Shown here piece by piece: positions 1 through 64,000 of a DNA stretch of 64,000 bases. Location of the stretch: contig NZ_CP108046.1 in assembly GCF_041435115.1 (NCBI RefSeq), positions 9,052,001-9,116,000 on the forward strand, written 5' to 3'. The notes under the pieces are model-generated. The model saw only the letters and a program-made list of their open reading frames with translations, was not told the DNA's origin and made no database searches. Source of the stretch: Streptomyces sp. NBC_00289. Its GTDB lineage: Bacteria; Actinomycetota; Actinomycetes; Streptomycetales; Streptomycetaceae. Each line of letters starts with the position of its first letter. Within the stretch, counting starts at the first letter, position 1. Made by a program: the position numbers and the translations under genes.

Positions 1-1
1 C

Positions 2-730
2 ATCCCCGTCATCGGCCTGCCCGAGCTGTACCTCATCGACGCGCTGGCCCTGTGCGTCACGGTGTGGGCGGTCTACCGGCTGCCCTCGCTCCCGCCTCCG
101 GCCACCGCGACCGCCCGGCGCGCGGGGCTGCGGGAGATCGTGGCGGGGTTCCGCTACATCGCCGCGCACAAGGTGCTGCTGCTGTCCTTCCTCGCCGACA
201 TCATCGCGATGGTCTTCGGCATGCCGCGTGCCCTGTTCCCGCAGCTCGCCGCCCAGACGTTCGCCCCCTACGGCGAAGGGCTCGCGCTGGGCCTGCTGTT
301 CGCGGCCATCCCCATCGGGGCGGTGGTGGGCGGACTGCTCTCGGGCACGTTCTCGCGGGCCCGGCGGCACGGGTGGATGGTCATCGGCGCGGTCGTCGCC
401 TGGGGCCTGGCCATCACCTGCTCCGGGCTGACCGGGAACCTGTGGCTCGCCGTGGTGTTCCTCGCCCTGGCCGGGGTCGCCGACATGGTGTCCATGGTCT
501 TCCGCGGGGCGATCCTGCTGTCCGCCGCCACCGACGAGATGCGCGGCCGTATGCAGGGCGTCTTCACCGTCGTGGTCGCGGGCGGCCCGCGACTGGCCGA
601 CGTCCTGCACGGCACGGCCGGCTCGGCGTTCGGTGCCCGCCCGGCGGTCGCGGGCGGCGGACTGCTGGTCGTCGTCCTCATGCTGGTTCTGGCCTGCACG
701 GTCCCGGCGCTGCGGCGCTACCGCATCTGA
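2..730 (+). CDS. MFS transporter, C-terminal part (5' end outside window)
   Basis: The reading frame is open from the first bases of the window and ends at 730, so only the last 242 codons are seen. The visible part has about six hydrophobic segments and a charged loop typical of the middle of a major facilitator, followed by the second bundle. The segment around RGAILLSAATDEMRGRMQG matches the conserved cytoplasmic loop of DHA3-type (EntS/MefA-like) exporters, which are proton-driven drug or siderophore efflux pumps. Family knowledge only supports an efflux role; the substrate cannot be told. It is followed by a hairpin and meets the cNMP-binding gene tail to tail. Confidence 0.85.
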   Translation: MPVIGLPELYLIDALALCVTVWAVYRLPSLPPPATATARRAGLREIVAGFRYIAAHKVLLLSFLADIIAMVFGMPRALFPQLAAQTFAPYGEGLALGLLFAAIPIGAVVGGLLSGTFSRARRHGWMVIGAVVAWGLAITCSGLTGNLWLAVVFLALAGVADMVSMVFRGAILLSAATDEMRGRMQGVFTVVVAGGPRLADVLHGTAGSAFGARPAVAGGGLLVVVLMLVLACTVPALRRYRI

Positions 731-749
731 CCTCCCACCGCCGCTGTCG

Positions 750-776
750 CCCCGCCGCGTCGGTCGCCCGGCGGGG
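750..776. terminator. Hairpin between convergent genes
   Basis: An 8-bp perfect stem (CCCCGCCG at 750-757 with CGGCGGGG at 769-776, 11-nt loop) lies in the 70-base gap between two convergent genes. There is no T-run, which is usual for streptomycete terminators. It could serve both strands. Confidence 0.5.
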
Positions 777-800
777 ACCGGCCCGCAGCCGTGTCATGCC

Positions 801-1256
801 CTACCGGGTGTCGCGCCGGTGCAGGGCGTAGTGCTCCATGAGCTTGCCCCGGGTCGTCTCCAGCCGGTGGGCGAGGATCTCGGCGACGCTCTGCATCAGC
901 GTCATCCCGAGCTGCGGATCCTCCTGGCACAGTGCGCGCACGGCCGCCGCGTCGAACTCGTAGGCGCGCACCGGGCTGAAGGCCTCCGCGCCGAAGTCCC
1001 AGCGGTACGGCGGGAAGAGCCAGGACCAGCCGAGCAGGTCGCCCGCGCCCAGGCCGGCGACCGTGACCCGCTGCACGGCCGTCACCTGCTGGTCGAGGGA
1101 GACCGCGCCCGAGCGGATCACCCAGAAGCGGTCGGCCGTGCCTCCGGCCTCGAAGATGCGGGTGTCCTCGGGGAAGGCGACCTCCCGGCCGAGCGCCATC
1201 AGTCGCTGTCGTTGCGGTGGTGGTAGAACGGTCAGCAGTTTCGTCGCTTTGGTCAT
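801..1256 (-). CDS. Crp/Fnr-like cyclic nucleotide-binding domain protein without HTH
   Basis: A 151-aa protein that is essentially one cNMP-binding beta-roll: IFEAGGTADRFWVIRSGAV and the following GAGDLLGWSWLFPPYRW stretch are typical of this fold. The canonical Arg-containing phosphate-binding cassette is not evident, so it may sense something other than cAMP. It stops after the C-terminal helix, where Crp-type regulators would have a helix-turn-helix, so it is probably a sensor or partner rather than a DNA-binding regulator. The ATG is preceded by GAGGAG at suitable spacing. It lies downstream of the decarboxylase gene, separated by a strong terminator, so it is probably transcribed on its own. 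Confidence 0.85.
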   Translation of the reverse strand: MTKATKLLTVLPPPQRQRLMALGREVAFPEDTRIFEAGGTADRFWVIRSGAVSLDQQVTAVQRVTVAGLGAGDLLGWSWLFPPYRWDFGAEAFSPVRAYEFDAAAVRALCQEDPQLGMTLMQSVAEILAHRLETTRGKLMEHYALHRRDTR

Positions 1257-1376
1257 GAGGCGGGGCTCCTCGCCGGGATCGGTTCCGGTGCTTTCCCTAC
1301 GCCCATTTCAGCGGCTGGCGACGTCCGGGGCACCTCGGCGGACAGAAGTGCCGGGAGGGTGCGTCGCGAGGGCATG

Positions 1377-1413
1377 AAAAAGCCCTGGCTGGACGGGGGA
1401 GACCAGCCAGGGC
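1377..1413 (-). terminator. Rho-independent terminator of the decarboxylase gene
   Basis: A perfect 11-bp stem (1382-1392 with 1403-1413, 10-nt loop) is followed on the minus strand by five T residues (1381-1377). It lies about 110 bases after the stop codon of the PLP decarboxylase and before the cNMP-binding gene. It is one of the few hairpins here with a U-tract, so strand and function are fairly clear. Confidence 0.85.
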
Positions 1414-1525
1414 CGTATGCGGTGGCGAACGGGGGACTGTACGGTCGACCCCGTGCCACGTATGAATGAACCGTAAACCATCTACGGGCGTCGTGTGTAC
1501 CGAAAACCCGGTCACGTGACCTGTT

Positions 1526-3025
1526 TCACTCTGTCCGCAACAGGCTTGACTCGGAGCCCGACGCCACCACCCTGATCGTGTCCAGGTCCGGATCGGTGGG
1601 ATCGGGCAGGTTCATGCCCGCGGCCAGCCCGGTGCGCAGATAGCGCAGGACGGGTTCGTCGAGCCGCTCACCAGGCAGGACGGCGGGGATCCCGGGTGGA
1701 TACGGCGTGATCATCTCCGCCGCGACCCGACCGGCCGCCTCGCCCACCGGCACGTGCTCGGCCGGGCCGAAGAACGCGTCCCGGGGAAGCAGCGCCTGGG
1801 GCAGCCGCAGTTCGGACGGCGGCGGCACGTCCACTCGCGGGGCCGGGGGCAGCTCCGGCGCGGCATGTGCGAGGTCCCGCAGCGCGTCGAGCAACTCCTC
1901 GGCCGTCTCCCGGTCGTCGCCGTGGGTGATCTGCGCGCCGATCCGGCGGTGGTCGGTCAGGTGCGCGTCGATGTTGCGGTGTTCGCGCAGCCAGTCGGCG
2001 GCCTGGAACCCGGTGAGCCCGAGCCCGCTGATGTCGATGACGACCGGCAACGGATCGAAGTCGTCCGCCAGTCCCGGCCCGCAGAAGTCCTCGCGGTCGT
2101 TGACGTGCATGCCGTCGATCTCCTCGACGGCGGCCCGGACGTGGGCCGCCAGGTCCAGCGCGCCGCCCATGAGCTCGTGCCCCCGCAGGGCCATCTGCCG
2201 GCGCCAGCCGTCGAGCCCGGCATAGATCAGCACCGACGGGCTGGTGGAACCCAGCAGATCCGCGCGCATCTTCAGAAGTTCCGGCGGGACGAGGTCACCC
2301 CGCAGATGGAAGACGGAACCCTGCTCCAGACCGCTGCCCATCTTGTGGATGCTGGTCACGCAGATGTCGGCGCCCGCGTCCATCGCCCAGGACGGCAGAT
2401 CGGGGTGGAAGGGCAGATGCGCGCCCCACGCCTCGTCCACCACCAGCGGCACCGACCGCCGGTGACACACCTCGGCGACGGCCTCCAGGTTCGCGCAACT
2501 GCCGTACGGCGTCGGACTGACGATGAGCGCGCCCTTGGCGTCGGGATGAGCCTCGAACGCCCGCTCGAAGTCCTGGGCGGAGGGGGCGTGGGCGAGATGC
2601 AGCCGTGGATCCCACCGTGGCTCGACCCAGACGGGCTCGATGCCCGACAGGATCAGACCGGACGCGACGGACTTGTGGGCGTCCCGGCCGATCAGCAGTT
2701 TCTCGTGCGGACCCGCGACCGCCAGCATCGCCGCCTTGACGGACAGGGAGCTCCCGCACGTGGTGAAGAAGGTGTGCTCGGCGTGCACCGCGTCGGCCAT
2801 CAGCTCCTCGGCGCGCTCCAGCACCCGGCCCCGGGTGAGCCGGTCGTCGAGACCGCCCGAGGCCAGCACATCGCCCAGGAACACCGCGTCGCCGAGCACC
2901 TCCCGCACCGCGGGGTCGGCACCGCGGGCCTGTTTGTGACCGGGCGGCGCGAACGACAGCCGTCCCTTGCGGTGGTACTCGTCCAGAGCTTCCAGCACAG
3001 GTGCGCGTGTGTGATCAGCAGCCAT
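1526..3025 (-). CDS. PLP-dependent Orn/Lys/Arg decarboxylase family protein
   Basis: The 499-aa protein belongs to the aspartate-aminotransferase-fold Orn/Lys/Arg decarboxylases. It has an N-terminal SFAPPGHK motif, a VDEAWGAHL segment (Asp contacting the PLP pyridine nitrogen) and SIHKMGSGL with the PLP-binding Lys at about residue 228. The family removes the alpha-carboxylate of basic amino acids to form polyamines; the exact substrate is not shown. I chose the ATG at 3025 (MAADHTRAP) because the longer open frame would translate a 34-bp tandem repeat and the family aligns from here. A terminator follows at 1377-1413. Confidence 0.88.
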   Translation of the reverse strand: MAADHTRAPVLEALDEYHRKGRLSFAPPGHKQARGADPAVREVLGDAVFLGDVLASGGLDDRLTRGRVLERAEELMADAVHAEHTFFTTCGSSLSVKAAMLAVAGPHEKLLIGRDAHKSVASGLILSGIEPVWVEPRWDPRLHLAHAPSAQDFERAFEAHPDAKGALIVSPTPYGSCANLEAVAEVCHRRSVPLVVDEAWGAHLPFHPDLPSWAMDAGADICVTSIHKMGSGLEQGSVFHLRGDLVPPELLKMRADLLGSTSPSVLIYAGLDGWRRQMALRGHELMGGALDLAAHVRAAVEEIDGMHVNDREDFCGPGLADDFDPLPVVIDISGLGLTGFQAADWLREHRNIDAHLTDHRRIGAQITHGDDRETAEELLDALRDLAHAAPELPPAPRVDVPPPSELRLPQALLPRDAFFGPAEHVPVGEAAGRVAAEMITPYPPGIPAVLPGERLDEPVLRYLRTGLAAGMNLPDPTDPDLDTIRVVASGSESSLLRTE

Positions 3026-3046
3026 GGCGTCCGGGTGCCCTGCACC

Positions 3047-3114
3047 GGCCCCCGCGAACCCGCCCGCACACCGGACCCCCGGCCCCCGCGAACCCGCCCG
3101 CACACCGGACCCCC
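3047..3114. repeat. Two perfect 34-bp tandem repeats upstream of the decarboxylase
   Basis: Positions 3047-3080 and 3081-3114 are identical 34-mers beginning GGCCCCCGCGAACC. The unit is not a multiple of three, so it would shift any reading frame across it. It lies directly upstream of the decarboxylase start, in the region expected to hold promoter or leader. Confidence 0.9.
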
Positions 3115-3162
3115 GGCGCACGGGCGCGCCCGGCACGCCGCACGACCGGCGTGACCGGCCGG

Positions 3163-3384
3163 TCAGGCCCCGGCCGGGCGACTGCCCGGGGTCAGGACCT
3201 CGTCCAGCACCCGTACCACGGCCTCGTAGGCCAGAGTCCGCACGGCTGCCTCACGAGCCGCTTCCGGATCGTCCGGTCGCAGGTCGACACTCCGTGCCCG
3301 CCATCCCTGCTCCTCCTCCCGCGCACAGGCCCTGGCCCGCTGGATGCGCCGCAACAGCTCGTCTGAATCCACCACATCGGTCAT
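3163..3384 (-). CDS. Small hypothetical protein
   Basis: A 73-aa protein, mostly helical and charged (RRIQRARACAREEEQGW, then EAAREAAVRTLAYEAVVRVLDE), with codon use like its neighbours. No family is recognised with confidence and there is no signal peptide or membrane segment. It precedes the decarboxylase on the same strand, separated by the 34-bp repeats. The ATG has only a weak upstream purine stretch. Confidence 0.55.
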   Translation of the reverse strand: MTDVVDSDELLRRIQRARACAREEEQGWRARSVDLRPDDPEAAREAAVRTLAYEAVVRVLDEVLTPGSRPAGA

Positions 3385-3617
3385 GGGGTTCCGCCTACCC
3401 GCATTTCGCTTCCGGATGGCCCGCGAGCACCTGGGTGAAGTGACGTTTCAAGGTGCGCGGACAGGTCAGCCGCACAGGGAGAGGCCTGCGGGGTTCCCCG
3501 AGGTGGGACACCCGCCGAGGCGAGTCGATCGCCGTGTCCGCGAGTGCCCGTCGCCCGGACGCCGTCGCCGCCGGTGTGGCCGGGGCCGCTTCGCATACCG
3601 ATCAGGGAGCTGAAGGA

Positions 3618-4061
3618 ATGTGTGAGAAGCACAGGACCGAATCCGCGCGCGAACCGTCGGCCGTGGCCCGCTGTGGGTGCGTGGGGCCGTGCAAACCCGC
3701 CGACGCGCGCAGGGCCGTGGAGCTGGCCGTCACGGAACGCTGCCGCGCCACCCACGTCCCCTGTGACCCTGACGCCCTTTCGGACGCCCTCCTCGTCACC
3801 TCGGAACTCACGACCAACGCGATCCTGCACGGCGGCGGTGTCACGGACTTCCACGTCGATGTCGTGGGACCCGGGGTCAGCGTCTCCGTGAGTGACGGCA
3901 GCGACCGGCTGCCGGTGGCCGTGTCGCCGGTCGACCAGCAGGGGCGATGGCGGGCCGGCGGGCGTGGCTGGCCCATCGTCTGCCGGCTGGCGCACGACAT
4001 CCGGGTGACCGACCTGCCCTCCGGCGGCAAGCGCATCACCGCCGTCATGCCGCTGCCCTGA
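3618..4061 (+). CDS. ATP-binding anti-sigma factor (RsbW/HATPase_c_2 family)
   Basis: A 147-aa GHKL-type kinase. The N-box is SELTTNAILHGGG, the G1 box VSDGSDRLP, and the G2 region GGRGWPIVCRLA is a variant in which Trp-Pro replaces the usual Leu. Proteins of this family bind and inhibit SigB-type sigma factors and phosphorylate STAS antagonists. The ATG at 3618 has GGGAG eight bases upstream; an earlier in-frame start is unsupported. An N-terminal Cys-rich stretch (ARCGCVGPC) is unusual and may be metal- or redox-sensitive (inference). The next gene on the same strand is a SigB-family sigma factor, its likeliest target. Confidence 0.88.
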   Translation: MCEKHRTESAREPSAVARCGCVGPCKPADARRAVELAVTERCRATHVPCDPDALSDALLVTSELTTNAILHGGGVTDFHVDVVGPGVSVSVSDGSDRLPVAVSPVDQQGRWRAGGRGWPIVCRLAHDIRVTDLPSGGKRITAVMPLP

Positions 4062-4128
4062 CTCCGTCGGGTCTTCCTCCCGGCGTCTGCCGTGTCCGCC
4101 GGAACATTTTTCGTGGTGAAGCGGAGTT

Positions 4129-4149
4129 TGCCCCTACGGGTTAGGGGCA
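4129..4149. other. Short hairpin before the sigma factor gene
   Basis: TGCCCCT (4129-4135) and AGGGGCA (4143-4149) form a 7-bp stem with a 7-nt loop. It could be a weak terminator for the anti-sigma gene or an element in the sigma factor leader. There is no T-run. Confidence 0.35.
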
Positions 4150-4284
4150 GACGCAGATTCGTGCTTCGGACCGGAGGCGCCCCAGCGGGAGCAGTGTGGC
4201 TGCCCCGGAGGCCCTCCAGGCGATCCGGGCAGCGATGCTCTCGCGGCCAGTCCCCCTGAAACCACCGTTCAGGAGCGAATCCGC

Positions 4285-5145
4285 ATGCTCATCGATATGT
4301 CGACAAGCCAGTCCGGCGCGCCCGCCGAACAGGCTCCCCCCACAAGGCGCCGGCACGACGACGCCCCCGACACCATCGCCCTCTTCACCCGTCTGGCCGC
4401 ACTCGAGGACGGGCCGGAGCGGGACATACTCCGAGACGAACTCGTCACCGCCTGGCTGCCCATGGCCCACCGGATCGCCGGCCGGTTCCGCGACCGCGGC
4501 GAGTCCATCGAGGACCTCAAGCAGGTCGCGGCCCTCGGTCTGGTGAAGGCGATCGACCGGTTCGAACCGGACCGGGGCGCCTTCGAGAGCTACGCCGTCC
4601 CCACCATCACCGGCGAGGTCAAGCGGCACTTCCGGGACCGGATGTGGGCCCTCAGGGTGCCCCGTCGGGTGCAGGAACTGCGCAACAAGGTCCGGGTGGC
4701 CCGCCGCGAGCTCACCCAGACACCGGGCACCCCCGAGCCCTCCGTCGCCGACATCGCCGCCCACACGGGCCTCACCGAGGAAGAGGTCGGCGCGGGCATG
4801 GAGGCCCTGGAGAGTTTCAGCACGCTGTCCCTGGACGCCGAACTGTCGGCCGACGACGACGGGTACAGCCTCGCCGACACCCTGGGTGCCTCGGACGCGT
4901 CCTTCGACACCGTGGTCGACCGTGAGGCCGCCAAGGAGGGGTTGCGCCGACTGCCCGAACGCGAGCGGGCCATCCTCTACATGCGCTTCTTCGAGGACAT
5001 GACCCAGAGCCGTATCGCCGACCAGCTGGGCATCTCCCAGATGCACGTCTCGCGGCTCATCACCCGCAGCTGCGCCCGGGTCCGGGACGACGTGCTGGGT
5101 CAGCGCGGCAGCCGCCGCGACGCCGGTGGACGGTCGGTCGCGTGA
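4285..5145 (+). CDS. RNA polymerase sigma factor, SigB/SigF/SigG family
   Basis: A 286-aa sigma-70 group 3 factor. Region 2 is seen in DLKQVAALGLVKAIDRF and FESYAVPTITGEVKRHFRD, region 3 around residues 130-190, and region 4 with the helix-turn-helix MTQSRIADQLGISQMHVSRL near the end. This family directs general, osmotic and oxidative stress regulons in streptomycetes and is held inactive by RsbW-type kinases. The ATG has AGGAG nine bases upstream. The gene follows an anti-sigma kinase and is followed 20 bases later by a DUF5133 gene. A close paralogue lies at 45727-46518 in this window. Confidence 0.95.
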   Translation: MLIDMSTSQSGAPAEQAPPTRRRHDDAPDTIALFTRLAALEDGPERDILRDELVTAWLPMAHRIAGRFRDRGESIEDLKQVAALGLVKAIDRFEPDRGAFESYAVPTITGEVKRHFRDRMWALRVPRRVQELRNKVRVARRELTQTPGTPEPSVADIAAHTGLTEEEVGAGMEALESFSTLSLDAELSADDDGYSLADTLGASDASFDTVVDREAAKEGLRRLPERERAILYMRFFEDMTQSRIADQLGISQMHVSRLITRSCARVRDDVLGQRGSRRDAGGRSVA

Positions 5146-5165
5146 GCGGAAAAGGAGCGGGACCG

Positions 5166-5399
5166 ATGCTGATCCCCCACCCCGGCTTCCTGCGCCGGCT
5201 GGTCGACGACTACGAGACACTGCGGGCCGAGGAGGCCGCACGCGCGGCGAGAGAACCGAGCCCCCGCGCGCGGGACCTGGCCTACACGCTCTGCGTGTCG
5301 ACCGGCACACGTGAGGTCACCCAGGCCCTGGAAGCGGCACACAGTCTGATCGAGGCGGCCACCGTCCCCGCCGCGAAATCCGCGTCGCTGGCCGAGTGA
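5166..5399 (+). CDS. DUF5133 domain protein
   Basis: A 77-aa protein beginning MLIPHPGFLRRLVDDYE and containing DLAYTLCVSTGTREV, the hallmark of the actinobacterial DUF5133 family, whose function is unknown. I start at ATG 5166, with AAAGGAG at good distance, rather than at the GTG at 5142 that overlaps the sigma-factor stop. The gene is 20 bases downstream of the sigma factor and is closed by a strong hairpin, so the two are probably cotranscribed. A second DUF5133 gene precedes glgE. Confidence 0.85.
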   Translation: MLIPHPGFLRRLVDDYETLRAEEAARAAREPSPRARDLAYTLCVSTGTREVTQALEAAHSLIEAATVPAAKSASLAE

Positions 5400-5408
5400 G
5401 TGCCTCCC

Positions 5409-5445
5409 GGTCGCCCCGGCGCACCCCCTGCGCGCCGGGGCGACC
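5409..5445 (+). terminator. Strong hairpin terminator after the sigma factor/DUF5133 unit
   Basis: A perfect 14-bp stem (5409-5422 with 5432-5445) with a 9-nt loop begins 10 bases after the DUF5133 stop. There is no T-run, as is common in Streptomyces. Confidence 0.8.
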
Positions 5446-5465
5446 GCACGGGCGAGAGCGCGCGG

Positions 5466-5520
5466 GTGTGCCCGCGGGCGAGCCGATCACGCACGACCGA
5501 TCGCTCACCCGCGGGCACAC
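5466..5520. repeat. 18-bp inverted repeat with one mismatch
   Basis: Arms 5466-5483 and 5503-5520 (GTGTGCCCGCGGGCGAGC against its near-perfect complement, one mismatch) are separated by 19 bases containing two GATC copies. It sits after the terminator at 5409-5445 and before the DUF1206 gene. It may be a second terminator or a regulator site in the DUF1206 promoter region. Confidence 0.6.
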
Positions 5521-5636
5521 GGCTGTCCGCCCGGGAAACCCCGACCCGCCGGACGCGGAGAGGGGATCGGCCGCCCCGCCGGGCGCGCCGGGTGTGTGGT
5601 CCCGAAGCCGGGGCATCAGGTCTCGGGGAGGCAGAC

Positions 5637-6476
5637 ATGAACACGCAGACATTGGCGCGGACCGGCCGGAGCCGGGCCCACAGGGCGGCGAACGGTTCGG
5701 TCACGGAGGGCGCGGCACGGGCGGGATTCACCGCCCGGGGCGTGATCTACCTGTTGGTCGGTGCGCTCGCCCTGCAGATCGCCTTCGGGGAGGGGAAGCG
5801 CCAGGCCGACCGCGGCGGCGCCCTCGCCGAGATCTCGGACAAACCCTTCGGCGCCGTACTGCTGTGGGCGCTGGGCGTCGGACTCGCCGGCATGGCCCTG
5901 TGGCGGCTGTCGCAGGTCCTCTTCGGCGCCGACGGGCCGGACGGCCGTAAGCCGCAGAAGCGGGCGCTGGCCGCCGTCCGGTTCGTCTTCTACGCCTTCG
6001 TCGCCTACTCGGTGCTGTCGTTCGCGGCCGGGGCCGGCAAGAGCGGGGGCGGATCGAGTGACGAGCAGTCCCGGGACGTCACGGCCAGGGCCCTGGAGCT
6101 GCCCGCCGGGCAGTGGCTGGTGGGCGCGGGCGGGCTCGCGGTCGTCGCGGCCGGGATCTGGATCGCCGTACAGGCACTGCGCCGCAAGTACCACGACAAG
6201 CTCAAGCTCGGCGAGATGGGCCGGCGGATGCGGCGGCTGGTGGACGTGACCGGCGTGGGGGGCGGCGTGGCGCGCGGAGCGGTGTTCGCCGCGGCCGGAG
6301 TCTTCGCGGTGCGCGCCGCCGTCGACTACGAACCCGACCGGGCCAAGGGAGTGGACGACACGCTCCGGTCCTTCGCCGACACCCCGCTGGGACCGTGGCT
6401 CCTGGTCTGCGTCGCGGGCGGTCTGGTCCTGTTCGGACTGTTCTCGTTCGCCATGGCACGCTGGCGCCGGGTCTGA
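5637..6476 (+). CDS. DUF1206 family integral membrane protein
   Basis: A 279-aa protein with about six transmembrane segments in three pairs, each opening with the pattern seen in AARAGFTARGVIYLLVGALA and GGVARGAVFAAAGVFAVRAA. This threefold arrangement defines DUF1206, found widely in actinobacteria, with no known biochemical role. The ATG at 5637 has GGGGAGG just upstream; longer in-frame starts run through the upstream inverted repeat and are rejected. It is followed 29 bases later by a small acidic protein gene. Confidence 0.85.
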   Translation: MNTQTLARTGRSRAHRAANGSVTEGAARAGFTARGVIYLLVGALALQIAFGEGKRQADRGGALAEISDKPFGAVLLWALGVGLAGMALWRLSQVLFGADGPDGRKPQKRALAAVRFVFYAFVAYSVLSFAAGAGKSGGGSSDEQSRDVTARALELPAGQWLVGAGGLAVVAAGIWIAVQALRRKYHDKLKLGEMGRRMRRLVDVTGVGGGVARGAVFAAAGVFAVRAAVDYEPDRAKGVDDTLRSFADTPLGPWLLVCVAGGLVLFGLFSFAMARWRRV

Positions 6477-6505
6477 ACCGGCCGCGAGCGGGGAACCCGA
6501 AGCGG

Positions 6506-6937
6506 ATGAACGATTCCGAGCTTCCGTCCGACGGCCGGCCCGTGGACCTGTATCTCGACCTCCTGCGGCTGCGCATGGACACCGACGACTACCGGCTCCT
6601 GCTCACGGTCGTCGAACCGGTCCTGCGCGCGATCGACGAGCACCAGCTCCCCGCGCTCGACTTCGCCCTGGGCGACGAGGACGCCGAGGGGCTGCCCCAG
6701 GAGGTCCGCGACGAAGCCGCTCTCGTCATCGCCACCGCGGTGACGGGGCGGCTGGACAACGAGGTGATCGAGCTCGACATCGACGAGACCGGCCCGATCA
6801 GGGTGGTCACCGACGCGGCGACCGCCTCGGACCCGGAGCGCCTCGGCGAGATCGCCGACTACATCCGCGAACGTCATCGCACCAACGAGGAACTGCGCGG
6901 CATCGCCGAGGCGAGCGACCTGCCCACCGACATCTGA
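6506..6937 (+). CDS. Small acidic hypothetical protein
   Basis: A 143-aa strongly acidic protein, mostly predicted helices, with repeated LDIDETGPIRV-type acidic stretches and no membrane segment. I do not recognise a named family. The ATG at 6506 is 29 bases after the DUF1206 stop, and the longer open frame would overlap that gene, so the short start is chosen. It probably shares a transcript with DUF1206 and ends tail to tail with the FUSC gene. Confidence 0.75.
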   Translation: MNDSELPSDGRPVDLYLDLLRLRMDTDDYRLLLTVVEPVLRAIDEHQLPALDFALGDEDAEGLPQEVRDEAALVIATAVTGRLDNEVIELDIDETGPIRVVTDAATASDPERLGEIADYIRERHRTNEELRGIAEASDLPTDI

Positions 6938-6968
6938 GCGAAGCCGGTACACCGCCCGACTTCGGGGC

Positions 6969-9215
6969 TCATCCCCGCGGCGGCGTCACCGGCACGTTCA
7001 GCGGCCGGGCCAGACCGGCCGCGGACTCGTCGAGGCGTTGCAGGTGCCGTACCACCCGGTGGGTGACCCGGCCGTGTGCGGGAGTGCCGTCGGTGTCGGG
7101 CTCCAGCAGCGACGCGATGCTCGGCCCGGTCTCGATCCGCGCGTTCGCGTGCGCGTCGGCCGCCCGTTCGGCGATCGCCCTGATGTTGTGCAGGATGCGC
7201 TGCCCGGCCGGGCGCAGCCGGGGGTCCGCCGCGATCGAGGGTTTGCTGGGCAGTAGCTCGGCCGTCGCGGCCAGCGCCCGCGCGTGGTACGCGCAGGTCT
7301 CCAGCAGGGCCACCACATACCGGGCCGTGTTGCGCCGAGTCCGCAGCGGGGTGACCGGATGCGTGAGGGGCTGGGTGGCGGCCCGCAGGTCGGCCAGCGC
7401 CTGGTCCAGGTCCCGGGCCTTCTCGAGCAGATCTACCGCCGGGCCACCGCTGAGCTGGTCGACGGCCCCCTCGGTGACGTCGGCGAGGCGGTCGAGGACC
7501 GTCACAAGGAGGTCGTTGGTACGGCGATCCGTGTGCACCGGCAGGACGAACGCGGCCGCCACGATCCCGCAGGCCGCGCCGAGCGCCGTCTCCTCCACGC
7601 GCAGCACGAGTACCGAGAAGCTGTAGGTGTGCAGCAGGGTGTAGAGCAGCCCCAGGGCGGCCGTGACGAAGAACGACATCGCCGTGTACGACAGCGGCGC
7701 CGTGTAGAACATCGCGAAGACGAACAGCAGCACCAGCGCGAACGCCGTCCAGGTGTGTCGGCCGACCAGACCGGCCAGCACGATGCCGGCCACGACGCCG
7801 AACACGGTGCCCACCAGCCGGCGGTAGCCCTTGACGAGGACCTCTCCCGTCGAAGCCGTGTTGATGAACACGATCCAGCAGGTCAGCACCGCCCAGTACC
7901 AGCGCTGGCTGGAGAGGAACTCCCCGCCGACCATGGCCAGCGCCGACCCGATCGCGACCTGCACGGCGGCGCGTGTGGTCGGCCGGTGCAGACCGGCCTC
8001 CTCCTCGTCCGGCGCGCCCTCCTCACCGGCGTCGATGGCGGCGTCCTCGGCGTCGAGTTCCTCGCGTGAACGGGCGGTCGCGGGGGTGTCGTCCGACTCG
8101 TCCTGAGGCCCGTCCAGGGCGATGCGCAGCCCCAGCACCGCGCGCGCGAGCTCGCCGATGCCCCGGAAGACGTCCTGGACGGCGCCCGGAGCGGACGGCA
8201 GGTTCTCCTCGTCGCGGTAACCCAGCAGCCGGTTGCGGACATGGGACAGCGCGGTGCCCGAGTCCCCGCCCACGGGGCGCAGCACCAGCGTGCGCAGCGC
8301 CCCGAGATCGCGGCGCAGCGTGGCCGTGGCCTCGTCCCGCACGGGCAGCCGCTCTCCCGAGGGGGCGGGCGCGCCCGGCAGGTGCAGGGTCAGTGTGTCG
8401 GCCCGATGGGCGCTGCGGGCGCTCAGCAGCAGCAGGCCCAGCCGCTCGGCGGCGATCTCCGCGTCCGCGATACGCCGCTGCACGAGCCGCGCCGTGGCCT
8501 CGTCGGCGGTCCCCTCCTCCAGCCGTCCCTGGATGAGCATGGCCGTCTCGTGCAGCCGGGCGGTGCCGTTGCGCACGTCCGCCAGGGCCTTGTCCACCTC
8601 GTCCGGTCCGGCGTCGAGCAGGTCGAGCTGCGCGGACACCAGTTGGGCCAGGCGGGCGCGGAAGGCCTCGCGCAGCCGGTCCAGGAGGCCCGCGGGTGTC
8701 TCCGGCACGACCACGAAACGGGCGAGGGCGCTGCTCAGGAAGGCGATGCCGATCGCGCCGTACAACCGGGGGAGTCCCGACACGTCGGCGTCGACGAACA
8801 GCGCCATGAAGTAGATCTGGAATCCGACCAGACCGAGCGCCGTCCCCCGGTCGCCGAACCGGCGGGCGTAGACGGCGCAGAAGATGAGGGCGACGAAGAA
8901 GAGGTCACCGGCAAGGACGCGGGAGTCGAGGAGCGCGGCCAGGGTCGCCGAGGCGAACGCCACCGGCAGAGCGAGCGCCAGGGTCACGGCCTGCCGGGCG
9001 CGCTGCTTCTCCCGGATGGCGAAGGTGGCGACCATCGCGGCGATGGCTCCCGCCACCAGATGCGAGACATCGGCCCGCAGCAGCGAGAGCACGGCCAGCG
9101 TGAGGGAGATGGCGGTCACGGTCCGCAGTCCCGCGGTCAGTCGCAGGAATCCCGGATCGGACGCCGCGAGGGCGTCCCGCATCCGTGCCCGGACCGATCG
9201 TCCCGCTTCCTTCAC
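6969..9215 (-). CDS. FUSC family membrane protein
   Basis: A 748-aa protein of the fusaric acid resistance / YccS-like type. It has an N-terminal membrane block (residues about 25-165), a long soluble helical region to about 400, a second membrane block beginning TTRAAVQVAIGSALAMVGGE (about 425-560), and a soluble C-terminal helical tail. Such proteins are thought to export aromatic or hydrophobic compounds. The duplicated membrane half matches the full-length family. It starts at GTG 9215 and lies 97 bases downstream of the NADH dehydrogenase-like gene on the same strand. Confidence 0.85.
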   Translation of the reverse strand: MKEAGRSVRARMRDALAASDPGFLRLTAGLRTVTAISLTLAVLSLLRADVSHLVAGAIAAMVATFAIREKQRARQAVTLALALPVAFASATLAALLDSRVLAGDLFFVALIFCAVYARRFGDRGTALGLVGFQIYFMALFVDADVSGLPRLYGAIGIAFLSSALARFVVVPETPAGLLDRLREAFRARLAQLVSAQLDLLDAGPDEVDKALADVRNGTARLHETAMLIQGRLEEGTADEATARLVQRRIADAEIAAERLGLLLLSARSAHRADTLTLHLPGAPAPSGERLPVRDEATATLRRDLGALRTLVLRPVGGDSGTALSHVRNRLLGYRDEENLPSAPGAVQDVFRGIGELARAVLGLRIALDGPQDESDDTPATARSREELDAEDAAIDAGEEGAPDEEEAGLHRPTTRAAVQVAIGSALAMVGGEFLSSQRWYWAVLTCWIVFINTASTGEVLVKGYRRLVGTVFGVVAGIVLAGLVGRHTWTAFALVLLFVFAMFYTAPLSYTAMSFFVTAALGLLYTLLHTYSFSVLVLRVEETALGAACGIVAAAFVLPVHTDRRTNDLLVTVLDRLADVTEGAVDQLSGGPAVDLLEKARDLDQALADLRAATQPLTHPVTPLRTRRNTARYVVALLETCAYHARALAATAELLPSKPSIAADPRLRPAGQRILHNIRAIAERAADAHANARIETGPSIASLLEPDTDGTPAHGRVTHRVVRHLQRLDESAAGLARPLNVPVTPPRG

Positions 9216-9312
9216 GCCGCCGTACTCACTCCCGCTTCACGTCATGATCCGTGTCTCAGCATGGCACGGTACGGTCCGGCGTGATCAACCGGCCTCGCGC
9301 CGGCGATGAGGG

Positions 9313-10689
9313 TCACGTCTGCTTCGACCGGATCTCCTCGACGTGAGCCCGCACCTGGTCCGGTGTCAGGTACGAGTCGGTGTACTCGAAGTCCCGCAGT
9401 TTGGCGGGCTTGCGGGCCTGGAAACCGGTCCGGACGAAATCGTCCCCGGCGATCGCGTTGAGCATCCAGTTCGTCAGGACCCGGGTCTTGGCGACGCCGG
9501 TGCGCAGCGCCGCCCAGTGGTAGCCGCGGGCCACGGCCTGGGCGGGCAGGCCGCGCAGTTCGATGCCGAGGGGCTTGGACACGGCGTCCTTGCCGCCGAG
9601 GTCGACGACCAGGCCGAGGTCCTTGTGGACGTACGGCTCCAACGGCCGGCCGCGCAGCGCCGCGATGACGTTGTCGGCGACGTGCCTGCCCTGGCGCATC
9701 GCGTGCTGCGCGGTCGGCGGGCAGATCGCGCCCTCCTGGTCCTTGGCCTTGTCGGGCACCGCGGCGGCGTCGCCGAGCGCGAACACACCGTCGTGGCCCG
9801 GCAGGTTCATCTCGGCGCTGACCGCGAGGCGTCCCTTGACGGTCTCGGCGCCGAGGGTGGCGATGAGCGGGCTCGCGACGACCCCGGCGGTCCAGATCAG
9901 GGTGTGGGTGGGGACCACCCGCCCGTCGGTGAAGGTGACCTCCTCGGGGCCGGCCTTCGCGATGGAGACCCCGAGGGAGATCTCGATGCCGCGCCTGCGC
10001 AGGATCTCCTGTGCGCTGCGGCCGAGCTTGTCGCCCAGTTCGGGCATCAGCTTGGGGGCGATGTCGATCAGGTGCCACTTGATCAGACGCGGGTCCAGCC
10101 GGGGGTAGCGTTTCACCGCGGCATGGGTGAGGCGCTGCAGGCACGCGGCCGTCTCGGTGCCCGCGTAGCCGCCGCCGACCACCACGAACTGCAGCCGCGC
10201 GGCCCGCTCCGCCTCGTTCTCGCTGGCGTCGGCGAGGTCGAGCTGCGAGATGACGTGGTCGCGGATGTACGCGGCCTCGGCCAGCGTCTTCATGCCGAAC
10301 GCGTGGTCGGTGAGCCCCGGGATGTCGAAGGTGCGGGTGATGCTGCCGGGGGCCAGCACGATGTAGTCGTAGGGTTCGTCGATGATCTCGTCGGTGATGG
10401 TGCGGATGACGCAGACCTTCGCTTTGAGGTCCACGCCGATGGCGCCGCCCGGAATGATGCGGGTGCGGTACTTCCTGCTGCGGCGCAGGGAGACGGCGAT
10501 CGACTGCGGCGTCAGCACGCCGGAGGCCACCTGGGGCAGCAGCGGAAGGTAGAGCTGGTAGGCGAACGGCGTCACCAGCGTGACGTCGGCCTCGTCGGGG
10601 GCGAGTTTGCGTTCCAGACGTCGAACGCAGTCCACTCCGGCGAAGCCTGCGCCAACCACCAGGATCCTGGGTCGTGTCACGGTGTTCAT
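9313..10689 (-). CDS. NAD(P)/FAD-dependent oxidoreductase, type II NADH dehydrogenase-like
   Basis: The 458-aa flavoprotein has an N-terminal FAD dinucleotide motif (ILVVGAGFAGVDCVRRL), a central NAD-binding motif (FVVVGGGYAGTETAACL) and the ALGDAA segment that binds FAD near residue 310. The family passes electrons from NADH to quinones at the membrane face without pumping protons. I start at ATG 10689 (MNTVTRPRIL) where the Rossmann fold begins; the 13 codons before it lack similarity. It diverges from a methyltransferase gene across a 218-base gap. Confidence 0.87.
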   Translation of the reverse strand: MNTVTRPRILVVGAGFAGVDCVRRLERKLAPDEADVTLVTPFAYQLYLPLLPQVASGVLTPQSIAVSLRRSRKYRTRIIPGGAIGVDLKAKVCVIRTITDEIIDEPYDYIVLAPGSITRTFDIPGLTDHAFGMKTLAEAAYIRDHVISQLDLADASENEAERAARLQFVVVGGGYAGTETAACLQRLTHAAVKRYPRLDPRLIKWHLIDIAPKLMPELGDKLGRSAQEILRRRGIEISLGVSIAKAGPEEVTFTDGRVVPTHTLIWTAGVVASPLIATLGAETVKGRLAVSAEMNLPGHDGVFALGDAAAVPDKAKDQEGAICPPTAQHAMRQGRHVADNVIAALRGRPLEPYVHKDLGLVVDLGGKDAVSKPLGIELRGLPAQAVARGYHWAALRTGVAKTRVLTNWMLNAIAGDDFVRTGFQARKPAKLRDFEYTDSYLTPDQVRAHVEEIRSKQT

Positions 10690-10894
10690 CCCTTTCTGCG
10701 GCTCCAGGCGGTCTGCCTCGGACGACATTCGCCTGCCCGTGGATCGCTGCTTCGCACCTCATCGATCCCACCGCGCGTCCGGCCGTCCCGCCAGTGGCGT
10801 GCGGCAGGCAGACGAATCCGTCGACCACCACCATGCCCGCCCCGCGGCCGAAACGCACCGGGTCAGTTGCGATCTTTGGCCGTCGGCCAGGCCC

Positions 10895-10900
10895 TAGAGT
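10895..10900 (+). promoter_or_regulatory. -10 element TAGAGT, probably leaderless methyltransferase promoter
   Basis: TAGAGT ends eight bases before the ATG at 10908, so the expected transcription start coincides with the start codon and there is no Shine-Dalgarno sequence. A weak -35 may lie around 10867-10880. This is the arrangement of leaderless mRNAs, common in streptomycetes. Confidence 0.5.
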
Positions 10901-10907
10901 GCCGGAC

Positions 10908-11726
10908 ATGGGGGAAACAGAGCCCGCTTCGGGATTCCGTACACAGAACATCGCCGCCGACCGGGTGCCGCAGCTGGTGGCCGCCCTGGACGCCCAGGAA
11001 GCCAACGTGGGCGTCCGGCGGCTGCGCGCCTGGGCGCACGAGGCGCTGGCCGTCCGTCCCGGCGACCGGGCGCTCGACATCGGCTGCGGGACGGGCTCGG
11101 AGACGCGGGCGCTCGCCGCCTCGGCCGGCCCGGACGGCGCGGCGCTCGGCATCGAGCCCAACCCGGGACTGCGCGCGGTGGCCGAGGAACGCGCCGCCCG
11201 GGACGGCAGCCCGGCCCGTTTCGCGGACGGCGACGCGTTCGCCCTGCCCGCTCCCGACGCGTCCGTGGACGTCGTCTGGTGCGAACGGGTGTTGCAGCAC
11301 CTGTCGGAGCCGGACCGGGCGGTCGCCGAGATGCGACGGGTACTGCGCCCGGGCGGCCGCATCGCGCTCCTCGACACCGACTGGGCCACCGCGATCCTGC
11401 ATCCGGGGGAACCGGAGATCATGGCGGCGCTCTTCTCCGGCACGCTCACCGGCGCGGCGAATCCCCACTCCGGACGGCGGCTCGTGGGCCAGCTGAGCGC
11501 GGCCGGGCTGGTGATCGACGACCGGGGCGCGCAGGCGCTGCTCCAGGACCACCGGTCGGTGACCTGGCCCCTGGTGCGCATGCTGGGGGAGTCGGCCGTG
11601 CGCCGCGGGCTGCTGACCGAGGCCCAGCGCGACCGCGCCTACGACGACCTGGCCGAGGCGGCCGGACGGGGGGCGCTGCACATGTCCGTGACGATGTTCG
11701 GGGTCGTCGCCCACCTCCCGCGCTGA
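10908..11726 (+). CDS. Class I SAM-dependent methyltransferase
   Basis: A 272-aa methyltransferase with the SAM-binding motif I ALDIGCGTGSETRAL near residue 55, an acidic motif II in ALGIEPNPG, and the VWCERVLQHLSEPDRAVAEM segment of the UbiE/Methyltransf_11 group. The substrate is unknown. The ATG at 10908 lies right behind a -10 box, suggesting a leaderless transcript. It diverges from the flavoprotein gene and is closed by a hairpin shared with the convergent phosphatase gene. Confidence 0.87.
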   Translation: MGETEPASGFRTQNIAADRVPQLVAALDAQEANVGVRRLRAWAHEALAVRPGDRALDIGCGTGSETRALAASAGPDGAALGIEPNPGLRAVAEERAARDGSPARFADGDAFALPAPDASVDVVWCERVLQHLSEPDRAVAEMRRVLRPGGRIALLDTDWATAILHPGEPEIMAALFSGTLTGAANPHSGRRLVGQLSAAGLVIDDRGAQALLQDHRSVTWPLVRMLGESAVRRGLLTEAQRDRAYDDLAEAAGRGALHMSVTMFGVVAHLPR

Positions 11727-11731
11727 CGCGG

Positions 11732-11768
11732 GCGCACCGACCGGCGGGCACGCGTGGAAGCGGTGCGC
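11732..11768. terminator. Hairpin between convergent genes
   Basis: GCGCACCG (11732-11739) pairs with CGGTGCGC (11761-11768) across a 21-nt loop in the 53-base gap between the methyltransferase and the stressosome operon tail. There is no T-run. Confidence 0.45.
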
Positions 11769-11779
11769 GGGCCGGCCGG

Positions 11780-13537
11780 TCAGAACGCCGCGACGCCGGC
11801 CGGGGTCCGCGTCAACTCGGCGGCGCTGCTGTGGATGTGACACAGCAGCAGGCACACGTCGTCGTCGCGCTCGGAGTCGCTCAGCAGCGGGTACAGGAGC
11901 CGGTCCGCCGAGCCGTCGAGATCCTCGTCCAGTTCCGCGGAGCGGAACGACCCGAGCGCCCCCGCCAGCCGCTCGATGCCCGGGTCTATGCCCTGCGCGC
12001 GCCGCTCGACCAGCCCGTCCGTGTACAGCGCCAGCGTCGAGCCCGGTGACAGCCGCACCGTGTGGTCGTCGATCTCCTGCTGGAGGGGGATGCCCAGCAT
12101 CGCCCCGGGCTTGGCGTCCAGCGTGCGCACCTGTCCGTCCGGGGTACGCAGCACCGGCGGAGGATGCCCGGCCGCCGCCCAGGTCAGGGTGGGGTCCTCG
12201 GGGTGGAAGCGGGCGATGACGGCGGTGGCGTACAGATCGGGCTGCAGATGGTGCAGGAACACGTGCAGCCGGGTGAGCAGCTGGCCGGGGCTGCCGCCGT
12301 CGACCGCGTAGGCGCGCAGAGCGGTGCGCAGTTGGCTCATCATCACGGCCGCGTGCAGACCGTGCCCGGTGACGTCGCCGATGACGGTGATCAGGCTGCC
12401 GTCGGGCTGCCGGAAGGCGTCGTACCAGTCGCCGCCGATGTTGAGCCCGTGGGTGGCCGGCAGATAGCGGGCGGCCAGGTGCAGGCCGGGCGTGGTGGGC
12501 AGGTCCGTGAGGAGGGCGCGCTGCAGCGTCTCGGCGATGTCGCGGTTGTGCTCGAACCGGCGGGCGTTGTCGATCGCGATGCTGGCCCGCCGGGTGAGTT
12601 CGATCAGCATGACGGCGTCGTCCGGGTCCCAGCTCTCGCCGGGCGGTGACAGCGTCAGCACACCCAGCGGTGTGCGGCGGGTCGGCAGCGGTACGCACAG
12701 CAGGGGGCGGGCGGGATCCAGTGCCGACGGAGGGCGGTCGTCCACGCCGGGCAGGCCGCCGGGACGGTCGGCCGCGTACTGCGGACGCCCGGTGCGGGCC
12801 GCGCGCACGGCGGCGGCCGGGTGGGCGGAGGGACGATGTCTGTCGTCTCCGTCGAACAGCCACACGTCGACGCTGCCGGCATACTCGGGCACCAGCAGGT
12901 CCGGGAGCAGACGCACGATCTCGTCCTGGTTGAGCGAGCTCGTCAGCGCGGCGCTCGCGTCCGCCAGGAACGTCAGCCGACGACGGGCGCTCTCCGCCTC
13001 CTCGCGGGCGGTGTGCTCGGCGGCGAAGGCCTCCCGCTGGGCCCGCCAGGCCGCGTCCAGGTCGGCGTGCAGGGCCAGCACACCCTGGTTCGTCTGGTGC
13101 AGCTCCTCCCGGTGGAAGGCGACCAGTTCCTGCTGTGCGGCGAGTTCCTCCAGCACCTCGGCCGTGTCCTCGTCGGCGCCCAGCAGCGCCTCCGCCAGGA
13201 CCTCCGGGTCCTCGGCCACGACGTCGCCGGCCGCCGTGGCCGGGGCTTCGGGGCAGCCGACGGTCGTCCGCCACGGCGGTACGGTGTCGGCGCCCGCGTC
13301 GGCCGCGGGGGTCACCACGGCGTGCAGGAGACCTTCCCCCGCGGCTGCCGCGGTGATCTCGAGGGTGAGCAGCCAGGTGCCGCCCTTGGTGAGGCACTGC
13401 CGCAGGTGCGCGCTGAGCGCGGTGGTCAGGCGGGTGCGCTCGAGGGCGGGCACGCCGTACGCGGCGGCTAGGCGGGCGGTGGCGATCCGGGCCCGTGCCG
13501 CGTCGGTGACGCCGCTGATCTGCCAGGTGCGTGTCAT
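11780..13537 (-). CDS. GAF-SpoIIE PP2C phosphatase (RsbU-like), last gene of the Rsb operon
   Basis: A 585-aa protein. The N-terminal 100 residues look like a degenerate ATPase/regulatory domain, then a coiled coil (about 140-200), a GAF domain (about 205-345) and a PP2C SpoIIE phosphatase (about 365-565). Metal-site motifs are intact: GGDWYDA, GDVTGHG, YTDGLVE and DDDVCLL. RsbU-type enzymes dephosphorylate STAS antagonists, which frees SigB-type sigma factors. Its ATG overlaps the stop of the upstream gene by 4 nt, so it is translated from the same mRNA. In Bacillus the RsbT kinase binds and activates RsbU, and an RsbT-like gene is two genes upstream. Confidence 0.9.
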   Translation of the reverse strand: MTRTWQISGVTDAARARIATARLAAAYGVPALERTRLTTALSAHLRQCLTKGGTWLLTLEITAAAAGEGLLHAVVTPAADAGADTVPPWRTTVGCPEAPATAAGDVVAEDPEVLAEALLGADEDTAEVLEELAAQQELVAFHREELHQTNQGVLALHADLDAAWRAQREAFAAEHTAREEAESARRRLTFLADASAALTSSLNQDEIVRLLPDLLVPEYAGSVDVWLFDGDDRHRPSAHPAAAVRAARTGRPQYAADRPGGLPGVDDRPPSALDPARPLLCVPLPTRRTPLGVLTLSPPGESWDPDDAVMLIELTRRASIAIDNARRFEHNRDIAETLQRALLTDLPTTPGLHLAARYLPATHGLNIGGDWYDAFRQPDGSLITVIGDVTGHGLHAAVMMSQLRTALRAYAVDGGSPGQLLTRLHVFLHHLQPDLYATAVIARFHPEDPTLTWAAAGHPPPVLRTPDGQVRTLDAKPGAMLGIPLQQEIDDHTVRLSPGSTLALYTDGLVERRAQGIDPGIERLAGALGSFRSAELDEDLDGSADRLLYPLLSDSERDDDVCLLLCHIHSSAAELTRTPAGVAAF

Positions 13538-14592
13538 GGGCGGTCCGCCGCGGTCGGGGCCAGCACGGCCACGGCGGTGTCGTCCCGCACAGGGCCGGCC
13601 GGGCTGCTGGTGTCGCGGACCGTGACGGCGGCGATCACGGCCGGGTCGGCGGACAGCAGACAGGGGTCGGACGGTGGCGTCCAGCGGCTGGGGAGGCCGT
13701 CGCTGTGCAGGATCAGCAGCCGGTCCCCGGCCCAGCGGGCCTGTTCCTCACGCAGGGTCGTGGGGCGGTGGACGCCGACTATGCCGGGCCGGGACAGGAG
13801 GGAACGCCAGGTGCCGTCCTCGCGCAGCCGGGCCCCTATGTTCCCGACGCCGGCGAACCGCAGCACACCCGTACTCAGCTCGACCTGGGCCAGCGCGACA
13901 GCCGCCCCCCTGGTGCCGCGCAGCGCCGTGTCCAGGTTCCGCAGGGCCTCGGCGGGCGTGAGGTGGGCCGAGCGGCGCAGTGCCTCGGCGGCGGCCGTCG
14001 ACGCCCGGGCGACCTCGGGTCCGTGTCCGAGCCCGTCGGCGAGCATCAGGGTCAGGCGGTCGTCCGCCCGCACCCAGGCCCAGGCGTCACCCGAGTAATC
14101 CGCGCCGGCGTAGGGGATGTTGACCCCTCCGGCCCGTAGCGGGCCGGCCGGTGGCCGGGAGCCGTCGCGGCCGGTGCCGCCGATGCGGGCCAGCGCCACC
14201 GTCCCGCGGCCGGGGGCGCTGTGCAGCTCGAAGTCGTCGGCGACCCGGCGGCACGTGCCCAGGCCGGCGCCGAGGGAACGCGCCGTCGTGAATCCGTCGC
14301 GCAGCGCGCCGGCGACGTCGGCCATGCCCCGGCCGTGGTCGATCGCGGCGATCTGCACGCACGGACCGGCGCCCGGGCCGTCCACGGGCACCGGTGGGGC
14401 CACGGCGTCGACGAGGAGGTGGCCGCCGCCGGCGTGCTTGAGCAGATTGGTGGCCAGTTCGGTCGCCACCAGGCCTGCCGCCGTGCGGCGTTCGTCGCCG
14501 AGCCCGGCGAGACCGGCGGCGGCCTCCGCGGCCACCCTGGCGTCACGCACCCGGGTCGAGTCGTGGACGGGGACGTCCCATACGCGCGGCAT
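13534..14592 (-). CDS. Fused HATPase-RsbX-like SpoIIE phosphatase
   Basis: A 352-aa protein with two halves: an N-terminal GHKL kinase-like domain (N-box ATELATNLLKHAGGG, G1 IDHGRGMAD, G2 SLGAGLGTCRRVAD) and a C-terminal SpoIIE/RsbX-type phosphatase from about residue 180 with ADGLGHGPEV, HSDGLPSRW and RDDTAVAVL. RsbX-type enzymes reset the stressosome by dephosphorylating RsbR/RsbS; the added kinase half is common in actinobacteria. The start codon overlaps the upstream stop in TGATG and its own end overlaps the next ATG, so it is fully embedded in the operon. Confidence 0.88.
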   Translation of the reverse strand: MPRVWDVPVHDSTRVRDARVAAEAAAGLAGLGDERRTAAGLVATELATNLLKHAGGGHLLVDAVAPPVPVDGPGAGPCVQIAAIDHGRGMADVAGALRDGFTTARSLGAGLGTCRRVADDFELHSAPGRGTVALARIGGTGRDGSRPPAGPLRAGGVNIPYAGADYSGDAWAWVRADDRLTLMLADGLGHGPEVARASTAAAEALRRSAHLTPAEALRNLDTALRGTRGAAVALAQVELSTGVLRFAGVGNIGARLREDGTWRSLLSRPGIVGVHRPTTLREEQARWAGDRLLILHSDGLPSRWTPPSDPCLLSADPAVIAAVTVRDTSSPAGPVRDDTAVAVLAPTAADRP

Positions 14593-15032
14593 CAGCGCTC
14601 CTCGCGGGGCGACGGCGGCACGGCCGTCCAGGAGGTCACCGTGACGGTCGTACCGGATCCGGGGGCGCTGTCGATCGTGAACTCGTGCACCAGTCTCCGC
14701 GCGCCGCCCAGGCCGAGCCCGAGGCCGCCGCCGGAGGTGTAGCCGTCGCTGAGTGCCCGGTCCAGGTCGGTGATGCCCGGTCCCTCGTCGGTGAAGGCCA
14801 GGCGCAGCCCCTGGGCGCGCCCGTTGTGCGCCTGTGACGCCTCCATCAGGCCGCCGCCGCCGTGCACCAGCGTGTTGCGGGCCAGTTCGCTGGCCGCGGT
14901 GACCAGCTTCGTCTGTTCCACCAGGCCGAAGCCGAGCCGGGCGGCCGCCTGGCGCACGTGCTGGCGCACCCACACGAGATCCATGTCCGAGCGGATCGGC
15001 AGGCAGGCCTCGACGCCCGCGGAGGTGTGCAT
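14592..15032 (-). CDS. rsbT: RsbT-like serine/threonine kinase of the stressosome
   Basis: A 146-aa GHKL kinase with N-box ASELARNTLVHGGGG, G1 FTDEGPGITDLD and glycine-rich G2 GGGLGLGLGGARRLVHEF. The arrangement and its place directly after an RsbS-like STAS gene fit RsbT, which phosphorylates RsbS and RsbR and then leaves the stressosome to activate an RsbU phosphatase. The ATG overlaps the RsbS stop (TGATG). Sequence alone does not separate RsbT from RsbW; context decides it. Confidence 0.87.
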   Translation of the reverse strand: MHTSAGVEACLPIRSDMDLVWVRQHVRQAAARLGFGLVEQTKLVTAASELARNTLVHGGGGLMEASQAHNGRAQGLRLAFTDEGPGITDLDRALSDGYTSGGGLGLGLGGARRLVHEFTIDSAPGSGTTVTVTSWTAVPPSPREER

Positions 15033-15451
15033 CACGGACTCTCCTGGCGATTGCCGCCTGAACGAGGCGTCGGGGCGGGCCGGGTGAGGAGGTCCATGGC
15101 CGCCTCGGTGTTGAGGGCGGTGCGCAGGCCGGGGAGCGTCAGCCCCAGCTCCACCAGGGTGATGGCGACGGCGGGACGCATGCCGGCCACCACCGTCTGC
15201 GCGGCCAGCAGCGAGGCCTGCGCCGCGATCTCGGCCAGCACCCGGCCGAGGAAGGAGTCGACGATCTCGACACCGGAGATGTCGATGACCACGCCGGTGA
15301 CCCGGCTGGCGGCGATGGTCTCGCTCAGGTCCTGCTGGAGTCGCTGCGCGGTGTTGTCGTACAGATCCCCCTGGAGGGTGACCAGGAGGACGTCGCCGAG
15401 TCTGAGGACCGGCACCGGCCCCGCGGCGGGGAGGGAGGAGTGGTCGTTCAC
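15032..15451 (-). CDS. rsbS: RsbS-like STAS antagonist of the stressosome
   Basis: A 139-aa single STAS domain with VIDISGVEIVDSFLGRVLAE; Ser66 is at the position phosphorylated in RsbS. The conserved GMRPAVAITLVELGL helix follows, as in RsbR/RsbS but not in SpoIIAA-type antagonists. RsbS is the structural core that binds RsbT in unstressed cells. It starts at GTG 15451, which shares GTGA with the stop of the RsbR-like gene, so translation is coupled. A proline-rich tail of about 15 residues is added. Confidence 0.88.
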   Translation of the reverse strand: MNDHSSLPAAGPVPVLRLGDVLLVTLQGDLYDNTAQRLQQDLSETIAASRVTGVVIDISGVEIVDSFLGRVLAEIAAQASLLAAQTVVAGMRPAVAITLVELGLTLPGLRTALNTEAAMDLLTRPAPTPRSGGNRQESP

Positions 15452-16347
15452 CGTGGTCCCGCACCGCCGGGCGCCGCGCTGACGATGTTCGCGCCCAGCT
15501 GGTGCAGTGCGTACGCCAGGGCGTCGGCCAGGCTCGCGCGGGTCACCACCGTGCCCAGGTCCAGGCCGAGATGGACGATGGTCTGCGCGATGGCCGGTCG
15601 GATGCCGGAGACGACGCACTCCGCGCCCATCAGACGCGCGGCCGCGACGGTCTTCATCAGGTGCTGGGCCACCAGCGAGTCGACCGTCGGCACTCCGGTG
15701 ATGTCGAGGATGGCGAAGCGGGCGTGCTGGTCGACGACGGCCTCCAGGAGCGTCTCCATCACGACCTGGCTGCGCGCGCTGTCCAGCGTCCCGATCAGTG
15801 GAACGGCCACGATGCCGTCCCACAGCTTGATGACCGGCGTGGCGACCTCCAGCAGTTGCACCTGCTGCCGCTCGATGAGGGCGTGTCCCTCGCTCAGCGC
15901 GGTGTCCAGGACCACCAGCCGCAGGGTGCCCAGCAGCACGGTGAGAGCCGTCGCGCACTCTCTGACCTCGTCGGCCGAGGCGTGGGGCAGGTCGGCGATC
16001 AGCAGGTTCAGCGCCGGGGGGCGCAGGGCGTCCACGTCGTTGGAGACCTGGGCGGTGGTGAAGCCGGCCCGGGAGCGTGCCGCGCCCATCCGCGCCAACT
16101 GCTCGCGTACGACGGTGAATCCGGCGGCGTCCGGATCCTGCACCGGGCCCTCCTCGGCCACGTGGGCCAAGGCGTCGACGACGACCTTGCCCGCCTCGAC
16201 GGCCTCGTCACGCGAGACGGTGAACACCGAGCGGAACAGGGGTTCGTCGGCCCACCGCTGGGCGATCTGCTCACGGCGGCGGCGCAGAAAGGCCCCGACC
16301 TCCTTGGTCGGCGCCCCCTGCTGTCCCGCGGATGCGTGCTCCGGCAT
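15448..16347 (-). CDS. rsbR: RsbR-like stressosome sensor (RsbRD N-terminal domain plus STAS)
   Basis: A 299-aa protein: an N-terminal helical RsbRD-type sensor domain (EVGAFLRRRREQIAQRW onward, to about 160) and a C-terminal STAS domain (about 165-285) with AILDITGVPTVDSLVAQHL, where the Thr and Ser are candidate RsbT sites. RsbR paralogues form the shell of the 1.8-MDa stressosome with RsbS. I start at ATG 16347, eight bases after GAGGAG, rather than at the GTG nine bases earlier. It is the first gene of a five-gene overlapping operon. Confidence 0.87.
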   Translation of the reverse strand: MPEHASAGQQGAPTKEVGAFLRRRREQIAQRWADEPLFRSVFTVSRDEAVEAGKVVVDALAHVAEEGPVQDPDAAGFTVVREQLARMGAARSRAGFTTAQVSNDVDALRPPALNLLIADLPHASADEVRECATALTVLLGTLRLVVLDTALSEGHALIERQQVQLLEVATPVIKLWDGIVAVPLIGTLDSARSQVVMETLLEAVVDQHARFAILDITGVPTVDSLVAQHLMKTVAAARLMGAECVVSGIRPAIAQTIVHLGLDLGTVVTRASLADALAYALHQLGANIVSAAPGGAGPR

Positions 16348-16544
16348 CTGCTCCACTCCTCGTTCACGTCGTGTCGCACCGAGCCCGCTTCAGCAACGAG
16401 ACGACGGTGAAACTCTTGCCGGATGACAACTCTAACCGTGGCCCGACCTCGTACGACACCGTCCCGCGCAATTGACACGGTCGGGTGGGAGCCGGTCGGT
16501 GTGGCCGTCACGGGCGGTCGAATCGGGAACCACCGTTCGAGGCG

Positions 16545-17732
16545 CTAGGCGTCGGACGACGCCGGTTGCTTGCCGAACCAGTCGAGGCAGACCACCAGCG
16601 CGTCGTCGTCCGGCTCGGGTCCGCCGCGACCGCCGCCCAGTTCGCGCAGTACGGCGGCGGGGGTGTCGGCCGCAGGCAGCAGACTGGTCGAGGTGACGGC
16701 CCGGGCCAGGGCGCGCTCACCCCGCTGTTCACCACCCTCCGGCGCGGCGGCCGCGTACACCCCGTCACTGACGAAGACGAGGCGGTCGCCGGGTTCCAGA
16801 CGGAAGTCCTGGGCGACGTAGTCGGTTTCCTCGAACATGCCCAGCGGCAGCTGCGCCTCGAAGTCGACCGTCGCCACCGTACGGTCGCGCAGGCGCAGCA
16901 TCCGCGGGGAGCCCGCGTCGACCACCTGCATGCGGCCGGTGGGCAGGTCGACGTCCACCAGCAGGGCGGAGAGATACGCCTCGCCCCCGTACCGGGCGTG
17001 GATCGCCTGGTCGGCGAGCGCCGCCTGGTCCGCGAGGGGGATGTCGGCCCGCCGCGCGTTGCGCAGCGCGCTGACGCCGAGATTGGTCAGCAGTGACGCC
17101 TCGACGTCCTCACCCATGCCGTTGGCCAGGTACAGCGTCAGCCGGTCGGTGGAGGCGGACCAGTCGAAGGTGTCGCCGAAGATCGCGTAGGCCGGTTCCA
17201 GCTGCGCGCCCACGGCGTACTCGGGCCGCGCGGAGGACCGGGCCCGGAGCAACTGCCACTGCATCTCGGCCGCGAGGGTCAGCCGGTCCGCTCGGCGGGC
17301 CCGCTGGTACAGATCGGTGTCGCGTTCGGCGACCACCACCTCGTGCCCCAGCGCCTGCGCCACCTCCGCCAGTTCCACCAGCTCCGCCTGGGCCGGCGCG
17401 GCTGTGGGAAGCGTCACGGACAGCACACCCAGCCGGTCACCGCGCACGGTGACCGGCAGATGGACCCGCGCCCGTCCGCCGTCGAGTTCCTCGACGAACG
17501 GCTCCTGCGATCCGAAGGCGCGGCCGGCCGCGCTCCGGTGCACGGGAAGCGCCTCCACGGGTACGGCGGGGGAGTCGGCCACGGGCCGCAGCACGGTCAG
17601 CCCGTAGTCGGCCATACGGAATTCCACGGCCTCGGCCGCGTACTGACTGCACAGCACTTCCCGGACCGCCGTCGGCAGCTGGTCCGGGGCCGCGGAGCGC
17701 AGGGCGCGCTCCGCGGCGACGAGTCTCTTCAT
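16545..17732 (-). CDS. GAF-SpoIIE-like phosphatase with degenerate active site
   Basis: A 395-aa protein with an N-terminal GAF-like domain (about 20-150), a short helical linker and a SpoIIE/PP2C fold (about 175-385). The motifs diverge: GGDWYDA is FGDTFDW, GDVxGHG is ANGMGED (metal-binding Asp replaced by Asn), while VSDGVYAAAAPEGG and DDDALVV remain. It may therefore be a weak enzyme or a binding protein. The ATG at 17732 has GAGGGAG before it; the longer open frame overlaps the divergent MarR gene. It diverges from MarR across 100 bases. Confidence 0.85.
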   Translation of the reverse strand: MKRLVAAERALRSAAPDQLPTAVREVLCSQYAAEAVEFRMADYGLTVLRPVADSPAVPVEALPVHRSAAGRAFGSQEPFVEELDGGRARVHLPVTVRGDRLGVLSVTLPTAAPAQAELVELAEVAQALGHEVVVAERDTDLYQRARRADRLTLAAEMQWQLLRARSSARPEYAVGAQLEPAYAIFGDTFDWSASTDRLTLYLANGMGEDVEASLLTNLGVSALRNARRADIPLADQAALADQAIHARYGGEAYLSALLVDVDLPTGRMQVVDAGSPRMLRLRDRTVATVDFEAQLPLGMFEETDYVAQDFRLEPGDRLVFVSDGVYAAAAPEGGEQRGERALARAVTSTSLLPAADTPAAVLRELGGGRGGPEPDDDALVVCLDWFGKQPASSDA

Positions 17733-17797
17733 GATCTCCCTCACATCCGATCCGTGCGATGCGGTGACGTGGCTGCCGCGCCGCCGGTCCCGGCGAG

Positions 17798-17826
17798 CTG
17801 ACAGCTTTCGGTAAGCCTGCGAGAGT
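17798..17826 (+). promoter_or_regulatory. Vegetative-type promoter of the MarR gene, leaderless
   Basis: CTGACA (17798-17803), a 17-base spacer and GAGAGT (17821-17826) place the transcription start at or next to the GTG at 17833. No ribosome binding site is seen, so the mRNA is probably leaderless. Confidence 0.6.
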
Positions 17827-17832
17827 GTCTCC

Positions 17833-18306
17833 GTGACGTCTTCCACTCCGCGCCCCCGTCCTCCCGAGGTGGCGCGTGTCACGTCACAGGCGGCAGAACT
17901 GCTCGAGGTGCTGTGGGGCCGTGCCTCGACGGCGCCGGTCTCGCCCTCCCAGCTGCGTGTCCTGTTCATCCTGGAACACAACGAGGGCATCAACCTGCGC
18001 ACGCTCGCCGACGCGCTGGGCTCCACGCCGCCGTCGACGAGCCGGCTGTGCGACCGGCTGCAGGCCGTGGGCTTCGTCGAGCGCAGGGCCGCCGCCAGCC
18101 GCCGGGAACTGCAGCTGCACCTGAGCCGCCGTGGCGAGAGCTTCCTGGTGGGGCTCCGCTCCCGGCGCGAGACCGCTCTGCAGTCGGTGCTGGAGCAGAT
18201 GCCGGCCGCGCAGCGCTCGGCGCTGCTGCGCGGCCTCGAGGGCTTCTGTGCCACGGCCGCCGCGCAGATCCACGACGACGACACGTTCGACGCCCGGACG
18301 GCCTGA
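17833..18306 (+). CDS. MarR family transcriptional regulator
   Basis: A 157-aa winged-helix regulator: helix-turn-helix around INLRTLADALGSTPPSTSRL (about 60-80) and wing with RRAAASRRELQLHLSRRG, flanked by dimerisation helices. MarR proteins usually repress a neighbouring divergent gene and respond to small ligands or oxidation. Here the divergent gene is a GAF-SpoIIE protein, an unusual target and worth noting. It starts at GTG 17833 immediately after its -10 box and is closed by a hairpin. Confidence 0.87.
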   Translation: MTSSTPRPRPPEVARVTSQAAELLEVLWGRASTAPVSPSQLRVLFILEHNEGINLRTLADALGSTPPSTSRLCDRLQAVGFVERRAAASRRELQLHLSRRGESFLVGLRSRRETALQSVLEQMPAAQRSALLRGLEGFCATAAAQIHDDDTFDARTA

Positions 18307-18326
18307 GCCCCGGCGGGTGCCGGGGC
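18307..18326 (+). terminator. Hairpin after MarR gene
   Basis: GCCCCGGC (18307-18314) and GCCGGGGC (18319-18326) with a 4-nt loop directly follow the MarR stop codon, in the gap to the convergent STAS gene. No T-run. Confidence 0.55.
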
Positions 18327-18374
18327 GGCGCGGAGTCCCCTTCCGCGGAGTCCCTCTCCGTGGGCATGGCGGGG

Positions 18375-18767
18375 TCAGACCCCCTGCCCTTCGGGTGTCT
18401 CCTGCATCCGGTCGACCAGCGCGAGTGCCTCCTCGACACTGTCCGACACCGGGACCGTGATGCTGACACCCGTGAGGTCGAGTATCCGGCGCACGGCGGG
18501 CGGGGGCGCGATGATGTGCACGCTGCCCGGGAGGCCGCGCGCCTCCTGGTAGACCCGCAGAACGATGTTCATGCCGGACGAGTCCATGAAGGGCACGCCG
18601 GACAGGTCGAGCAGGAAGTGCCGCCGGCCGTGGTGCAGCTGGTTGGCGAGGTGGTGCTGGAACTCCGTCGCCGTGTCGACGTCCAAGTAGCCCTCGACCG
18701 TGACCTGGGCCACGTCCTCCCGGGGCAGGGTGACCTCGACGGACAGAGGGTTCTGGGCAATGGACAC
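18375..18767 (-). CDS. STAS-domain anti-sigma factor antagonist (RsbV/BldG-like)
   Basis: A 130-aa single STAS domain with FLLDLSGVPFMDSSGMNIVL, in which Ser63/Ser64 occupy the RsbW-type phosphorylation site. Unphosphorylated antagonists bind the anti-sigma kinase and so release the sigma factor. The GTG at 18767 follows GGAGG at 5 bases; the longer ATG frame is unsupported. Two SigB-type promoter candidates lie 35 and about 230 bases upstream, which would give positive feedback on the sigma factor (inference). Confidence 0.88.
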   Translation of the reverse strand: MSIAQNPLSVEVTLPREDVAQVTVEGYLDVDTATEFQHHLANQLHHGRRHFLLDLSGVPFMDSSGMNIVLRVYQEARGLPGSVHIIAPPPAVRRILDLTGVSITVPVSDSVEEALALVDRMQETPEGQGV

Positions 18768-18801
18768 GAGTACCTCCACAAATGCTGACGGCCAGGGCTG
18801 G

Positions 18802-18826
18802 TTACCCCTGTGGGCGACTTCGATGC
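18802..18826 (-). promoter_or_regulatory. Candidate SigB-type promoter of the STAS gene
   Basis: On the minus strand GCAT (18826-18823), 15 bases, then GGGTAA (18807-18802). This fits the streptomycete SigB consensus GNNT-N14-16-GGGTAC/T except for the last base. It lies 34 bases before the GTG of the STAS antagonist gene. Confidence 0.45.
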
Positions 18827-19000
18827 ACACAGGTTCCGGCGGTGATCCGTGATCAAACTCTCCACGCTCTCAACGGTTCCCGCCGGCGGCGGGCCGGGGG
18901 CGGCCCCACCCCCGGGACCGCGCGGCGTACCGCGGCTGTCCGTCTCATGTCGTCCCCTCCCTTCACCTGCCGGCCGGTGTCTTTCACCGCGCACCCGCGT

Positions 19001-19025
19001 TTACCCCCGAATCGGCACAGCATGC
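19001..19025 (-). promoter_or_regulatory. Second candidate SigB-type promoter, same strand
   Basis: GCAT (19025-19022), 15 bases, GGGTAA (19006-19001) repeats exactly the spacing and hexamers of the candidate at 18802-18826. It would read toward the STAS antagonist gene with a leader of about 230 bases. Confidence 0.35.
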
Positions 19026-19138
19026 GTGGCCCGTCCGCCTCCAGGCCGTTCGCCCTGTCGGTGCGCGTGTGACACGGTGGGTGAAGCCCAACCGGCCCGG
19101 CACCGGCCACCAAGCCCCACAGAGAGGGGGCCACAACG

Positions 19139-19465
19139 ATGGGCGCTCACGTCCTTCTGTGTCCGGACGGCACCGCGGCGACACTGACGGTCGACACCGA
19201 CATCGACGACCAGACCCGGCCGGACCTCGAGTCCGCGGCCGACGCGCTGCCGGCCACCGTCCGTGAACTCACCCTCGACCTCGGTCCCGTGGTGTTCGTG
19301 GACAGCGCGGTCCTGCATCTCATCGGCAGCATGCAGCGGTCCGTCGAACGCAACGGCGGGCGGCTGCGGATCGCCGGCCTCGCCCCGCAGCCCCTCAGGC
19401 TGCTGCGACTCGCCTCCGCCCTGTGGCCGGAGGCCCGCTGGGACGACTACCTGCGAGCCTGCTGA
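19139..19465 (+). CDS. STAS-domain protein
   Basis: A 108-aa STAS domain: ELTLDLGPVVFVDSAVLHLI has Ser56 at the usual phosphorylation position, although the antagonist DSSG motif is DSAV here. The C-terminal half (GGRLRIAGLAPQPLRLLRLA) matches the STAS beta-helix end. It may be an antagonist for one of the local kinases or a divergent binding partner. The ATG at 19139 follows GAGAGGGG. It converges on the large PAS-SpoIIE gene across a long hairpin. Confidence 0.83.
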   Translation: MGAHVLLCPDGTAATLTVDTDIDDQTRPDLESAADALPATVRELTLDLGPVVFVDSAVLHLIGSMQRSVERNGGRLRIAGLAPQPLRLLRLASALWPEARWDDYLRAC

Positions 19466-19532
19466 GCCGCCGGCGCCGGACTCCTCTCGGGGTCCGGACG
19501 CCGGTCCGGCCCGGCACTTTCCGCTGGGCCTT

Positions 19533-19586
19533 GTCGTCACCTTCCCGTCTGCCTCGCCCTCCGGGCGACGACGGGAAGGTGACGAC
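19533..19586. terminator. 17-bp perfect inverted repeat between convergent genes
   Basis: GTCGTCACCTTCCCGTC (19533-19549) is exactly complementary to 19570-19586 across a 20-nt loop. It lies between a plus-strand STAS gene and a minus-strand phosphatase gene, so it probably terminates both. Confidence 0.75.
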
Positions 19587-19591
19587 AGGAC

Positions 19592-22138
19592 CTATGAGAC
19601 CCGGATGCCCACGATGCACGTGTCGTCGTCCGTGTCCGACCTGCTGTAGGTGAGCAGCCGGTCCAACTGCAGATCCAGCGTCCTCGGGGCACTGCGCGCG
19701 GTGGCCAGCAGATGGGTCAGCGACTCCTCCACGGAGCGGTCCCGGCGCTCGATCAGCCCGTCGGTGTACATCAGCAGCGTGTCCTCCGGGGCCAGTTGAA
19801 CCTCGTCCTCCTCGTACACCGCTTCCGGTACGGCACCCAGCAGCATCCCCCTGACCAGTGGCAGCGGCGCGGCCTCCGCGCCGCGCACCAGGACGGGCGG
19901 GAGATGACCGGCCCGGGCCCAGCGCAGGGTGCGCCGGTCGGGGTCGTACAGACCGCAGGCCGCCGTGGCGGTGACCGCCCCCGTCAGATGGTGGGCCACG
20001 ATGTTCAGCCACGACAGCAGCTGTCCGGGCCCGGCGCCGGTCACCGCCAGCCCGCGCAGGGCGTTGCGGAGCACCACCATGCTGGTCGCCGCCTCTATGC
20101 CGTGACCGGCCACGTCACCGACGCACAGCAGCACGTTCCGGGACGGCAGCACCACGGCGTCGTACCAGTCGCCGCCCACCAGCTGCTCCGTCTCGGCCGG
20201 CCGGTAGCGGACGGCCACCTGGAGACTGGGCACCCGCAACGGAGCCTGGGTCGGCGGCATGATGGCGTGCTGCAGCTGGAGCGTGAGCCGGTTGCGTTCG
20301 GCCGACTGCTGCTCGCTGTGCGCGAGTTGGTCGCGGGTGGCGGCGAGGGCGACCTCGGTCCAGTGCTGGGACGAGATGTCCTGATAGGCGCCCCGGATCA
20401 CGAACAACCGGTCGTTGGTGTCGAGGACCGGTTCGGCGACCACGCGGATGTGCCGGGTCACCCCGTCGGGACGCTGCAACCGGAACGCCGCGGAGGACGG
20501 CCGCCGGTGGTGCAGCAGGGTGCGCAGGAATCGGCGGATGGCGACGGCGTCGTCCGGATGGGCGTGCGCCGGCAACTCCTCCAGCGGCACCGGGGTGCTC
20601 GACGGCGAGCGGCCGTACAGGTCGAAGAGCTGACCGTTCCAGGTGATCTCGTTGGTCAGCAGGTTCTCCTCGAAACCGCCGATCCGCCCCAGGCGCTGGG
20701 CGTGCTGCAGCAGGCTGGCGAGCCGGGCCGTCTCGTCCTCGATGCGCCACAGCAGCAGGACACTCGAACCGTGCCTGCTGATGCTGATGTCCGCGATCGA
20801 CGACAGCGGCACCTGGTCGACGAGGGCGGTGAGGTTCATCCGACGGCCCCTGAACGGCTCACCCGTGGCATACACCCGCTCGACGCGCTGGAAGAGCTCG
20901 CTCTCCCCGGCGGCCATCGGGTAGGCCTCGAGGAGCAGGGCGCCGTTGACGACGGCACGGGGCCGGCCGGCCGGATCGAGGAAGCGGTTGTTCACGTGCT
21001 GGATACGGAAGTCCACGAGGTTCCCGAAGCCGTCGACGTGCGGCACCAGGACCAGGGCGGGGTCGTGCAGTCCGTCGGCCAGGTCCATCAGCTCCGCCGC
21101 GTCCGGCAGGATCCGCGGCTCGGGTGCGGACTCACTGCGCAGCGTGGACGTCTCCAGCGTGTGCGCGCACAGTTCGGCGAGCGCCTCCACCTGGCGGACC
21201 ACCTGAGGTGGTTGCGGGTCCAGCGGCGCCGCCCAGACGATCTCCAGAACCCCGTGGATGCGCCCGCCGGTACCGGCGGGCAGGGCGACACGTCCGCCGT
21301 CCGGATTGCGTTGCCGGCCGATGCTGGGCAGGCCGGTCGCGGCGAGCGAGGTGATCCACTGCCCGGAGCGCTCGCTGAGGCCACGACGCGCCACCGTCGC
21401 CACGTCCGGCGGGACGTAGCGCCAGCGCTCCGCCTCGGCCGGTGAGAAGCCGGCACTGCCCGCCAGGCTGAGGGAGCCGTCGGGGCCCGCCGACCAGATG
21501 GCCACGGCCACCGCACCGAGCGGCCGCAGCGCATGCTCCAGGAGGGAATCGGCGACGGCCTGGGTGTCGTCCGCCGCCAGCGCGCCGCTCTCCGCGGCCC
21601 GCAGCCGTACGGCCGCGGACTCGTCCACCGGTTCGCCGTCGCCCTCGGCGGCGGCGAGGAACGCGTCGGTCACCTCGGACATCCGGTCCCGGGCGGCCTG
21701 GTTGATGACCTCGACCGCGAACTCCAGCGGTGTCACCTTGGCCTGCTCGGTCAGCTCGGCCAGCTGCCGCGCGGCCTGGGTCGGGCCGCACTGCAGCCGC
21801 TCGACCAGGATGCCCTTGGCGAGTTCGATCAGGGCCCGCCCCTCGGCCTCCGCCTGGGCCGCCCGCACTTCGCGGCGCAGCCGGTCCACGGTGGCCGCCA
21901 GTCTGCCCACGGAGGAACCCGGGGCCGCCGGCTCGCCGGCCTTCCCGTCGGTGCCGTCGGACGGGGCGGGGGCGGTGCCGGCGTCGGCGTGCCCCTCACC
22001 GGCCTGGGGACCGTCGACGGACCCGGACCGTGCCTCACCGTCGACGGACCCGGACCCGGACCCGGACCCGGACCCGGACCCGGACCCGGACCCGGGCCCG
22101 CCGTCGACGGTTTCGCTCGGATGCTCGGAGTTGCTCAC
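19592..22138 (-). CDS. ANTAR-GAF-PAS-SpoIIE multidomain phosphatase
   Basis: An 848-aa protein. Order: a Gly-Ser repeat (about 10-30) encoded by eight GGACCC units; a helical ANTAR-like segment (about 90-155, ALIELAKGILVERLQCGPTQ); a GAF-like domain (about 170-330); PAS domains (about 350-610, including IGGFEENLLTNEITWNGQLF); and a SpoIIE phosphatase (about 640-845) with GGDWYDA, GDVAGHG, YTDGLIE and DDDTCIV intact. It is likely a cytoplasmic sensor phosphatase acting on STAS antagonists. ANTAR domains normally bind RNA, so a second output is possible. It starts at GTG 22138, 91 bases after the hybrid kinase, probably in one transcript. Confidence 0.88.
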   Translation of the reverse strand: MSNSEHPSETVDGGPGSGSGSGSGSGSGSGSVDGEARSGSVDGPQAGEGHADAGTAPAPSDGTDGKAGEPAAPGSSVGRLAATVDRLRREVRAAQAEAEGRALIELAKGILVERLQCGPTQAARQLAELTEQAKVTPLEFAVEVINQAARDRMSEVTDAFLAAAEGDGEPVDESAAVRLRAAESGALAADDTQAVADSLLEHALRPLGAVAVAIWSAGPDGSLSLAGSAGFSPAEAERWRYVPPDVATVARRGLSERSGQWITSLAATGLPSIGRQRNPDGGRVALPAGTGGRIHGVLEIVWAAPLDPQPPQVVRQVEALAELCAHTLETSTLRSESAPEPRILPDAAELMDLADGLHDPALVLVPHVDGFGNLVDFRIQHVNNRFLDPAGRPRAVVNGALLLEAYPMAAGESELFQRVERVYATGEPFRGRRMNLTALVDQVPLSSIADISISRHGSSVLLLWRIEDETARLASLLQHAQRLGRIGGFEENLLTNEITWNGQLFDLYGRSPSSTPVPLEELPAHAHPDDAVAIRRFLRTLLHHRRPSSAAFRLQRPDGVTRHIRVVAEPVLDTNDRLFVIRGAYQDISSQHWTEVALAATRDQLAHSEQQSAERNRLTLQLQHAIMPPTQAPLRVPSLQVAVRYRPAETEQLVGGDWYDAVVLPSRNVLLCVGDVAGHGIEAATSMVVLRNALRGLAVTGAGPGQLLSWLNIVAHHLTGAVTATAACGLYDPDRRTLRWARAGHLPPVLVRGAEAAPLPLVRGMLLGAVPEAVYEEDEVQLAPEDTLLMYTDGLIERRDRSVEESLTHLLATARSAPRTLDLQLDRLLTYSRSDTDDDTCIVGIRVS
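22046..22093. repeat. Eight tandem GGACCC hexamers inside the phosphatase gene
   Basis: Eight perfect copies of GGACCC run from 22046 to 22093, flanked on both sides by CCGTCGACGG. In the minus-strand gene they encode an alternating Gly-Ser linker. Slippage would change protein length without breaking the frame. Confidence 0.95.
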
Positions 22139-22229
22139 AGTGCGAAGGCTCCTCGGCTGGAAAACCCTGGGGCGCGGACGGGCGGACACCCGCCCGGCCC
22201 TGTCGTGTGCGGGGCGGGGACCGGCATTC

Positions 22230-26507
<4,278 letters not shown>

Positions 26508-26531
26508 GCGCATCCTCGTTCCGCTCCCCAG

Positions 26532-26551
26532 GAGTCCTCGGGCGAGGACTC
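26532..26551 (-). promoter_or_regulatory. Hairpin in the leader of the hybrid kinase gene
   Basis: GAGTCCTCG (26532-26540) and CGAGGACTC (26543-26551) form a 9-bp perfect inverted repeat about 20 bases upstream of the kinase start region. It could fold in the mRNA next to the ribosome binding site, or be a protein site. Confidence 0.35.
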
Positions 26552-26716
26552 GGAACCACGCGGTGCCGCCGGGCGGCCCCGCAAGCCGTGTATGTATTTG
26601 CGCAGTTCACGGATCTGCGCGATGAGAAATACGCCGCAGGCTAACCCACCTGACGTACGACCGACAAAGCGTCGCACCGACAGGTACGTCCCGCCGTTTC
26701 ACCCGCCACGGTTTGT
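26552..26716. other. Rest of the intergenic region between the hybrid kinase and PRC-barrel genes
   Basis: The whole gap runs 26514-26939 (426 bases). Apart from the hairpin and two promoter candidates listed separately, this part is relatively AT-rich (around 26590-26640) and should hold the kinase promoter on the minus strand. No gene of convincing codon use was seen in it. Confidence 0.6.
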
Positions 26717-26741
26717 GCATGGTGTGAAGAAGTATGGGTAC
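26717..26741 (+). promoter_or_regulatory. Distal candidate SigB-type promoter of the PRC-barrel gene
   Basis: GCAT (26717-26720), 15 bases, GGGTAC (26736-26741) fits the SigB consensus GNNT-N14-16-GGGTAC/T fully. It is about 200 bases before the GTG of the PRC-barrel gene. Confidence 0.5.
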
Positions 26742-26832
26742 CCGACCACATTTTCTCCCAGGGTGGGGGTCTCGGCGGCACCCGGTGGAGGCCGGTGTGC
26801 ACTGCCGCGCGGTCGTGGCGGAGAAACGTTTC

Positions 26833-26857
26833 GAATGCCGCCGCGGGAGCCGGGTAT
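26833..26857 (+). promoter_or_regulatory. Proximal candidate SigB-type promoter of the PRC-barrel gene
   Basis: GAAT (26833-26836), 15 bases, GGGTAT (26852-26857) is also a full consensus match and would give a leader of about 75 bases before GTG 26940. Two matches in tandem in one gap strengthen both. Confidence 0.55.
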
Positions 26858-26939
26858 CTGCTGCTGTGGAGCACCACGGGGCGGCACCGTCCGCCCCAGG
26901 GCTCATCACCCGTCATTCGACCGGGGAGGAAGGAGCAGG

Positions 26940-27311
26940 GTGACCACTGACAGGATCTGGTCCTACGCACCGGACAGCGCTCACGTCGAGGGGCAGGACC
27001 TCACGAACTGCGTCGTGACCGCGGCCGACGGCGTCATCGGGCACGTGGACCGGGAGGCCGACCACCACGGTATGCGCCACCTGGTCGTCGACACCGGCGT
27101 GTGGGTCTTCGGCAGGAGCGTGCTGGTCCCGGTCGGCGTCGTCACCGGCGTCGACATCGACAGCAGGACGATCACTCTGGCCTGCACCAGGGGAGAGGTG
27201 AAGGCGGCCCCCCGCTTCCGCACCGACAGCGAAACCATGGATCCCGCCTATCTGGCCGGCGTCGGCGACTACTACCATCGCCTGCCGCCGCGCGAGACGA
27301 CCACCGCGTGA
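26940..27311 (+). CDS. PRC-barrel domain protein
   Basis: A 123-aa small soluble protein. The PRC-barrel is seen in GQDLTNCVVTAADGVIGHVD and HLVVDTGVWVFGRSVLVPVG, followed by a short helical tail. PRC-barrels are adaptor domains seen in RNA-processing factors, photosynthetic proteins and stress-induced actinobacterial proteins; a specific role is not shown. The GTG at 26940 has AAGGAG five bases upstream. With two SigB-type promoter candidates it is a good SigB-regulon member. A 27-codon ORF and an anti-sigma kinase gene follow on the same strand. Confidence 0.85.
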   Translation: MTTDRIWSYAPDSAHVEGQDLTNCVVTAADGVIGHVDREADHHGMRHLVVDTGVWVFGRSVLVPVGVVTGVDIDSRTITLACTRGEVKAAPRFRTDSETMDPAYLAGVGDYYHRLPPRETTTA

Positions 27312-27356
27312 CCGGAATGCAGGACCGCTCCACGCAAGCACGGAAGGCAGTGTGCA

Positions 27357-27440
27357 GTGAGAGGAACCACGCCGTTCTCCGTCGTCACTGACGACATCGG
27401 GCCCGGGACGGAGGCGCCGCGGGCAGTGACGTCCGGGTGA
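27357..27440 (+). CDS. 27-aa ORF overlapping the next gene (leader peptide candidate)
   Basis: GTG 27357 follows GGAAGG at about 9 bases and the frame runs 27 codons to TGA at 27438-27440. That TGA overlaps the GTG start of the next gene by 4 nt (GTGA), the usual sign of translational coupling here. The peptide begins MRGTTPFSVVTDDIG; no family is recognised. It may be a real small protein or only a coupling leader. Confidence 0.35.
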   Translation: MRGTTPFSVVTDDIGPGTEAPRAVTSG

Positions 27441-27904
27441 GGCCGGCCGAGCACGCGCAGGACAAGGAGGCGGCGACAGGGCTCCGGGTGACGAGTGCGG
27501 CGATGGCCCGCGCACAGGCACGGACGGTGGTGCGTGAGCGGTGGGAGTCCGCCTCGCGCAGAGCGCGCGAGGAAGACGTCATCGACCTGCTCCTCGTCGT
27601 CTCGGAACTGGTCGCGAACGCCATCCGGCACGGCGAGGGACTCGCGGAATTCGACATCGCGCTCACACCCGAAGGGGTCCGGCTGGCCGTCCGGGACAAC
27701 AGCGACGTCGTCCCCCGGGTCGCGTACGGGTCCGGCGCCCTGCCCAGCGGTCACCACGGCAGCGGCTACGGCTGGCCGCTGATCATCCGGCTGGCCCGCG
27801 GGATCGAGATCGACACGCACCCCGAGGGCGGGAAGACGATCAGTGTCACCGTGCCGCTGCGCGAGGCCTCGGAGCCCCCGGACAGTGCGGGGCAGCCGGC
27901 CTGA
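27437..27904 (+). CDS. ATP-binding anti-sigma factor-like kinase
   Basis: A 155-aa GHKL protein: N-box SELVANAIRHGEG, G1 VRDNSDVVPRV and a G2 variant GSGYGWPLIIRLARG, ending GGKTISVTVPL. The Trp-Pro variant is shared with the kinase at 3618-4061, so the two are close relatives. It probably inhibits a SigB-type factor or phosphorylates a STAS protein. The start at GTG 27437 overlaps a preceding 27-codon ORF by 4 nt. The gene follows the PRC-barrel gene and meets another such kinase tail to tail. Confidence 0.85.
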   Translation: MRPAEHAQDKEAATGLRVTSAAMARAQARTVVRERWESASRRAREEDVIDLLLVVSELVANAIRHGEGLAEFDIALTPEGVRLAVRDNSDVVPRVAYGSGALPSGHHGSGYGWPLIIRLARGIEIDTHPEGGKTISVTVPLREASEPPDSAGQPA

Positions 27905-27954
27905 CCACCACGCCTCCCCGGGCTCGACGCCGACGGCCGCCGGATTCCATGGGA

Positions 27955-28389
27955 TCACCAGGGCAGGAAGACGTGGATCTCCTTGCCGCTCGCGTCCGGG
28001 ACGACGCTGACCTGGTCGCACAGGGTGTGGATCAGGTGCCAGCCGATCCCGCCGCCGCCCTTGTTGGGGTGGAAGGGGCGTGGCGCGGGCGGTGTGGTGT
28101 TCGTGTCGTGCATCGTCACGTGCACTCCGTCGAAGGTGCGGCGCATGCGCAGTTCGAAGGGTCCTGGGGCGTACTGCACCGCGTTCGCGGCCAGTTCCGT
28201 CACCACCAGGAGTATGTCGTCCCAGTACTCGGGTGCTGCCGGCGGCGAGGCCCGCGCCAGGTCGTGGAGAAACTTCTCCGCCTCCAAGCGTGCACCCGTC
28301 ACATTGCGCAGCTCACCCGCGAAGCGCGTGGTGCGCATCGAGATCTCCTCAGCAGCCAGTGTGTCGTCCCAATGCGGCTCGGTTGCCAT
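27955..28389 (-). CDS. ATP-binding anti-sigma factor-like kinase
   Basis: A 144-aa GHKL protein with N-box VTELAANAVQYAPG, G1 MHDTNTTPPAP and G2 GGGGIGWHLIHTLCD. The ATG at 28389 follows GAGGAAGG; a longer frame from 28464 adds an unlikely Arg-rich leader. It converges with the kinase at 27437-27904 across 50 bases. The two kinases differ clearly, so they are not a recent duplication. A weak SigB-type promoter candidate lies about 70 bases upstream. Confidence 0.85.
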   Translation of the reverse strand: MATEPHWDDTLAAEEISMRTTRFAGELRNVTGARLEAEKFLHDLARASPPAAPEYWDDILLVVTELAANAVQYAPGPFELRMRRTFDGVHVTMHDTNTTPPAPRPFHPNKGGGGIGWHLIHTLCDQVSVVPDASGKEIHVFLPW

Positions 28390-28456
28390 CGTGCCTTCCT
28401 CGGCCCGGCGTCGGCCGGGCTGGTCGTCCTCTCTTCGTCGTTCGTACGGTTGACAA

Positions 28457-28481
28457 GTTCCCAAGCCCGGAGAGCCTACGC
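28457..28481 (-). promoter_or_regulatory. Weak SigB-type promoter candidate for the kinase gene
   Basis: GCGT (28481-28478), 15 bases, GGGAAC (28462-28457) on the minus strand resembles the GGGWAW form of SigB -10 boxes but is not a full consensus match. It would give a leader of about 60 bases. Confidence 0.25.
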
Positions 28482-28539
28482 GCCCGCTCTTGCCCCACCT
28501 GGAGACCGGGCCGAGCCGTGACGACCACCGGGACAGGGC

Positions 28540-28581
28540 GAGGCCGCGGACGCCGCCCGCGTGCTCGGCGTCCGCGGCCTC
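28540..28581 (-). terminator. 15-bp perfect hairpin after the Cys-rich ORF
   Basis: GAGGCCGCGGACGCC (28540-28554) and its exact complement (28567-28581) flank a 12-nt loop, 46 bases downstream of the minus-strand stop at 28627. It may also stop transcripts from the right. Confidence 0.65.
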
Positions 28582-28626
28582 CTCGTCGTACGTCCGAAGT
28601 GGCGTACGCCTGGGGCGGTACGGCCT

Positions 28627-28965
28627 TCAGGCCACCGTCCGTTCGGCGCACAGACTGTCGTGCTCGCTCCCGCGCGACTCCCAGCCGTGCAGGCAGCACG
28701 CGCCGTGCAGTTCCCGCCAGCCCTGGTCGACCTCGGCCGCGAGGCTCCCCGCGCCGACGCAGTCGGGGCCGTGGACGACACCGTCGGAGTTCTTCCAGAA
28801 CGGGCAGCACGGCTCGGGCACCGGCAGCGGTGACCGCATGCCCGACGCGGCGCGCCGGTGCCGCGTCACCACGCGCGCCCGGGCGCGGCGCCCCTGCCGG
28901 ACGGCCGCGACCCCGGGAGTGAGCGCGGCGGACGCGAGGAGAACCGCCCTGGCCCACTGCCGCAT
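28627..28965 (-). CDS. Small Cys-rich protein with N-terminal hydrophobic segment
   Basis: About 112 aa if ATG 28965 is used. Codons of the last 70 residues end almost only in G or C, so translation is well supported, whereas codon use upstream of 28965 decays. The N-terminus (WARAVLLASAALTPGVAAV) could be a membrane or signal segment; the C-terminal half holds five Cys in the pattern PCCPF, PDC, ACCL plus one near the end, suggesting a metal site or disulfides. No family recognised. The start is uncertain (ATG 28839 gives only the 70-aa Cys-rich part). A strong hairpin follows. Confidence 0.5.
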   Translation of the reverse strand: MRQWARAVLLASAALTPGVAAVRQGRRARARVVTRHRRAASGMRSPLPVPEPCCPFWKNSDGVVHGPDCVGAGSLAAEVDQGWRELHGACCLHGWESRGSEHDSLCAERTVA

Positions 28966-29143
28966 GCCGGCGCGCCGGACGCCGCCGAGGCCGGTGAGAA
29001 GAGCTCTCGTTGAACAGACAAGTCGGCCACGGCGGTGGTTGGACATGGGCGGCGGTTCCCCTCGTACGGGTCGGCACGGTTTCTTCACTCCGCCTACGTC
29101 GAACCGGCCGAAGTAAACCTCCGCCGCCCCGCGAAACGCGTGA

Positions 29144-29416
29144 TCAGCCGACGACCGTCCAGGCCGCGCCCCCGTTGACCGCCATCAGGACGACGAGAAC
29201 CAGTACGTCCGCGATGCCGAGACCCAGCCCGAGCAGGGCCCGGAAGCGCCGGGGGGTGTCCCTGCGCAGGGCGATCACGGCCAGGACGATGGCGATGGGG
29301 CCCAGGACGATGTTCATGACGAGGATGCCGACCAGACCGAGGACGAAGGACGCGACGGCCATGCCCTCCGTGTCCCGCCTGCCGGTCTTCTGCCGGGGTG
29401 GTGCGGTGAACCGCAT
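29144..29416 (-). CDS. DUF4190-type small membrane protein
   Basis: A 90-aa protein with two hydrophobic helices around MAVASFVLGLVGILVMN and ADVLVLVVLMAVNGG, the pattern of DUF4190 proteins (short cytoplasmic N-terminus, TM, basic loop, TM). Function unknown. The ATG has GAAGGAG upstream, inside the end of the preceding 54-codon membrane gene, so the two are coupled. A second DUF4190 gene lies divergently at 29850. Confidence 0.8.
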   Translation of the reverse strand: MRFTAPPRQKTGRRDTEGMAVASFVLGLVGILVMNIVLGPIAIVLAVIALRRDTPRRFRALLGLGLGIADVLVLVVLMAVNGGAAWTVVG

Positions 29417-29419
29417 GTC

Positions 29420-29584
29420 TCAACTCCTTCCGGCCGCGCTCCGCCGCCTACGCTCCCGGACGGCGAAGACGGAGAGCCAGACGATGATCACCGCACTGAC
29501 GGCCAGCGTGACGGGCCAGGGCAGATAGGCCACCGAACCGAGGACGAAGGCGAGCACGATCAGTGCCACGATGAGGAAGAGCAC
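29420..29584 (-). CDS. 54-aa two-helix membrane protein
   Basis: GTG 29584 follows GGGAGG and opens 54 codons: a first helix from LFLIVALIVLAFVLGSVAYL, a Pro-containing turn, a second helix VTLAVSAVIIVWLSVFAV, then a basic tail RERRRRSAAGRS. Codon use is typical of the genome and the stop is only 3 bases before the ATG of the DUF4190 gene, whose ribosome binding site lies inside this ORF. It is short enough to be missed by standard length cut-offs. Function unknown. Confidence 0.7.
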   Translation of the reverse strand: MLFLIVALIVLAFVLGSVAYLPWPVTLAVSAVIIVWLSVFAVRERRRRSAAGRS

Positions 29585-29654
29585 CGCTCACCTCCCGTTT
29601 CGAACTGCCCCGTCGGCAAACGGAATTCAGTATTTCGCACCATGCGACTACAGG

Positions 29655-29678
29655 TTTCCCGTAGCGCGGAAGTCACGC
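29655..29678 (-). promoter_or_regulatory. Weak SigB-type promoter candidate
   Basis: GCGT (29678-29675), 14 bases, GGGAAA (29660-29655) on the minus strand, about 70 bases before the 54-aa membrane gene. Fits the GGGWAW form only. The surrounding 29585-29849 gap contains no other gene that I can support. Confidence 0.22.
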
Positions 29679-29849
29679 CCCGGCGCCACAGGGTGTCCGG
29701 AACACTTCCCGGGACGACCGCGGGCCGGTCATCGCCGGTAACACCCCGGAATGCGGGGCGTATTGGCGGGCACCCGGATGACGGAAAGGCGAGACGCGCT
29801 CCGGAACGGAGCGTTCGGGAATCCAACCACCCCACACCGGGAGAATCTG

Positions 29850-30137
29850 ATGACGAGTTACGGCAGCTCTTCTGCCGCGTCTTCCAGGTCACGTACCAAT
29901 GGTCTGGCCATCGCGAGCCTCATCTGCGGAATCATCGGCGTGTTCTTGTTCAACGTGATTCTCGGGCCGATCGCGATCGTGCTGGGCGCCGTCGGAATGC
30001 GCCAGGCGCCGGCCAAGGGCGGGGCCGGAATGGCCAAGGCCGGTGTCGTACTCGGCATTGTCGACCTGGTCGTCTTCGGCATCCTGCTCGCCCTGACCGC
30101 GGCCAACGGGGGCTCCACCTGGTACGTGGGTGGCTGA
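29850..30137 (+). CDS. DUF4190-type small membrane protein
   Basis: A 95-aa protein: a Ser-rich polar N-terminus, then SLICGIIGVFLFNVILGPIA and VLGIVDLVVFGILLALTAANGG as two membrane helices separated by a loop with GMAKAG. The core resembles the product of the divergent gene at 29144-29416 (ILGPIAIVL and AVNGG/AANGG are shared), so the two are paralogues. The ATG at 29850 has GGGAG upstream. Function unknown. Confidence 0.82.
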   Translation: MTSYGSSSAASSRSRTNGLAIASLICGIIGVFLFNVILGPIAIVLGAVGMRQAPAKGGAGMAKAGVVLGIVDLVVFGILLALTAANGGSTWYVGG

Positions 30138-30170
30138 CCCGGGACCCCGCGTCGGGAACCGAGAGCCGAG

Positions 30171-30202
30171 GGGCGCACGCCGGTGAGAACCGGGGTGCGC
30201 CC
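30171..30202. terminator. Bidirectional hairpin between convergent genes
   Basis: GGGCGCAC (30171-30178) pairs with GTGCGCCC (30195-30202), and inner CCGG copies extend the stem past one mismatch. It lies between the DUF4190 gene and the acyl-CoA synthetase gene. Confidence 0.65.
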
Positions 30203-30216
30203 TTCGGCATGTCCCG

Positions 30217-32121
30217 TCACCGGAAGACGTTGTCGGAGTCGTCCCAGTTCGACAGCTCCTCCTGGGCGCCTTGCCGCGGCGGCCGGGCCCGAGCCTGGTA
30301 CATCGCGTCGATCTCCAGGGCGTAGTGCCGCACTATGGCGTCCCGGCGCAGCTTCATCGAGGGCGTCAGCAGGCCGTTGGCCAGATCGAACGGCTCCGGA
30401 AGCACCCGGAAGACGCGTATGGACTCCGAGCGGGAGACAGAACTGTTGGCCGCCGCGACGGCACGGGCGAGTTCCTCCCGCAGCGCGTTCTCCTCCCGGG
30501 CCTCCCGCGCCTGCGCGTCGCTCTGCATGGCCAGGGAGCCGCGCCAGTGCGCCAGGTACTCCGGGTCGAGCGTGATCAGCGCGCCCACACAGGGCCGGTT
30601 GTCGCCCACGACCACCGCCTGGTGCACGAGCGGATGCATCCGCAGCCGCTGCTCCAGGGCCGCGGGGGCGACACTCTTGCCGCTGCTGGTGATGATGATG
30701 TCCTTCTTGCGGCCCGTGATCGTCAGATAGCCCTCGGAGTCCAGCCGTCCGATGTCGCCGGTGGCCAGCCAGCCGCCGTACAGGGCGGCCCGCGTGCCGG
30801 CGTCGTCGTTGATGTAGCCCTGGAACACGGACGGCCCGCGGACCAGGATCTCCCCGTCGTCGGCGACCTGGACGGCCGTGCCCGGCAGGGCCTGCCCGAC
30901 GGTTCCGGACTTCTCCCGGCCCAGCGGCTGCATGGTGAGCCCGCCACTGGTCTCCGTGAGTCCGTAACCGTCGTGCACGTAGATGCCGATGCCCTCGTAG
31001 AACAGCGAGAGGTCACGGTTCAGGGGCGAGCCGCCGGAGGTGGCCCGGCGGGCTCTGCCGCCGAACGTGGCGCGCAGTTTGCGGTACACCGTCCGCTCGT
31101 ACAGGGCGTGTTGCAGCCGCAGGTCCAAACCGGGGCCCGGTCCCTCGCCCAGTCGCTGCCGCTCGGCGGCCGCGGCGAAGTCGCGCGCCGTGCCGGCGGC
31201 CCGCTCGAACAGCGCGCCGCGGCCGGACTGCTGGGCCGCCCGCAGGAAGTTCTTGTAGATCTTCTCGAAGACCGACGGGACGGCGTAGAAGTAGGTGGGC
31301 CTGAACGACTGCAGCGCCGCGGCCAGTGCCTCCTGGCTCAGGTCGGGCTCGTGGGCCATGAGCAGGCCGCCGCGGATGCACAGGCCCTGGATCATGAGGC
31401 CGTACACGTGGGAGAAGGGCAGGAAGGCGAGGACCGCCCCCTGTTCGCCGGGCGGCGCCGCCGTCTGGCCCCAGCCCGCCAGCAGGGTGTCGCAGGGGCT
31501 CGCGAGGCCGCGATGACTCAGCGCGCAGCCCAGCGGACGCCCGGACGTGCCGGAGGTGTAGGCGACGACCGCGGTGGAGTCCGGCAGCACGATGCGGCGC
31601 AGCGAGTCCACCGTGGTCTGCGGGATGTACGTCCCCCGCTGCACCAGCTCCTGAAGCGCCCCCGAGTCCAGCTGCCAGACGTGGCGCAGCCGCGGCAGCG
31701 CCGCGCACACCGAGCCGACGGTCATGACGGACTGCTCGTCCTCGACCACCACGGCCACGCAGCCGGCGTCCCGCAGGATCCACTCGACCTGGTCGCGCGA
31801 CGAGGTCGGATACACCGGGACGACCTCCGCGCCCACGGACCACAGCGCGTAGCAGAGCGACGTCCACTCGTAGCGGGTGCGCGCCATGATCGCCACGCGG
31901 CTGCCCGGAGCGATCCCCGACGCGATCAGCCCCTTGGCCAGGTCGACCACCTCGTCCCGCAGCTCGACGGCCGTCACCTCCTCCCACGCGGCGCGGGAGC
32001 CCTCGGGACGGCGGGCGAGCAGGGCACGGGTGGGATCGAGGTCCGCCGTCTCGAACAGGCTGTCGGCGAGCCCGCCGGTCAGAGGTGACGCGGTCGGGGG
32101 AGCGAGGGCGAAGTCGCGCAT
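30217..32121 (-). CDS. AMP-dependent long-chain fatty acyl-CoA synthetase
   Basis: A 634-aa adenylate-forming enzyme. The P-loop-like motif VAYTSGTSGRPLGC, the YGLTETSG motif, the ATGDIGRLDSEGYLTITGRKKD hinge region (split here as ATGDIGRLD and GRKKDII) and a C-terminal Lys domain with LLTPSMKLRR are all present. It activates long-chain fatty acids with ATP and CoA. The ATG at 32121 has AGGAG at 6 bases; the longer frame starting upstream lacks similarity. It stands alone, divergent from a DUF6480 gene. Confidence 0.9.
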   Translation of the reverse strand: MRDFALAPPTASPLTGGLADSLFETADLDPTRALLARRPEGSRAAWEEVTAVELRDEVVDLAKGLIASGIAPGSRVAIMARTRYEWTSLCYALWSVGAEVVPVYPTSSRDQVEWILRDAGCVAVVVEDEQSVMTVGSVCAALPRLRHVWQLDSGALQELVQRGTYIPQTTVDSLRRIVLPDSTAVVAYTSGTSGRPLGCALSHRGLASPCDTLLAGWGQTAAPPGEQGAVLAFLPFSHVYGLMIQGLCIRGGLLMAHEPDLSQEALAAALQSFRPTYFYAVPSVFEKIYKNFLRAAQQSGRGALFERAAGTARDFAAAAERQRLGEGPGPGLDLRLQHALYERTVYRKLRATFGGRARRATSGGSPLNRDLSLFYEGIGIYVHDGYGLTETSGGLTMQPLGREKSGTVGQALPGTAVQVADDGEILVRGPSVFQGYINDDAGTRAALYGGWLATGDIGRLDSEGYLTITGRKKDIIITSSGKSVAPAALEQRLRMHPLVHQAVVVGDNRPCVGALITLDPEYLAHWRGSLAMQSDAQAREAREENALREELARAVAAANSSVSRSESIRVFRVLPEPFDLANGLLTPSMKLRRDAIVRHYALEIDAMYQARARPPRQGAQEELSNWDDSDNVFR

Positions 32122-32283
32122 GCGCTGCTCCTGACAAGTACGGGGTGTGACGTCTCCGACGAGTACGGTCATCGGCGCTGCGAAATCTAGCCCAGGTGGG
32201 AGCGGACGGTGCCGGGAACGCAGAATAGTGTCCGTGCCTTGATGATCTCGGCACCTTCGGGGGACCCGGAGGGCATGAGCCAC

Positions 32284-32508
32284 ATGAATCCTGATCCCGA
32301 GCCCGAAGGCACCACCGGACTGGAGCCGGGCGGTGGCGTACCGCCGGGTGAGACCCCGCCGGCGGAGAGCAGCATGTCAGGGGCCGGCCCCCGCGAGACG
32401 CACAACCCCACCAAGGGCTGGGCCAAGGCACCGCTGGTCGTCATCCTCGGTCTGGCCGTGCTGTGTGCCGCCTTCTTCCTGGCGTACGCCCTCGTCCTCC
32501 TGCTGTGA
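32284..32508 (+). CDS. DUF6480 family single-pass membrane protein
   Basis: A 74-aa protein. The N-terminus MNPDPEPEGTTGLEPGGG, the segment VPPGETPPAESSMSG and a C-terminal membrane helix (LVVILGLAVLCAAFFLAYAL) match the streptomycete DUF6480 family, function unknown. I use ATG 32284 because GGAGGG is then 10 bases upstream; ATG 32275 would leave only one base. It ends 15 bases before the convergent YbdK-type gene. Confidence 0.78.
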   Translation: MNPDPEPEGTTGLEPGGGVPPGETPPAESSMSGAGPRETHNPTKGWAKAPLVVILGLAVLCAAFFLAYALVLLL

Positions 32509-32523
32509 CGTGGTCGCGGCGGC

Positions 32524-33612
32524 TCACGCCTGGGTCTGGCGCGCGCACTCGGTGACGACGTCGTGCAGGCTGCCGGTGCGTTCCAGCAGTTCGCGCTGGA
32601 CCCGCGCGCCGTTTCCGTGGCGCAGCAGGCCGGCGAAGGCGTCCTGGGCGCGGTCGAGGTCGCCGCTGTCGGTGAGGGCGTCCCCGACGTGGTCCAGCAG
32701 GGCCCGCACCACCGTCTCCGCGGGCATGCGCCGCATGGTCGCCGGGTGGAGCAGTTCCGCGGTCAGACCCGAGCGGGCGGCCCGCCAGGCGGACAGCCGC
32801 AGCAGGCTCACACTGTGCTCCGGGACCTCGGCGCCGGCCCGCCACTCGCGGGCGGCGGTCTCGACGAGGCCGCGTGCCAGGGTGGCGATGAGCACAGCGG
32901 TGTCCGCGTGCAGACAGACGTCCGAGACCCGGATCTCCACCGTGGGGTACGTACGGGAGAGCCGGGCGTCGAAGTAGATCATTCCCTCGTCGAGGATCAC
33001 TCCGGTGGCCACCATGTCCGCGACCCGCCGGTGGTACCGCTCGGCCGAGCGGAAGGGCTCGGTGGGACCGGCCGAGGGCCAGCGCTGCCACACCCGGCTG
33101 CGATAGCTGCTGTAACTGGTGTCCTTGCCCTGCCAGTAGGGGGAGTTGGAGCTGAGCGCGGTCAGCACCGGGAGCCAGGGCTGGATCCGGTCGAGGACGG
33201 CGACGCCCTCCTCGTCGGACTCGACGGACACATGGACATGACACCCGAGGACGAGTTGCTCCTGGGTGGCGATGCCGTAGTGCTCCGCCATCCACTGGTA
33301 GCGCCGGTTCGTGCTGACGGAGGGGCTGACGGGCAGCGGTGACGTGGCGAGCGCGGCCACGGTGCAGCCGATCTCCCCGGCGTGCCGGGCCGCCTCCTTG
33401 CGGCACCGGATGATCTCCGCGCGCAACTCCGGCATGCCCGACTGCGGGTGGGTGGCGAACTCGAGCATCTGGTTGTGCAGTTCCTTCTCGAAGACACCCT
33501 GCTCCGCGTCGTCCAGCTCGGCACGGGCGAGCACGGCGGCGGACCGCGCCTGCGGCTCGCCGGTCTCCGGGTCGACCAGGAGGAGCTCCTCCTCCACTCC
33601 GACAGTGCGCAC
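32524..33612 (-). CDS. YbdK-family carboxylate-amine ligase (glutamate-cysteine ligase type 2)
   Basis: A 362-aa protein starting VRTVGVEEELLLVDPETGEP, the conserved Mg/ATP-binding start of this family, with CHVHVSVESDEEG, ALSSNSPYWQGKDT and TVEIRVSDVC further on. YbdK proteins have weak gamma-glutamylcysteine ligase activity in vitro; in thiol-mycothiol bacteria their true substrate is unsettled. The GTG at 33612 has AGAAGG upstream. It follows glgB after 107 bases containing a hairpin, so it may be a weakly linked last gene of the glucan operon. Confidence 0.87.
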   Translation of the reverse strand: MRTVGVEEELLLVDPETGEPQARSAAVLARAELDDAEQGVFEKELHNQMLEFATHPQSGMPELRAEIIRCRKEAARHAGEIGCTVAALATSPLPVSPSVSTNRRYQWMAEHYGIATQEQLVLGCHVHVSVESDEEGVAVLDRIQPWLPVLTALSSNSPYWQGKDTSYSSYRSRVWQRWPSAGPTEPFRSAERYHRRVADMVATGVILDEGMIYFDARLSRTYPTVEIRVSDVCLHADTAVLIATLARGLVETAAREWRAGAEVPEHSVSLLRLSAWRAARSGLTAELLHPATMRRMPAETVVRALLDHVGDALTDSGDLDRAQDAFAGLLRHGNGARVQRELLERTGSLHDVVTECARQTQA

Positions 33613-33633
33613 GTGACTGCAGCCCTTCTGTGG

Positions 33634-33651
33634 CCCGCCGGCGACGGCGGG
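33634..33651 (-). terminator. Hairpin between glgB and the YbdK-type gene
   Basis: CCCGCCG (33634-33640) and CGGCGGG (33645-33651) with a 4-nt GCGA loop lie 69 bases after the glgB stop on the minus strand. It may end the glucan operon or act as an attenuator before the ligase gene. Confidence 0.4.
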
Positions 33652-33719
33652 GATTGCCAGGTCGTATGTCCCCGACTGCCCCTCGAGGACGTTCGGACAC
33701 CTGGCGCCGCCGCCGGGCC

Positions 33720-35972
33720 TCACATGGGCGGGCGCCGGCCGGCCGGTGTCAGCCAGATCGTCGCGAGCGGCGGCAGCGTGAGCCGGAGACGTCCGTCCTC
33801 GGGGAGGACGGGGCCGGGCAGGGTGATGTCGCTGCCGCCGTAGCGTGCCGCGTCGGTGTTGAGGGCCTCCTGCCAGGCCGGGACGTCGTCGCCGACGTGG
33901 AGGGCGTAGTCGTGGCGGACGACGGGGGAGAGGTTGGAGACCGACAGGAGAGGGGTGCCCTCGGCGTCGAAGCGCAGGAACGCGAAGACGTTGTCCTCGG
34001 CCGCGTCGCCGACCACCCAGCGGAAGCCGCCCGGGTCGGTGTCGCGCTGCCACAGCGCCGGGGCGCCCCGGTAGACGGTGTTGAGGTCGCGCACGAGGTC
34101 GCGGATCCCGCGGTGGTCCGCCTCCGCCTCGTAGGCGGGGTCGAGCAGCCACCACTCGGGGCCCTGCGCCTCGGACCACTCGGCGCCCTGGGCGAACTCC
34201 TGTCCCATGAAGAGGAGTTGCTTGCCGGGATGGGCCCACATGAACGCCAGGTAGGCGCGGTGGTTGGCGCGTCGCTGCCACCAGTCACCCGGCATCTTCG
34301 ACACCAGTGCCTGCTTGCCGTGCACGACCTCGTCGTGCGAGATCGGCAGGACGTAGTTCTCGCTGTAGGCGTACACCATCGAGAAGGTCATCTCGTCGTG
34401 GTGGTACTTGCGGTGCACCGGTTCCTTCTGGATGTACTCCAGCGAGTCGTGCATCCAGCCCATGTTCCACTTCAGCCCGAAGCCGAGGCCCCCGCTGTCC
34501 GTGGGCCGGGTCACCCCGTCCCAGGCGGTGGACTCCTCGGCGATCGTCACGACGCCCGGAGCCCGCCGGTACACGGTCGCGTTCATCTCCTGGAGGAACG
34601 CCACCGCGGCCAGGTCCTCACGCCCCCCGAACACGTTGGGGGACCACTGCCCGGAGTCACGCGAGTAGTCGAGGTAGAGCATGGAGGCGACGGCGTCCAC
34701 GCGCAGGCCGTCGATGTGGAACTCCTCGCACCAGTACACGGCGTTGGCGACCAGGAAGTTGCGCACCTCGGTGCGCCCGAGGTCGAACTCGTAGGTGCCC
34801 CAGTCCGGGTGCTCGGCGCGGCGCGAGTCCCCGGGTTCGTACAGCGGGTCCCCGTCGAACCGGGCGAGCGCCCAGTCGTCCTTCGGGAAGTGGGCGGGCA
34901 CCCAGTCCATGAGCACGCCGATGCCGGCCCGGTGGAGGGCGTCGACGAGGTATTTGAAGTCGTCGGGGTCGCCGAGCCGTGCGGTGGGGGCGTAGAACCC
35001 GGTGACCTGGTAGCCCCAGGAGCCGCCGAAGGGGTGCTCGGCGACCGGCATCAGCTCCACATGCGTGAAGCCCAGATCCCGTACGTACGCGGGCAGTTTC
35101 TCCGCCAGCTGCCGGTACGTGAGCCCCGGCCGCCAGGAGGGGAGATGGATCTCGTAGACCGAGAAGGGGGCCTCGTGGACGGGTACGTCCGCCCGGTGTG
35201 CCAGCCACTCCTCGTCGGTCCACTCGTATCGCGAGACGGTCACGACGGACGCGGTCGCGGGCGGCACCTCGGTGCGACGCGCCATCGGGTCGGCCTTGAG
35301 GAACCGGCCGCCGTGCCGGGAGGTGATCTCGAACTTGTACCGGGCGCCCTCGCCGACACCCGGCAGGAACAGCTCCCACACCCCCGACGAACCGAGGGAC
35401 CGCATCGGGAACGCCGTACCGTCCCAGAAGGTGAAGTCGCCGGCGACCCGGACGCCCCGCGCGTTCGGCGCCCACACGGTGAACCGGGTGCCGGTCACGC
35501 CCTGGTGGATCATCGGCTCGGCGCCGAGCGCCTTCCACAGCTGTTCGTGCCGGCCCTCGCCGACCAGGTGGAGATCCAGTTCGCCGAGGGCGGGCAGGAA
35601 GCGGTACGGGTCGTGCACCTCGTGTTCCCCGCCCGGATACGACACCAGCAGGGTGTACGCGGGGATGGCGTCGAGCGGCAGCACACCGGTGAAGAGACCG
35701 TCTCCCTCGGAGACGAGGGCGGTCTGCATCCCGTCGACCACGACACCGACCGCGTCGGCCCAGGGCCGCAGCGCCCGGACCGCGATCCCGCCGGGAACCG
35801 GATGGGCGCCGAGCAGAGCGTGCGGATCGTGATGGGAACCCGACAACAGCCGCGCACGGTCGGCCGCGTCCAGGGGAGGCGCGCTCCCGCGCGGACGCGG
35901 TCCGGGGGGAAGCGGGCCGGAGGGCTCGGGCGGCGAGGTGTCCTCGGGCAGTGAAGTGTCGTGCAGGGCCAC
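33720..35972 (-). CDS. glgB: 1,4-alpha-glucan branching enzyme
   Basis: A 750-aa GH13 enzyme that makes alpha-1,6 branches in glycogen or GlgE-type alpha-glucan. It has two N-terminal CBM48/N1-N2 domains (to about 220), the catalytic barrel with [17 protein letters not shown] (nucleophile Asp) and TIAEESTAW (acid Glu), and a C-terminal beta domain. The N-terminal Pro-rich extension is usual for actinobacteria. It starts at GTG 35972, only 5 bases after the maltokinase stop, so it is in the same operon; products of GlgE are its substrate. Confidence 0.96.
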
Positions 35973-35977
35973 GGGGT

Positions 35978-37336
35978 TCAGTCTCCTCTCACGGCGAGAC
36001 GCTCGATCGCCGCCATAGGTACGGGAAGCCAGTCGGGACGGTGCCGGGCCTCGTACAGGACCTCGTACACGGCCCGGTCCGTCTCGTAGGCCCGGAGCAG
36101 GCCGTGCTTCTTACGGGGGTCCCAGCCCGCGCGGGCGGCATAGCCCGCGCAGAAGGCCTCCCGGCAGCGGCGCGCCCATTCAGGGCGCCAGGGCCGCCGC
36201 TGGCGGGCCGCGTAGTCGAAGGAGCGCAGCATGCCCGCGATGTCCCGCACCGGGGACTGGGCACTGCGGCGCTCGCTCAGCGGTTTGGACGGTTCGCCCT
36301 CGAAGTCGATGACGAACCACTCACGTCCGGCCCACAGCACCTGTCCGAGGTGCAGGTCACCGTGGATGCGCTGAGCGGGCGGGCCGGCATCGCAGCCCGC
36401 CAGGGCACCGAACGCGGTCCGCAGCCCGGGCACGAACGGCAGCAGCGCCGGTACGCACGCCGCGGCGGCGTCCAGCCGCTCGGTCATCGTGGCCGCCGTG
36501 CGCCCCTTGTCGCCGTGGGCGCCGGCCGGGAAAGCCGAGGCGAGCGCGAGGTGCACCTCTGCCGTGGCCTGGCCCAACGCGTGGGCCTGCGGGGTGAAGT
36601 CCTCACCCGTGGCGAGCGCGCGCAGCGCCAGCGTCCAGCCGTCGGACGCGTTGGGCAGATAGCGCTGCAGGACGCCGAGAGTGGCCTCCTGCGGGTGGGC
36701 CGTACGGAACCAGGCCACCGGCGCCGGCACCCGCCGGCACCCCTGTCCGGCCAGCGCGCCCGGCACCTCGAGATCGGGGTTGACGCCGGGCTGGATGCGC
36801 CGGAAGACCTTCAGGATGAACTCGTCGCCGAACACCAGCGAGGAGTTGGACTGCTCGGCGTCCAGCAGACGTGGCGCGAGCCCCGACGGCACCGGCACCG
36901 ACGGATCGCACTCGAAGCTCAGCGGACCCACCGTGCCGGGATGGCGCAGCCGCTCCAGGAGCAGCTGCGCCGAACGGGGGTCCTGGAGCGCGTCGTAGAC
37001 CGCCATCCCGGCCAGCGGTCCTTCCTGGGCCCGGCCGACGAGCGCCCGGGACAGGCGCGGCGAGAGGTGTTCCCGAACGCCGAGCAGCAGCTGGTAGCAG
37101 TCGCCGGCCGGGCCGCCGCCGGGGCCGGGCACGCCGGTGTGGCCCGCGTGGACCAGCAGATGCAGACAGCCCGGATACAGCTCGGTCATCGACAGCAGAC
37201 CGAGCTCCGTGACGGGGCGGTCCTTGCCCGCGAACCAGCGCTGCCGCGGCAGCCACTCGCGCAGCAGTCCGCCGAGTGAGGCCATGGGGTCGGTGACGAC
37301 CCTGCCCCTCGGGCGAAGCGATGCGGTCTTCTGCAT
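35978..37336 (-). CDS. mak: Maltokinase
   Basis: A 452-aa kinase that phosphorylates maltose at C1 with ATP, giving maltose-1-phosphate for GlgE. An N-terminal cap domain is followed by a eukaryotic-like kinase fold with [13 protein letters not shown] (catalytic Asp) and [14 protein letters not shown] (metal Asp). In many actinobacteria it is encoded next to or fused with TreS (the former pep2); here it is separate, 29 bases after treS. The ATG at 37336 is chosen because AAGGA lies upstream and the family aligns from MQKTASL. Confidence 0.93.
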
Positions 37337-37365
37337 GGTGACGGCGTCCTTTCCTCGGCACACGC

Positions 37366-41075
<3,710 letters not shown>

Positions 41076-41099
41076 GGGTGTCACCTCCGCCGTGCTGAA

Positions 41100-41121
41100 G
41101 GCCGGGCCTGTTGGCCCGGCC
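41100..41121 (-). terminator. Hairpin between the DUF5133 gene and glgE
   Basis: GGCCGGGCC (41100-41108) and GGCCCGGCC (41113-41121) form a perfect 9-bp stem with a TGTT loop, 25 bases after the DUF5133 stop and 24 before the glgE start. It could terminate the small gene, stabilise processed glgE mRNA, or attenuate. Confidence 0.55.
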
Positions 41122-41146
41122 GGAGAACCAAGTTGCGCCGGAAGGA

Positions 41147-41446
41147 TTACCTCCCCGCGGGGGAACGCCGGTCGGCCACCGGCGGGCCCCGCCGGACCAC
41201 GGCACTGGGACACGGCCGCTCGTCCTGCTCCCGGAGATAGGCCGACAGTGTGGTGCGCAGATACCGCTCGGCGGCGTCCGCGGCCTCGCGCGCGCACCGC
41301 TTGCCCATCAGCACGCAGAGGGTGTAGCCCGAGTCCTCGAAGGTGGACCGCAGAGCCCGGTCGGCGGGAGCCGCGAGCATCATGCGTTCCCAGGCCCGGT
41401 ACCGCCGCAGTTGCCGGGCGACTTCGGTTTTTGCCGGTAGCAGCAT
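41147..41446 (-). CDS. DUF5133 domain protein
   Basis: A 99-aa helical protein beginning MLLPAKTEVARQLRRYRAW with the family signature DSGYTLCVLMGKR. It is a paralogue of the protein at 5166-5399, which follows a SigB-family gene. The ATG at 41446 has AAGGTG upstream and agrees with the family start. Its place directly before glgE suggests joint regulation, although a hairpin separates them. Function unknown. Confidence 0.83.
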   Translation of the reverse strand: MLLPAKTEVARQLRRYRAWERMMLAAPADRALRSTFEDSGYTLCVLMGKRCAREAADAAERYLRTTLSAYLREQDERPCPSAVVRRGPPVADRRSPAGR

Positions 41447-41546
41447 GGCGACGTCACCTTTCCGGGACTCGAAGGCACGTGCTCCCGACCCTCGGGCGGT
41501 GGCCGTGCGCACGCGAGCACGGACCCGTTACGGGCATCGAGGTCTT

Positions 41547-41655
41547 GACTCATGGTGCACGCACCGCGACTCAGCGTCTTGTTGGATCCTCAACTACCTC
41601 GCGGGTCGCTCGTGTTGCACGAATGGCGTAGCACTCCCACTCTGGAGCTGACTCA
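41547..41655. promoter_or_regulatory. GACTCA repeats in a divergent gap
   Basis: GACTCA occurs at 41547-41552, 41568-41573 and 41650-41655; the first two are 21 bases apart, two helical turns. The whole gap 41447-41743 should hold promoters for both the DUF5133/glgE side and the glgX side. No other clear element was found. Confidence 0.25.
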
Positions 41656-41743
41656 GAAGCGACCAGTGCTCACGCTTCGTGTCCGGGGCCCAGTCCCCGC
41701 AGGGGGCGAGGAGGAGCGAGAGCTTCGCCGGTGAGGAGCGACG

Positions 41744-42256
41744 ATGAAGACCGCAGTGCCCTGCTACTACCACCTCGACGTGGAAGTCAGCTTTGACCGC
41801 GTCGGACAGGTCAGCCGCATTCTGGCCGCCCACCTTCGATTCTGGGACCTGGAGAACCTGGTCCAGCCCGTCTGCCATGGAGCCGAACTGCTGCTGAAGG
41901 CCATCGACGAACACGCGACGGACAAGAACACGTCCATCGAGATGTGGTGGACCGGCCAGCACCTCATCACCGCGATCGGGGACAACAACCGGACTCTGCG
42001 CCCGGACCAGGAACTGCGGGCCTGCCTGGAGCGCATCGCCGCGATGAGCGACGGCTGGGGCTGCTGCGCCACCGACACCGGCAGCAAGGTCATCTGGTTC
42101 TCGCAGCGGGCCCGCGCCGGCGAACGCGTCCCGCTGGTGCCGACGGCACCGGCGCCCAGCCTCCGCGAAGGGCTCCAAGTGCCCCGCGAGGTGCCGGTTG
42201 CCCAGCTCGCCGACGCGCCCAGTACGCCGGACGGCGTACTGGTGGGCGCCCGGTGA
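41744..42256 (+). CDS. Degenerate anti-sigma (HATPase_c_2-like) protein
   Basis: A 170-aa protein that aligns by pattern with GHKL anti-sigma kinases but with altered key residues: the N-box reads GAELLLKAIDEHATDKN, with Lys where the Mg-binding Asn is expected, and G1 reads IGDNNRTL. The later WGCCATDTGSKVIWFSQRA matches the final strands of such kinases. It may bind a sigma factor without phosphorylating, or not bind ATP. The ATG at 41744 follows GAGGAG. Its stop overlaps the glgX start by 4 nt, tying stress signalling to glucan debranching. Confidence 0.75.
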   Translation: MKTAVPCYYHLDVEVSFDRVGQVSRILAAHLRFWDLENLVQPVCHGAELLLKAIDEHATDKNTSIEMWWTGQHLITAIGDNNRTLRPDQELRACLERIAAMSDGWGCCATDTGSKVIWFSQRARAGERVPLVPTAPAPSLREGLQVPREVPVAQLADAPSTPDGVLVGAR

Positions 42257-44397
42257 CCGCGCGCCGCAGCCGGAAAGGGGTGTCCGCGTGGAGCGGGCAC
42301 CCCTACCCGCTGGGTGCCTCCTACGATGGCGAGGGCACCAACTTCGCCCTGTTCAGCGAGGTCGCCGAGCGCGTCACCCTGGTCCTCGTCGACGACGCCG
42401 GCGGTCACCGCGAGGTCCGGCTGACCGAGGTCGACGGCTTCGTGTGGCACGGCTATCTGCCCGGTGTCGGACCGGGACAGCGTTACGGCTATCGGGTGCA
42501 CGGCCCGTGGGCCCCGTCGCTCGGCCACCGCTGCAACCCGGCGAAGTTGCTCCTCGACCCGTACACCCGGGCCGTGGACGGGCAGGCGGACAACCACGCC
42601 TCGCTCTTCGAGCGCACGCCGGGTGGTCCGTCCCCGGCCGACAGCGCCGGACACACCATGCTCGGCGTGGTCACCGACCCGGCCTTCGACTGGGGCGACG
42701 ACCAACCGCCCAGGCTGTCCTACGCCGACAGTGTGATCTACGAGGCCCACGTCCGCGGACTGACCGCCACCCACCCGGACGTCCCCGCCGAACTCCGCGG
42801 TACCTACGCCGGTCTGGCGCATCCGGCGGTCCTCGGGCACCTGACCTCGCTGGGCGTGACGGCCGTCGAACTGATGCCGGTGCACCAGTACCTCCAGGAC
42901 GGCGTGCTCCAGGACCGCGGACTGTCGAACCACTGGGGCTACAACACGATCGGCTTCTTCGCCCCGCACAACGCCTACGCCGCCCACGGCACCCGCGGAC
43001 AGCAGGTCACCGAGTTCAAGTCGATGGTGAAGGCGATGCACGCGGCGGGCCTCGAAGTCATCCTGGACGTCGTCTACAACCACACCGCCGAGGGCAACGA
43101 GAAGGGCCCGACGCTCTCCTTCCGCGGTATCGACAACGCGTCGTACTACCGCCTGGTGGACGGTGACTGGGGGCACTACTACGACACCACCGGCACCGGC
43201 AACAGTCTGCTGATGCGGCACCCCTACGTGCTGCAGCTGATCATGGACTCGCTGCGGTACTGGGTCACCGAGATGCACGTCGACGGCTTCCGCTTCGACC
43301 TCGCGGCCACGCTCGCCCGCCAGTTCCACGAGGTGGACCGGCTGTCCGCGTTCTTCGACCTGATCCAGCAGGACCCGGTGATCAGCCGCGTCAAGCTGAT
43401 CGCCGAACCGTGGGACGTGGGGGAGGGCGGCTACCAGGTGGGCAACTTCCCGCCGCTGTGGTCGGAGTGGAACGGCAAGTACCGGGACGCGGTACGGGAC
43501 TTCTGGCGGACCGAACCGCACACGCTCGGCGAGTTCGCCTCCCGGCTCACCGGCTCCTCGGACCTGTACGCGCACAACCGGCGCCGCCCGCGCGCCAGCG
43601 TCAACTTCGTGACCGCGCACGACGGGTTCACGCTGCGCGACCTGGTCTCCTACAACGACAAGCACAACGAGGCCAACGGCGAGGACAACCGGGACGGCGA
43701 GAGCGACAACCGGTCCTGGAACTGCGGGGCCGAGGGCGAGAGCCGCGACCCGGCCGTCCTGAGCCTGCGCGCCCGCCAGCAGCGCAACTTCCTCGCCACG
43801 CTGCTGCTGTCGCAGGGCATCCCGATGCTCTGCCACGGTGACGAGCTCGGCCGCACCCAGCACGGCAACAACAACGCCTACTGCCAGGACAATGAGGTGT
43901 CCTGGGTCGACTGGGAGCTGACCGCCGAACAGGAGGCGCTGCGGGACTTCACCCGGTACGTCATCGGGCTGCGCGCCGAGCACCCCGTGCTGCGCCGCCG
44001 CCGGTTCTTCCTCGGCGAGACCGTCAGACGCGCCGGCCAGCCGCTGCCCGACCTCGTGTGGCTGCTGCCGGACGCGCGCGAGATGACGGAGAAGGACTGG
44101 CAGCGCTCCGACGCGCACAGTGTCGGCGTCTTCCTCAACGGAGACGCCATCGCGGAGCCCGGCCCGCGCGGCCGGCCCCTGGTGGACGACTCCTTCCTGC
44201 TCCTGCTCAACAGCTACTGGGAGCCGGTCGACTTCCGGCTGCCGGACGTCACGTACGGCGAGCGCTGGTCGACACTGATCGACACCGGCGACCCGCAGGG
44301 TGCCCCGGACGAGTCTGAGCACAAGGCGGGGACGGAGCTGACAGTCGAGGCACGCGGTCTGGTCCTGCTGTCGCGGCCCTCCCGCGGGGTCGGCTGA
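42253..44397 (+). CDS. glgX: Glycogen debranching enzyme
   Basis: A 714-aa GH13_11 isoamylase-type enzyme that cleaves alpha-1,6 branches. An N-terminal CBM48 (PYPLGASYDGEGTNFALFSE), the barrel with MHVDGFRFDLAATLAR (nucleophile Asp), KLIAEPWDVGEGGYQ (acid Glu) and FVTAHDGFTLRDLVSYNDKH (split as FVTAHDGFTL and YNDKHNEAN) are all seen. It starts at GTG 42253, sharing GTGA with the stop of the upstream anti-sigma-like gene; GTG 42280 is possible but sits too close to the purine run. Confidence 0.94.
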   Translation: MTARRSRKGVSAWSGHPYPLGASYDGEGTNFALFSEVAERVTLVLVDDAGGHREVRLTEVDGFVWHGYLPGVGPGQRYGYRVHGPWAPSLGHRCNPAKLLLDPYTRAVDGQADNHASLFERTPGGPSPADSAGHTMLGVVTDPAFDWGDDQPPRLSYADSVIYEAHVRGLTATHPDVPAELRGTYAGLAHPAVLGHLTSLGVTAVELMPVHQYLQDGVLQDRGLSNHWGYNTIGFFAPHNAYAAHGTRGQQVTEFKSMVKAMHAAGLEVILDVVYNHTAEGNEKGPTLSFRGIDNASYYRLVDGDWGHYYDTTGTGNSLLMRHPYVLQLIMDSLRYWVTEMHVDGFRFDLAATLARQFHEVDRLSAFFDLIQQDPVISRVKLIAEPWDVGEGGYQVGNFPPLWSEWNGKYRDAVRDFWRTEPHTLGEFASRLTGSSDLYAHNRRRPRASVNFVTAHDGFTLRDLVSYNDKHNEANGEDNRDGESDNRSWNCGAEGESRDPAVLSLRARQQRNFLATLLLSQGIPMLCHGDELGRTQHGNNNAYCQDNEVSWVDWELTAEQEALRDFTRYVIGLRAEHPVLRRRRFFLGETVRRAGQPLPDLVWLLPDAREMTEKDWQRSDAHSVGVFLNGDAIAEPGPRGRPLVDDSFLLLLNSYWEPVDFRLPDVTYGERWSTLIDTGDPQGAPDESEHKAGTELTVEARGLVLLSRPSRGVG

Positions 44398-44411
44398 GGA
44401 CCGGCGCCCGT

Positions 44412-45212
44412 TCAGCGCTCGGTGCGTGAGGTCACCGTGAACTGGGCGCCGTCGGGATCCCGCAGCACGGCCTCGTCACCGTCCTTGGACAGGACACTGC
44501 CGCCGTGCTGCTCCGCGGCCCGGGTGCAGGCCGTCACGTCCGAGACCGCGAAGTGGACCTGCCAGTGCGGCCGGATGGCGGGGTCGGGAGCCGAGCCCAG
44601 CGCCCCGGACATGATGCGCGCCACCACGTCACCACCGCTGCGCAGCACCACCTCGCCGCCCGCGTACTCGACCTCGCAGCAGCCGTCGCGGTCCGACGCC
44701 CAGTCGAGGACCTCGCCGTAGAAGATGGCGGCGTCGAAGGCGTCGCGGGTGTGGAGCCTGATGAAGGCGGGCTGCGCGTGGCGCCACTTCTCCCAGTTGG
44801 CGACGAGTGCGCCCTCCCAGACGCCGAAGGTCGCGCCGTCCCGGTCGGCCAGCAGCGCCGCCCGTCCGGGCGGGAAGGAGATCGGGCCGACCGCGGCCGT
44901 ACCACCGCGTTCCTGCACTCGCGCCACGACCTGGTCCGCGTCCGGCACGGCGAAGTACGGCGTCCACGCCACCGCCATCTGCCACATGGAGGCCACCGCG
45001 GCGATCCCGGCGACGGGTGTGCCCTCCGCCAGCGCGACCCGGAACCGGTCGCCCAGCTGGGCGGTCCGCCACCGCCAGCCCAGCACCGCCGTGTAGAACT
45101 CCTCCGTGGCTCCGACGTCCCGGCTGGTCAGGCTCACCCAGCAGGGCGCGCCGAAGATGGAGTGGCTGGAGAAGACGTCCGTCGCGCCGGAGAGTCTCGA
45201 GTCGTGCTTCAT
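44412..45212 (-). CDS. VOC family protein with two glyoxalase-like domains
   Basis: A 266-aa protein of two tandem vicinal-oxygen-chelate modules: the first starts FGAPCWVSLTSRDVGATEEF, the second WRHAQPAFIRLHTRDAFDAA. The family covers glyoxalases, extradiol dioxygenases and antibiotic-binding proteins; no catalytic residue set points to one of these. The ATG at 45212 is the start that agrees with the first domain. It ends 14 bases from the convergent glgX stop. Confidence 0.83.
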   Translation of the reverse strand: MKHDSRLSGATDVFSSHSIFGAPCWVSLTSRDVGATEEFYTAVLGWRWRTAQLGDRFRVALAEGTPVAGIAAVASMWQMAVAWTPYFAVPDADQVVARVQERGGTAAVGPISFPPGRAALLADRDGATFGVWEGALVANWEKWRHAQPAFIRLHTRDAFDAAIFYGEVLDWASDRDGCCEVEYAGGEVVLRSGGDVVARIMSGALGSAPDPAIRPHWQVHFAVSDVTACTRAAEQHGGSVLSKDGDEAVLRDPDGAQFTVTSRTER

Positions 45213-45378
45213 GGCAGTCGCGTCCTGGTCTCGTCGGCCCGGGTCCCGGGTTTCACCCCCAGTGTCCGGCCGGAACCTCCTGGTCCGCCTGCCGAGTACC
45301 CCGGCGGCTGCGTCGAAACGGTGACACGACCGGCTCGCGACCGGTGGCACGGGCCGGGCCGAGTGACAAAATGGACAT

Positions 45379-45711
45379 GTGGCATCGACATCTCGCGAAC
45401 CCGCCGAGGAGACGGACCAGATCTGCCGGCTGCAGGAGGAAGTGCAGCAGCTGAAGGAGGCCGTCGCCTCACACGCCGTCGTGGACCAGGCGATCGGCAT
45501 GGTCGTGGCGCTCGGCAGGGTGACCCCCGAGCAGGGGTGGCAGGTGCTGAAGGACGTCTCTCAGCACACGAACATCAAACTCCGCAATGTCGCGGATCTG
45601 ATTCTCGTCTGGGGGCGGGCCGGAGAAATGCCTCCGGAGATCCGCGCCGAACTGGAAGACGCCGTCGACCGCTACAGCCCCACGCAGATTCCGGGGGCAC
45701 CGAGGGACTGA
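45379..45711 (+). CDS. ANTAR domain protein
   Basis: A 110-aa protein: a short coiled coil (QICRLQEEVQQLKEAVASH) followed by an ANTAR three-helix domain (VVDQAIGMVVALGRVTPEQG to about residue 90). ANTAR domains bind paired hairpins in mRNA leaders and prevent termination; without a receiver or GAF domain it would act with a partner or be constitutive. The GTG at 45379 has no clear ribosome binding site and may be leaderless. It converges on a SigB-type sigma gene, its stop lying in the loop of their shared hairpin. Confidence 0.83.
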   Translation: MASTSREPAEETDQICRLQEEVQQLKEAVASHAVVDQAIGMVVALGRVTPEQGWQVLKDVSQHTNIKLRNVADLILVWGRAGEMPPEIRAELEDAVDRYSPTQIPGAPRD

Positions 45712-45723
45712 GGGTGCCCCCGG
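45691..45723. terminator. Bidirectional terminator with the stop codon in its loop
   Basis: CCGGGGGCACC (45691-45701) and GGTGCCCCCGG (45713-45723) form a perfect 11-bp stem. The TGA of the ANTAR gene (45709-45711) is in the 11-nt loop, and the sigma factor stop is 4 bases to the right. Confidence 0.75.
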
Positions 45724-45726
45724 GCG

Positions 45727-46518
45727 TCAGCGGTTGTCGGTCAGGACCTCTTCGCGAAGCCGGTCGAAGCAGCCGCTGAGCAGTCGGGAGACGTGCATCT
45801 GTGAGATGCCGAGCTGTTCCGCGATCCCGCTCTGCGTCATCCCCTTGTAGAAGCGCAGGTAGAGAATCGTGCGCTCGCGCTCCGGCAGCGCGTCCAGACA
45901 GGGCCTGACGGCCACCCGGTCGACCACGACGTCGTAGCCGGGGTCGGGCCGGCCGATCGCGTCCGCCAGCGCGTACCCGTCGGTGCCGGGCATCTCGGCC
46001 TCCAGCGACAAGGTGGAGAAGCACTCCAGGGCCTCCATGCCGGTGCGCACCTCGTCCTCGCTCAGCTCCGCGAACACGGCGATCTCGGCAAGGGTCGGGC
46101 CGCGGCCGGGGGTGGTCTGGGCGAGCTCCTTCATGGCCTGGCGCACCCGGTTGCGCAGGTCCTGGACCCGCCGCGGCACGTGCAGGGTCCACAGGTGATC
46201 GCGGAAGTGCCGCTTGATCTCCCCGGTGACGGTGGGCACGGCGTACGCCTCGAAACGGCTTCCGCGCTCCGGGTCGTAGTGGTCGACGGCCTTGACCAGG
46301 CCCAACGCGGCCACCTGGTACAGGTCCTCGACGGTCTCGCCGCGTCCCCGGAAACGCATCGCGATCCGTTCCGCCATCGGCAGCCACAACCGGATCAGCT
46401 CGTCCCGGAGCGCCTTGCGTTCCGGGCCCTCGGGCAGTGCCGCGAGCCGGACGAAGGCCTCGGTGGTGTCGGGGGCGTCGTCGTGCGGATGCTGCTTCGT
46501 TCTGGTGGTGATGCGCAT
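45727..46518 (-). CDS. RNA polymerase sigma factor, SigB/SigF/SigG family
   Basis: A 263-aa group 3 sigma factor with DLYQVAALGLVKAVDHYD (region 2), RFEAYAVPTVTGEIKRHFRD, and the region 4 helix-turn-helix MTQSGIAEQLGISQMHVSRL. It is a clear paralogue of the factor at 4285-5145. The ATG at 46518 follows GGAGGTG at 7 bases; the extension to 46572 is rejected. No anti-sigma gene is adjacent, so its partner must be elsewhere, possibly one of the orphan kinases in this window. Confidence 0.94.
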   Translation of the reverse strand: MRITTRTKQHPHDDAPDTTEAFVRLAALPEGPERKALRDELIRLWLPMAERIAMRFRGRGETVEDLYQVAALGLVKAVDHYDPERGSRFEAYAVPTVTGEIKRHFRDHLWTLHVPRRVQDLRNRVRQAMKELAQTTPGRGPTLAEIAVFAELSEDEVRTGMEALECFSTLSLEAEMPGTDGYALADAIGRPDPGYDVVVDRVAVRPCLDALPERERTILYLRFYKGMTQSGIAEQLGISQMHVSRLLSGCFDRLREEVLTDNR

Positions 46519-46827
46519 GGCGCGCACCTCCTCGACGAGGTGCTGAATGGACAGACACCGCGGGAGGCGCAACCCGGACCGGACCTACACACCGGGGACC
46601 GAGAGCCGACTCCCACGGAACGTGCCTCCTGTCCGAAGCACTGAAATGCGGATTCCCCGGGTCCGCGCCGCCGAAACAAAGTCGGAAATACGGTGACTCA
46701 ACGCGACCGCGCGATGCGGAAACGTCGCCGGGCGGGGTCGGTAAATCATTTACGGCAGTACTCCCACCGAATGTGCTGTGCCGGAATTCCGCCCGGAGAA
46801 TTCCCCGGCGCGCCGGGCGCTCCGCCG
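46519..46827. other. Intergenic region upstream of the sigma factor gene
   Basis: It should contain the sigma factor promoter on the minus strand, but I see no convincing GGGTA-type box. It has an AT-rich island with the perfect 13-bp palindrome GTAAATCATTTAC (46741-46753), a possible operator, next to the broken ABC permease gene. No intact gene seen. Confidence 0.6.
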
Positions 46828-47298
46828 ACTCCGCGGTCGGCCCTGATCACCGGCAAGGCGTTCGCGGCCGGGGTGAAGTCGCTGATCCAGGCCGTCGTCG
46901 TGATCGTCATCGCCGCGGTGCTCGGCGTGGCGCTGACCTGGAACCCGCTGAAGCTGCTCGGCGTGGGGGCGGTGGTGATCCTCGGGTCGGCCTTCTTCTC
47001 GTGTCTGTCGATGACCATCGCCGGCATCGTGCTCAGCCCCGACCGCCTGATGGGCTTCGGCCAGGCGATCACCATGCCGCTGTTCTTCGGCTCCAAAGCC
47101 TTGTCCCCGGTGTCGATCATGCGGGGCTGGCTCCAGGCGGTGAGCAGGTTCAACCCGCTGAGCTATCAGGTCGACGCCCTGCGCGGCCTTCTGGTCGGCA
47201 CGCACGCCCACCTCGCGGCCGACTTCGGCGTCCTCGTCGTGGCCGCCGCGCTCGGCATCACGGCGGCCTCCTCGCTGCTGGGACGGCTGGCCCGCTGA
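46828..47298 (+). pseudogene. C-terminal remnant of an ABC-2 type transporter permease
   Basis: From TPRSALITGKAFAAGVKSLI to the stop, about 156 codons match the last half of DrrB-type ABC-2 permeases: four membrane helices, SAFFSCLSMTIAGIVLSPDR, and the C-terminal SRFNPLSYQVDALRGLL motif. The frame continues upstream but the residues there do not look like a permease and no start with a ribosome binding site is present. The N-terminal half and the partner ATPase gene are missing, so this is a truncated leftover. Confidence 0.75.
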
Positions 47299-47317
47299 TC
47301 ATGTTCCGGAACGTGAT
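47298..47317. repeat. 20-bp near-perfect palindrome after the permease remnant
   Basis: ATCATGTTCC followed by GGAACGTGAT is a 20-bp palindrome with one mismatch pair, starting at the remnant's stop codon. It has no loop, so it is more like a protein-binding site than a terminator. Confidence 0.4.
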
Positions 47318-47429
47318 GTGCGGCACGCTCGCGGACACCGTTGTCGGGCCGGTCGGCGGATTCTTCCTGCGCACGGCTTGATCACCGATCACGTGGATGA
47401 ATTCGCTGGCCACAGCGCATTCTGCTCAT

Positions 47430-47459
47430 TTGACAGTGCGCTGAGCCCACAGATAGGAA
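47430..47459 (+). promoter_or_regulatory. Vegetative-type promoter
   Basis: TTGACA (47430-47435), an 18-base spacer and TAGGAA (47454-47459) lie 29 bases before the GTG of the next gene. The -35 is a perfect consensus. Confidence 0.6.
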
Positions 47460-47488
47460 GCAGCTCTCTGAGGTCGAAGAGGTGCACT

Positions 47489-48004
47489 GTGTACGAGCCG
47501 AACGTGGTCGGGGACTGGCAGGAGTACGACGAACATGCCGGTTTGCGTGTCCGCGTCCACCGTCTGGAAGCGGGCGATCCCCCGCGTGGACGGGACGACG
47601 CCGCCGAGGGACTCACCTATTTCAGTCTTCGGGTGACCGTCGAGAACCGCGGCAGCCGGCACTTCGGCATCCACCTGGAGGACGGTCAGATCGACGTACG
47701 GGTCGGGCCCGACGGCGAGAGCGCGTTCATCGACTGGCGCAACACGCAGTTCATCGAGGGCTTCGACGTCCACCCGCTGCGCCGCGCCACCGCCGTGCTG
47801 TACGCGGCCGGCCCGGAGGCGTCCCTGAGCCAGGTCGACGTCCAGATCCAGCTGCGTGTCGACGAGGAGTGGACCGACCGCCGGCTGTGGGCCGGCGGCA
47901 TCGGCCTCGACGAGGGCCGCGCCCACTCCGGAGCGGGGCGGGACAGCCTCGCGCACCAGGTGAGCAACTTCCTGCGGGACCAGGCGGAGGAGGGCACCGC
48001 CTGA
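47489..48004 (+). CDS. Hypothetical protein with a probable beta-sandwich fold
   Basis: A 171-aa protein, mostly alternating beta-like segments such as LTYFSLRVTVENRGSRHFGI, which resembles the start of a DUF4352-type or immunoglobulin-like stress protein fold, without signal peptide or lipobox. A firm family call is not possible. The GTG at 47489 follows AGAGGTG and a good promoter (47430-47459). It converges with hemC. Confidence 0.72.
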   Translation: MYEPNVVGDWQEYDEHAGLRVRVHRLEAGDPPRGRDDAAEGLTYFSLRVTVENRGSRHFGIHLEDGQIDVRVGPDGESAFIDWRNTQFIEGFDVHPLRRATAVLYAAGPEASLSQVDVQIQLRVDEEWTDRRLWAGGIGLDEGRAHSGAGRDSLAHQVSNFLRDQAEEGTA

Positions 48005-48031
48005 CGGTCCGCCCCGGCCGGGGCCGGTGTC

Positions 48032-48967
48032 TCAGTGCGGGATGCCGTCGATGATCTCTCGGGCGCCCTGACGCAGCAGGGCCACGGCGACCGAGGTGCC
48101 CAGCGTGGCCGGGTCCAGCCGCCCCGCCCACTCGTGGGCGTTCAGCCGGGTCTTGCCGTCCGGGGTGAAGACGCAGGCCCGCAGGGACAGCTCCCCGGCG
48201 CGGTCCACCCGCGCGAACCCGGCGATCGGGCTGTTGCAGTGCCCCTGAAGGACGTGCAGGAACATGCGTTCCGCGGTCGCCTCCCGGTGGGTGTCGGGGT
48301 CGCCGAGCGCGCTGACGGTGTCGATGAGGTCGCGGTCGCCCTCGCGGCACTGGAGGGCGAGGATGCCCGCGCCGATCGGCGGCATCATCGTCTCGGGGGA
48401 GAGGATCTCGCTGATCACGTCCCGCCGGTCGATGCGCTCCAGGCCGGAGACCGCGAGCAGCAGGGCGTCCGCCTCTCCGGCCGCCAGCTTCTCCAGCCGC
48501 CGGTTGGCGTTGCCGCGGAAGGGCACGCACTGCAGCCGCGGGTGGCCGGCCGCCAGCTGGGCGACCCGGCGCACCGAGGAGGTGCCCACCCGGGTTCCGG
48601 CCGGCAGCTCGTCCAGGGTGAGCCCGTCGGGATGGATCAGGGCGTCGCGGATGTCGTCCCGCCGGAGGAACGCCGCGAACGTCGTACCCGCCGGGAGGGG
48701 CCGGTCGGCCGGCACGTCCTTGACGCAGTGGACCGCGAGATCGGCCTCCCCGGCCAGCAGCGCCGCGTCCACCTCCTTGGTGAACGCGCCCTTGCCCTCG
48801 ACCAGGGACAGATCGCCCAGCCACTTGTCCCCGGTCGTCTTCACCGGCACCACCTCGGTGCGTACACCGGGATGCTGGACGGCCAACTCGGCGCGGACAC
48901 GCTCCACTTGGGCGAGCGCCATGGGCGAGTCGCGGGAGACGATACGGATCAGTTCGGGCACGGACAT
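48032..48967 (-). CDS. hemC: Hydroxymethylbilane synthase (porphobilinogen deaminase), divergent stand-alone copy
   Basis: A 311-aa enzyme that polymerises four porphobilinogens in tetrapyrrole synthesis. The cofactor-anchoring Cys is retained at residue 244 ([11 protein letters not shown]), as are RGNANRRL and [11 protein letters not shown]. The usual HSLKDLPT is HCVKDVPA here, a clear divergence in the substrate cleft. Streptomycetes normally carry hemC inside a hemA-hemC-hemD cluster; none of those neighbours is here, so this is likely a second copy. The ATG at 48967 matches the family start. Confidence 0.88.
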
Positions 48968-49086
48968 GCGGACACGATAGACCGTCGGGGCGGTGCCTCC
49001 GTGCCGTTACGCCGACTTCGGGGCGGGTGGTCCCGGTCACTGCTACGGCGGTGTTCGCCCCTTCTCCCGCGCCTGGACGACCGCTC

Positions 49087-49460
49087 TCAGGCCAGGGGGG
49101 TGCTCAGCTCGACCGAGCGCAGCGCGGCGGCGAGTGCCCGGTCGTCACCGACGTCCAGGGCCGTGTCGGTGAGCTTGATGACGTGCTCGTCGCCGTGTGC
49201 GAGGGCCGCCACGCGGCGCGGATCGCCCAGTGCCTCCCGCCAGTTGTCGGCCGTGACGTCGGCCACGGCGGCGGGGAACTCCTCGAGTCTGGTGCGGTAC
49301 CGGTCGAGCCACCCGTGTACCGCGTCGGCGTGGCCGCGGGCGGCGAGTGCCTCGACCACCATGGGCGCGTGGTTGGTGAGGCGTCCGAGGCGCTCCGGAC
49401 CCGCCGAGTGCAGCCGTTCCAGGGCTTCTTCGAGCTGTCCGCCGGTGTCGCTGTGTCCAT
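49087..49460 (-). pseudogene. Internally deleted questin oxidase-like (DUF4243) gene
   Basis: The frame that ends at 49087 reads EEALERLHSAGPERLGRLTNHAPMVVEALAARG (split: EEALERLHSAG, LTNHAPMVVEAL), typical of the N-terminus of questin oxidase-like proteins, then jumps within about 60 residues to a C-terminal-like HGDEHVIKLTDTALD. Full members are about 330 aa or more. The only ATG with room for a start (49460) is in a different frame from this one. So the gene has lost its middle and its start is out of frame. ATG 49362 could still give a 91-aa fragment. Confidence 0.5.
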
Positions 49461-49518
49461 GGCCCGGACGCTACGCGGGGCGCGGCGTGCCGGGATCGGG
49501 CCCGGGGCGGAGCCCGCA

Positions 49519-49548
49519 CGGGCCCCGGGTCGTACGCCCCGGGGCCCG
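49519..49548 (-). terminator. Hairpin terminator of the NPP1-type gene
   Basis: CGGGCCCCGGG (49519-49529) and CCCGGGGCCCG (49538-49548) form a perfect 11-bp stem with an 8-nt loop, 18 bases after the stop on the minus strand. Confidence 0.7.
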
Positions 49549-49565
49549 GTCCATGCGCGCCGGTC

Positions 49566-50345
49566 TCAGGCGTTGGGGTCGAACGTGATGCCGGAGGGCT
49601 TGGCGGACGCGAGGTGGGAGGCGAAGTTGGCGTCCTTCAGGCCGAAGTTGGCGCTGCCGAAGTTGTAGGCGCTCAGCTTGTCGCGCAGGCCCGCCGGGTA
49701 GCCGTTCCAGCCGACCAGCGACGGATACTGCCAGGTGTGCTTGTGGTTCTCCGGCGGCTCGTCGTTGGTGTTCGCCAGCCGGAAGCAGTGCGTGCTGATG
49801 CCGTCCTTGTGGTACACGATCTTCGGGTGCGTGCCCTCGAAGCGGACTGTGGAGGCCGCGTGCACGCTGAACGAGCCGTGGTTGGAGGTCGACACGTACT
49901 GGACCTGGTCGTTCTGCACCCACACCACGACGTGTTCCCAGTCGTTGCGGTGTCCGCCCAGGCTGCTGCCCGCCACGGCCTGGTCCTTCTCGAAGTACAG
50001 CCCGTACATGTAGGCGCACCAGCCGTTGTTGCACTTGTAGCGCGAATAGCCGTTGGTGTTGTCGAGGTCCGAGGCGTCGTGGCAGCTGCCGTTGAGGGCG
50101 CCGGTCGGGTTGAGGCCGCCGTTGACGGTGCCGTCGGGGCCGATCGCCGGAGTGGGGTAGCAGCCGTCCGTGTCGTAGTCGTAGGCGGGCTGGTAGGTGT
50201 TCTCGCCGGCCTCGGCGTTGGCGGGCAGGGCCGTGGGCGGTGCCGCGAAGGCGGCGGTGGGGAAGGCGATGACGAGCGCGACGGCTCCGGTCAGTCCGGT
50301 GAGCCATCTTTTGCGGTGCGTTGAGGACGTCTTCGACGACGACAC
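49566..50345 (-). CDS. Secreted NPP1 (necrosis-inducing, NLP-like) protein
   Basis: A 259-aa protein with a classical signal peptide (RKRWLTGLTGAVALVIAF then AFAAPPTALP), so exported. The mature part has the NLP signature as GHRNDWEHVVVWV; in the family the usual heptapeptide is GHRHDWE, whose His and Asp/Glu bind a metal. It also has paired Cys (NGSCHDAS, KCNNGWC) typical of the family. Plant-pathogen NLPs are cytolysins; in streptomycetes the role is not established. The GTG at 50345 has AAAGGAG at 7 bases; a strong hairpin follows. Confidence 0.9.
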   Translation of the reverse strand: MSSSKTSSTHRKRWLTGLTGAVALVIAFPTAAFAAPPTALPANAEAGENTYQPAYDYDTDGCYPTPAIGPDGTVNGGLNPTGALNGSCHDASDLDNTNGYSRYKCNNGWCAYMYGLYFEKDQAVAGSSLGGHRNDWEHVVVWVQNDQVQYVSTSNHGSFSVHAASTVRFEGTHPKIVYHKDGISTHCFRLANTNDEPPENHKHTWQYPSLVGWNGYPAGLRDKLSAYNFGSANFGLKDANFASHLASAKPSGITFDPNA

Positions 50346-50482
50346 GGCGTGCTCCTTTGGGGCGCAGCCCAACGGCTGTGGGGGGCAAGGGAGTTCAGCT
50401 TCCCCGCTTTTCACTTCGGCGCCAAGGGTCCCGTGCGTCCCGGATATGAAGGGCAGCCCAACTGTTGGTTCCCGCTGCCGGG

Positions 50483-51463
50483 TCAGACGCTGTCGTCCGG
50501 GAGTTCGGCGGCCGACTCCTCGGGTGTGAGGTCCGTGCGCAGCCGTAGCCAGGACGGCTGGCGCAGCAGCCCGGCCCTGGTACGGGTGCTGTAGCGGACC
50601 TCGCCCACCAGCCGGGGCACGACCCAGTGCGCGTCGGCGGCCGGCGGGACGGGGTCGAAGGGGCAGGCGTCCGTCGCGGCGTCCCGCAGCAGTTCGGCGA
50701 GCCGGGTGCGTTCGGCATGGCTCCAGCCGGTGCCCACACTGCCGACGTACCGCAGGACCCCGGCGGCGCGCTGGCCGACCAGTACGGCGCCCGGCAGCCC
50801 GGTCAGCCGCCCCCTGCCCGGTAGCCAGCCGCCGACGACGACGTCCTCGCTGCGCATGTTGCGGATCTTGATCCAGGCCCGTGAGCGCACGCCCGGCTCG
50901 TACACCGAGTCCAGCCGCTTGCAGACCAGGCCCTCCAGACCGTGTTCGCGGGTGGCCCGCAGCGCCTGTTCGCCGTGCCCGACGAGTGCGGCGGGCGTGG
51001 ACCAGAAAGGCCCCGCCAGGCCCAGTTCCTCCAACTGGCCGCGTCGTCGCGCGTAGCGCAGCGGGAGGAGGGAGCGCCGCCCGAGGTGGAGCACGTCGAA
51101 CAGCACCAGGTGGGCGGGGACCTCCGCCGCCCGCCGCGCGGCTCTGCCGGGGGAGTGCGCGAGGCCCATCCGGGACTGGAGCAACTGGAAGTCGGCGCGG
51201 CCCTGTCGGTCCAGGGCGAGGATCTCCCCGTCGAGCACGGCGGGTGTGGCGCCCAGAGCGCCTCCCAGCGCGAGCAGTTCGGGGTACGCGGCGGTGATGT
51301 CCTCCCCGGACCGGGCGCGCAGTGTCACGGTGCCGTCCCCGGGCAGATAGACCACCGCCCGCTGGCCGTCCTGCTTGGTCTCGTAGGCCCAGCGGGCGTC
51401 CTCGGCGGCGGGCGGCAGGGAGCCGGGCGTGGCGAGCATGGGGGCGATCGGCGGGAGGGGCAC
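50483..51463 (-). CDS. ATP-dependent DNA ligase, LigC/LigD-ligase type
   Basis: A 326-aa ligase: motif I ETKQDGQRA with the adenylated Lys, AVLDGEILAL (motif III region), GLEGLVCKRL (motif IV), AWIKIRN (motif V) and a C-terminal OB-fold. There is no polymerase or nuclease domain, so it is the stand-alone form used in accessory end-joining or base-excision repair in actinobacteria. It starts at GTG 51463 with a weak ribosome binding site; alternatives downstream would remove family residues. No ku gene is adjacent. Confidence 0.88.
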   Translation of the reverse strand: MPLPPIAPMLATPGSLPPAAEDARWAYETKQDGQRAVVYLPGDGTVTLRARSGEDITAAYPELLALGGALGATPAVLDGEILALDRQGRADFQLLQSRMGLAHSPGRAARRAAEVPAHLVLFDVLHLGRRSLLPLRYARRRGQLEELGLAGPFWSTPAALVGHGEQALRATREHGLEGLVCKRLDSVYEPGVRSRAWIKIRNMRSEDVVVGGWLPGRGRLTGLPGAVLVGQRAAGVLRYVGSVGTGWSHAERTRLAELLRDAATDACPFDPVPPAADAHWVVPRLVGEVRYSTRTRAGLLRQPSWLRLRTDLTPEESAAELPDDSV

Positions 51464-51550
51464 GGCTCAGTTCTCGACGGCCCTGCCCGGCGGCACGCCC
51501 CGTTGCGGCTCATTTCGCCTGAACGGCGTCAACAAGAGGGTCGCGCCGCG

Positions 51551-52300
51551 TCAGACGATGCCGCCGTTGGCCCGCAGTACCTGCCCGTTGACCCAGTGGC
51601 CGGCCGGACTGACGAGGAAGGACACGACGGAGGCGATGTCCTCGGGCGTCCCCAGGCGCTCCAGCGGGGGCTGGGCGGCCAGGCGGGCGACGGTCTCCTC
51701 GTCCTTGCCGTCGAGGAACAGCTCGGTGGCCGTGGGGCCGGGGGCGACGGCGTTGACGGTCACGTCGCGTCCGCGCATCTCCCGGGCGAGGATCAGGGTC
51801 AGCGCCTCGACCGCGCCCTTGCTCGCGGCGTAGGCGCCGTAGCCGGGGAAGGCGAGACCGAGGACCGAGGTGGAGAAGTTGACGAGGGCTCCGCCCGGAC
51901 GCGCTCGGCGGGCGGCCTGCTGGTCGACCACGAAGGTGCCGCGGATGTTGGTGCGGTACAGGGAGTCGAGTTCGCCGAGGTCGAGGTCTGCGACCGGGGA
52001 CAGCGGCATCCGGCCGGCCGCGTGCACGACCGCGTCGACACCGCCGTAGGTGGCCTCCGCCAGGTCGAACACGGCGGCGACCTCGGTCTCGTCGGCGACG
52101 TCCGCGCGGGCGGCGACGGCGCTGCCGCCGGCGGCCTCGATGGTGCGCACGACGTCCTCTGCCGCGTCCTGGTTGCCCGCGTATCCGACGACGACGGCGA
52201 ATCCGTCGGCGGCGAGCCGCTGGGCGACCTGGCGTCCGATGCCGCGCGATCCACCGGTCACGATCGCGACGCGCTGCTCTGCCGGGGGCTGAGTGGTCAT
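51551..52300 (-). CDS. SDR family NAD(P)-dependent oxidoreductase
   Basis: A 249-aa short-chain dehydrogenase: cofactor motif VAIVTGGSRGIGRQV, VVHAAGRMPLS (NNAG-like), catalytic Ser in VNFSTSVLG, YGAYAASKGAVEA, and a C-terminal NGQVLRANGGIV. The lack of a distinctive substrate region leaves the substrate open. The ATG at 52300 has AAAGGA upstream; the longer frame is rejected. It diverges from a TetR gene whose operator candidates lie between, so TetR probably represses it. Confidence 0.9.
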   Translation of the reverse strand: MTTQPPAEQRVAIVTGGSRGIGRQVAQRLAADGFAVVVGYAGNQDAAEDVVRTIEAAGGSAVAARADVADETEVAAVFDLAEATYGGVDAVVHAAGRMPLSPVADLDLGELDSLYRTNIRGTFVVDQQAARRARPGGALVNFSTSVLGLAFPGYGAYAASKGAVEALTLILAREMRGRDVTVNAVAPGPTATELFLDGKDEETVARLAAQPPLERLGTPEDIASVVSFLVSPAGHWVNGQVLRANGGIV

Positions 52301-52324
52301 GACTGCATCCTTTGTTAGCGGCGC

Positions 52325-52394
52325 TACGTTGAGTTCGTACTGACGATAACACGAGAGCGTATCGTCGGTATCCCCATTTCGTATCAGTGCTACG
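52325..52394. promoter_or_regulatory. Inverted repeats in the SDR/TetR intergenic region
   Basis: Three palindromic elements lie in the 113-base divergent gap: TACG-N7-CGTA at 52325-52339, GACGATA/TATCGTC at 52342-52366, and CGTA-N7-TACG at 52380-52394. They are good TetR operator candidates controlling both genes. Confidence 0.5.
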
Positions 52395-52413
52395 AATGGC
52401 GTACGGTGGACGC

Positions 52414-53094
52414 ATGGATGCGCGGGAGAAGATCTTGGAAGCGGCCGCCGGACTGCTGGCGGAGGCGCCGGTCGCCGACGTCTCCACCCGTGCCGTGTGC
52501 GAGGCGGCCGGGGTCGGAGCGCCGATGCTGTACCGGCTCTTCGGCGACAAGGCGGGACTGCTGGCCGCGGTCGTCGACCGGGGGTTCGAGCAGTACCTCG
52601 TGTCCAAGCGGACCGCCCGCCCCGGCGACGACCCCGTCCAGGACCTGAAGAACGGCTGGGACAACCACACACGCTTCGCGCTGGAACACCCCAATCACTA
52701 CCGGCTGATGTACTCGCCCGAACTGACCGCGCCGCCCGCCGCGGCCCAGGAGGCGCACGCCCTGCTGCACGGCATCCTCGAACGCTGCGCGGCCGCGGGA
52801 CGCCTGACCGTCCCGCCCGCCCTCGCCACCCGGATGATCATGTCCGCGAACGTCGGGGCGGCGCTGTCCCTGCTCACCAGACCGGAGCAGTACCCCGACC
52901 CGGGCTTCTCCGCCCGGTTGCGCGACGCCGTGATCGACGCGCTGACCCGCCCCGCCGAACCCCGGGAACAGGACGGCATCCCCGTCGCGGCCGCCACCCT
53001 CGCGGCCCGTCTGCGGGCCGTGCCGCCGCCGGCCTTCACCGCGGTGGAGTCGGCCCTTCTGCAGCAGTGGCTGGACAAGCTGTCCGAGGGCTGA
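52414..53094 (+). CDS. TetR/AcrR family transcriptional regulator
   Basis: A 226-aa repressor. The DNA-binding domain reads EKILEAAAGLLAEAPVADVS and then VGAPMLYRLFGDKAGLLAAV, the helix-turn-helix of the family; the rest is a ligand-binding helical domain. I start at ATG 52414 (MDAREKILEA), where the family aligns; ATG 52396 would add ten residues. It is divergent from an SDR gene with palindromes between. The remains of a response regulator gene follow on the other strand. Confidence 0.88.
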   Translation: MDAREKILEAAAGLLAEAPVADVSTRAVCEAAGVGAPMLYRLFGDKAGLLAAVVDRGFEQYLVSKRTARPGDDPVQDLKNGWDNHTRFALEHPNHYRLMYSPELTAPPAAAQEAHALLHGILERCAAAGRLTVPPALATRMIMSANVGAALSLLTRPEQYPDPGFSARLRDAVIDALTRPAEPREQDGIPVAAATLAARLRAVPPPAFTAVESALLQQWLDKLSEG

Positions 53095-53120
53095 CGGCTC
53101 CGTCGCGCGTGGCCGGCCGC

Positions 53121-53219
53121 GGGGCCCGCACCAGCGCCGACTGGTAAGCCACGACGACCAGTTGGGCCCGATCGCGGGCACCCAGCTTGGTCGTCGGCGA
53201 GCAGCACGCGGATGGTCAT
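53121..53219 (-). pseudogene. Collapsed NarL-family response regulator
   Basis: ATG 53219 opens MTIRVLLADDQ, the exact start of a NarL-type receiver, and after one frame change the sequence reads KLGARDRAQLVVVAYQSALV, the end of the LuxR DNA-binding domain. About 190 middle residues are gone; the junction around GACGACCAAGCTGGG suggests a deletion at a short homology. It follows the kinase remnant with an ATGA overlap. Confidence 0.7.
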
Positions 53220-53475
53220 GGCGTCCGTTCTTGGGGCACCGAGGTGTCGGAGTACAGGGGAAGCCGAGTGGTGACCTCGCAGCCGCCCTCGGGACGGTGT
53301 CCCGCCCGCACGGCGCCGCCCACGGACCGGGCGCGCTCACGCATGCCGATCGGACCGAAGCGCCCGCCGGGCGCGCGCGACCCGGGGGCGGCCCGGGTGC
53401 CGTCGTCGGTGACGGTGATCGTGGACTCGCGGGAGTCCCGCCCGACGACGGTGACCCGGTGGCCGCGGGACCGGG
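53216..53475 (-). pseudogene. C-terminal remnant of a NarL-family sensor histidine kinase
   Basis: The frame ending at 53216 reads RVTVVGRDSRESTITVTDDG and then GRFGPIGMRERARSVGGAV, the end of a HATPase domain of NarL-type kinases, and closes with a TGA overlapping the response regulator ATG. There is no start, dimerisation or sensor part: only about 85 codons remain, cut off at the 51-nt palindrome behind the MFS gene. Confidence 0.7.
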
Positions 53476-53501
53476 TTCCGGTCCCGCGGCCACCGGGTCA
53501 C
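53451..53501 (-). terminator. 24-bp perfect hairpin with 3-nt loop after the MFS gene
   Basis: Arms 53451-53474 and 53478-53501 are perfectly complementary with a GTT loop, 5 bases beyond the MFS stop on the minus strand. One arm is part of the histidine kinase remnant (coding RGHRVT), so the palindrome seems to have formed at the deletion junction. Confidence 0.8.
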
Positions 53502-53505
53502 GGGC

Positions 53506-54987
53506 TCAGTGAGCCGAGGGCGCGTCGGCGGTCGCCTCCGCGCCCGTGGGCGCGGCCGCGGCTGTCACGGCGGTGCGCTGACGCGGGATGAACGAGGCCA
53601 CGCCGCAGGCGAGCAGAGCCGCCCCGGCGCCGAGGGCCATCACCGTCTTGAAGCCGTTCTCCGAGGGCAGGGCGAAGCCGCCGAAGTCGACGGTCATCTG
53701 CGACAGGATGACGCCGGCGATCGCGCTGGCCACCGAGGTGCCGATGGAGCGCATCAGGGTGTTGAGGCTGTTCGCGGCGGCCGTCTCGCTCGCCGGTACG
53801 GCGCCCATGATCAGGGCGGGCATCGAGCCGTAGGTGAAGCCGATGCCGGCGCCGATCACACAGGAGACCACGACCAGATGCCACACCTCGGACATCAGCA
53901 CGATGTTGATCCCGTAGCCGGCGGCGACGATCAGCGCGCCGATCATCAGTGTGACCTTGGGACCCCTGGCCTTGGAGACGGCCGCGGAGATCGGGGCGGT
54001 GGCCATCATGACCAGGCCGGACGGCGCCATGACGAGGCCGGCGGTCAGCAGCGACCTGCCCAGACCGTAGCCGGTCTGCGCGGGCAGTTGCAGCAGCTGC
54101 GGCAGGACCAGGGACATCGCGAACATCGAGAAGCCGATCGCGATCGAGGCGAGGTTCGTGACCAGCACCTGGCGGCGGGCGGTGGTGCGCAGGTCGACCA
54201 GTGGCTGGCTGGTGCGCAGCTCGAAGACACCCCAGACGACGAGCACGAGCACGGCCGCGGCGAACAGTCCGAGGGTGGTGCCGCTGGTCCAGCCCCAGTC
54301 CGCGCCCTTGGAGACGGCCAGCAGCAGGCACACCAGCCCGGTCGCCATGCCGACGGCGCCGACCACGTCGAAGCGGCCCCCGCTGCGGACCGGCGACTCG
54401 GGCACGATCAGCAGGACCAGGACGAAGGCGATCACGCCCATCGCCGCCGAGCTCCAGAACAGCATGTGCCAGTCGAAGTGGTCGGCGATCAGCGCGGCGG
54501 TGGGCAGACCGAGGGCCCCGCCGACACCGAGGGAGGCACTCATCAGCGCGGTGGCGCCGGCCAGCCGTTCCGCGGGCAGTTCGTCGCGCATGATGCTGAT
54601 GCCCAGCGGGATGACACCGGATGCCATGCCCTGCAGAGCCCGGCCGACGACCATGGGAACCAGGGCGTCGCTGAGGGCGCACACCACGGAGCCGGTGACC
54701 AGCAGGACGACGCTGACCAGCAGCATGCGGCGCTTGCCGAACATGTCGCCGAGGCGGCCCACGACGGGGGTCGCGACCGCGCCGGCCAGCAGGGTCGCCG
54801 TCACCGCCCAGGCGGTGTCGGAGGCCGGGGCGTCGAGCAGCTTGGGCAGCTCGGGCACGATCGGGATGACCAGGGTCTGCATCAGCGCGACGACGATTCC
54901 GGCGAAGGCCAGCACCGCCACCACGGCATTCGGCCGTGGCGGGGAGCCGCTCCCGGCGTCGCCGGGTCGGGCAAGGGTGTCGGACAT
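53506..54987 (-). CDS. MFS multidrug efflux transporter
   Basis: A 493-aa major facilitator with the loop 2-3 motif GRLGDMFGKRRMLL, a motif C region around GGALGLPTAALIAD, and about 14 hydrophobic segments, which fits DHA2 (QacA/EmrB-like) proton-coupled drug exporters. Motif C marks antiporters. The ATG at 54987 has GGAGG upstream. It diverges from a TetR gene with a 20-bp palindrome between, the classical layout of a ligand-induced efflux pump. Confidence 0.9.
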   Translation of the reverse strand: MSDTLARPGDAGSGSPPRPNAVVAVLAFAGIVVALMQTLVIPIVPELPKLLDAPASDTAWAVTATLLAGAVATPVVGRLGDMFGKRRMLLVSVVLLVTGSVVCALSDALVPMVVGRALQGMASGVIPLGISIMRDELPAERLAGATALMSASLGVGGALGLPTAALIADHFDWHMLFWSSAAMGVIAFVLVLLIVPESPVRSGGRFDVVGAVGMATGLVCLLLAVSKGADWGWTSGTTLGLFAAAVLVLVVWGVFELRTSQPLVDLRTTARRQVLVTNLASIAIGFSMFAMSLVLPQLLQLPAQTGYGLGRSLLTAGLVMAPSGLVMMATAPISAAVSKARGPKVTLMIGALIVAAGYGINIVLMSEVWHLVVVSCVIGAGIGFTYGSMPALIMGAVPASETAAANSLNTLMRSIGTSVASAIAGVILSQMTVDFGGFALPSENGFKTVMALGAGAALLACGVASFIPRQRTAVTAAAAPTGAEATADAPSAH

Positions 54988-55039
54988 GAAGGGGCCTCCG
55001 GGTGTGGTGGTGACAGGCCGAACTCGCGACGGGAGACTG

Positions 55040-55073
55040 AACTCGACCGGAGTTAAGTCAGATGCTTGACTTA
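55040..55073. promoter_or_regulatory. TetR operator candidate between MFS and TetR genes
   Basis: TAAGTCA (55054-55060) and TGACTTA (55067-55073), six bases apart, form a perfect inverted repeat; AACTC/GAGTT (55040-55054) adjoins it. It lies about 60 bases before the MFS start and should overlap the promoter. Confidence 0.6.
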
Positions 55074-55230
55074 CATTAGTGCCTCGGCCTGCCCGGCCGT
55101 GCGGCGATCACCGGTTCCGAGGAGGGCACGTGCCACCGAGCGAGGTCAGGGCCCCGGGCCGCCCGCACGGACGGGTGCGGGGCCGCATGGGACCGGCCGG
55201 CACACAGGTGTGTGCAGTCCCGGTGCGGTG

Positions 55231-55887
55231 GTGGGATTGACCGGCAGGGCGGTGCGGGCGGAGCAGGCGAGTGCGACCCGGGAACTGATCCTGACCGCGG
55301 CGGAGCGGCTGTTCGCGGAGCGCGGCGTGTACGCGGTGTCCAACCGCCAGGTGAGCGAGGCGGCGGGACAGGGCAACAACGCGGCCGTCGGCTACCACTT
55401 CGGCACCAAGGCCGACCTGGTCCGCGCGATCGTCCGCAAGCACGCGACCCGGATCGAGGAGATCCGCGCCCGGCTGGTGGCCGGTGTCGGCGACTCCACG
55501 GACGTACGCGACTGGGTGGACTGCCTGGTCCGTCCCGTCCCCGAACATCTCGCCGCCCTCGGCGGCCCCACCTGGTACGCCCGTTTCTGCGCCCAGGTGA
55601 TGACCGACCCGGCGCTCCACCGCATCATGACGGAGGAGTCGCTCACCTCCCCGTCGCTGCGGCGGATCATCGACGGGCTCGACCGCTGCCTGCCCGAACT
55701 GCCCCCCGAGGTCCGCGCCGAACGCGGTGAGCTGGTCCGTCACCTGATCGTCCACATGCCCGCCGAGCGCGAACGCGCGCTGGCGGGTGACACCCCCACG
55801 GCGCACCGCACCTGGCGCGACGCGGCGGCGGGCCTCGCGGACGCGGTCCTCGGCATGTGGACGGCGCCTGTCACATCCGGCGGGTGA
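55231..55887 (+). CDS. TetR/AcrR family transcriptional regulator
   Basis: A 218-aa TetR protein: ELILTAAERLFAERGVYAVS and then AGQGNNAAVGYHFGTKADLV form the DNA-binding head, followed by the helical ligand domain. GTG 55231 is used because upstream in-frame codons are low-complexity; GTG 55252 is also possible. It faces the MFS efflux gene across the TAAGTCA/TGACTTA palindrome and is very likely its repressor. Confidence 0.85.
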   Translation: MGLTGRAVRAEQASATRELILTAAERLFAERGVYAVSNRQVSEAAGQGNNAAVGYHFGTKADLVRAIVRKHATRIEEIRARLVAGVGDSTDVRDWVDCLVRPVPEHLAALGGPTWYARFCAQVMTDPALHRIMTEESLTSPSLRRIIDGLDRCLPELPPEVRAERGELVRHLIVHMPAERERALAGDTPTAHRTWRDAAAGLADAVLGMWTAPVTSGG

Positions 55888-56010
55888 CGACGGCAGGGCG
55901 GCGCACCCGCCGGCCGGAGGCGTCCGGCGTCATCGGGACCGCGTCGGCGACCAGCGTGGCGAGCGGGAATTCGCAACGCCTGCGGCGCGGGGTGTGGCCC
56001 GGGATGTATG
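55871..56010 (-). pseudogene. Possible C-terminal coding remnant
   Basis: On the minus strand the frame ending at 55871 (about 45 codons, around CEFPLATLVADAVPMTPDAS) has genome-like third positions, while the codons farther upstream do not, and no start is found. It overlaps the TetR stop. It may be the tail of a lost gene; no family recognised. The rest of the gap to 56109 shows nothing else. Confidence 0.25.
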
Positions 56011-56109
56011 TGCCCTTGCCGGAGGCAGGGGGCTGCGGGGCAGGTGGGAGGACCGCTCGCCCGGTGTGCCTGCCTCGCTGCGTAGTACATGGCTTACACG
56101 CACGGAGTA

Positions 56110-56142
56110 CTTTACTTGAGTTACGCAACAAGATGGTAAAGT
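56110..56142 (+). promoter_or_regulatory. Promoter and inverted repeat before the MarR gene
   Basis: TAAAGT (56137-56142) is a -10 box eight bases before ATG 56150, implying a leaderless mRNA; a -35 may be ACTTGA or TTGAGT around 56114-56120. CTTTAC (56110-56115) and GTAAAG (56136-56141) form an inverted repeat across it, a plausible autoregulatory MarR site. Confidence 0.45.
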
Positions 56143-56149
56143 GGGTCGC

Positions 56150-56665
56150 ATGTCCACGTCACCGCTGCCCGATGTTCCCGCGTCCCCCGAAGTCGTCGAG
56201 ATCGAACGCGCCCTGACCCGGATCACCTATCTGAGCACGCGTGCCCGGCAGCACGACCGGCTGATGGCCCTGGCAGGTGTGCCGCTCGACCGCGCCGCCG
56301 TGGCGCTGCTGCGGCAGATCGCCGACTCCGAGCCGCTGCGCCCGGGGGAGCTGGCCAACCGGCTGGGAGTGGAGGCGTCCCACGTCACCCGTACCGTGCA
56401 GCAGCTGCAGAAGTCCGGTTACGTCACCCGTGTCCCCGACCCCGAGGACCGCCGCGCCCAGCGCGTGCAGCTCACCGACTCCGGGCAGCAGGCCGTCGAC
56501 CGGGTCCGTGACGCCGGCTCGCGCGGCATGATGCTGGCCCTGGCCGACTGGTCGCCGGAGGAGCTGCGGCAGCTCGCCACGCTCTTCCACCGCATGGTCG
56601 ACGACTTCCTCTCCCACGCGGAGGACGGAGCCGAACAGGCCGCCGCCCCCGCGGGTACCGCCTGA
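56150..56665 (+). CDS. MarR family transcriptional regulator
   Basis: A 171-aa winged-helix protein: LRPGELANRLGVEASHVTRT is the helix-turn-helix and RVPDPEDRRAQRVQLTDSG the wing with the conserved DxRxxx pattern of the family. ATG 56150 follows the -10 box directly. The next genes on the strand encode DoxX and a peroxiredoxin, so an oxidative-stress role is possible. Confidence 0.88.
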   Translation: MSTSPLPDVPASPEVVEIERALTRITYLSTRARQHDRLMALAGVPLDRAAVALLRQIADSEPLRPGELANRLGVEASHVTRTVQQLQKSGYVTRVPDPEDRRAQRVQLTDSGQQAVDRVRDAGSRGMMLALADWSPEELRQLATLFHRMVDDFLSHAEDGAEQAAAPAGTA

Positions 56666-56755
56666 CCCGCCGTACCCCGCTCGGCGGCGACGCGGTGGTC
56701 ACCCACGCAACTACCGTCCAGTAATATCGCGCGGCAGGTCACCAGAGGAGGAACC

Positions 56756-57151
56756 GTGTCCCGGTCCGAACGCTCGCCCCTGCTGCTCGCCGGCCTTTTG
56801 GCCACCGCGGGTGTCGCCCACTTCGCCTCGCCACGTCAGTTCGACCAGACCGTTCCCCGGTCCCTGCCGGGCTCGCCCAGGGCGTGGACGTACGCCAGCG
56901 GCGCCGTCGAACTGGCGCTCGCCGCGGGCCTGGCGCTGCCGCGCACCCGGAAGGTCACCGCGCTGACCGCCGCCGCCTTCTTCGTCGGCGTGTTCCCCGC
57001 CAACGTCAAGATGGCCGTGGACTGGCGGCACCGGCCCACACCGCTGAAGGCCGCGGCCGTCGGACGGCTGCCGTTGCAGGTGCCGCTCGTGCTGTGGGCC
57101 CGCAGCGTCGCCCGGAACGCCGCCGCCGCGAACGCGCAGGGACGGTCATGA
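56756..57151 (+). CDS. DoxX family membrane protein
   Basis: A 131-aa protein with four membrane segments, beginning LLLAGLLATAGVAHFASPRQ, and FFVGVFPANVKMAVDW, both typical of DoxX/MauE-like proteins that support thiol or quinone redox chemistry at the membrane. The GTG at 56756 has AGGAGG upstream. Its stop overlaps the peroxiredoxin start (ATGA), so they are coupled. A TAATAT -10 box at 56722-56727 may serve the pair. Confidence 0.85.
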   Translation: MSRSERSPLLLAGLLATAGVAHFASPRQFDQTVPRSLPGSPRAWTYASGAVELALAAGLALPRTRKVTALTAAAFFVGVFPANVKMAVDWRHRPTPLKAAAVGRLPLQVPLVLWARSVARNAAAANAQGRS

Positions 57152-57615
57152 GCGGGCGGGTGGAGGTCGGCGACACGGTCGAGGACTTCTCGCTGCCCGA
57201 CGAGACCGGCACCGGCCGCAGTCTGTCCGAGCTCCTCGCCGAAGGGCCGGTCGTGCTGTTCTTCTACCCGGCTGCCCTGACGGCGGGCTGCACCGCGGAG
57301 GCCTGTCACTTCCGCGACCTCGCCGCCGAGTTCGCCGCGGTCGGCGCGCGCCCCGTCGGTGTCAGCGGGGACGCCGTCGAGCGCCAGCAGGAGTTCGCCG
57401 GACAGCACAACCTCGGCATACCGCTGCTGTCCGACGCCGACGGCGCGGTCCGTGAGCGGTTCGGCGTGAAGCGGGGCTTCTCCCTGGCACCGACCAAGCG
57501 GGTCACCTTCGTGATCGCGCAGGACCGGACGGTCCTCGAGGTCGTCCGCAGCGAACTGCGGATGAACACGCACGCCGACCGGGCCCTCGCCGCCCTGCGA
57601 GCCCACCGGAAGTGA
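57148..57615 (+). CDS. Peroxiredoxin, BCP/PrxQ type
   Basis: A 155-aa thiol peroxidase: VEDFSLPDETGTGRSLSELL at the start, peroxidatic Cys48 in PAALTAGCTAEAC with resolving Cys53 five residues later, the PrxQ pattern, and LLSDADGAVRERFG. It reduces peroxides with thioredoxin or mycoredoxin. The ATG at 57148 overlaps the DoxX stop by 4 nt. A hairpin follows. Confidence 0.92.
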   Translation: MSGRVEVGDTVEDFSLPDETGTGRSLSELLAEGPVVLFFYPAALTAGCTAEACHFRDLAAEFAAVGARPVGVSGDAVERQQEFAGQHNLGIPLLSDADGAVRERFGVKRGFSLAPTKRVTFVIAQDRTVLEVVRSELRMNTHADRALAALRAHRK

Positions 57616-57632
57616 CCCGCGGGCACCGAAGG

Positions 57633-57657
57633 CCGCACCGCGGTTGATGCGGTGCGG
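57633..57657 (+). terminator. Hairpin after the peroxiredoxin gene
   Basis: CCGCACCGC (57633-57641) and GCGGTGCGG (57649-57657) form a perfect 9-bp stem with a 7-nt loop 18 bases after the peroxiredoxin stop. It lies before the next start. Confidence 0.65.
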
Positions 57658-57679
57658 CAAAAGGACCATTCTGGACGAT

Positions 57680-60019
57680 ATGGAGCACGTCTCCGCTGCG
57701 GCGGTCATCGATGGCCGGGGCATGGTGACGGGGTGGAGCGAGGGTGCCCGGCAGCTGACGGGATACGCGGCAGAGGAGGCCGTGGGGCGGGCGGCGCGGG
57801 AACTGCTCGCCCATGACCCGTCTCCGGACGTCCTGGCGGCGCTGGAGGGCGCCGTCGTGCTGCGGCACCAGGACGGATCCCCCGTCCCGGTCACCCTGAA
57901 AGCCTGCGCGGTGCTGGGCCGGGACGACGAGCCGGGTGGATACGTGGTCACCACCGAACGCCCGCGCGAAGCGGCACCCGCCCTGGGCGCGCGGGCCTTC
58001 GAGCAGGCCTCCATGTCGATGTCGATCTTTGACACCGAGCAGCGCTATCTGCGCCTTAACGATGTGGCCTGCCGGGTGATGGGCGTGCCGGAGGAGACCC
58101 TGCTCGGCAGGCCCTTCCCGGAGACCGTCGAGGACGCCGAGCACAGCCGCGGCTTCCTGAGCAACCTGCGCCAGGTGGCCGAGACGGGCCGGCCCGTCCA
58201 CTACGAGAGCTTCACCGGCGCGCCCTCCAGCAACCGCGAGCACGCCTGGAACATCGAGATGTGGCCGGTACGCGACGACACCGGAGACGTGGCCGGGGTC
58301 GCGCTGGCGGCGTTCGACAGCAGCGGGCAGTACTGGGCCCGGCAGCGTCTGGCGCTGCTCAACGAGGCGGCGGCCGCCATCGGCACCAGCCTGGACGTGG
58401 TGCGCACCGCCGAGGAACTCGTGGAACTGCTGGTGCCCCGGTACGCCGACTTCGCCAGCGTGGACCTGCTCGACTGGGTCCTGGGCGCCGACGAACCCCC
58501 GCCCGTCCCGGCGGACGGCGAGATCGTCCTGCGGCGCGTCGCCCACGGCTCCGCCACCGAGGGCACACCGGAGGCCGCCGTGCACCTGGGCGAGGCGGAC
58601 GTCTACCCGGTGTTCTCGCCGCCCGCCAAGGCCCTGCTCCAGGGACGGGCGGTGCTCGGCCAGGCGGGCGAGCCCGACTTCATGCGCTGGGTCGCCGAGC
58701 GCAACGCGAAAGCCCCCGCGGGCCGCTCCTACCGCACCGGTGTGCACTCGATGCTCGCGGTGCCGTTGCGGGCCCGCGGCACCACCCTCGGCGTCGCGGT
58801 GGGCGTCCGCATCGCCCACCCGGACGCCTACGTCGCGGACGACACCGTCCTGGCCGAGGAACTCGCCAGCCGCGCAGCCGTCTGCGTGGACAACGCCCGC
58901 CGCTTCGCCCGTGAGCGGACCACCGCGCTGGCCCTGCAGCACAGCCTGCTGCCGCGGGGACTGCCCGGACAGGCGGCGGTCGAGGTGGCCCACCGCTACC
59001 TGCCCAGCGGATCCCTCGCGGGCATCGGCGGCGACTGGTTCGACGTCATCCCGCTGTCCGGCAGCCGCGTCGCCCTGGTCGTCGGCGACGTGGTGGGACA
59101 CGGCATCCCGTCCTCGGCGACCATGGGACGGCTCTGCACGGCCGTCCGCACCCTCGCCGACGTGGATTTGCCGCCGGACGAACTCCTCACCCACCTCGAC
59201 GACCTGGTCACCCACCTGGCGGCGTACGAGAACGGCGAGGACGTCGCCGAACTGGGCGCCACCTGTCTCTACGCCGTCTACGACCCGGTGGCCCGTCGCC
59301 TCACCCTCGCCGCGGCGGGCCATCCGGCACCGGCCCTCGTCCTGCCCGACGGCACCGCGCGACTCGTCGCCATGACCCCCGGCCCGCCGCTGGGCGTGGG
59401 CGGACTGCCCTTCGAGGCGACGGAACTCGAACTTCCCGAAGGCGCCGTCGTCGCCCTCTACACGGACGGCCTGATCGAGGACCGTGACCGCGACGTGGAC
59501 CGCGCCACCGACGAACTGTGCCGCTCGCTGACCGCGCCCGCGGAGTCGCTGGACGCGCTGTGCGACACGGTCCTGAAGGCCGTACTGCCAGAGGAGCCCA
59601 GCGACGACGTGGCCCTGCTGCTGGCCCGTACCCGGGTGCTGGGCGCCGACCGGGTCGCCACCTGGGACGTGGCACCGGACCCCGCCGACGTGGCCCCCAC
59701 CCGGCAGGCCGCCACCGAGCGACTGACCGCGTGGGGGCTGGACGAGGCCGCCTTCGTCACCGAACTCGTCGTCAGCGAGCTGGTCACCAACGCGATCCGG
59801 TACGGCGAACCGCCCATCCAGCTACGGCTGATCCGGGACCGCACCCTCATCTGCGAGGTGTCCGACGGCAGTTCCACCTCACCGCACCTGCGCCGCGCCC
59901 ACGCCTTCGACGAGGGAGGGCGCGGCCTGCTTCTGGTCGCCCAGCTCACCCAGCGGTGGGGCAGCCGTCAGACGGGGCGCGGCAAGACGATCTGGGCCGA
60001 GCAGACACTGCCGGACTGA
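57680..60019 (+). CDS. PAS-PAS-GAF-SpoIIE-HATPase sensor phosphatase/kinase
   Basis: A 779-aa protein with five modules: PAS (about 1-95), PAS (about 110-220), GAF (about 230-415), SpoIIE phosphatase (about 430-650) with GGDWFDV, GDVVGHG, YTDGLIE and DDVALLL, and a C-terminal anti-sigma-type kinase (about 665-775) with N-box SELVTNAIRYGEP and GGRGLLLVAQL. Having phosphatase and kinase in one chain means it could both dephosphorylate and phosphorylate the same STAS partner. Start: ATG 57680 is chosen because the earlier ATG 57647 lies inside the terminator hairpin. Downstream converges with a cupin gene. Confidence 0.88.
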   Translation: MEHVSAAAVIDGRGMVTGWSEGARQLTGYAAEEAVGRAARELLAHDPSPDVLAALEGAVVLRHQDGSPVPVTLKACAVLGRDDEPGGYVVTTERPREAAPALGARAFEQASMSMSIFDTEQRYLRLNDVACRVMGVPEETLLGRPFPETVEDAEHSRGFLSNLRQVAETGRPVHYESFTGAPSSNREHAWNIEMWPVRDDTGDVAGVALAAFDSSGQYWARQRLALLNEAAAAIGTSLDVVRTAEELVELLVPRYADFASVDLLDWVLGADEPPPVPADGEIVLRRVAHGSATEGTPEAAVHLGEADVYPVFSPPAKALLQGRAVLGQAGEPDFMRWVAERNAKAPAGRSYRTGVHSMLAVPLRARGTTLGVAVGVRIAHPDAYVADDTVLAEELASRAAVCVDNARRFARERTTALALQHSLLPRGLPGQAAVEVAHRYLPSGSLAGIGGDWFDVIPLSGSRVALVVGDVVGHGIPSSATMGRLCTAVRTLADVDLPPDELLTHLDDLVTHLAAYENGEDVAELGATCLYAVYDPVARRLTLAAAGHPAPALVLPDGTARLVAMTPGPPLGVGGLPFEATELELPEGAVVALYTDGLIEDRDRDVDRATDELCRSLTAPAESLDALCDTVLKAVLPEEPSDDVALLLARTRVLGADRVATWDVAPDPADVAPTRQAATERLTAWGLDEAAFVTELVVSELVTNAIRYGEPPIQLRLIRDRTLICEVSDGSSTSPHLRRAHAFDEGGRGLLLVAQLTQRWGSRQTGRGKTIWAEQTLPD

Positions 60020-60026
60020 CCGCCGG

Positions 60027-60461
60027 TCACTGGAACGGGCACCCGGGGTTCGGCGCGTCCTCGGAGAACGGCGCCCCGTGGGGCAGCACGTAGAGCACGT
60101 CCAGGACGAGCGGTGTGGAGCCCAGGTTGCGGCCGATGTGGATGTTGCCCGGACCGGCCGGCTCCTGGACGGTGCTGCCCTTGCGGTAGACGCCGTCGGA
60201 CGCGCAGCCGGAGTCGAAGTGGCTCAGCGTGCCCTGCCGCACGAGGGCGTAGAGGGGGCCGTCGTGGTAGTGCCAGCCGGTGCTCTGCCCGGGCGGCACC
60301 GTGATCTCCCGGACGACGTAGTCGGTGTCGCCCACCGTGGTCAGGCTGATCAGCCGGGCGCTGACGCCCGGGCCGGGCGGGGTCGCGTGGGCGGTGCCGC
60401 CGACGAGGACGGTGACGGCTGCGACCATCCCGGTGAGGGTGGTGCGGAGCGCGTGGCGCAT
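60027..60461 (-). CDS. Secreted cupin-domain protein
   Basis: A 144-aa protein with a signal peptide (LTGMVAAVTVLVGGTAHA) and a cupin barrel: GQSTGWHYHDGPLYALVRQG holds the His-rich metal motif and GNIHIGRNLG the second His. Exported cupins often bind a metal or sugar; substrate unknown. The ATG at 60461 has AGGAGG upstream. It ends 7 bases from the convergent phosphatase gene. Confidence 0.87.
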   Translation of the reverse strand: MRHALRTTLTGMVAAVTVLVGGTAHATPPGPGVSARLISLTTVGDTDYVVREITVPPGQSTGWHYHDGPLYALVRQGTLSHFDSGCASDGVYRKGSTVQEPAGPGNIHIGRNLGSTPLVLDVLYVLPHGAPFSEDAPNPGCPFQ

Positions 60462-60612
60462 GCGTGGGCCTCCTGCTGCTGGAGCGGGCCGGTCGAGGAC
60501 GTGCCGCAGCGAACATAGGGGCAGGGGAGGCCGGTTGTGGGCTCAATCGCCATTTCGGCGGGTCCCCTGCCCCGCCCCCGCCGCCGGGCCCCGCACTCGC
60601 GCACCACCGCTG

Positions 60613-61443
60613 TCAGAACTCCTCGTGCACCTCAGGGTCCCCGCCGATGCGCTGGTGGTCCCGGTCGGCGACGGCCCGCATCTGGGCCGGGCCCAGTTCG
60701 AAACCGAAGATGTCGAGGTTCTCGCGCTGCCGGTCCGGGTCCGCCGACTTCGGGATGGGGATCGCACCGAGCTGGACGTGCCAGCGGAGCACGACCTGGC
60801 CGGGTGTCACGCCGTGCGCCTCCGCGACGGTGACGACGACGGGGTCCTCGAGCAGCCGCGTGCCGCGGCCCAGCGGGCTCCAGCTCTCGGTGCGGATGCC
60901 CTTGGCGGTGTGGAAGGCGCGCAGCTCGCTCTGCGGGAAGAAGGGGTGCAACTCGATCTGGTTGACGGAGGGCAGGACCCCGGTCTCCTTCTCCAGCCGC
61001 TCGATGTGCCCGGCGGTGAAGTTCGAGACGCCGATCGACCGCACGAGACCGTCCTCGCGCAGCTTGATCATCGCCCTCCACGAGTCGACGTACCTGCCGA
61101 CGCGGGGGAGGGGCCAGTGGATGAGGTACAGGTCGACGTAGTCCAGACCGAGCCGGCGGCGGGACTCCTCGAAGGACGCGAGGGTCTCCTCGTAGCCGTG
61201 GTGCCGGCCCGGCAGCTTCGTCGTCACCACCACCTCCTCCCGCGGGACCCCGCTGCGCGCCACGCCGAGGCCGACACCGGTCTCGTTGCGGTAGTTCGTC
61301 GCCGTGTCGACAAGGCGGTATCCCAGCTCCAGGGCACCGCGCACCGCCGGTTCCGCCTGCGCGTCGTCCATCGGCCAGGTGCCCAGACCGATGGCGGGGA
61401 TCGTCGTACCGTCGTTCAGCGTGTGCGTCGGGATGGTGGCCAC
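60613..61443 (-). CDS. Aldo/keto reductase
   Basis: A 276-aa NADPH-dependent reductase with the catalytic tetrad visible in LVDTATNYRNE (Asp, Tyr), VTTKLPGR (Lys) and LIHWPLP (His), and the cofactor loop IPIPKSADPDRQRENLD at the end. Members reduce aldehydes and ketones broadly. The GTG at 61443 has GAAAGG upstream. It diverges from a TauD-type gene. Confidence 0.92.
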   Translation of the reverse strand: MATIPTHTLNDGTTIPAIGLGTWPMDDAQAEPAVRGALELGYRLVDTATNYRNETGVGLGVARSGVPREEVVVTTKLPGRHHGYEETLASFEESRRRLGLDYVDLYLIHWPLPRVGRYVDSWRAMIKLREDGLVRSIGVSNFTAGHIERLEKETGVLPSVNQIELHPFFPQSELRAFHTAKGIRTESWSPLGRGTRLLEDPVVVTVAEAHGVTPGQVVLRWHVQLGAIPIPKSADPDRQRENLDIFGFELGPAQMRAVADRDHQRIGGDPEVHEEF

Positions 61444-61544
61444 GGTCGCGCCTTTCTTTGACTGTGTCGTACAGCCAGTATGGGAGTTCACGCGGCACGA
61501 GCCCCACCGGGCACGCGGAGGCCGCCCGGCCGAACGCGGGACAG

Positions 61545-61579
61545 GACGCTGTCGCCGCATACCGCGAGACGCTGTCGCC
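61545..61579. repeat. Direct repeat upstream of the TauD-type gene
   Basis: GACGCTGTCGCC occurs at 61545-61556 and again at 61568-61579, a spacing of 23 bases (about two helical turns). This is the pattern of an operator for a tandem-binding regulator in the aldo/keto reductase-TauD divergent gap. Confidence 0.5.
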
Positions 61580-61658
61580 ACGCGCCGCGATCACTGACAC
61601 GATCTTCCGTGGCGCCGGCCCGGACCGGTGCCGCGGCGGACGGACGAACGGAGCGCGT

Positions 61659-62633
61659 ATGACGACGGACAGGGCCACGGCGGGTGAGTCGGCACAGCCT
61701 GCCGCGGGGATCGAGGTGAAGCCGGTCGCCGGCCACATCGGCGCCGAGATCACGGGCGTCGACCTGGCCGACGGCCCGGACGACGCCCAGGTCGCGGCGA
61801 TCAGGGCCGCGGTGCTGCGCTGGAAGGTGGTGTTCTTCCGCGGCCAGCGGCTCGATCACGCCGGGCATGTCGCGTTCGCCCGCCGGTTCGGCGAGCCCGT
61901 CGTCCTGCGCCGCCGGGGCAGCGCCTCACCGCCGGACTTCCCGGAGATCGAGACCACCGCCGACCGGCTGGAACTCGGCGGCAGGTTCGGCATGGACCAC
62001 GACGAATGGCTGCGCCGCCGGCGCCACACGCTGCTCCGCGGCTGGCACTGTGACCACGGCGCCCGCGTCGACCCGCCCGCCGCGACGATCCTGCGCGCCG
62101 AGACCGTTCCGCCCTACGGCGGCGACACCACCTGGTCCAACCTGGCGGCCGCCTACGCCGGGCTCTCCGGCCCGGTGCGCGCGTTCGTCGACGGGCTGCG
62201 GGCCGAGCACCGGCTGGGCGTCGGTTACCAGCCGCGGCCCGGCGACGACGCGTACGTCCGTCACCTGCTGGACCACCAGATCGCCACCCTGCACCCGCTG
62301 GTCCGGGTCCACCCGGAGACGGGCGAGCGCGTGCTCTACGTCAACGGCTACTACGTCGAGCAGATCGCCGACGTCTCCCGGGCGGAGAGCGCGGCGATCC
62401 TGGACCTGCTCCTCGAGCAGGCGACGCGGCCGGAGTACACCGTCCGGTTCCGCTGGGAACCGGGCAGCGTGGCCTTCTGGGACAACCGGGCCACCATCCA
62501 CCTGGCCCCCTCCGACAACGCCCACCTCGGCCCCCGCACCATGCACCGGGTGATGCTCACCGGCGACGTGCCGGTGGGGGCGGACGGCAGGCCCTCGCAG
62601 GCGCTCGTCGGCAGCGAGCCGGGACGCTGGTGA
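61659..62633 (+). CDS. TauD/TfdA family alpha-ketoglutarate-dependent dioxygenase
   Basis: A 324-aa non-heme iron oxygenase: iron ligands in GWHCDHGAR (H130, D132) and the distal His in WDNRATIHLAP, with Arg for alpha-ketoglutarate near RTMHRVMLTGD. TauD and its relatives oxidise sulfonates, aromatic or other small acids; the substrate is not evident. ATG 61659 follows GGAG at 5 bases. An LLM flavoprotein gene lies convergently, and such pairs often act in sulfur scavenging (inference only). Confidence 0.9.
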   Translation: MTTDRATAGESAQPAAGIEVKPVAGHIGAEITGVDLADGPDDAQVAAIRAAVLRWKVVFFRGQRLDHAGHVAFARRFGEPVVLRRRGSASPPDFPEIETTADRLELGGRFGMDHDEWLRRRRHTLLRGWHCDHGARVDPPAATILRAETVPPYGGDTTWSNLAAAYAGLSGPVRAFVDGLRAEHRLGVGYQPRPGDDAYVRHLLDHQIATLHPLVRVHPETGERVLYVNGYYVEQIADVSRAESAAILDLLLEQATRPEYTVRFRWEPGSVAFWDNRATIHLAPSDNAHLGPRTMHRVMLTGDVPVGADGRPSQALVGSEPGRW

Positions 62634-62642
62634 CGGTCCCGT

Positions 62643-63677
62643 TCAGCCGGCCGGCTGCCAGCCCAGCGCCGGGCCGAGCCGGGTGGCCATGTCGGTGAGG
62701 ATCTGGACGTAGTCCTCGTGCCCGAAGGTGAACGGCAGCGCGAAGGCGACCTCGTCGACCTCACGGAACGCGGCGTGCGCGTGCAGCCGTTCGACGAGTT
62801 CCTCCGAGGTGCCCACCAGGTCCGGCGCGAACATCAGCCGTGCCGGGCCCTGCGGTGACGCGGTGCGCGGAGCGCGCTTGGCGGCGTACTCCTCGTACTT
62901 CGCGCGTTGCGCGGGTGAGGCGGAGTCGGTGGGGATGACGACCAGGCCCTGGGAGACGCGGGCGGCCTCGCCGTCGGGGTGGTGGGCGCGGAAGGCACGG
63001 ATGTGCGACAGCTGGATGCCGGCGAAGTCCGCGGGGCCCGCCGTCTCCTGCCCTTCCGCCTTGACGACGCTGCTGGTCAGGAAGTTCATGGCGTTCTCGC
63101 CCGCCCAGCGCGCGGAACCGAGGCTGCCGCCGCCGTACCACAGGCGGCCGCCCAGCCCCGGGGAGTGCGGCTGCACCCGCTCCGAGAACACCTCGAAGCC
63201 CTCGACGCCCTGGAAGCCGGTGACCGGCTTGCCGCGGACGCCGTCCAGCAGCCGCCCCACCCGCGTGTAGCCGAAGTCCTCGGTCTCGGCCGTGTCCGGG
63301 TACAGGGCGCCCTTGACCTGGTCGTAGTGCATCGGCGGGCCGACGCTGACCCCCGGGTTGAGCCGGCCCCCGCTCAGGATGTCGACGGTCGCCAGGTCCT
63401 CGGCCAGCCGCAGCGGGTTCTCCCAGCCCAGCGGGATGACGGCGGTACCCAGTTCGATGCGGTGGGTGCGCTGCGAGGCGGCGGCGAGCACGGCGACCGG
63501 GGACGAGATGCCGTACTGGAGGTGGCGGTGGCGGACCCACGCGCTGTCGAAGCCGAGCCGCTCGCCCAGCTCGATGATCTCCAGCGTGGACTCGTGTCCC
63601 CGGCGCGGATCGGCTTCGTCGAAGAGACCGATGGTGAGGAAGCCCAGCTTGCGCAACGGGCGTGAGGTCGGGGACAC
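62643..63677 (-). CDS. LLM-class flavin-dependent oxidoreductase
   Basis: A 344-aa bacterial luciferase-like monooxygenase: KLGFLTIGLFDEADPRRGHE, DSAWVRHRHLQYGISSPVAV (split here) and RLNPGVSVGPP mark the TIM-barrel FMN site. Members oxidise alkanesulfonates, nitriles or other organics. I start at GTG 63677 where GGAGG lies five bases upstream; ATG 63689 is possible. It ends 9 bases from the TauD stop, convergently. Confidence 0.85.
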   Translation of the reverse strand: MSPTSRPLRKLGFLTIGLFDEADPRRGHESTLEIIELGERLGFDSAWVRHRHLQYGISSPVAVLAAASQRTHRIELGTAVIPLGWENPLRLAEDLATVDILSGGRLNPGVSVGPPMHYDQVKGALYPDTAETEDFGYTRVGRLLDGVRGKPVTGFQGVEGFEVFSERVQPHSPGLGGRLWYGGGSLGSARWAGENAMNFLTSSVVKAEGQETAGPADFAGIQLSHIRAFRAHHPDGEAARVSQGLVVIPTDSASPAQRAKYEEYAAKRAPRTASPQGPARLMFAPDLVGTSEELVERLHAHAAFREVDEVAFALPFTFGHEDYVQILTDMATRLGPALGWQPAG

Positions 63678-63757
63678 GCGCTCCTCCATCGTCCACGGCG
63701 CACTTGGCCGTACACCGGTCTGTTCGATTGTCGCAGGCGGCCGCCGTGGGGGACGGG

Positions 63758-64000
63758 TCAGGTCAGGGGGATGACGACCTCGTCCTCGACCGGCGGTTCG
63801 ACCTCCTGAGCGCGGTTGCCGGTGGCCGCGTAGCAGCGCAGCCGGATGGCCTCGGGGGTGACGTCCAGGCGCAGGAAGCACTTGAAGAACGGCGGACTGT
63901 ACGTCGCCGAACTGGGCGAGAACAGCTGCGTGTAGATCTTGCGCACGGGCAGCCGCAGCCGCGAGGTGCGGTCGGGGCGGCCGCCCGCGCCCAGGAGGCT
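63758..64000 (-). CDS. Truncated gene at window edge, C-terminal 80 codons
   Basis: The minus-strand frame is open from the last base of the window to TAA/TGA at 63758. The visible end (RLPVRKIYTQLFSPSSATY, then FFKCFLRLDVTPEAIRLRCY) is a beta-strand-rich tail with typical codon use. It resembles the C-terminal part of calcineurin-like phosphoesterases but I am not certain of the family. The start lies outside the window. Confidence 0.6.
   Translation of the reverse strand, partial: SLLGAGGRPDRTSRLRLPVRKIYTQLFSPSSATYSPPFFKCFLRLDVTPEAIRLRCYAATGNRAQEVEPPVEDEVVIPLT

Follow-up and report, generated by a model that had tools for sequence, protein, structure and literature searches.

The operon described here raises the question of how the signal of a stressosome reaches an output protein in which no RsbU_N domain can be detected. 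In Bacillus, RsbT binds RsbU_N. Most of the downstream proteins considered in PMC9237108 are devoid of this domain, and the route of the signal is only suggested there. The operon lies in a stretch of 64,000 nucleotides from Streptomyces sp. NBC_00289, analyzed as a whole and referred to below as the window; it runs on the minus strand from 16347 to 11780 and, by ORF reading, comprises five genes in the order RsbR-S-T-X-U. The features of the operon and of its upstream neighborhood are the following:

15448..16347, minus strand: RsbR-like protein, RsbRD_N and STAS domains (Pfam and solved-structure matches)
15032..15451, minus strand: RsbS-like protein, a lone STAS domain (Pfam) with a GTG start; a solved RsbS is the closest structure
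14592..15032, minus strand: RsbT-like switch kinase, HATPase (Pfam), with N-box SELARN, G1, and G2 intact
13534..14592, minus strand: RsbX-like protein, RsbT-family ATPase and SpoIIE/PP2C
14191-14559, minus strand: ATPase half of the RsbX-like protein, HATPase_c_2 at residues 12-134, N-box TELATN intact
13690-14064, minus strand: SpoIIE/PP2C half of the RsbX-like protein
11780..13537, minus strand: output phosphatase (RsbU-like, no detectable RsbU_N), GAF and SpoIIE/PP2C
13247..13537, minus strand: output residues 1-97 (pseudo-RsbT), likely an RsbT-family domain that has degenerated and lacks the ATP-site motifs
12941..13207, minus strand: output residues 111-199, a single continuous predicted helix (linker; structure model)
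13058..13105, minus strand: output residues 145-160, linker motif EL..TN.G..AL...L (alignment)
11834-12406, minus strand: SpoIIE/PP2C domain of the output protein
16545..17732, minus strand: separate SpoIIE/PP2C phosphatase (Pfam) upstream of the operon, belonging to it or a neighbor only
18375..18752, minus strand: RsbV-like STAS protein on which the output phosphatase may act; its position resembles that of SCO7325, with orthology inferred from gene order only

The five overlapping ORFs reported in the earlier note, which named no strand, were all found, with GTGA, TGATG, TGATG, and ATGA at consecutive junctions; Pfam and solved-structure matches agree with its RsbR, RsbS, RsbT, and RsbX assignments, and the sequence supports a stressosome-type module. 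The core consists of an RsbR with a sensor domain and STAS and an RsbS with a single STAS, and putative phosphoacceptors are present by alignment in both (Thr/Ser in RsbR, Ser in RsbS). In the RsbR-like protein, the likely acceptors are Thr187 and Ser224, which we take to be equivalent to Bacillus Thr171 and Thr205; among 149 sequences, the first site is Thr in 145 and the second Thr or Ser in 145. Ser66 of the RsbS-like protein (15254-15256) corresponds in alignment to the Ser of 6qcm, a solved RsbS, the site being occupied by Ser in 141/149 sequences and by Thr in 2, with the pattern unmatched in 6. GHKL kinase motifs of RsbT are intact in 31/31 sequences by pattern, and a search of the genome with the window RsbT (E up to 1e-6) gave a single other match, the ATPase half of X.

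The module as such is already known. RsbS is present in 64 of the 121 genomes of the genus, and R, S, and T are consecutive in all 70 Streptomyces loci examined, which argues that their arrangement is more than chance. The S. coelicolor gene SCO7324 belongs to a five-gene operon starting with an RsbR/RsbS-related gene (PMC7244524), and by locus number its neighbors are SCO7325, an RsbV, and SCO7327, a hybrid kinase (PMC8346170, PMC9739823, PMC9739842). As described in these sources, the five-gene plan and the neighbors are the same as in the window, orthology resting on order and description. The classical Bacillus gene order, assumed in the earlier note, does not apply: U follows X, and no rsbV, rsbW, or sigB was found inside the operon when the ORFs around it were examined. 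The order corresponds instead to the RSTX-plus-output arrangement described in PMC9237108, in which R-S-T-X is followed by a signaling protein, often without RsbU_N.

Nor is the fusion of a kinase half to RsbX the oddity it had been taken for, since the ATPase half is found in all Streptomyces loci whose contig extends to X (68/70, the remaining 2 being broken by contig ends). It also occurs in 80/80 loci of the best-80 histidine-kinase set, mostly Micromonosporaceae, and nine annotated plasmids, from Proteobacteria and Deinococcus, carry it as well. The domain and the position beside RST agree with a PP2C feedback phosphatase of the RsbX type; the protein is, however, not single-domain, as X is described to be in PMC9237108. 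A PP2C domain and an RsbW-family ATPase are likewise joined in one protein in Rv1364c (3ke6) and mycobacterial rsbUW (PMC8115616), but in Rv1364c the ATPase follows PP2C (3ke6 ranges), whereas it precedes PP2C in the window X and is likely degenerate in the window output protein.

The true peculiarity of the operon, overlooked in the earlier note, is the input end of its output protein. The designation "RsbU-like" holds for the SpoIIE/PP2C domain and not for the N-terminus, where a Pfam library search gave no match to RsbU_N (PF08673) at E up to 1, although the same library detects RsbU_N in two control loci (L049 and L055). Residues 1-97 are likely a degenerate RsbT-family domain, related to the switch kinase of the same operon but decayed, and the N-box, G1, and G2 motifs of the ATP site are absent from this domain in the window protein. 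Pooled with its sister type, the output N-domain gave an 88% profile match, whereas the window-type domain alone matched RsbT weakly (27-38% when trimmed to residues 1-97 or 1-85; 0.95% with the disordered tail retained). An earlier comparison had given 73%, but with an XH profile mixed with RsbT ORFs; clean XH sets were used in later comparisons. A GAF control scored 99.84% against the window-type set, likely owing to one sequence (P0110) with an N-terminal extension that added N-domain letters, and this sequence was excluded from the final comparison, which yielded the 88% value. The sets of 18, 55, and 88 rows were obtained after removal of near-duplicates (from 120, 203, and 120) and of motif-less rows. 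The structure model of the output protein is consistent with a GHKL fold of the N-domain. The fold-search match to the RsbT/RsbW-type GHKL fold was obtained with the kinase-type output domain, and whole-model searches of the output protein returned lists filled by PP2C matches. In the literature searched, we found no account of stressosome outputs that carry an RsbT-like domain; an earlier mention is possible, for example in Pane-Farre 2005 on RsbRST output modules, cited in PMC7522486.

The second part of the input end is the linker helix, modeled with pLDDT >90 from residue 141 on and 49 to 85 before it. E145, L146, T149, N150, G152, A155, L156, and L160 are invariant in the 28 sequences of alignment A2. 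The helix precedes four Streptomyces output types (GAF-PP2C, PP2C, HisKA kinase, and PAS-HisKA_3 kinase) and also kinase-like outputs in Deinococcus and Sphingomonas.

We consider it somewhat probable that this is a stressosome operon in which the N-domain and motif helix of the output protein receive free RsbT and turn on the phosphatase. In unstressed cells, the RsbR/RsbS core would retain RsbT, which upon stress would phosphorylate RsbS Ser66 and RsbR Thr/Ser and depart. We infer that switching on consists in the capture of RsbT by the pseudo-RsbT domain combined with a helix clamp: free RsbT would pair with this domain and grip the EL..TN.G..AL helix, the long linkers would form a rigid coiled coil, and the PP2C domains would reach an active dimer. 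In Bacillus RsbU, which has another N-domain, a linker coiled coil is reported to bring the PP2C domains into an active dimer (PMC12143880). The active phosphatase would then dephosphorylate an RsbV-type STAS protein (candidate 18375-18752), freeing a SigB-type sigma factor, and X would reset the core, its intact RsbT-like half probably docking on the STAS surface vacated by RsbT.

In a tree, RsbT groups with the X half and the output domain as paralogues within a single family (the window-type domain was omitted as too degenerate), and output domains with an intact N-box occur in Deinococcus, Sphingomonas, Paraburkholderia, and Rhodobacterales, ATP-site motifs being kept in Deinococcus and Sphingomonas. 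Both observations would suit an arrangement in which the stressosome holds the output protein captive, with the RsbT-like domain of that protein docked on the RsbS/RsbR STAS surface until RsbT, then merely a kinase, phosphorylates the core. We regard this as unlikely: the window protein has lost the ATP-site motifs, and an ATPase-like domain is missing, by reading, from two Variovorax outputs and from L208, L209, and L212, in all three of which the strict motif is present, so that it is dispensable in some outputs. Five proteobacterial outputs show an intact RsbT-like domain with the motif missing. These cases, like the weak match of the window-type domain to RsbT, also count against the capture of free RsbT by the output protein.

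Whether the helix belongs with the stressosome was examined across genomes. Among 121 genomes, a helix-only profile matched in 63/64 with RsbS and 1/57 without it, counts that ignore shared descent. With a linker-only profile (E up to 1e-4), 13 places were found in 396 phylum genomes (at most 16 candidates scored per genome), each inside an output gene by position check against the fetched loci, and 77 in the 121 genus genomes (nearly all candidates scored), 67 of them within fetched RsbS loci. The remaining 10 represent eight genes: six come after part of X, mostly where a contig ends (one of them, in G343, without RsbS), and two are solitary (G255 and G347). A generic signaling helix was rejected as the identity of the motif on the basis of this confinement to output genes in the phylum and mostly to RsbS loci in the genus. 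Other genome searches scored 7, or up to 33, first-look candidates per genome, so that misses in these and in the phylum search are no proof of absence. One genome (G343) keeps the output gene and motif with no RsbS or RsbT found, which, like the two solitary genes, speaks against the capture of RsbT.

The long predicted helix, the GAF domain, and the two output genes located away from R-S-T-X (G255 and G347) would also fit a mere dimerization part of an independent GAF-controlled phosphatase with which the stressosome genes only co-travel. Such a reading appears quite improbable in view of the co-occurrence with RsbS, the same linker before four output types, and the altered motif of an orphan output (G482) for which no RsbS or RsbT was found. 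Regulation of the output through its phosphorylation by RsbT, in keeping with the transient phosphorylation proposed for outputs without RsbU_N (PMC9237108), the intact RsbT kinase motifs, and the motif Thr as a possible acceptor, is the least probable, because three loci (L059, L195, and L279) read ELSDAD(H/Q)GLIAL, where Ala stands in the place of Thr and Asp in that of Asn, and the Thr is thus not required everywhere.

Judged from sequence, it is plausible that the operon feeds a SigB network, as the earlier note proposed, since an RsbV-like STAS gene adjoins it and nine SigB-type sigma factors in the genome exceed the family cut-off, the nearest such gene lying at 4429-5094 on the plus strand. 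Over the 197 bases preceding rsbR, two strict patterns revealed no SigB-type promoter, and neither a sigma-70-like promoter nor a terminator was found in 11600-16600; therefore, SigB autoregulation is not claimed.

The B. subtilis RsbRST-RsbU-RsbX system shares with the window RsbR, RsbS, and RsbT, PP2C domains in both the output and the feedback phosphatase, and activation, predicted for the window, through an N-domain and helical linker; in the window, RsbU_N is not detectable, the operon is devoid of rsbV-rsbW-sigB, and X bears an RsbT-like half. In RsbU_N fusions to GGDEF or histidine kinase from Moorella and Proteobacteria, as presented in PMC12143880, one RsbT-receiving input is likewise swapped among outputs, but the input in the window would be a pseudo-RsbT domain with the EL..TN.G..AL helix. 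More tentatively, and at slightly less than even confidence, we propose that three copies of one fold drive a second, RsbU_N-free class of stressosomes: free RsbT, RsbT on the reset phosphatase, and RsbT on the output. In Deinococcus and Sphingomonas, the output copy would still be an intact enzyme; in Micromonospora and Streptomyces, it would be a pseudokinase, and in Variovorax, it would be lost, while the persisting helix would serve as a universal stressosome plug for phosphatases or histidine kinases.

The N-domain and helix offer a concrete, sequence-defined candidate for the contact with RsbU_N-free outputs, a question stated in PMC9237108, and this candidate occurs in tractable organisms (Streptomyces and Deinococcus radiodurans). 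If the proposal is true, stressosome outputs would become recognizable from sequence, the toolkit of exchangeable linkers put forward in PMC12143880 would be extended, and the family would provide one more example in which an enzyme decays into a docking domain next to a motif that stays fixed.

Five consecutive ORFs with the junctions GTGA, TGATG, TGATG and ATGA lie on the minus strand from 16347 to 11780, which confirms the overlapping five-gene Rsb operon described in the earlier note. Their Pfam domains are, in order, RsbRD_N and STAS (RsbR-like protein, R), STAS (RsbS-like, S), HATPase (RsbT-like, T), HATPase_c_2 and SpoIIE (RsbX-like, X), and GAF and SpoIIE (RsbU-like PP2C output protein, 13537-11780). 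Among solved structures, the STAS part of the RsbR-like protein is nearest to RsbR of 7o0i, followed by 6qcm and 7b0u, and the RsbS-like protein is nearest to RsbS of 6qcm. In the 6qcm alignment, Ser66 of the RsbS-like protein falls on a serine of solved RsbS, which we take to be the phosphosite. Among 149 sequences from related loci, this site is Ser in 141 and Thr in 2 (6 unmatched by the pattern), and of 149 RsbR sequences the first likely phosphoacceptor site is Thr in 145 and the second Thr or Ser in 145.

An RST core, an RSTX gene order and interchangeable outputs have all been described before. Neither an RsbT-derived input domain nor the linker motif EL..TN.G..AL turned up in the literature searched, a scope outside which the main early output-module paper fell. 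According to PMC9237108, most outputs considered there are without RsbU_N, and phosphorylation by RsbT was suggested for these. A Pfam search detected no RsbU_N match in the window output protein. Its residues 1-97 (block pLDDT 64-84) are modelled as a strand, two helices and three strands, and probably represent a degenerate RsbT-family domain (pseudo-RsbT); residues 111-199 are modelled as one helix, in which pLDDT runs between 49 and 85 up to residue 140 and exceeds 90 thereafter, and this linker carries the motif at residues 145-160.

The N-box Glu and Asn are present in RsbT (31/31) and in X (48/49 aligned, with one gap), and an intact N-box occurs in none of the actinomycete output domains of three sets (0/55, 0/18 and 0/88). 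In a tree of 55 domains that leaves out the window-type output domain, the outputs group on one side of a branch (96/86) and the X halves on one side of another (100/100), with RsbT making up the remainder. A tblastn search of plasmids with the kinase-type input returned 25 records, from Deinococcus (17), Streptomyces (4), Nonomuraea, Embleya, Sphingomonas and Caballeronia. Twenty-four are among the RsbS records listed, where the coordinates place RsbS roughly 2 kb from the match (in the D. psychrotolerans plasmid this spacing runs across the record start), and the 25th, CP094464, is absent among the RsbS matches listed. In plasmid loci hand-picked from the tblastn and RsbS lists, an intact N-box and G1 in the RsbT-like output domain, together with the same linker motif, were found in D. 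radiodurans MP1 (DR_RS15590), Deinococcus sp. KNUC1210 and Sphingomonas aliaeris. The RsbT-like domain is degenerate in the Caballeronia output, absent by reading in two Variovorax outputs, where the motif lies near the N-terminus, and intact in outputs of two Paraburkholderia, Salipiger, Phaeobacter and Alloyangia, where the motif is absent. Full R-S-T-X is present at the D. radiodurans plasmid MP1 locus (L221); after it come two genes whose products are annotated as ATP-binding, and the first of these combines an intact N-terminal RsbT-like domain with the same linker motif.

RsbS of the window kind (E up to 1e-12) was found in 64 of 121 Streptomyces genomes and in 22 of 246 genomes of the phylum, part of the first-look candidates being scored in both searches. 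The Streptomyces locus set comprises the window and 69 loci from RsbS matches, a weak second match in genome G314 being left out, and R-S-T are consecutive in 70/70. The kinase-RsbX fusion had been regarded as an oddity; the ATPase half of X is present in 68 of the 70 loci (contig ends truncate L216 and L218), and the fusion is therefore the rule among the Streptomyces loci examined. Both halves were seen in 64, the second being lost to contig ends in L187, L219 and L220 and its PP2C match being sub-threshold in L204. In the X ORF of eight loci from other actinobacterial families (L049-L056), the PP2C half alone was picked up. A genome scan with the linker motif yielded at least 598 stretches, at least 440 of them encoding a relative; in the best 80 of these relatives, mostly Micromonosporaceae, a two-halved X in one ORF precedes the output gene (80/80), and R-S-T-X is complete in 79, L072 starting inside the operon.

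A linker-only profile matches 64 of the 121 Streptomyces genomes, and 63 of these belong to the 64 in which RsbS was found (Fisher p 2e-32, uncorrected for shared descent). In the phylum it matches 11 of 396 genomes, with RsbS found in 9 by the phylum search and in G359 and G447 by a further search. Three genomes stand out as exceptions. In G341, RsbS sits on a 3.6-kb contig. Genome searches found no RsbS or RsbT in G343 or G482. In G343 (L271), an orphan output phosphatase gene with intact motif adjoins an 88-residue ORF matching the PP2C half of X, and the orphan output phosphatase of G482 (L272) has a changed motif, ERMHRSDQGVLSL in place of EELHQTNQGVLAL elsewhere. These exceptions, one case each, hint that it is the stressosome that keeps the motif conserved.

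Output types, by the gene after X, in the 64 Streptomyces loci uncut before the output gene
Linker motif and GAF, as in the window: 26/64 (PP2C cut off in L214)
Linker motif and PP2C: 21/64
Linker motif and HisKA kinase, then a separate PP2C protein: 7/64
Linker motif, PAS and HisKA_3 kinase: 3/64 (HisKA_3 by Pfam for L208, by likeness for other PAS-type kinase outputs)
Linker motif, broken frame: 1/64 (L194)
PAS-type kinase, changed linker motif: 2/64 (L059, L195)
No output gene beside X: 4/64 (L165, L173, L217, L191)

L165, L173 and L217 are second R-S-T-X copies without an adjacent output gene, in genomes that have another operon, whose output they may share; in the L191 genome, the output gene lies elsewhere (L273). 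The Streptomyces loci L208, L209, L212, L059, L195 and L279 encode stressosome outputs made of a linker, PAS and HisKA_3-type kinase, with no ATPase-like domain by reading; the motif in L059, L195 and L279 is ELSDAD(H/Q)GLIAL. Two tandem copies of the motif are found in the kinase-type outputs of L046, L047 and L058, and the next protein has a receiver domain and PP2C by reading, so that the kinase may pass the signal on to the phosphatase. G347, whose operon output is of the kinase type (L058), also has another output gene standing alone, which encodes a GAF-PP2C protein with the motif (L274).

Nine SigB-type sigma factors in the genome exceed the cut-off, two of them within the window. These two and other genes of the window are:
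3618-4061, plus strand: HATPase_c_2 gene, RsbW-like, shortly before the SigB-type gene
4285-5145, plus strand: SigB-type sigma factor gene
18375-18752, minus strand: RsbV-like STAS gene beside the operon, at the position of SCO7325; candidate target of the output
19139-19465, plus strand: further STAS gene beside the operon
19592-22189, minus strand: ANTAR, PAS and SpoIIE protein
22230-26513, minus strand: large hybrid kinase containing numerous HAMP-like repeats (translation read), at the position of SCO7327/OsaD
45727-46572, minus strand: second SigB-type sigma factor gene

SCO7325 takes part in SigB activation in S. coelicolor, according to PMC8346170. In Bacillus, as set out in PMC12143880, binding of RsbT to both RsbU_N and the linker makes the linker a coiled coil and dimerizes the phosphatase. 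The window output shares the long linker and PP2C with Bacillus RsbU, whereas its likely pseudo-RsbT domain replaces RsbU_N. Members of this ATPase family, such as SpoIIAB and RsbW, pair with one another. The simplest mechanism is thus one in which free RsbT would pair with the pseudo-RsbT domain of the output and grip the conserved helix. The ATPase half of X, whose ATP-site residues are conserved, may anchor X to the STAS core, or may itself act as a second kinase. We somewhat favor the reading that RsbT freed by stress would in this way switch on the output phosphatase, the target of which is probably an RsbV-type STAS protein.
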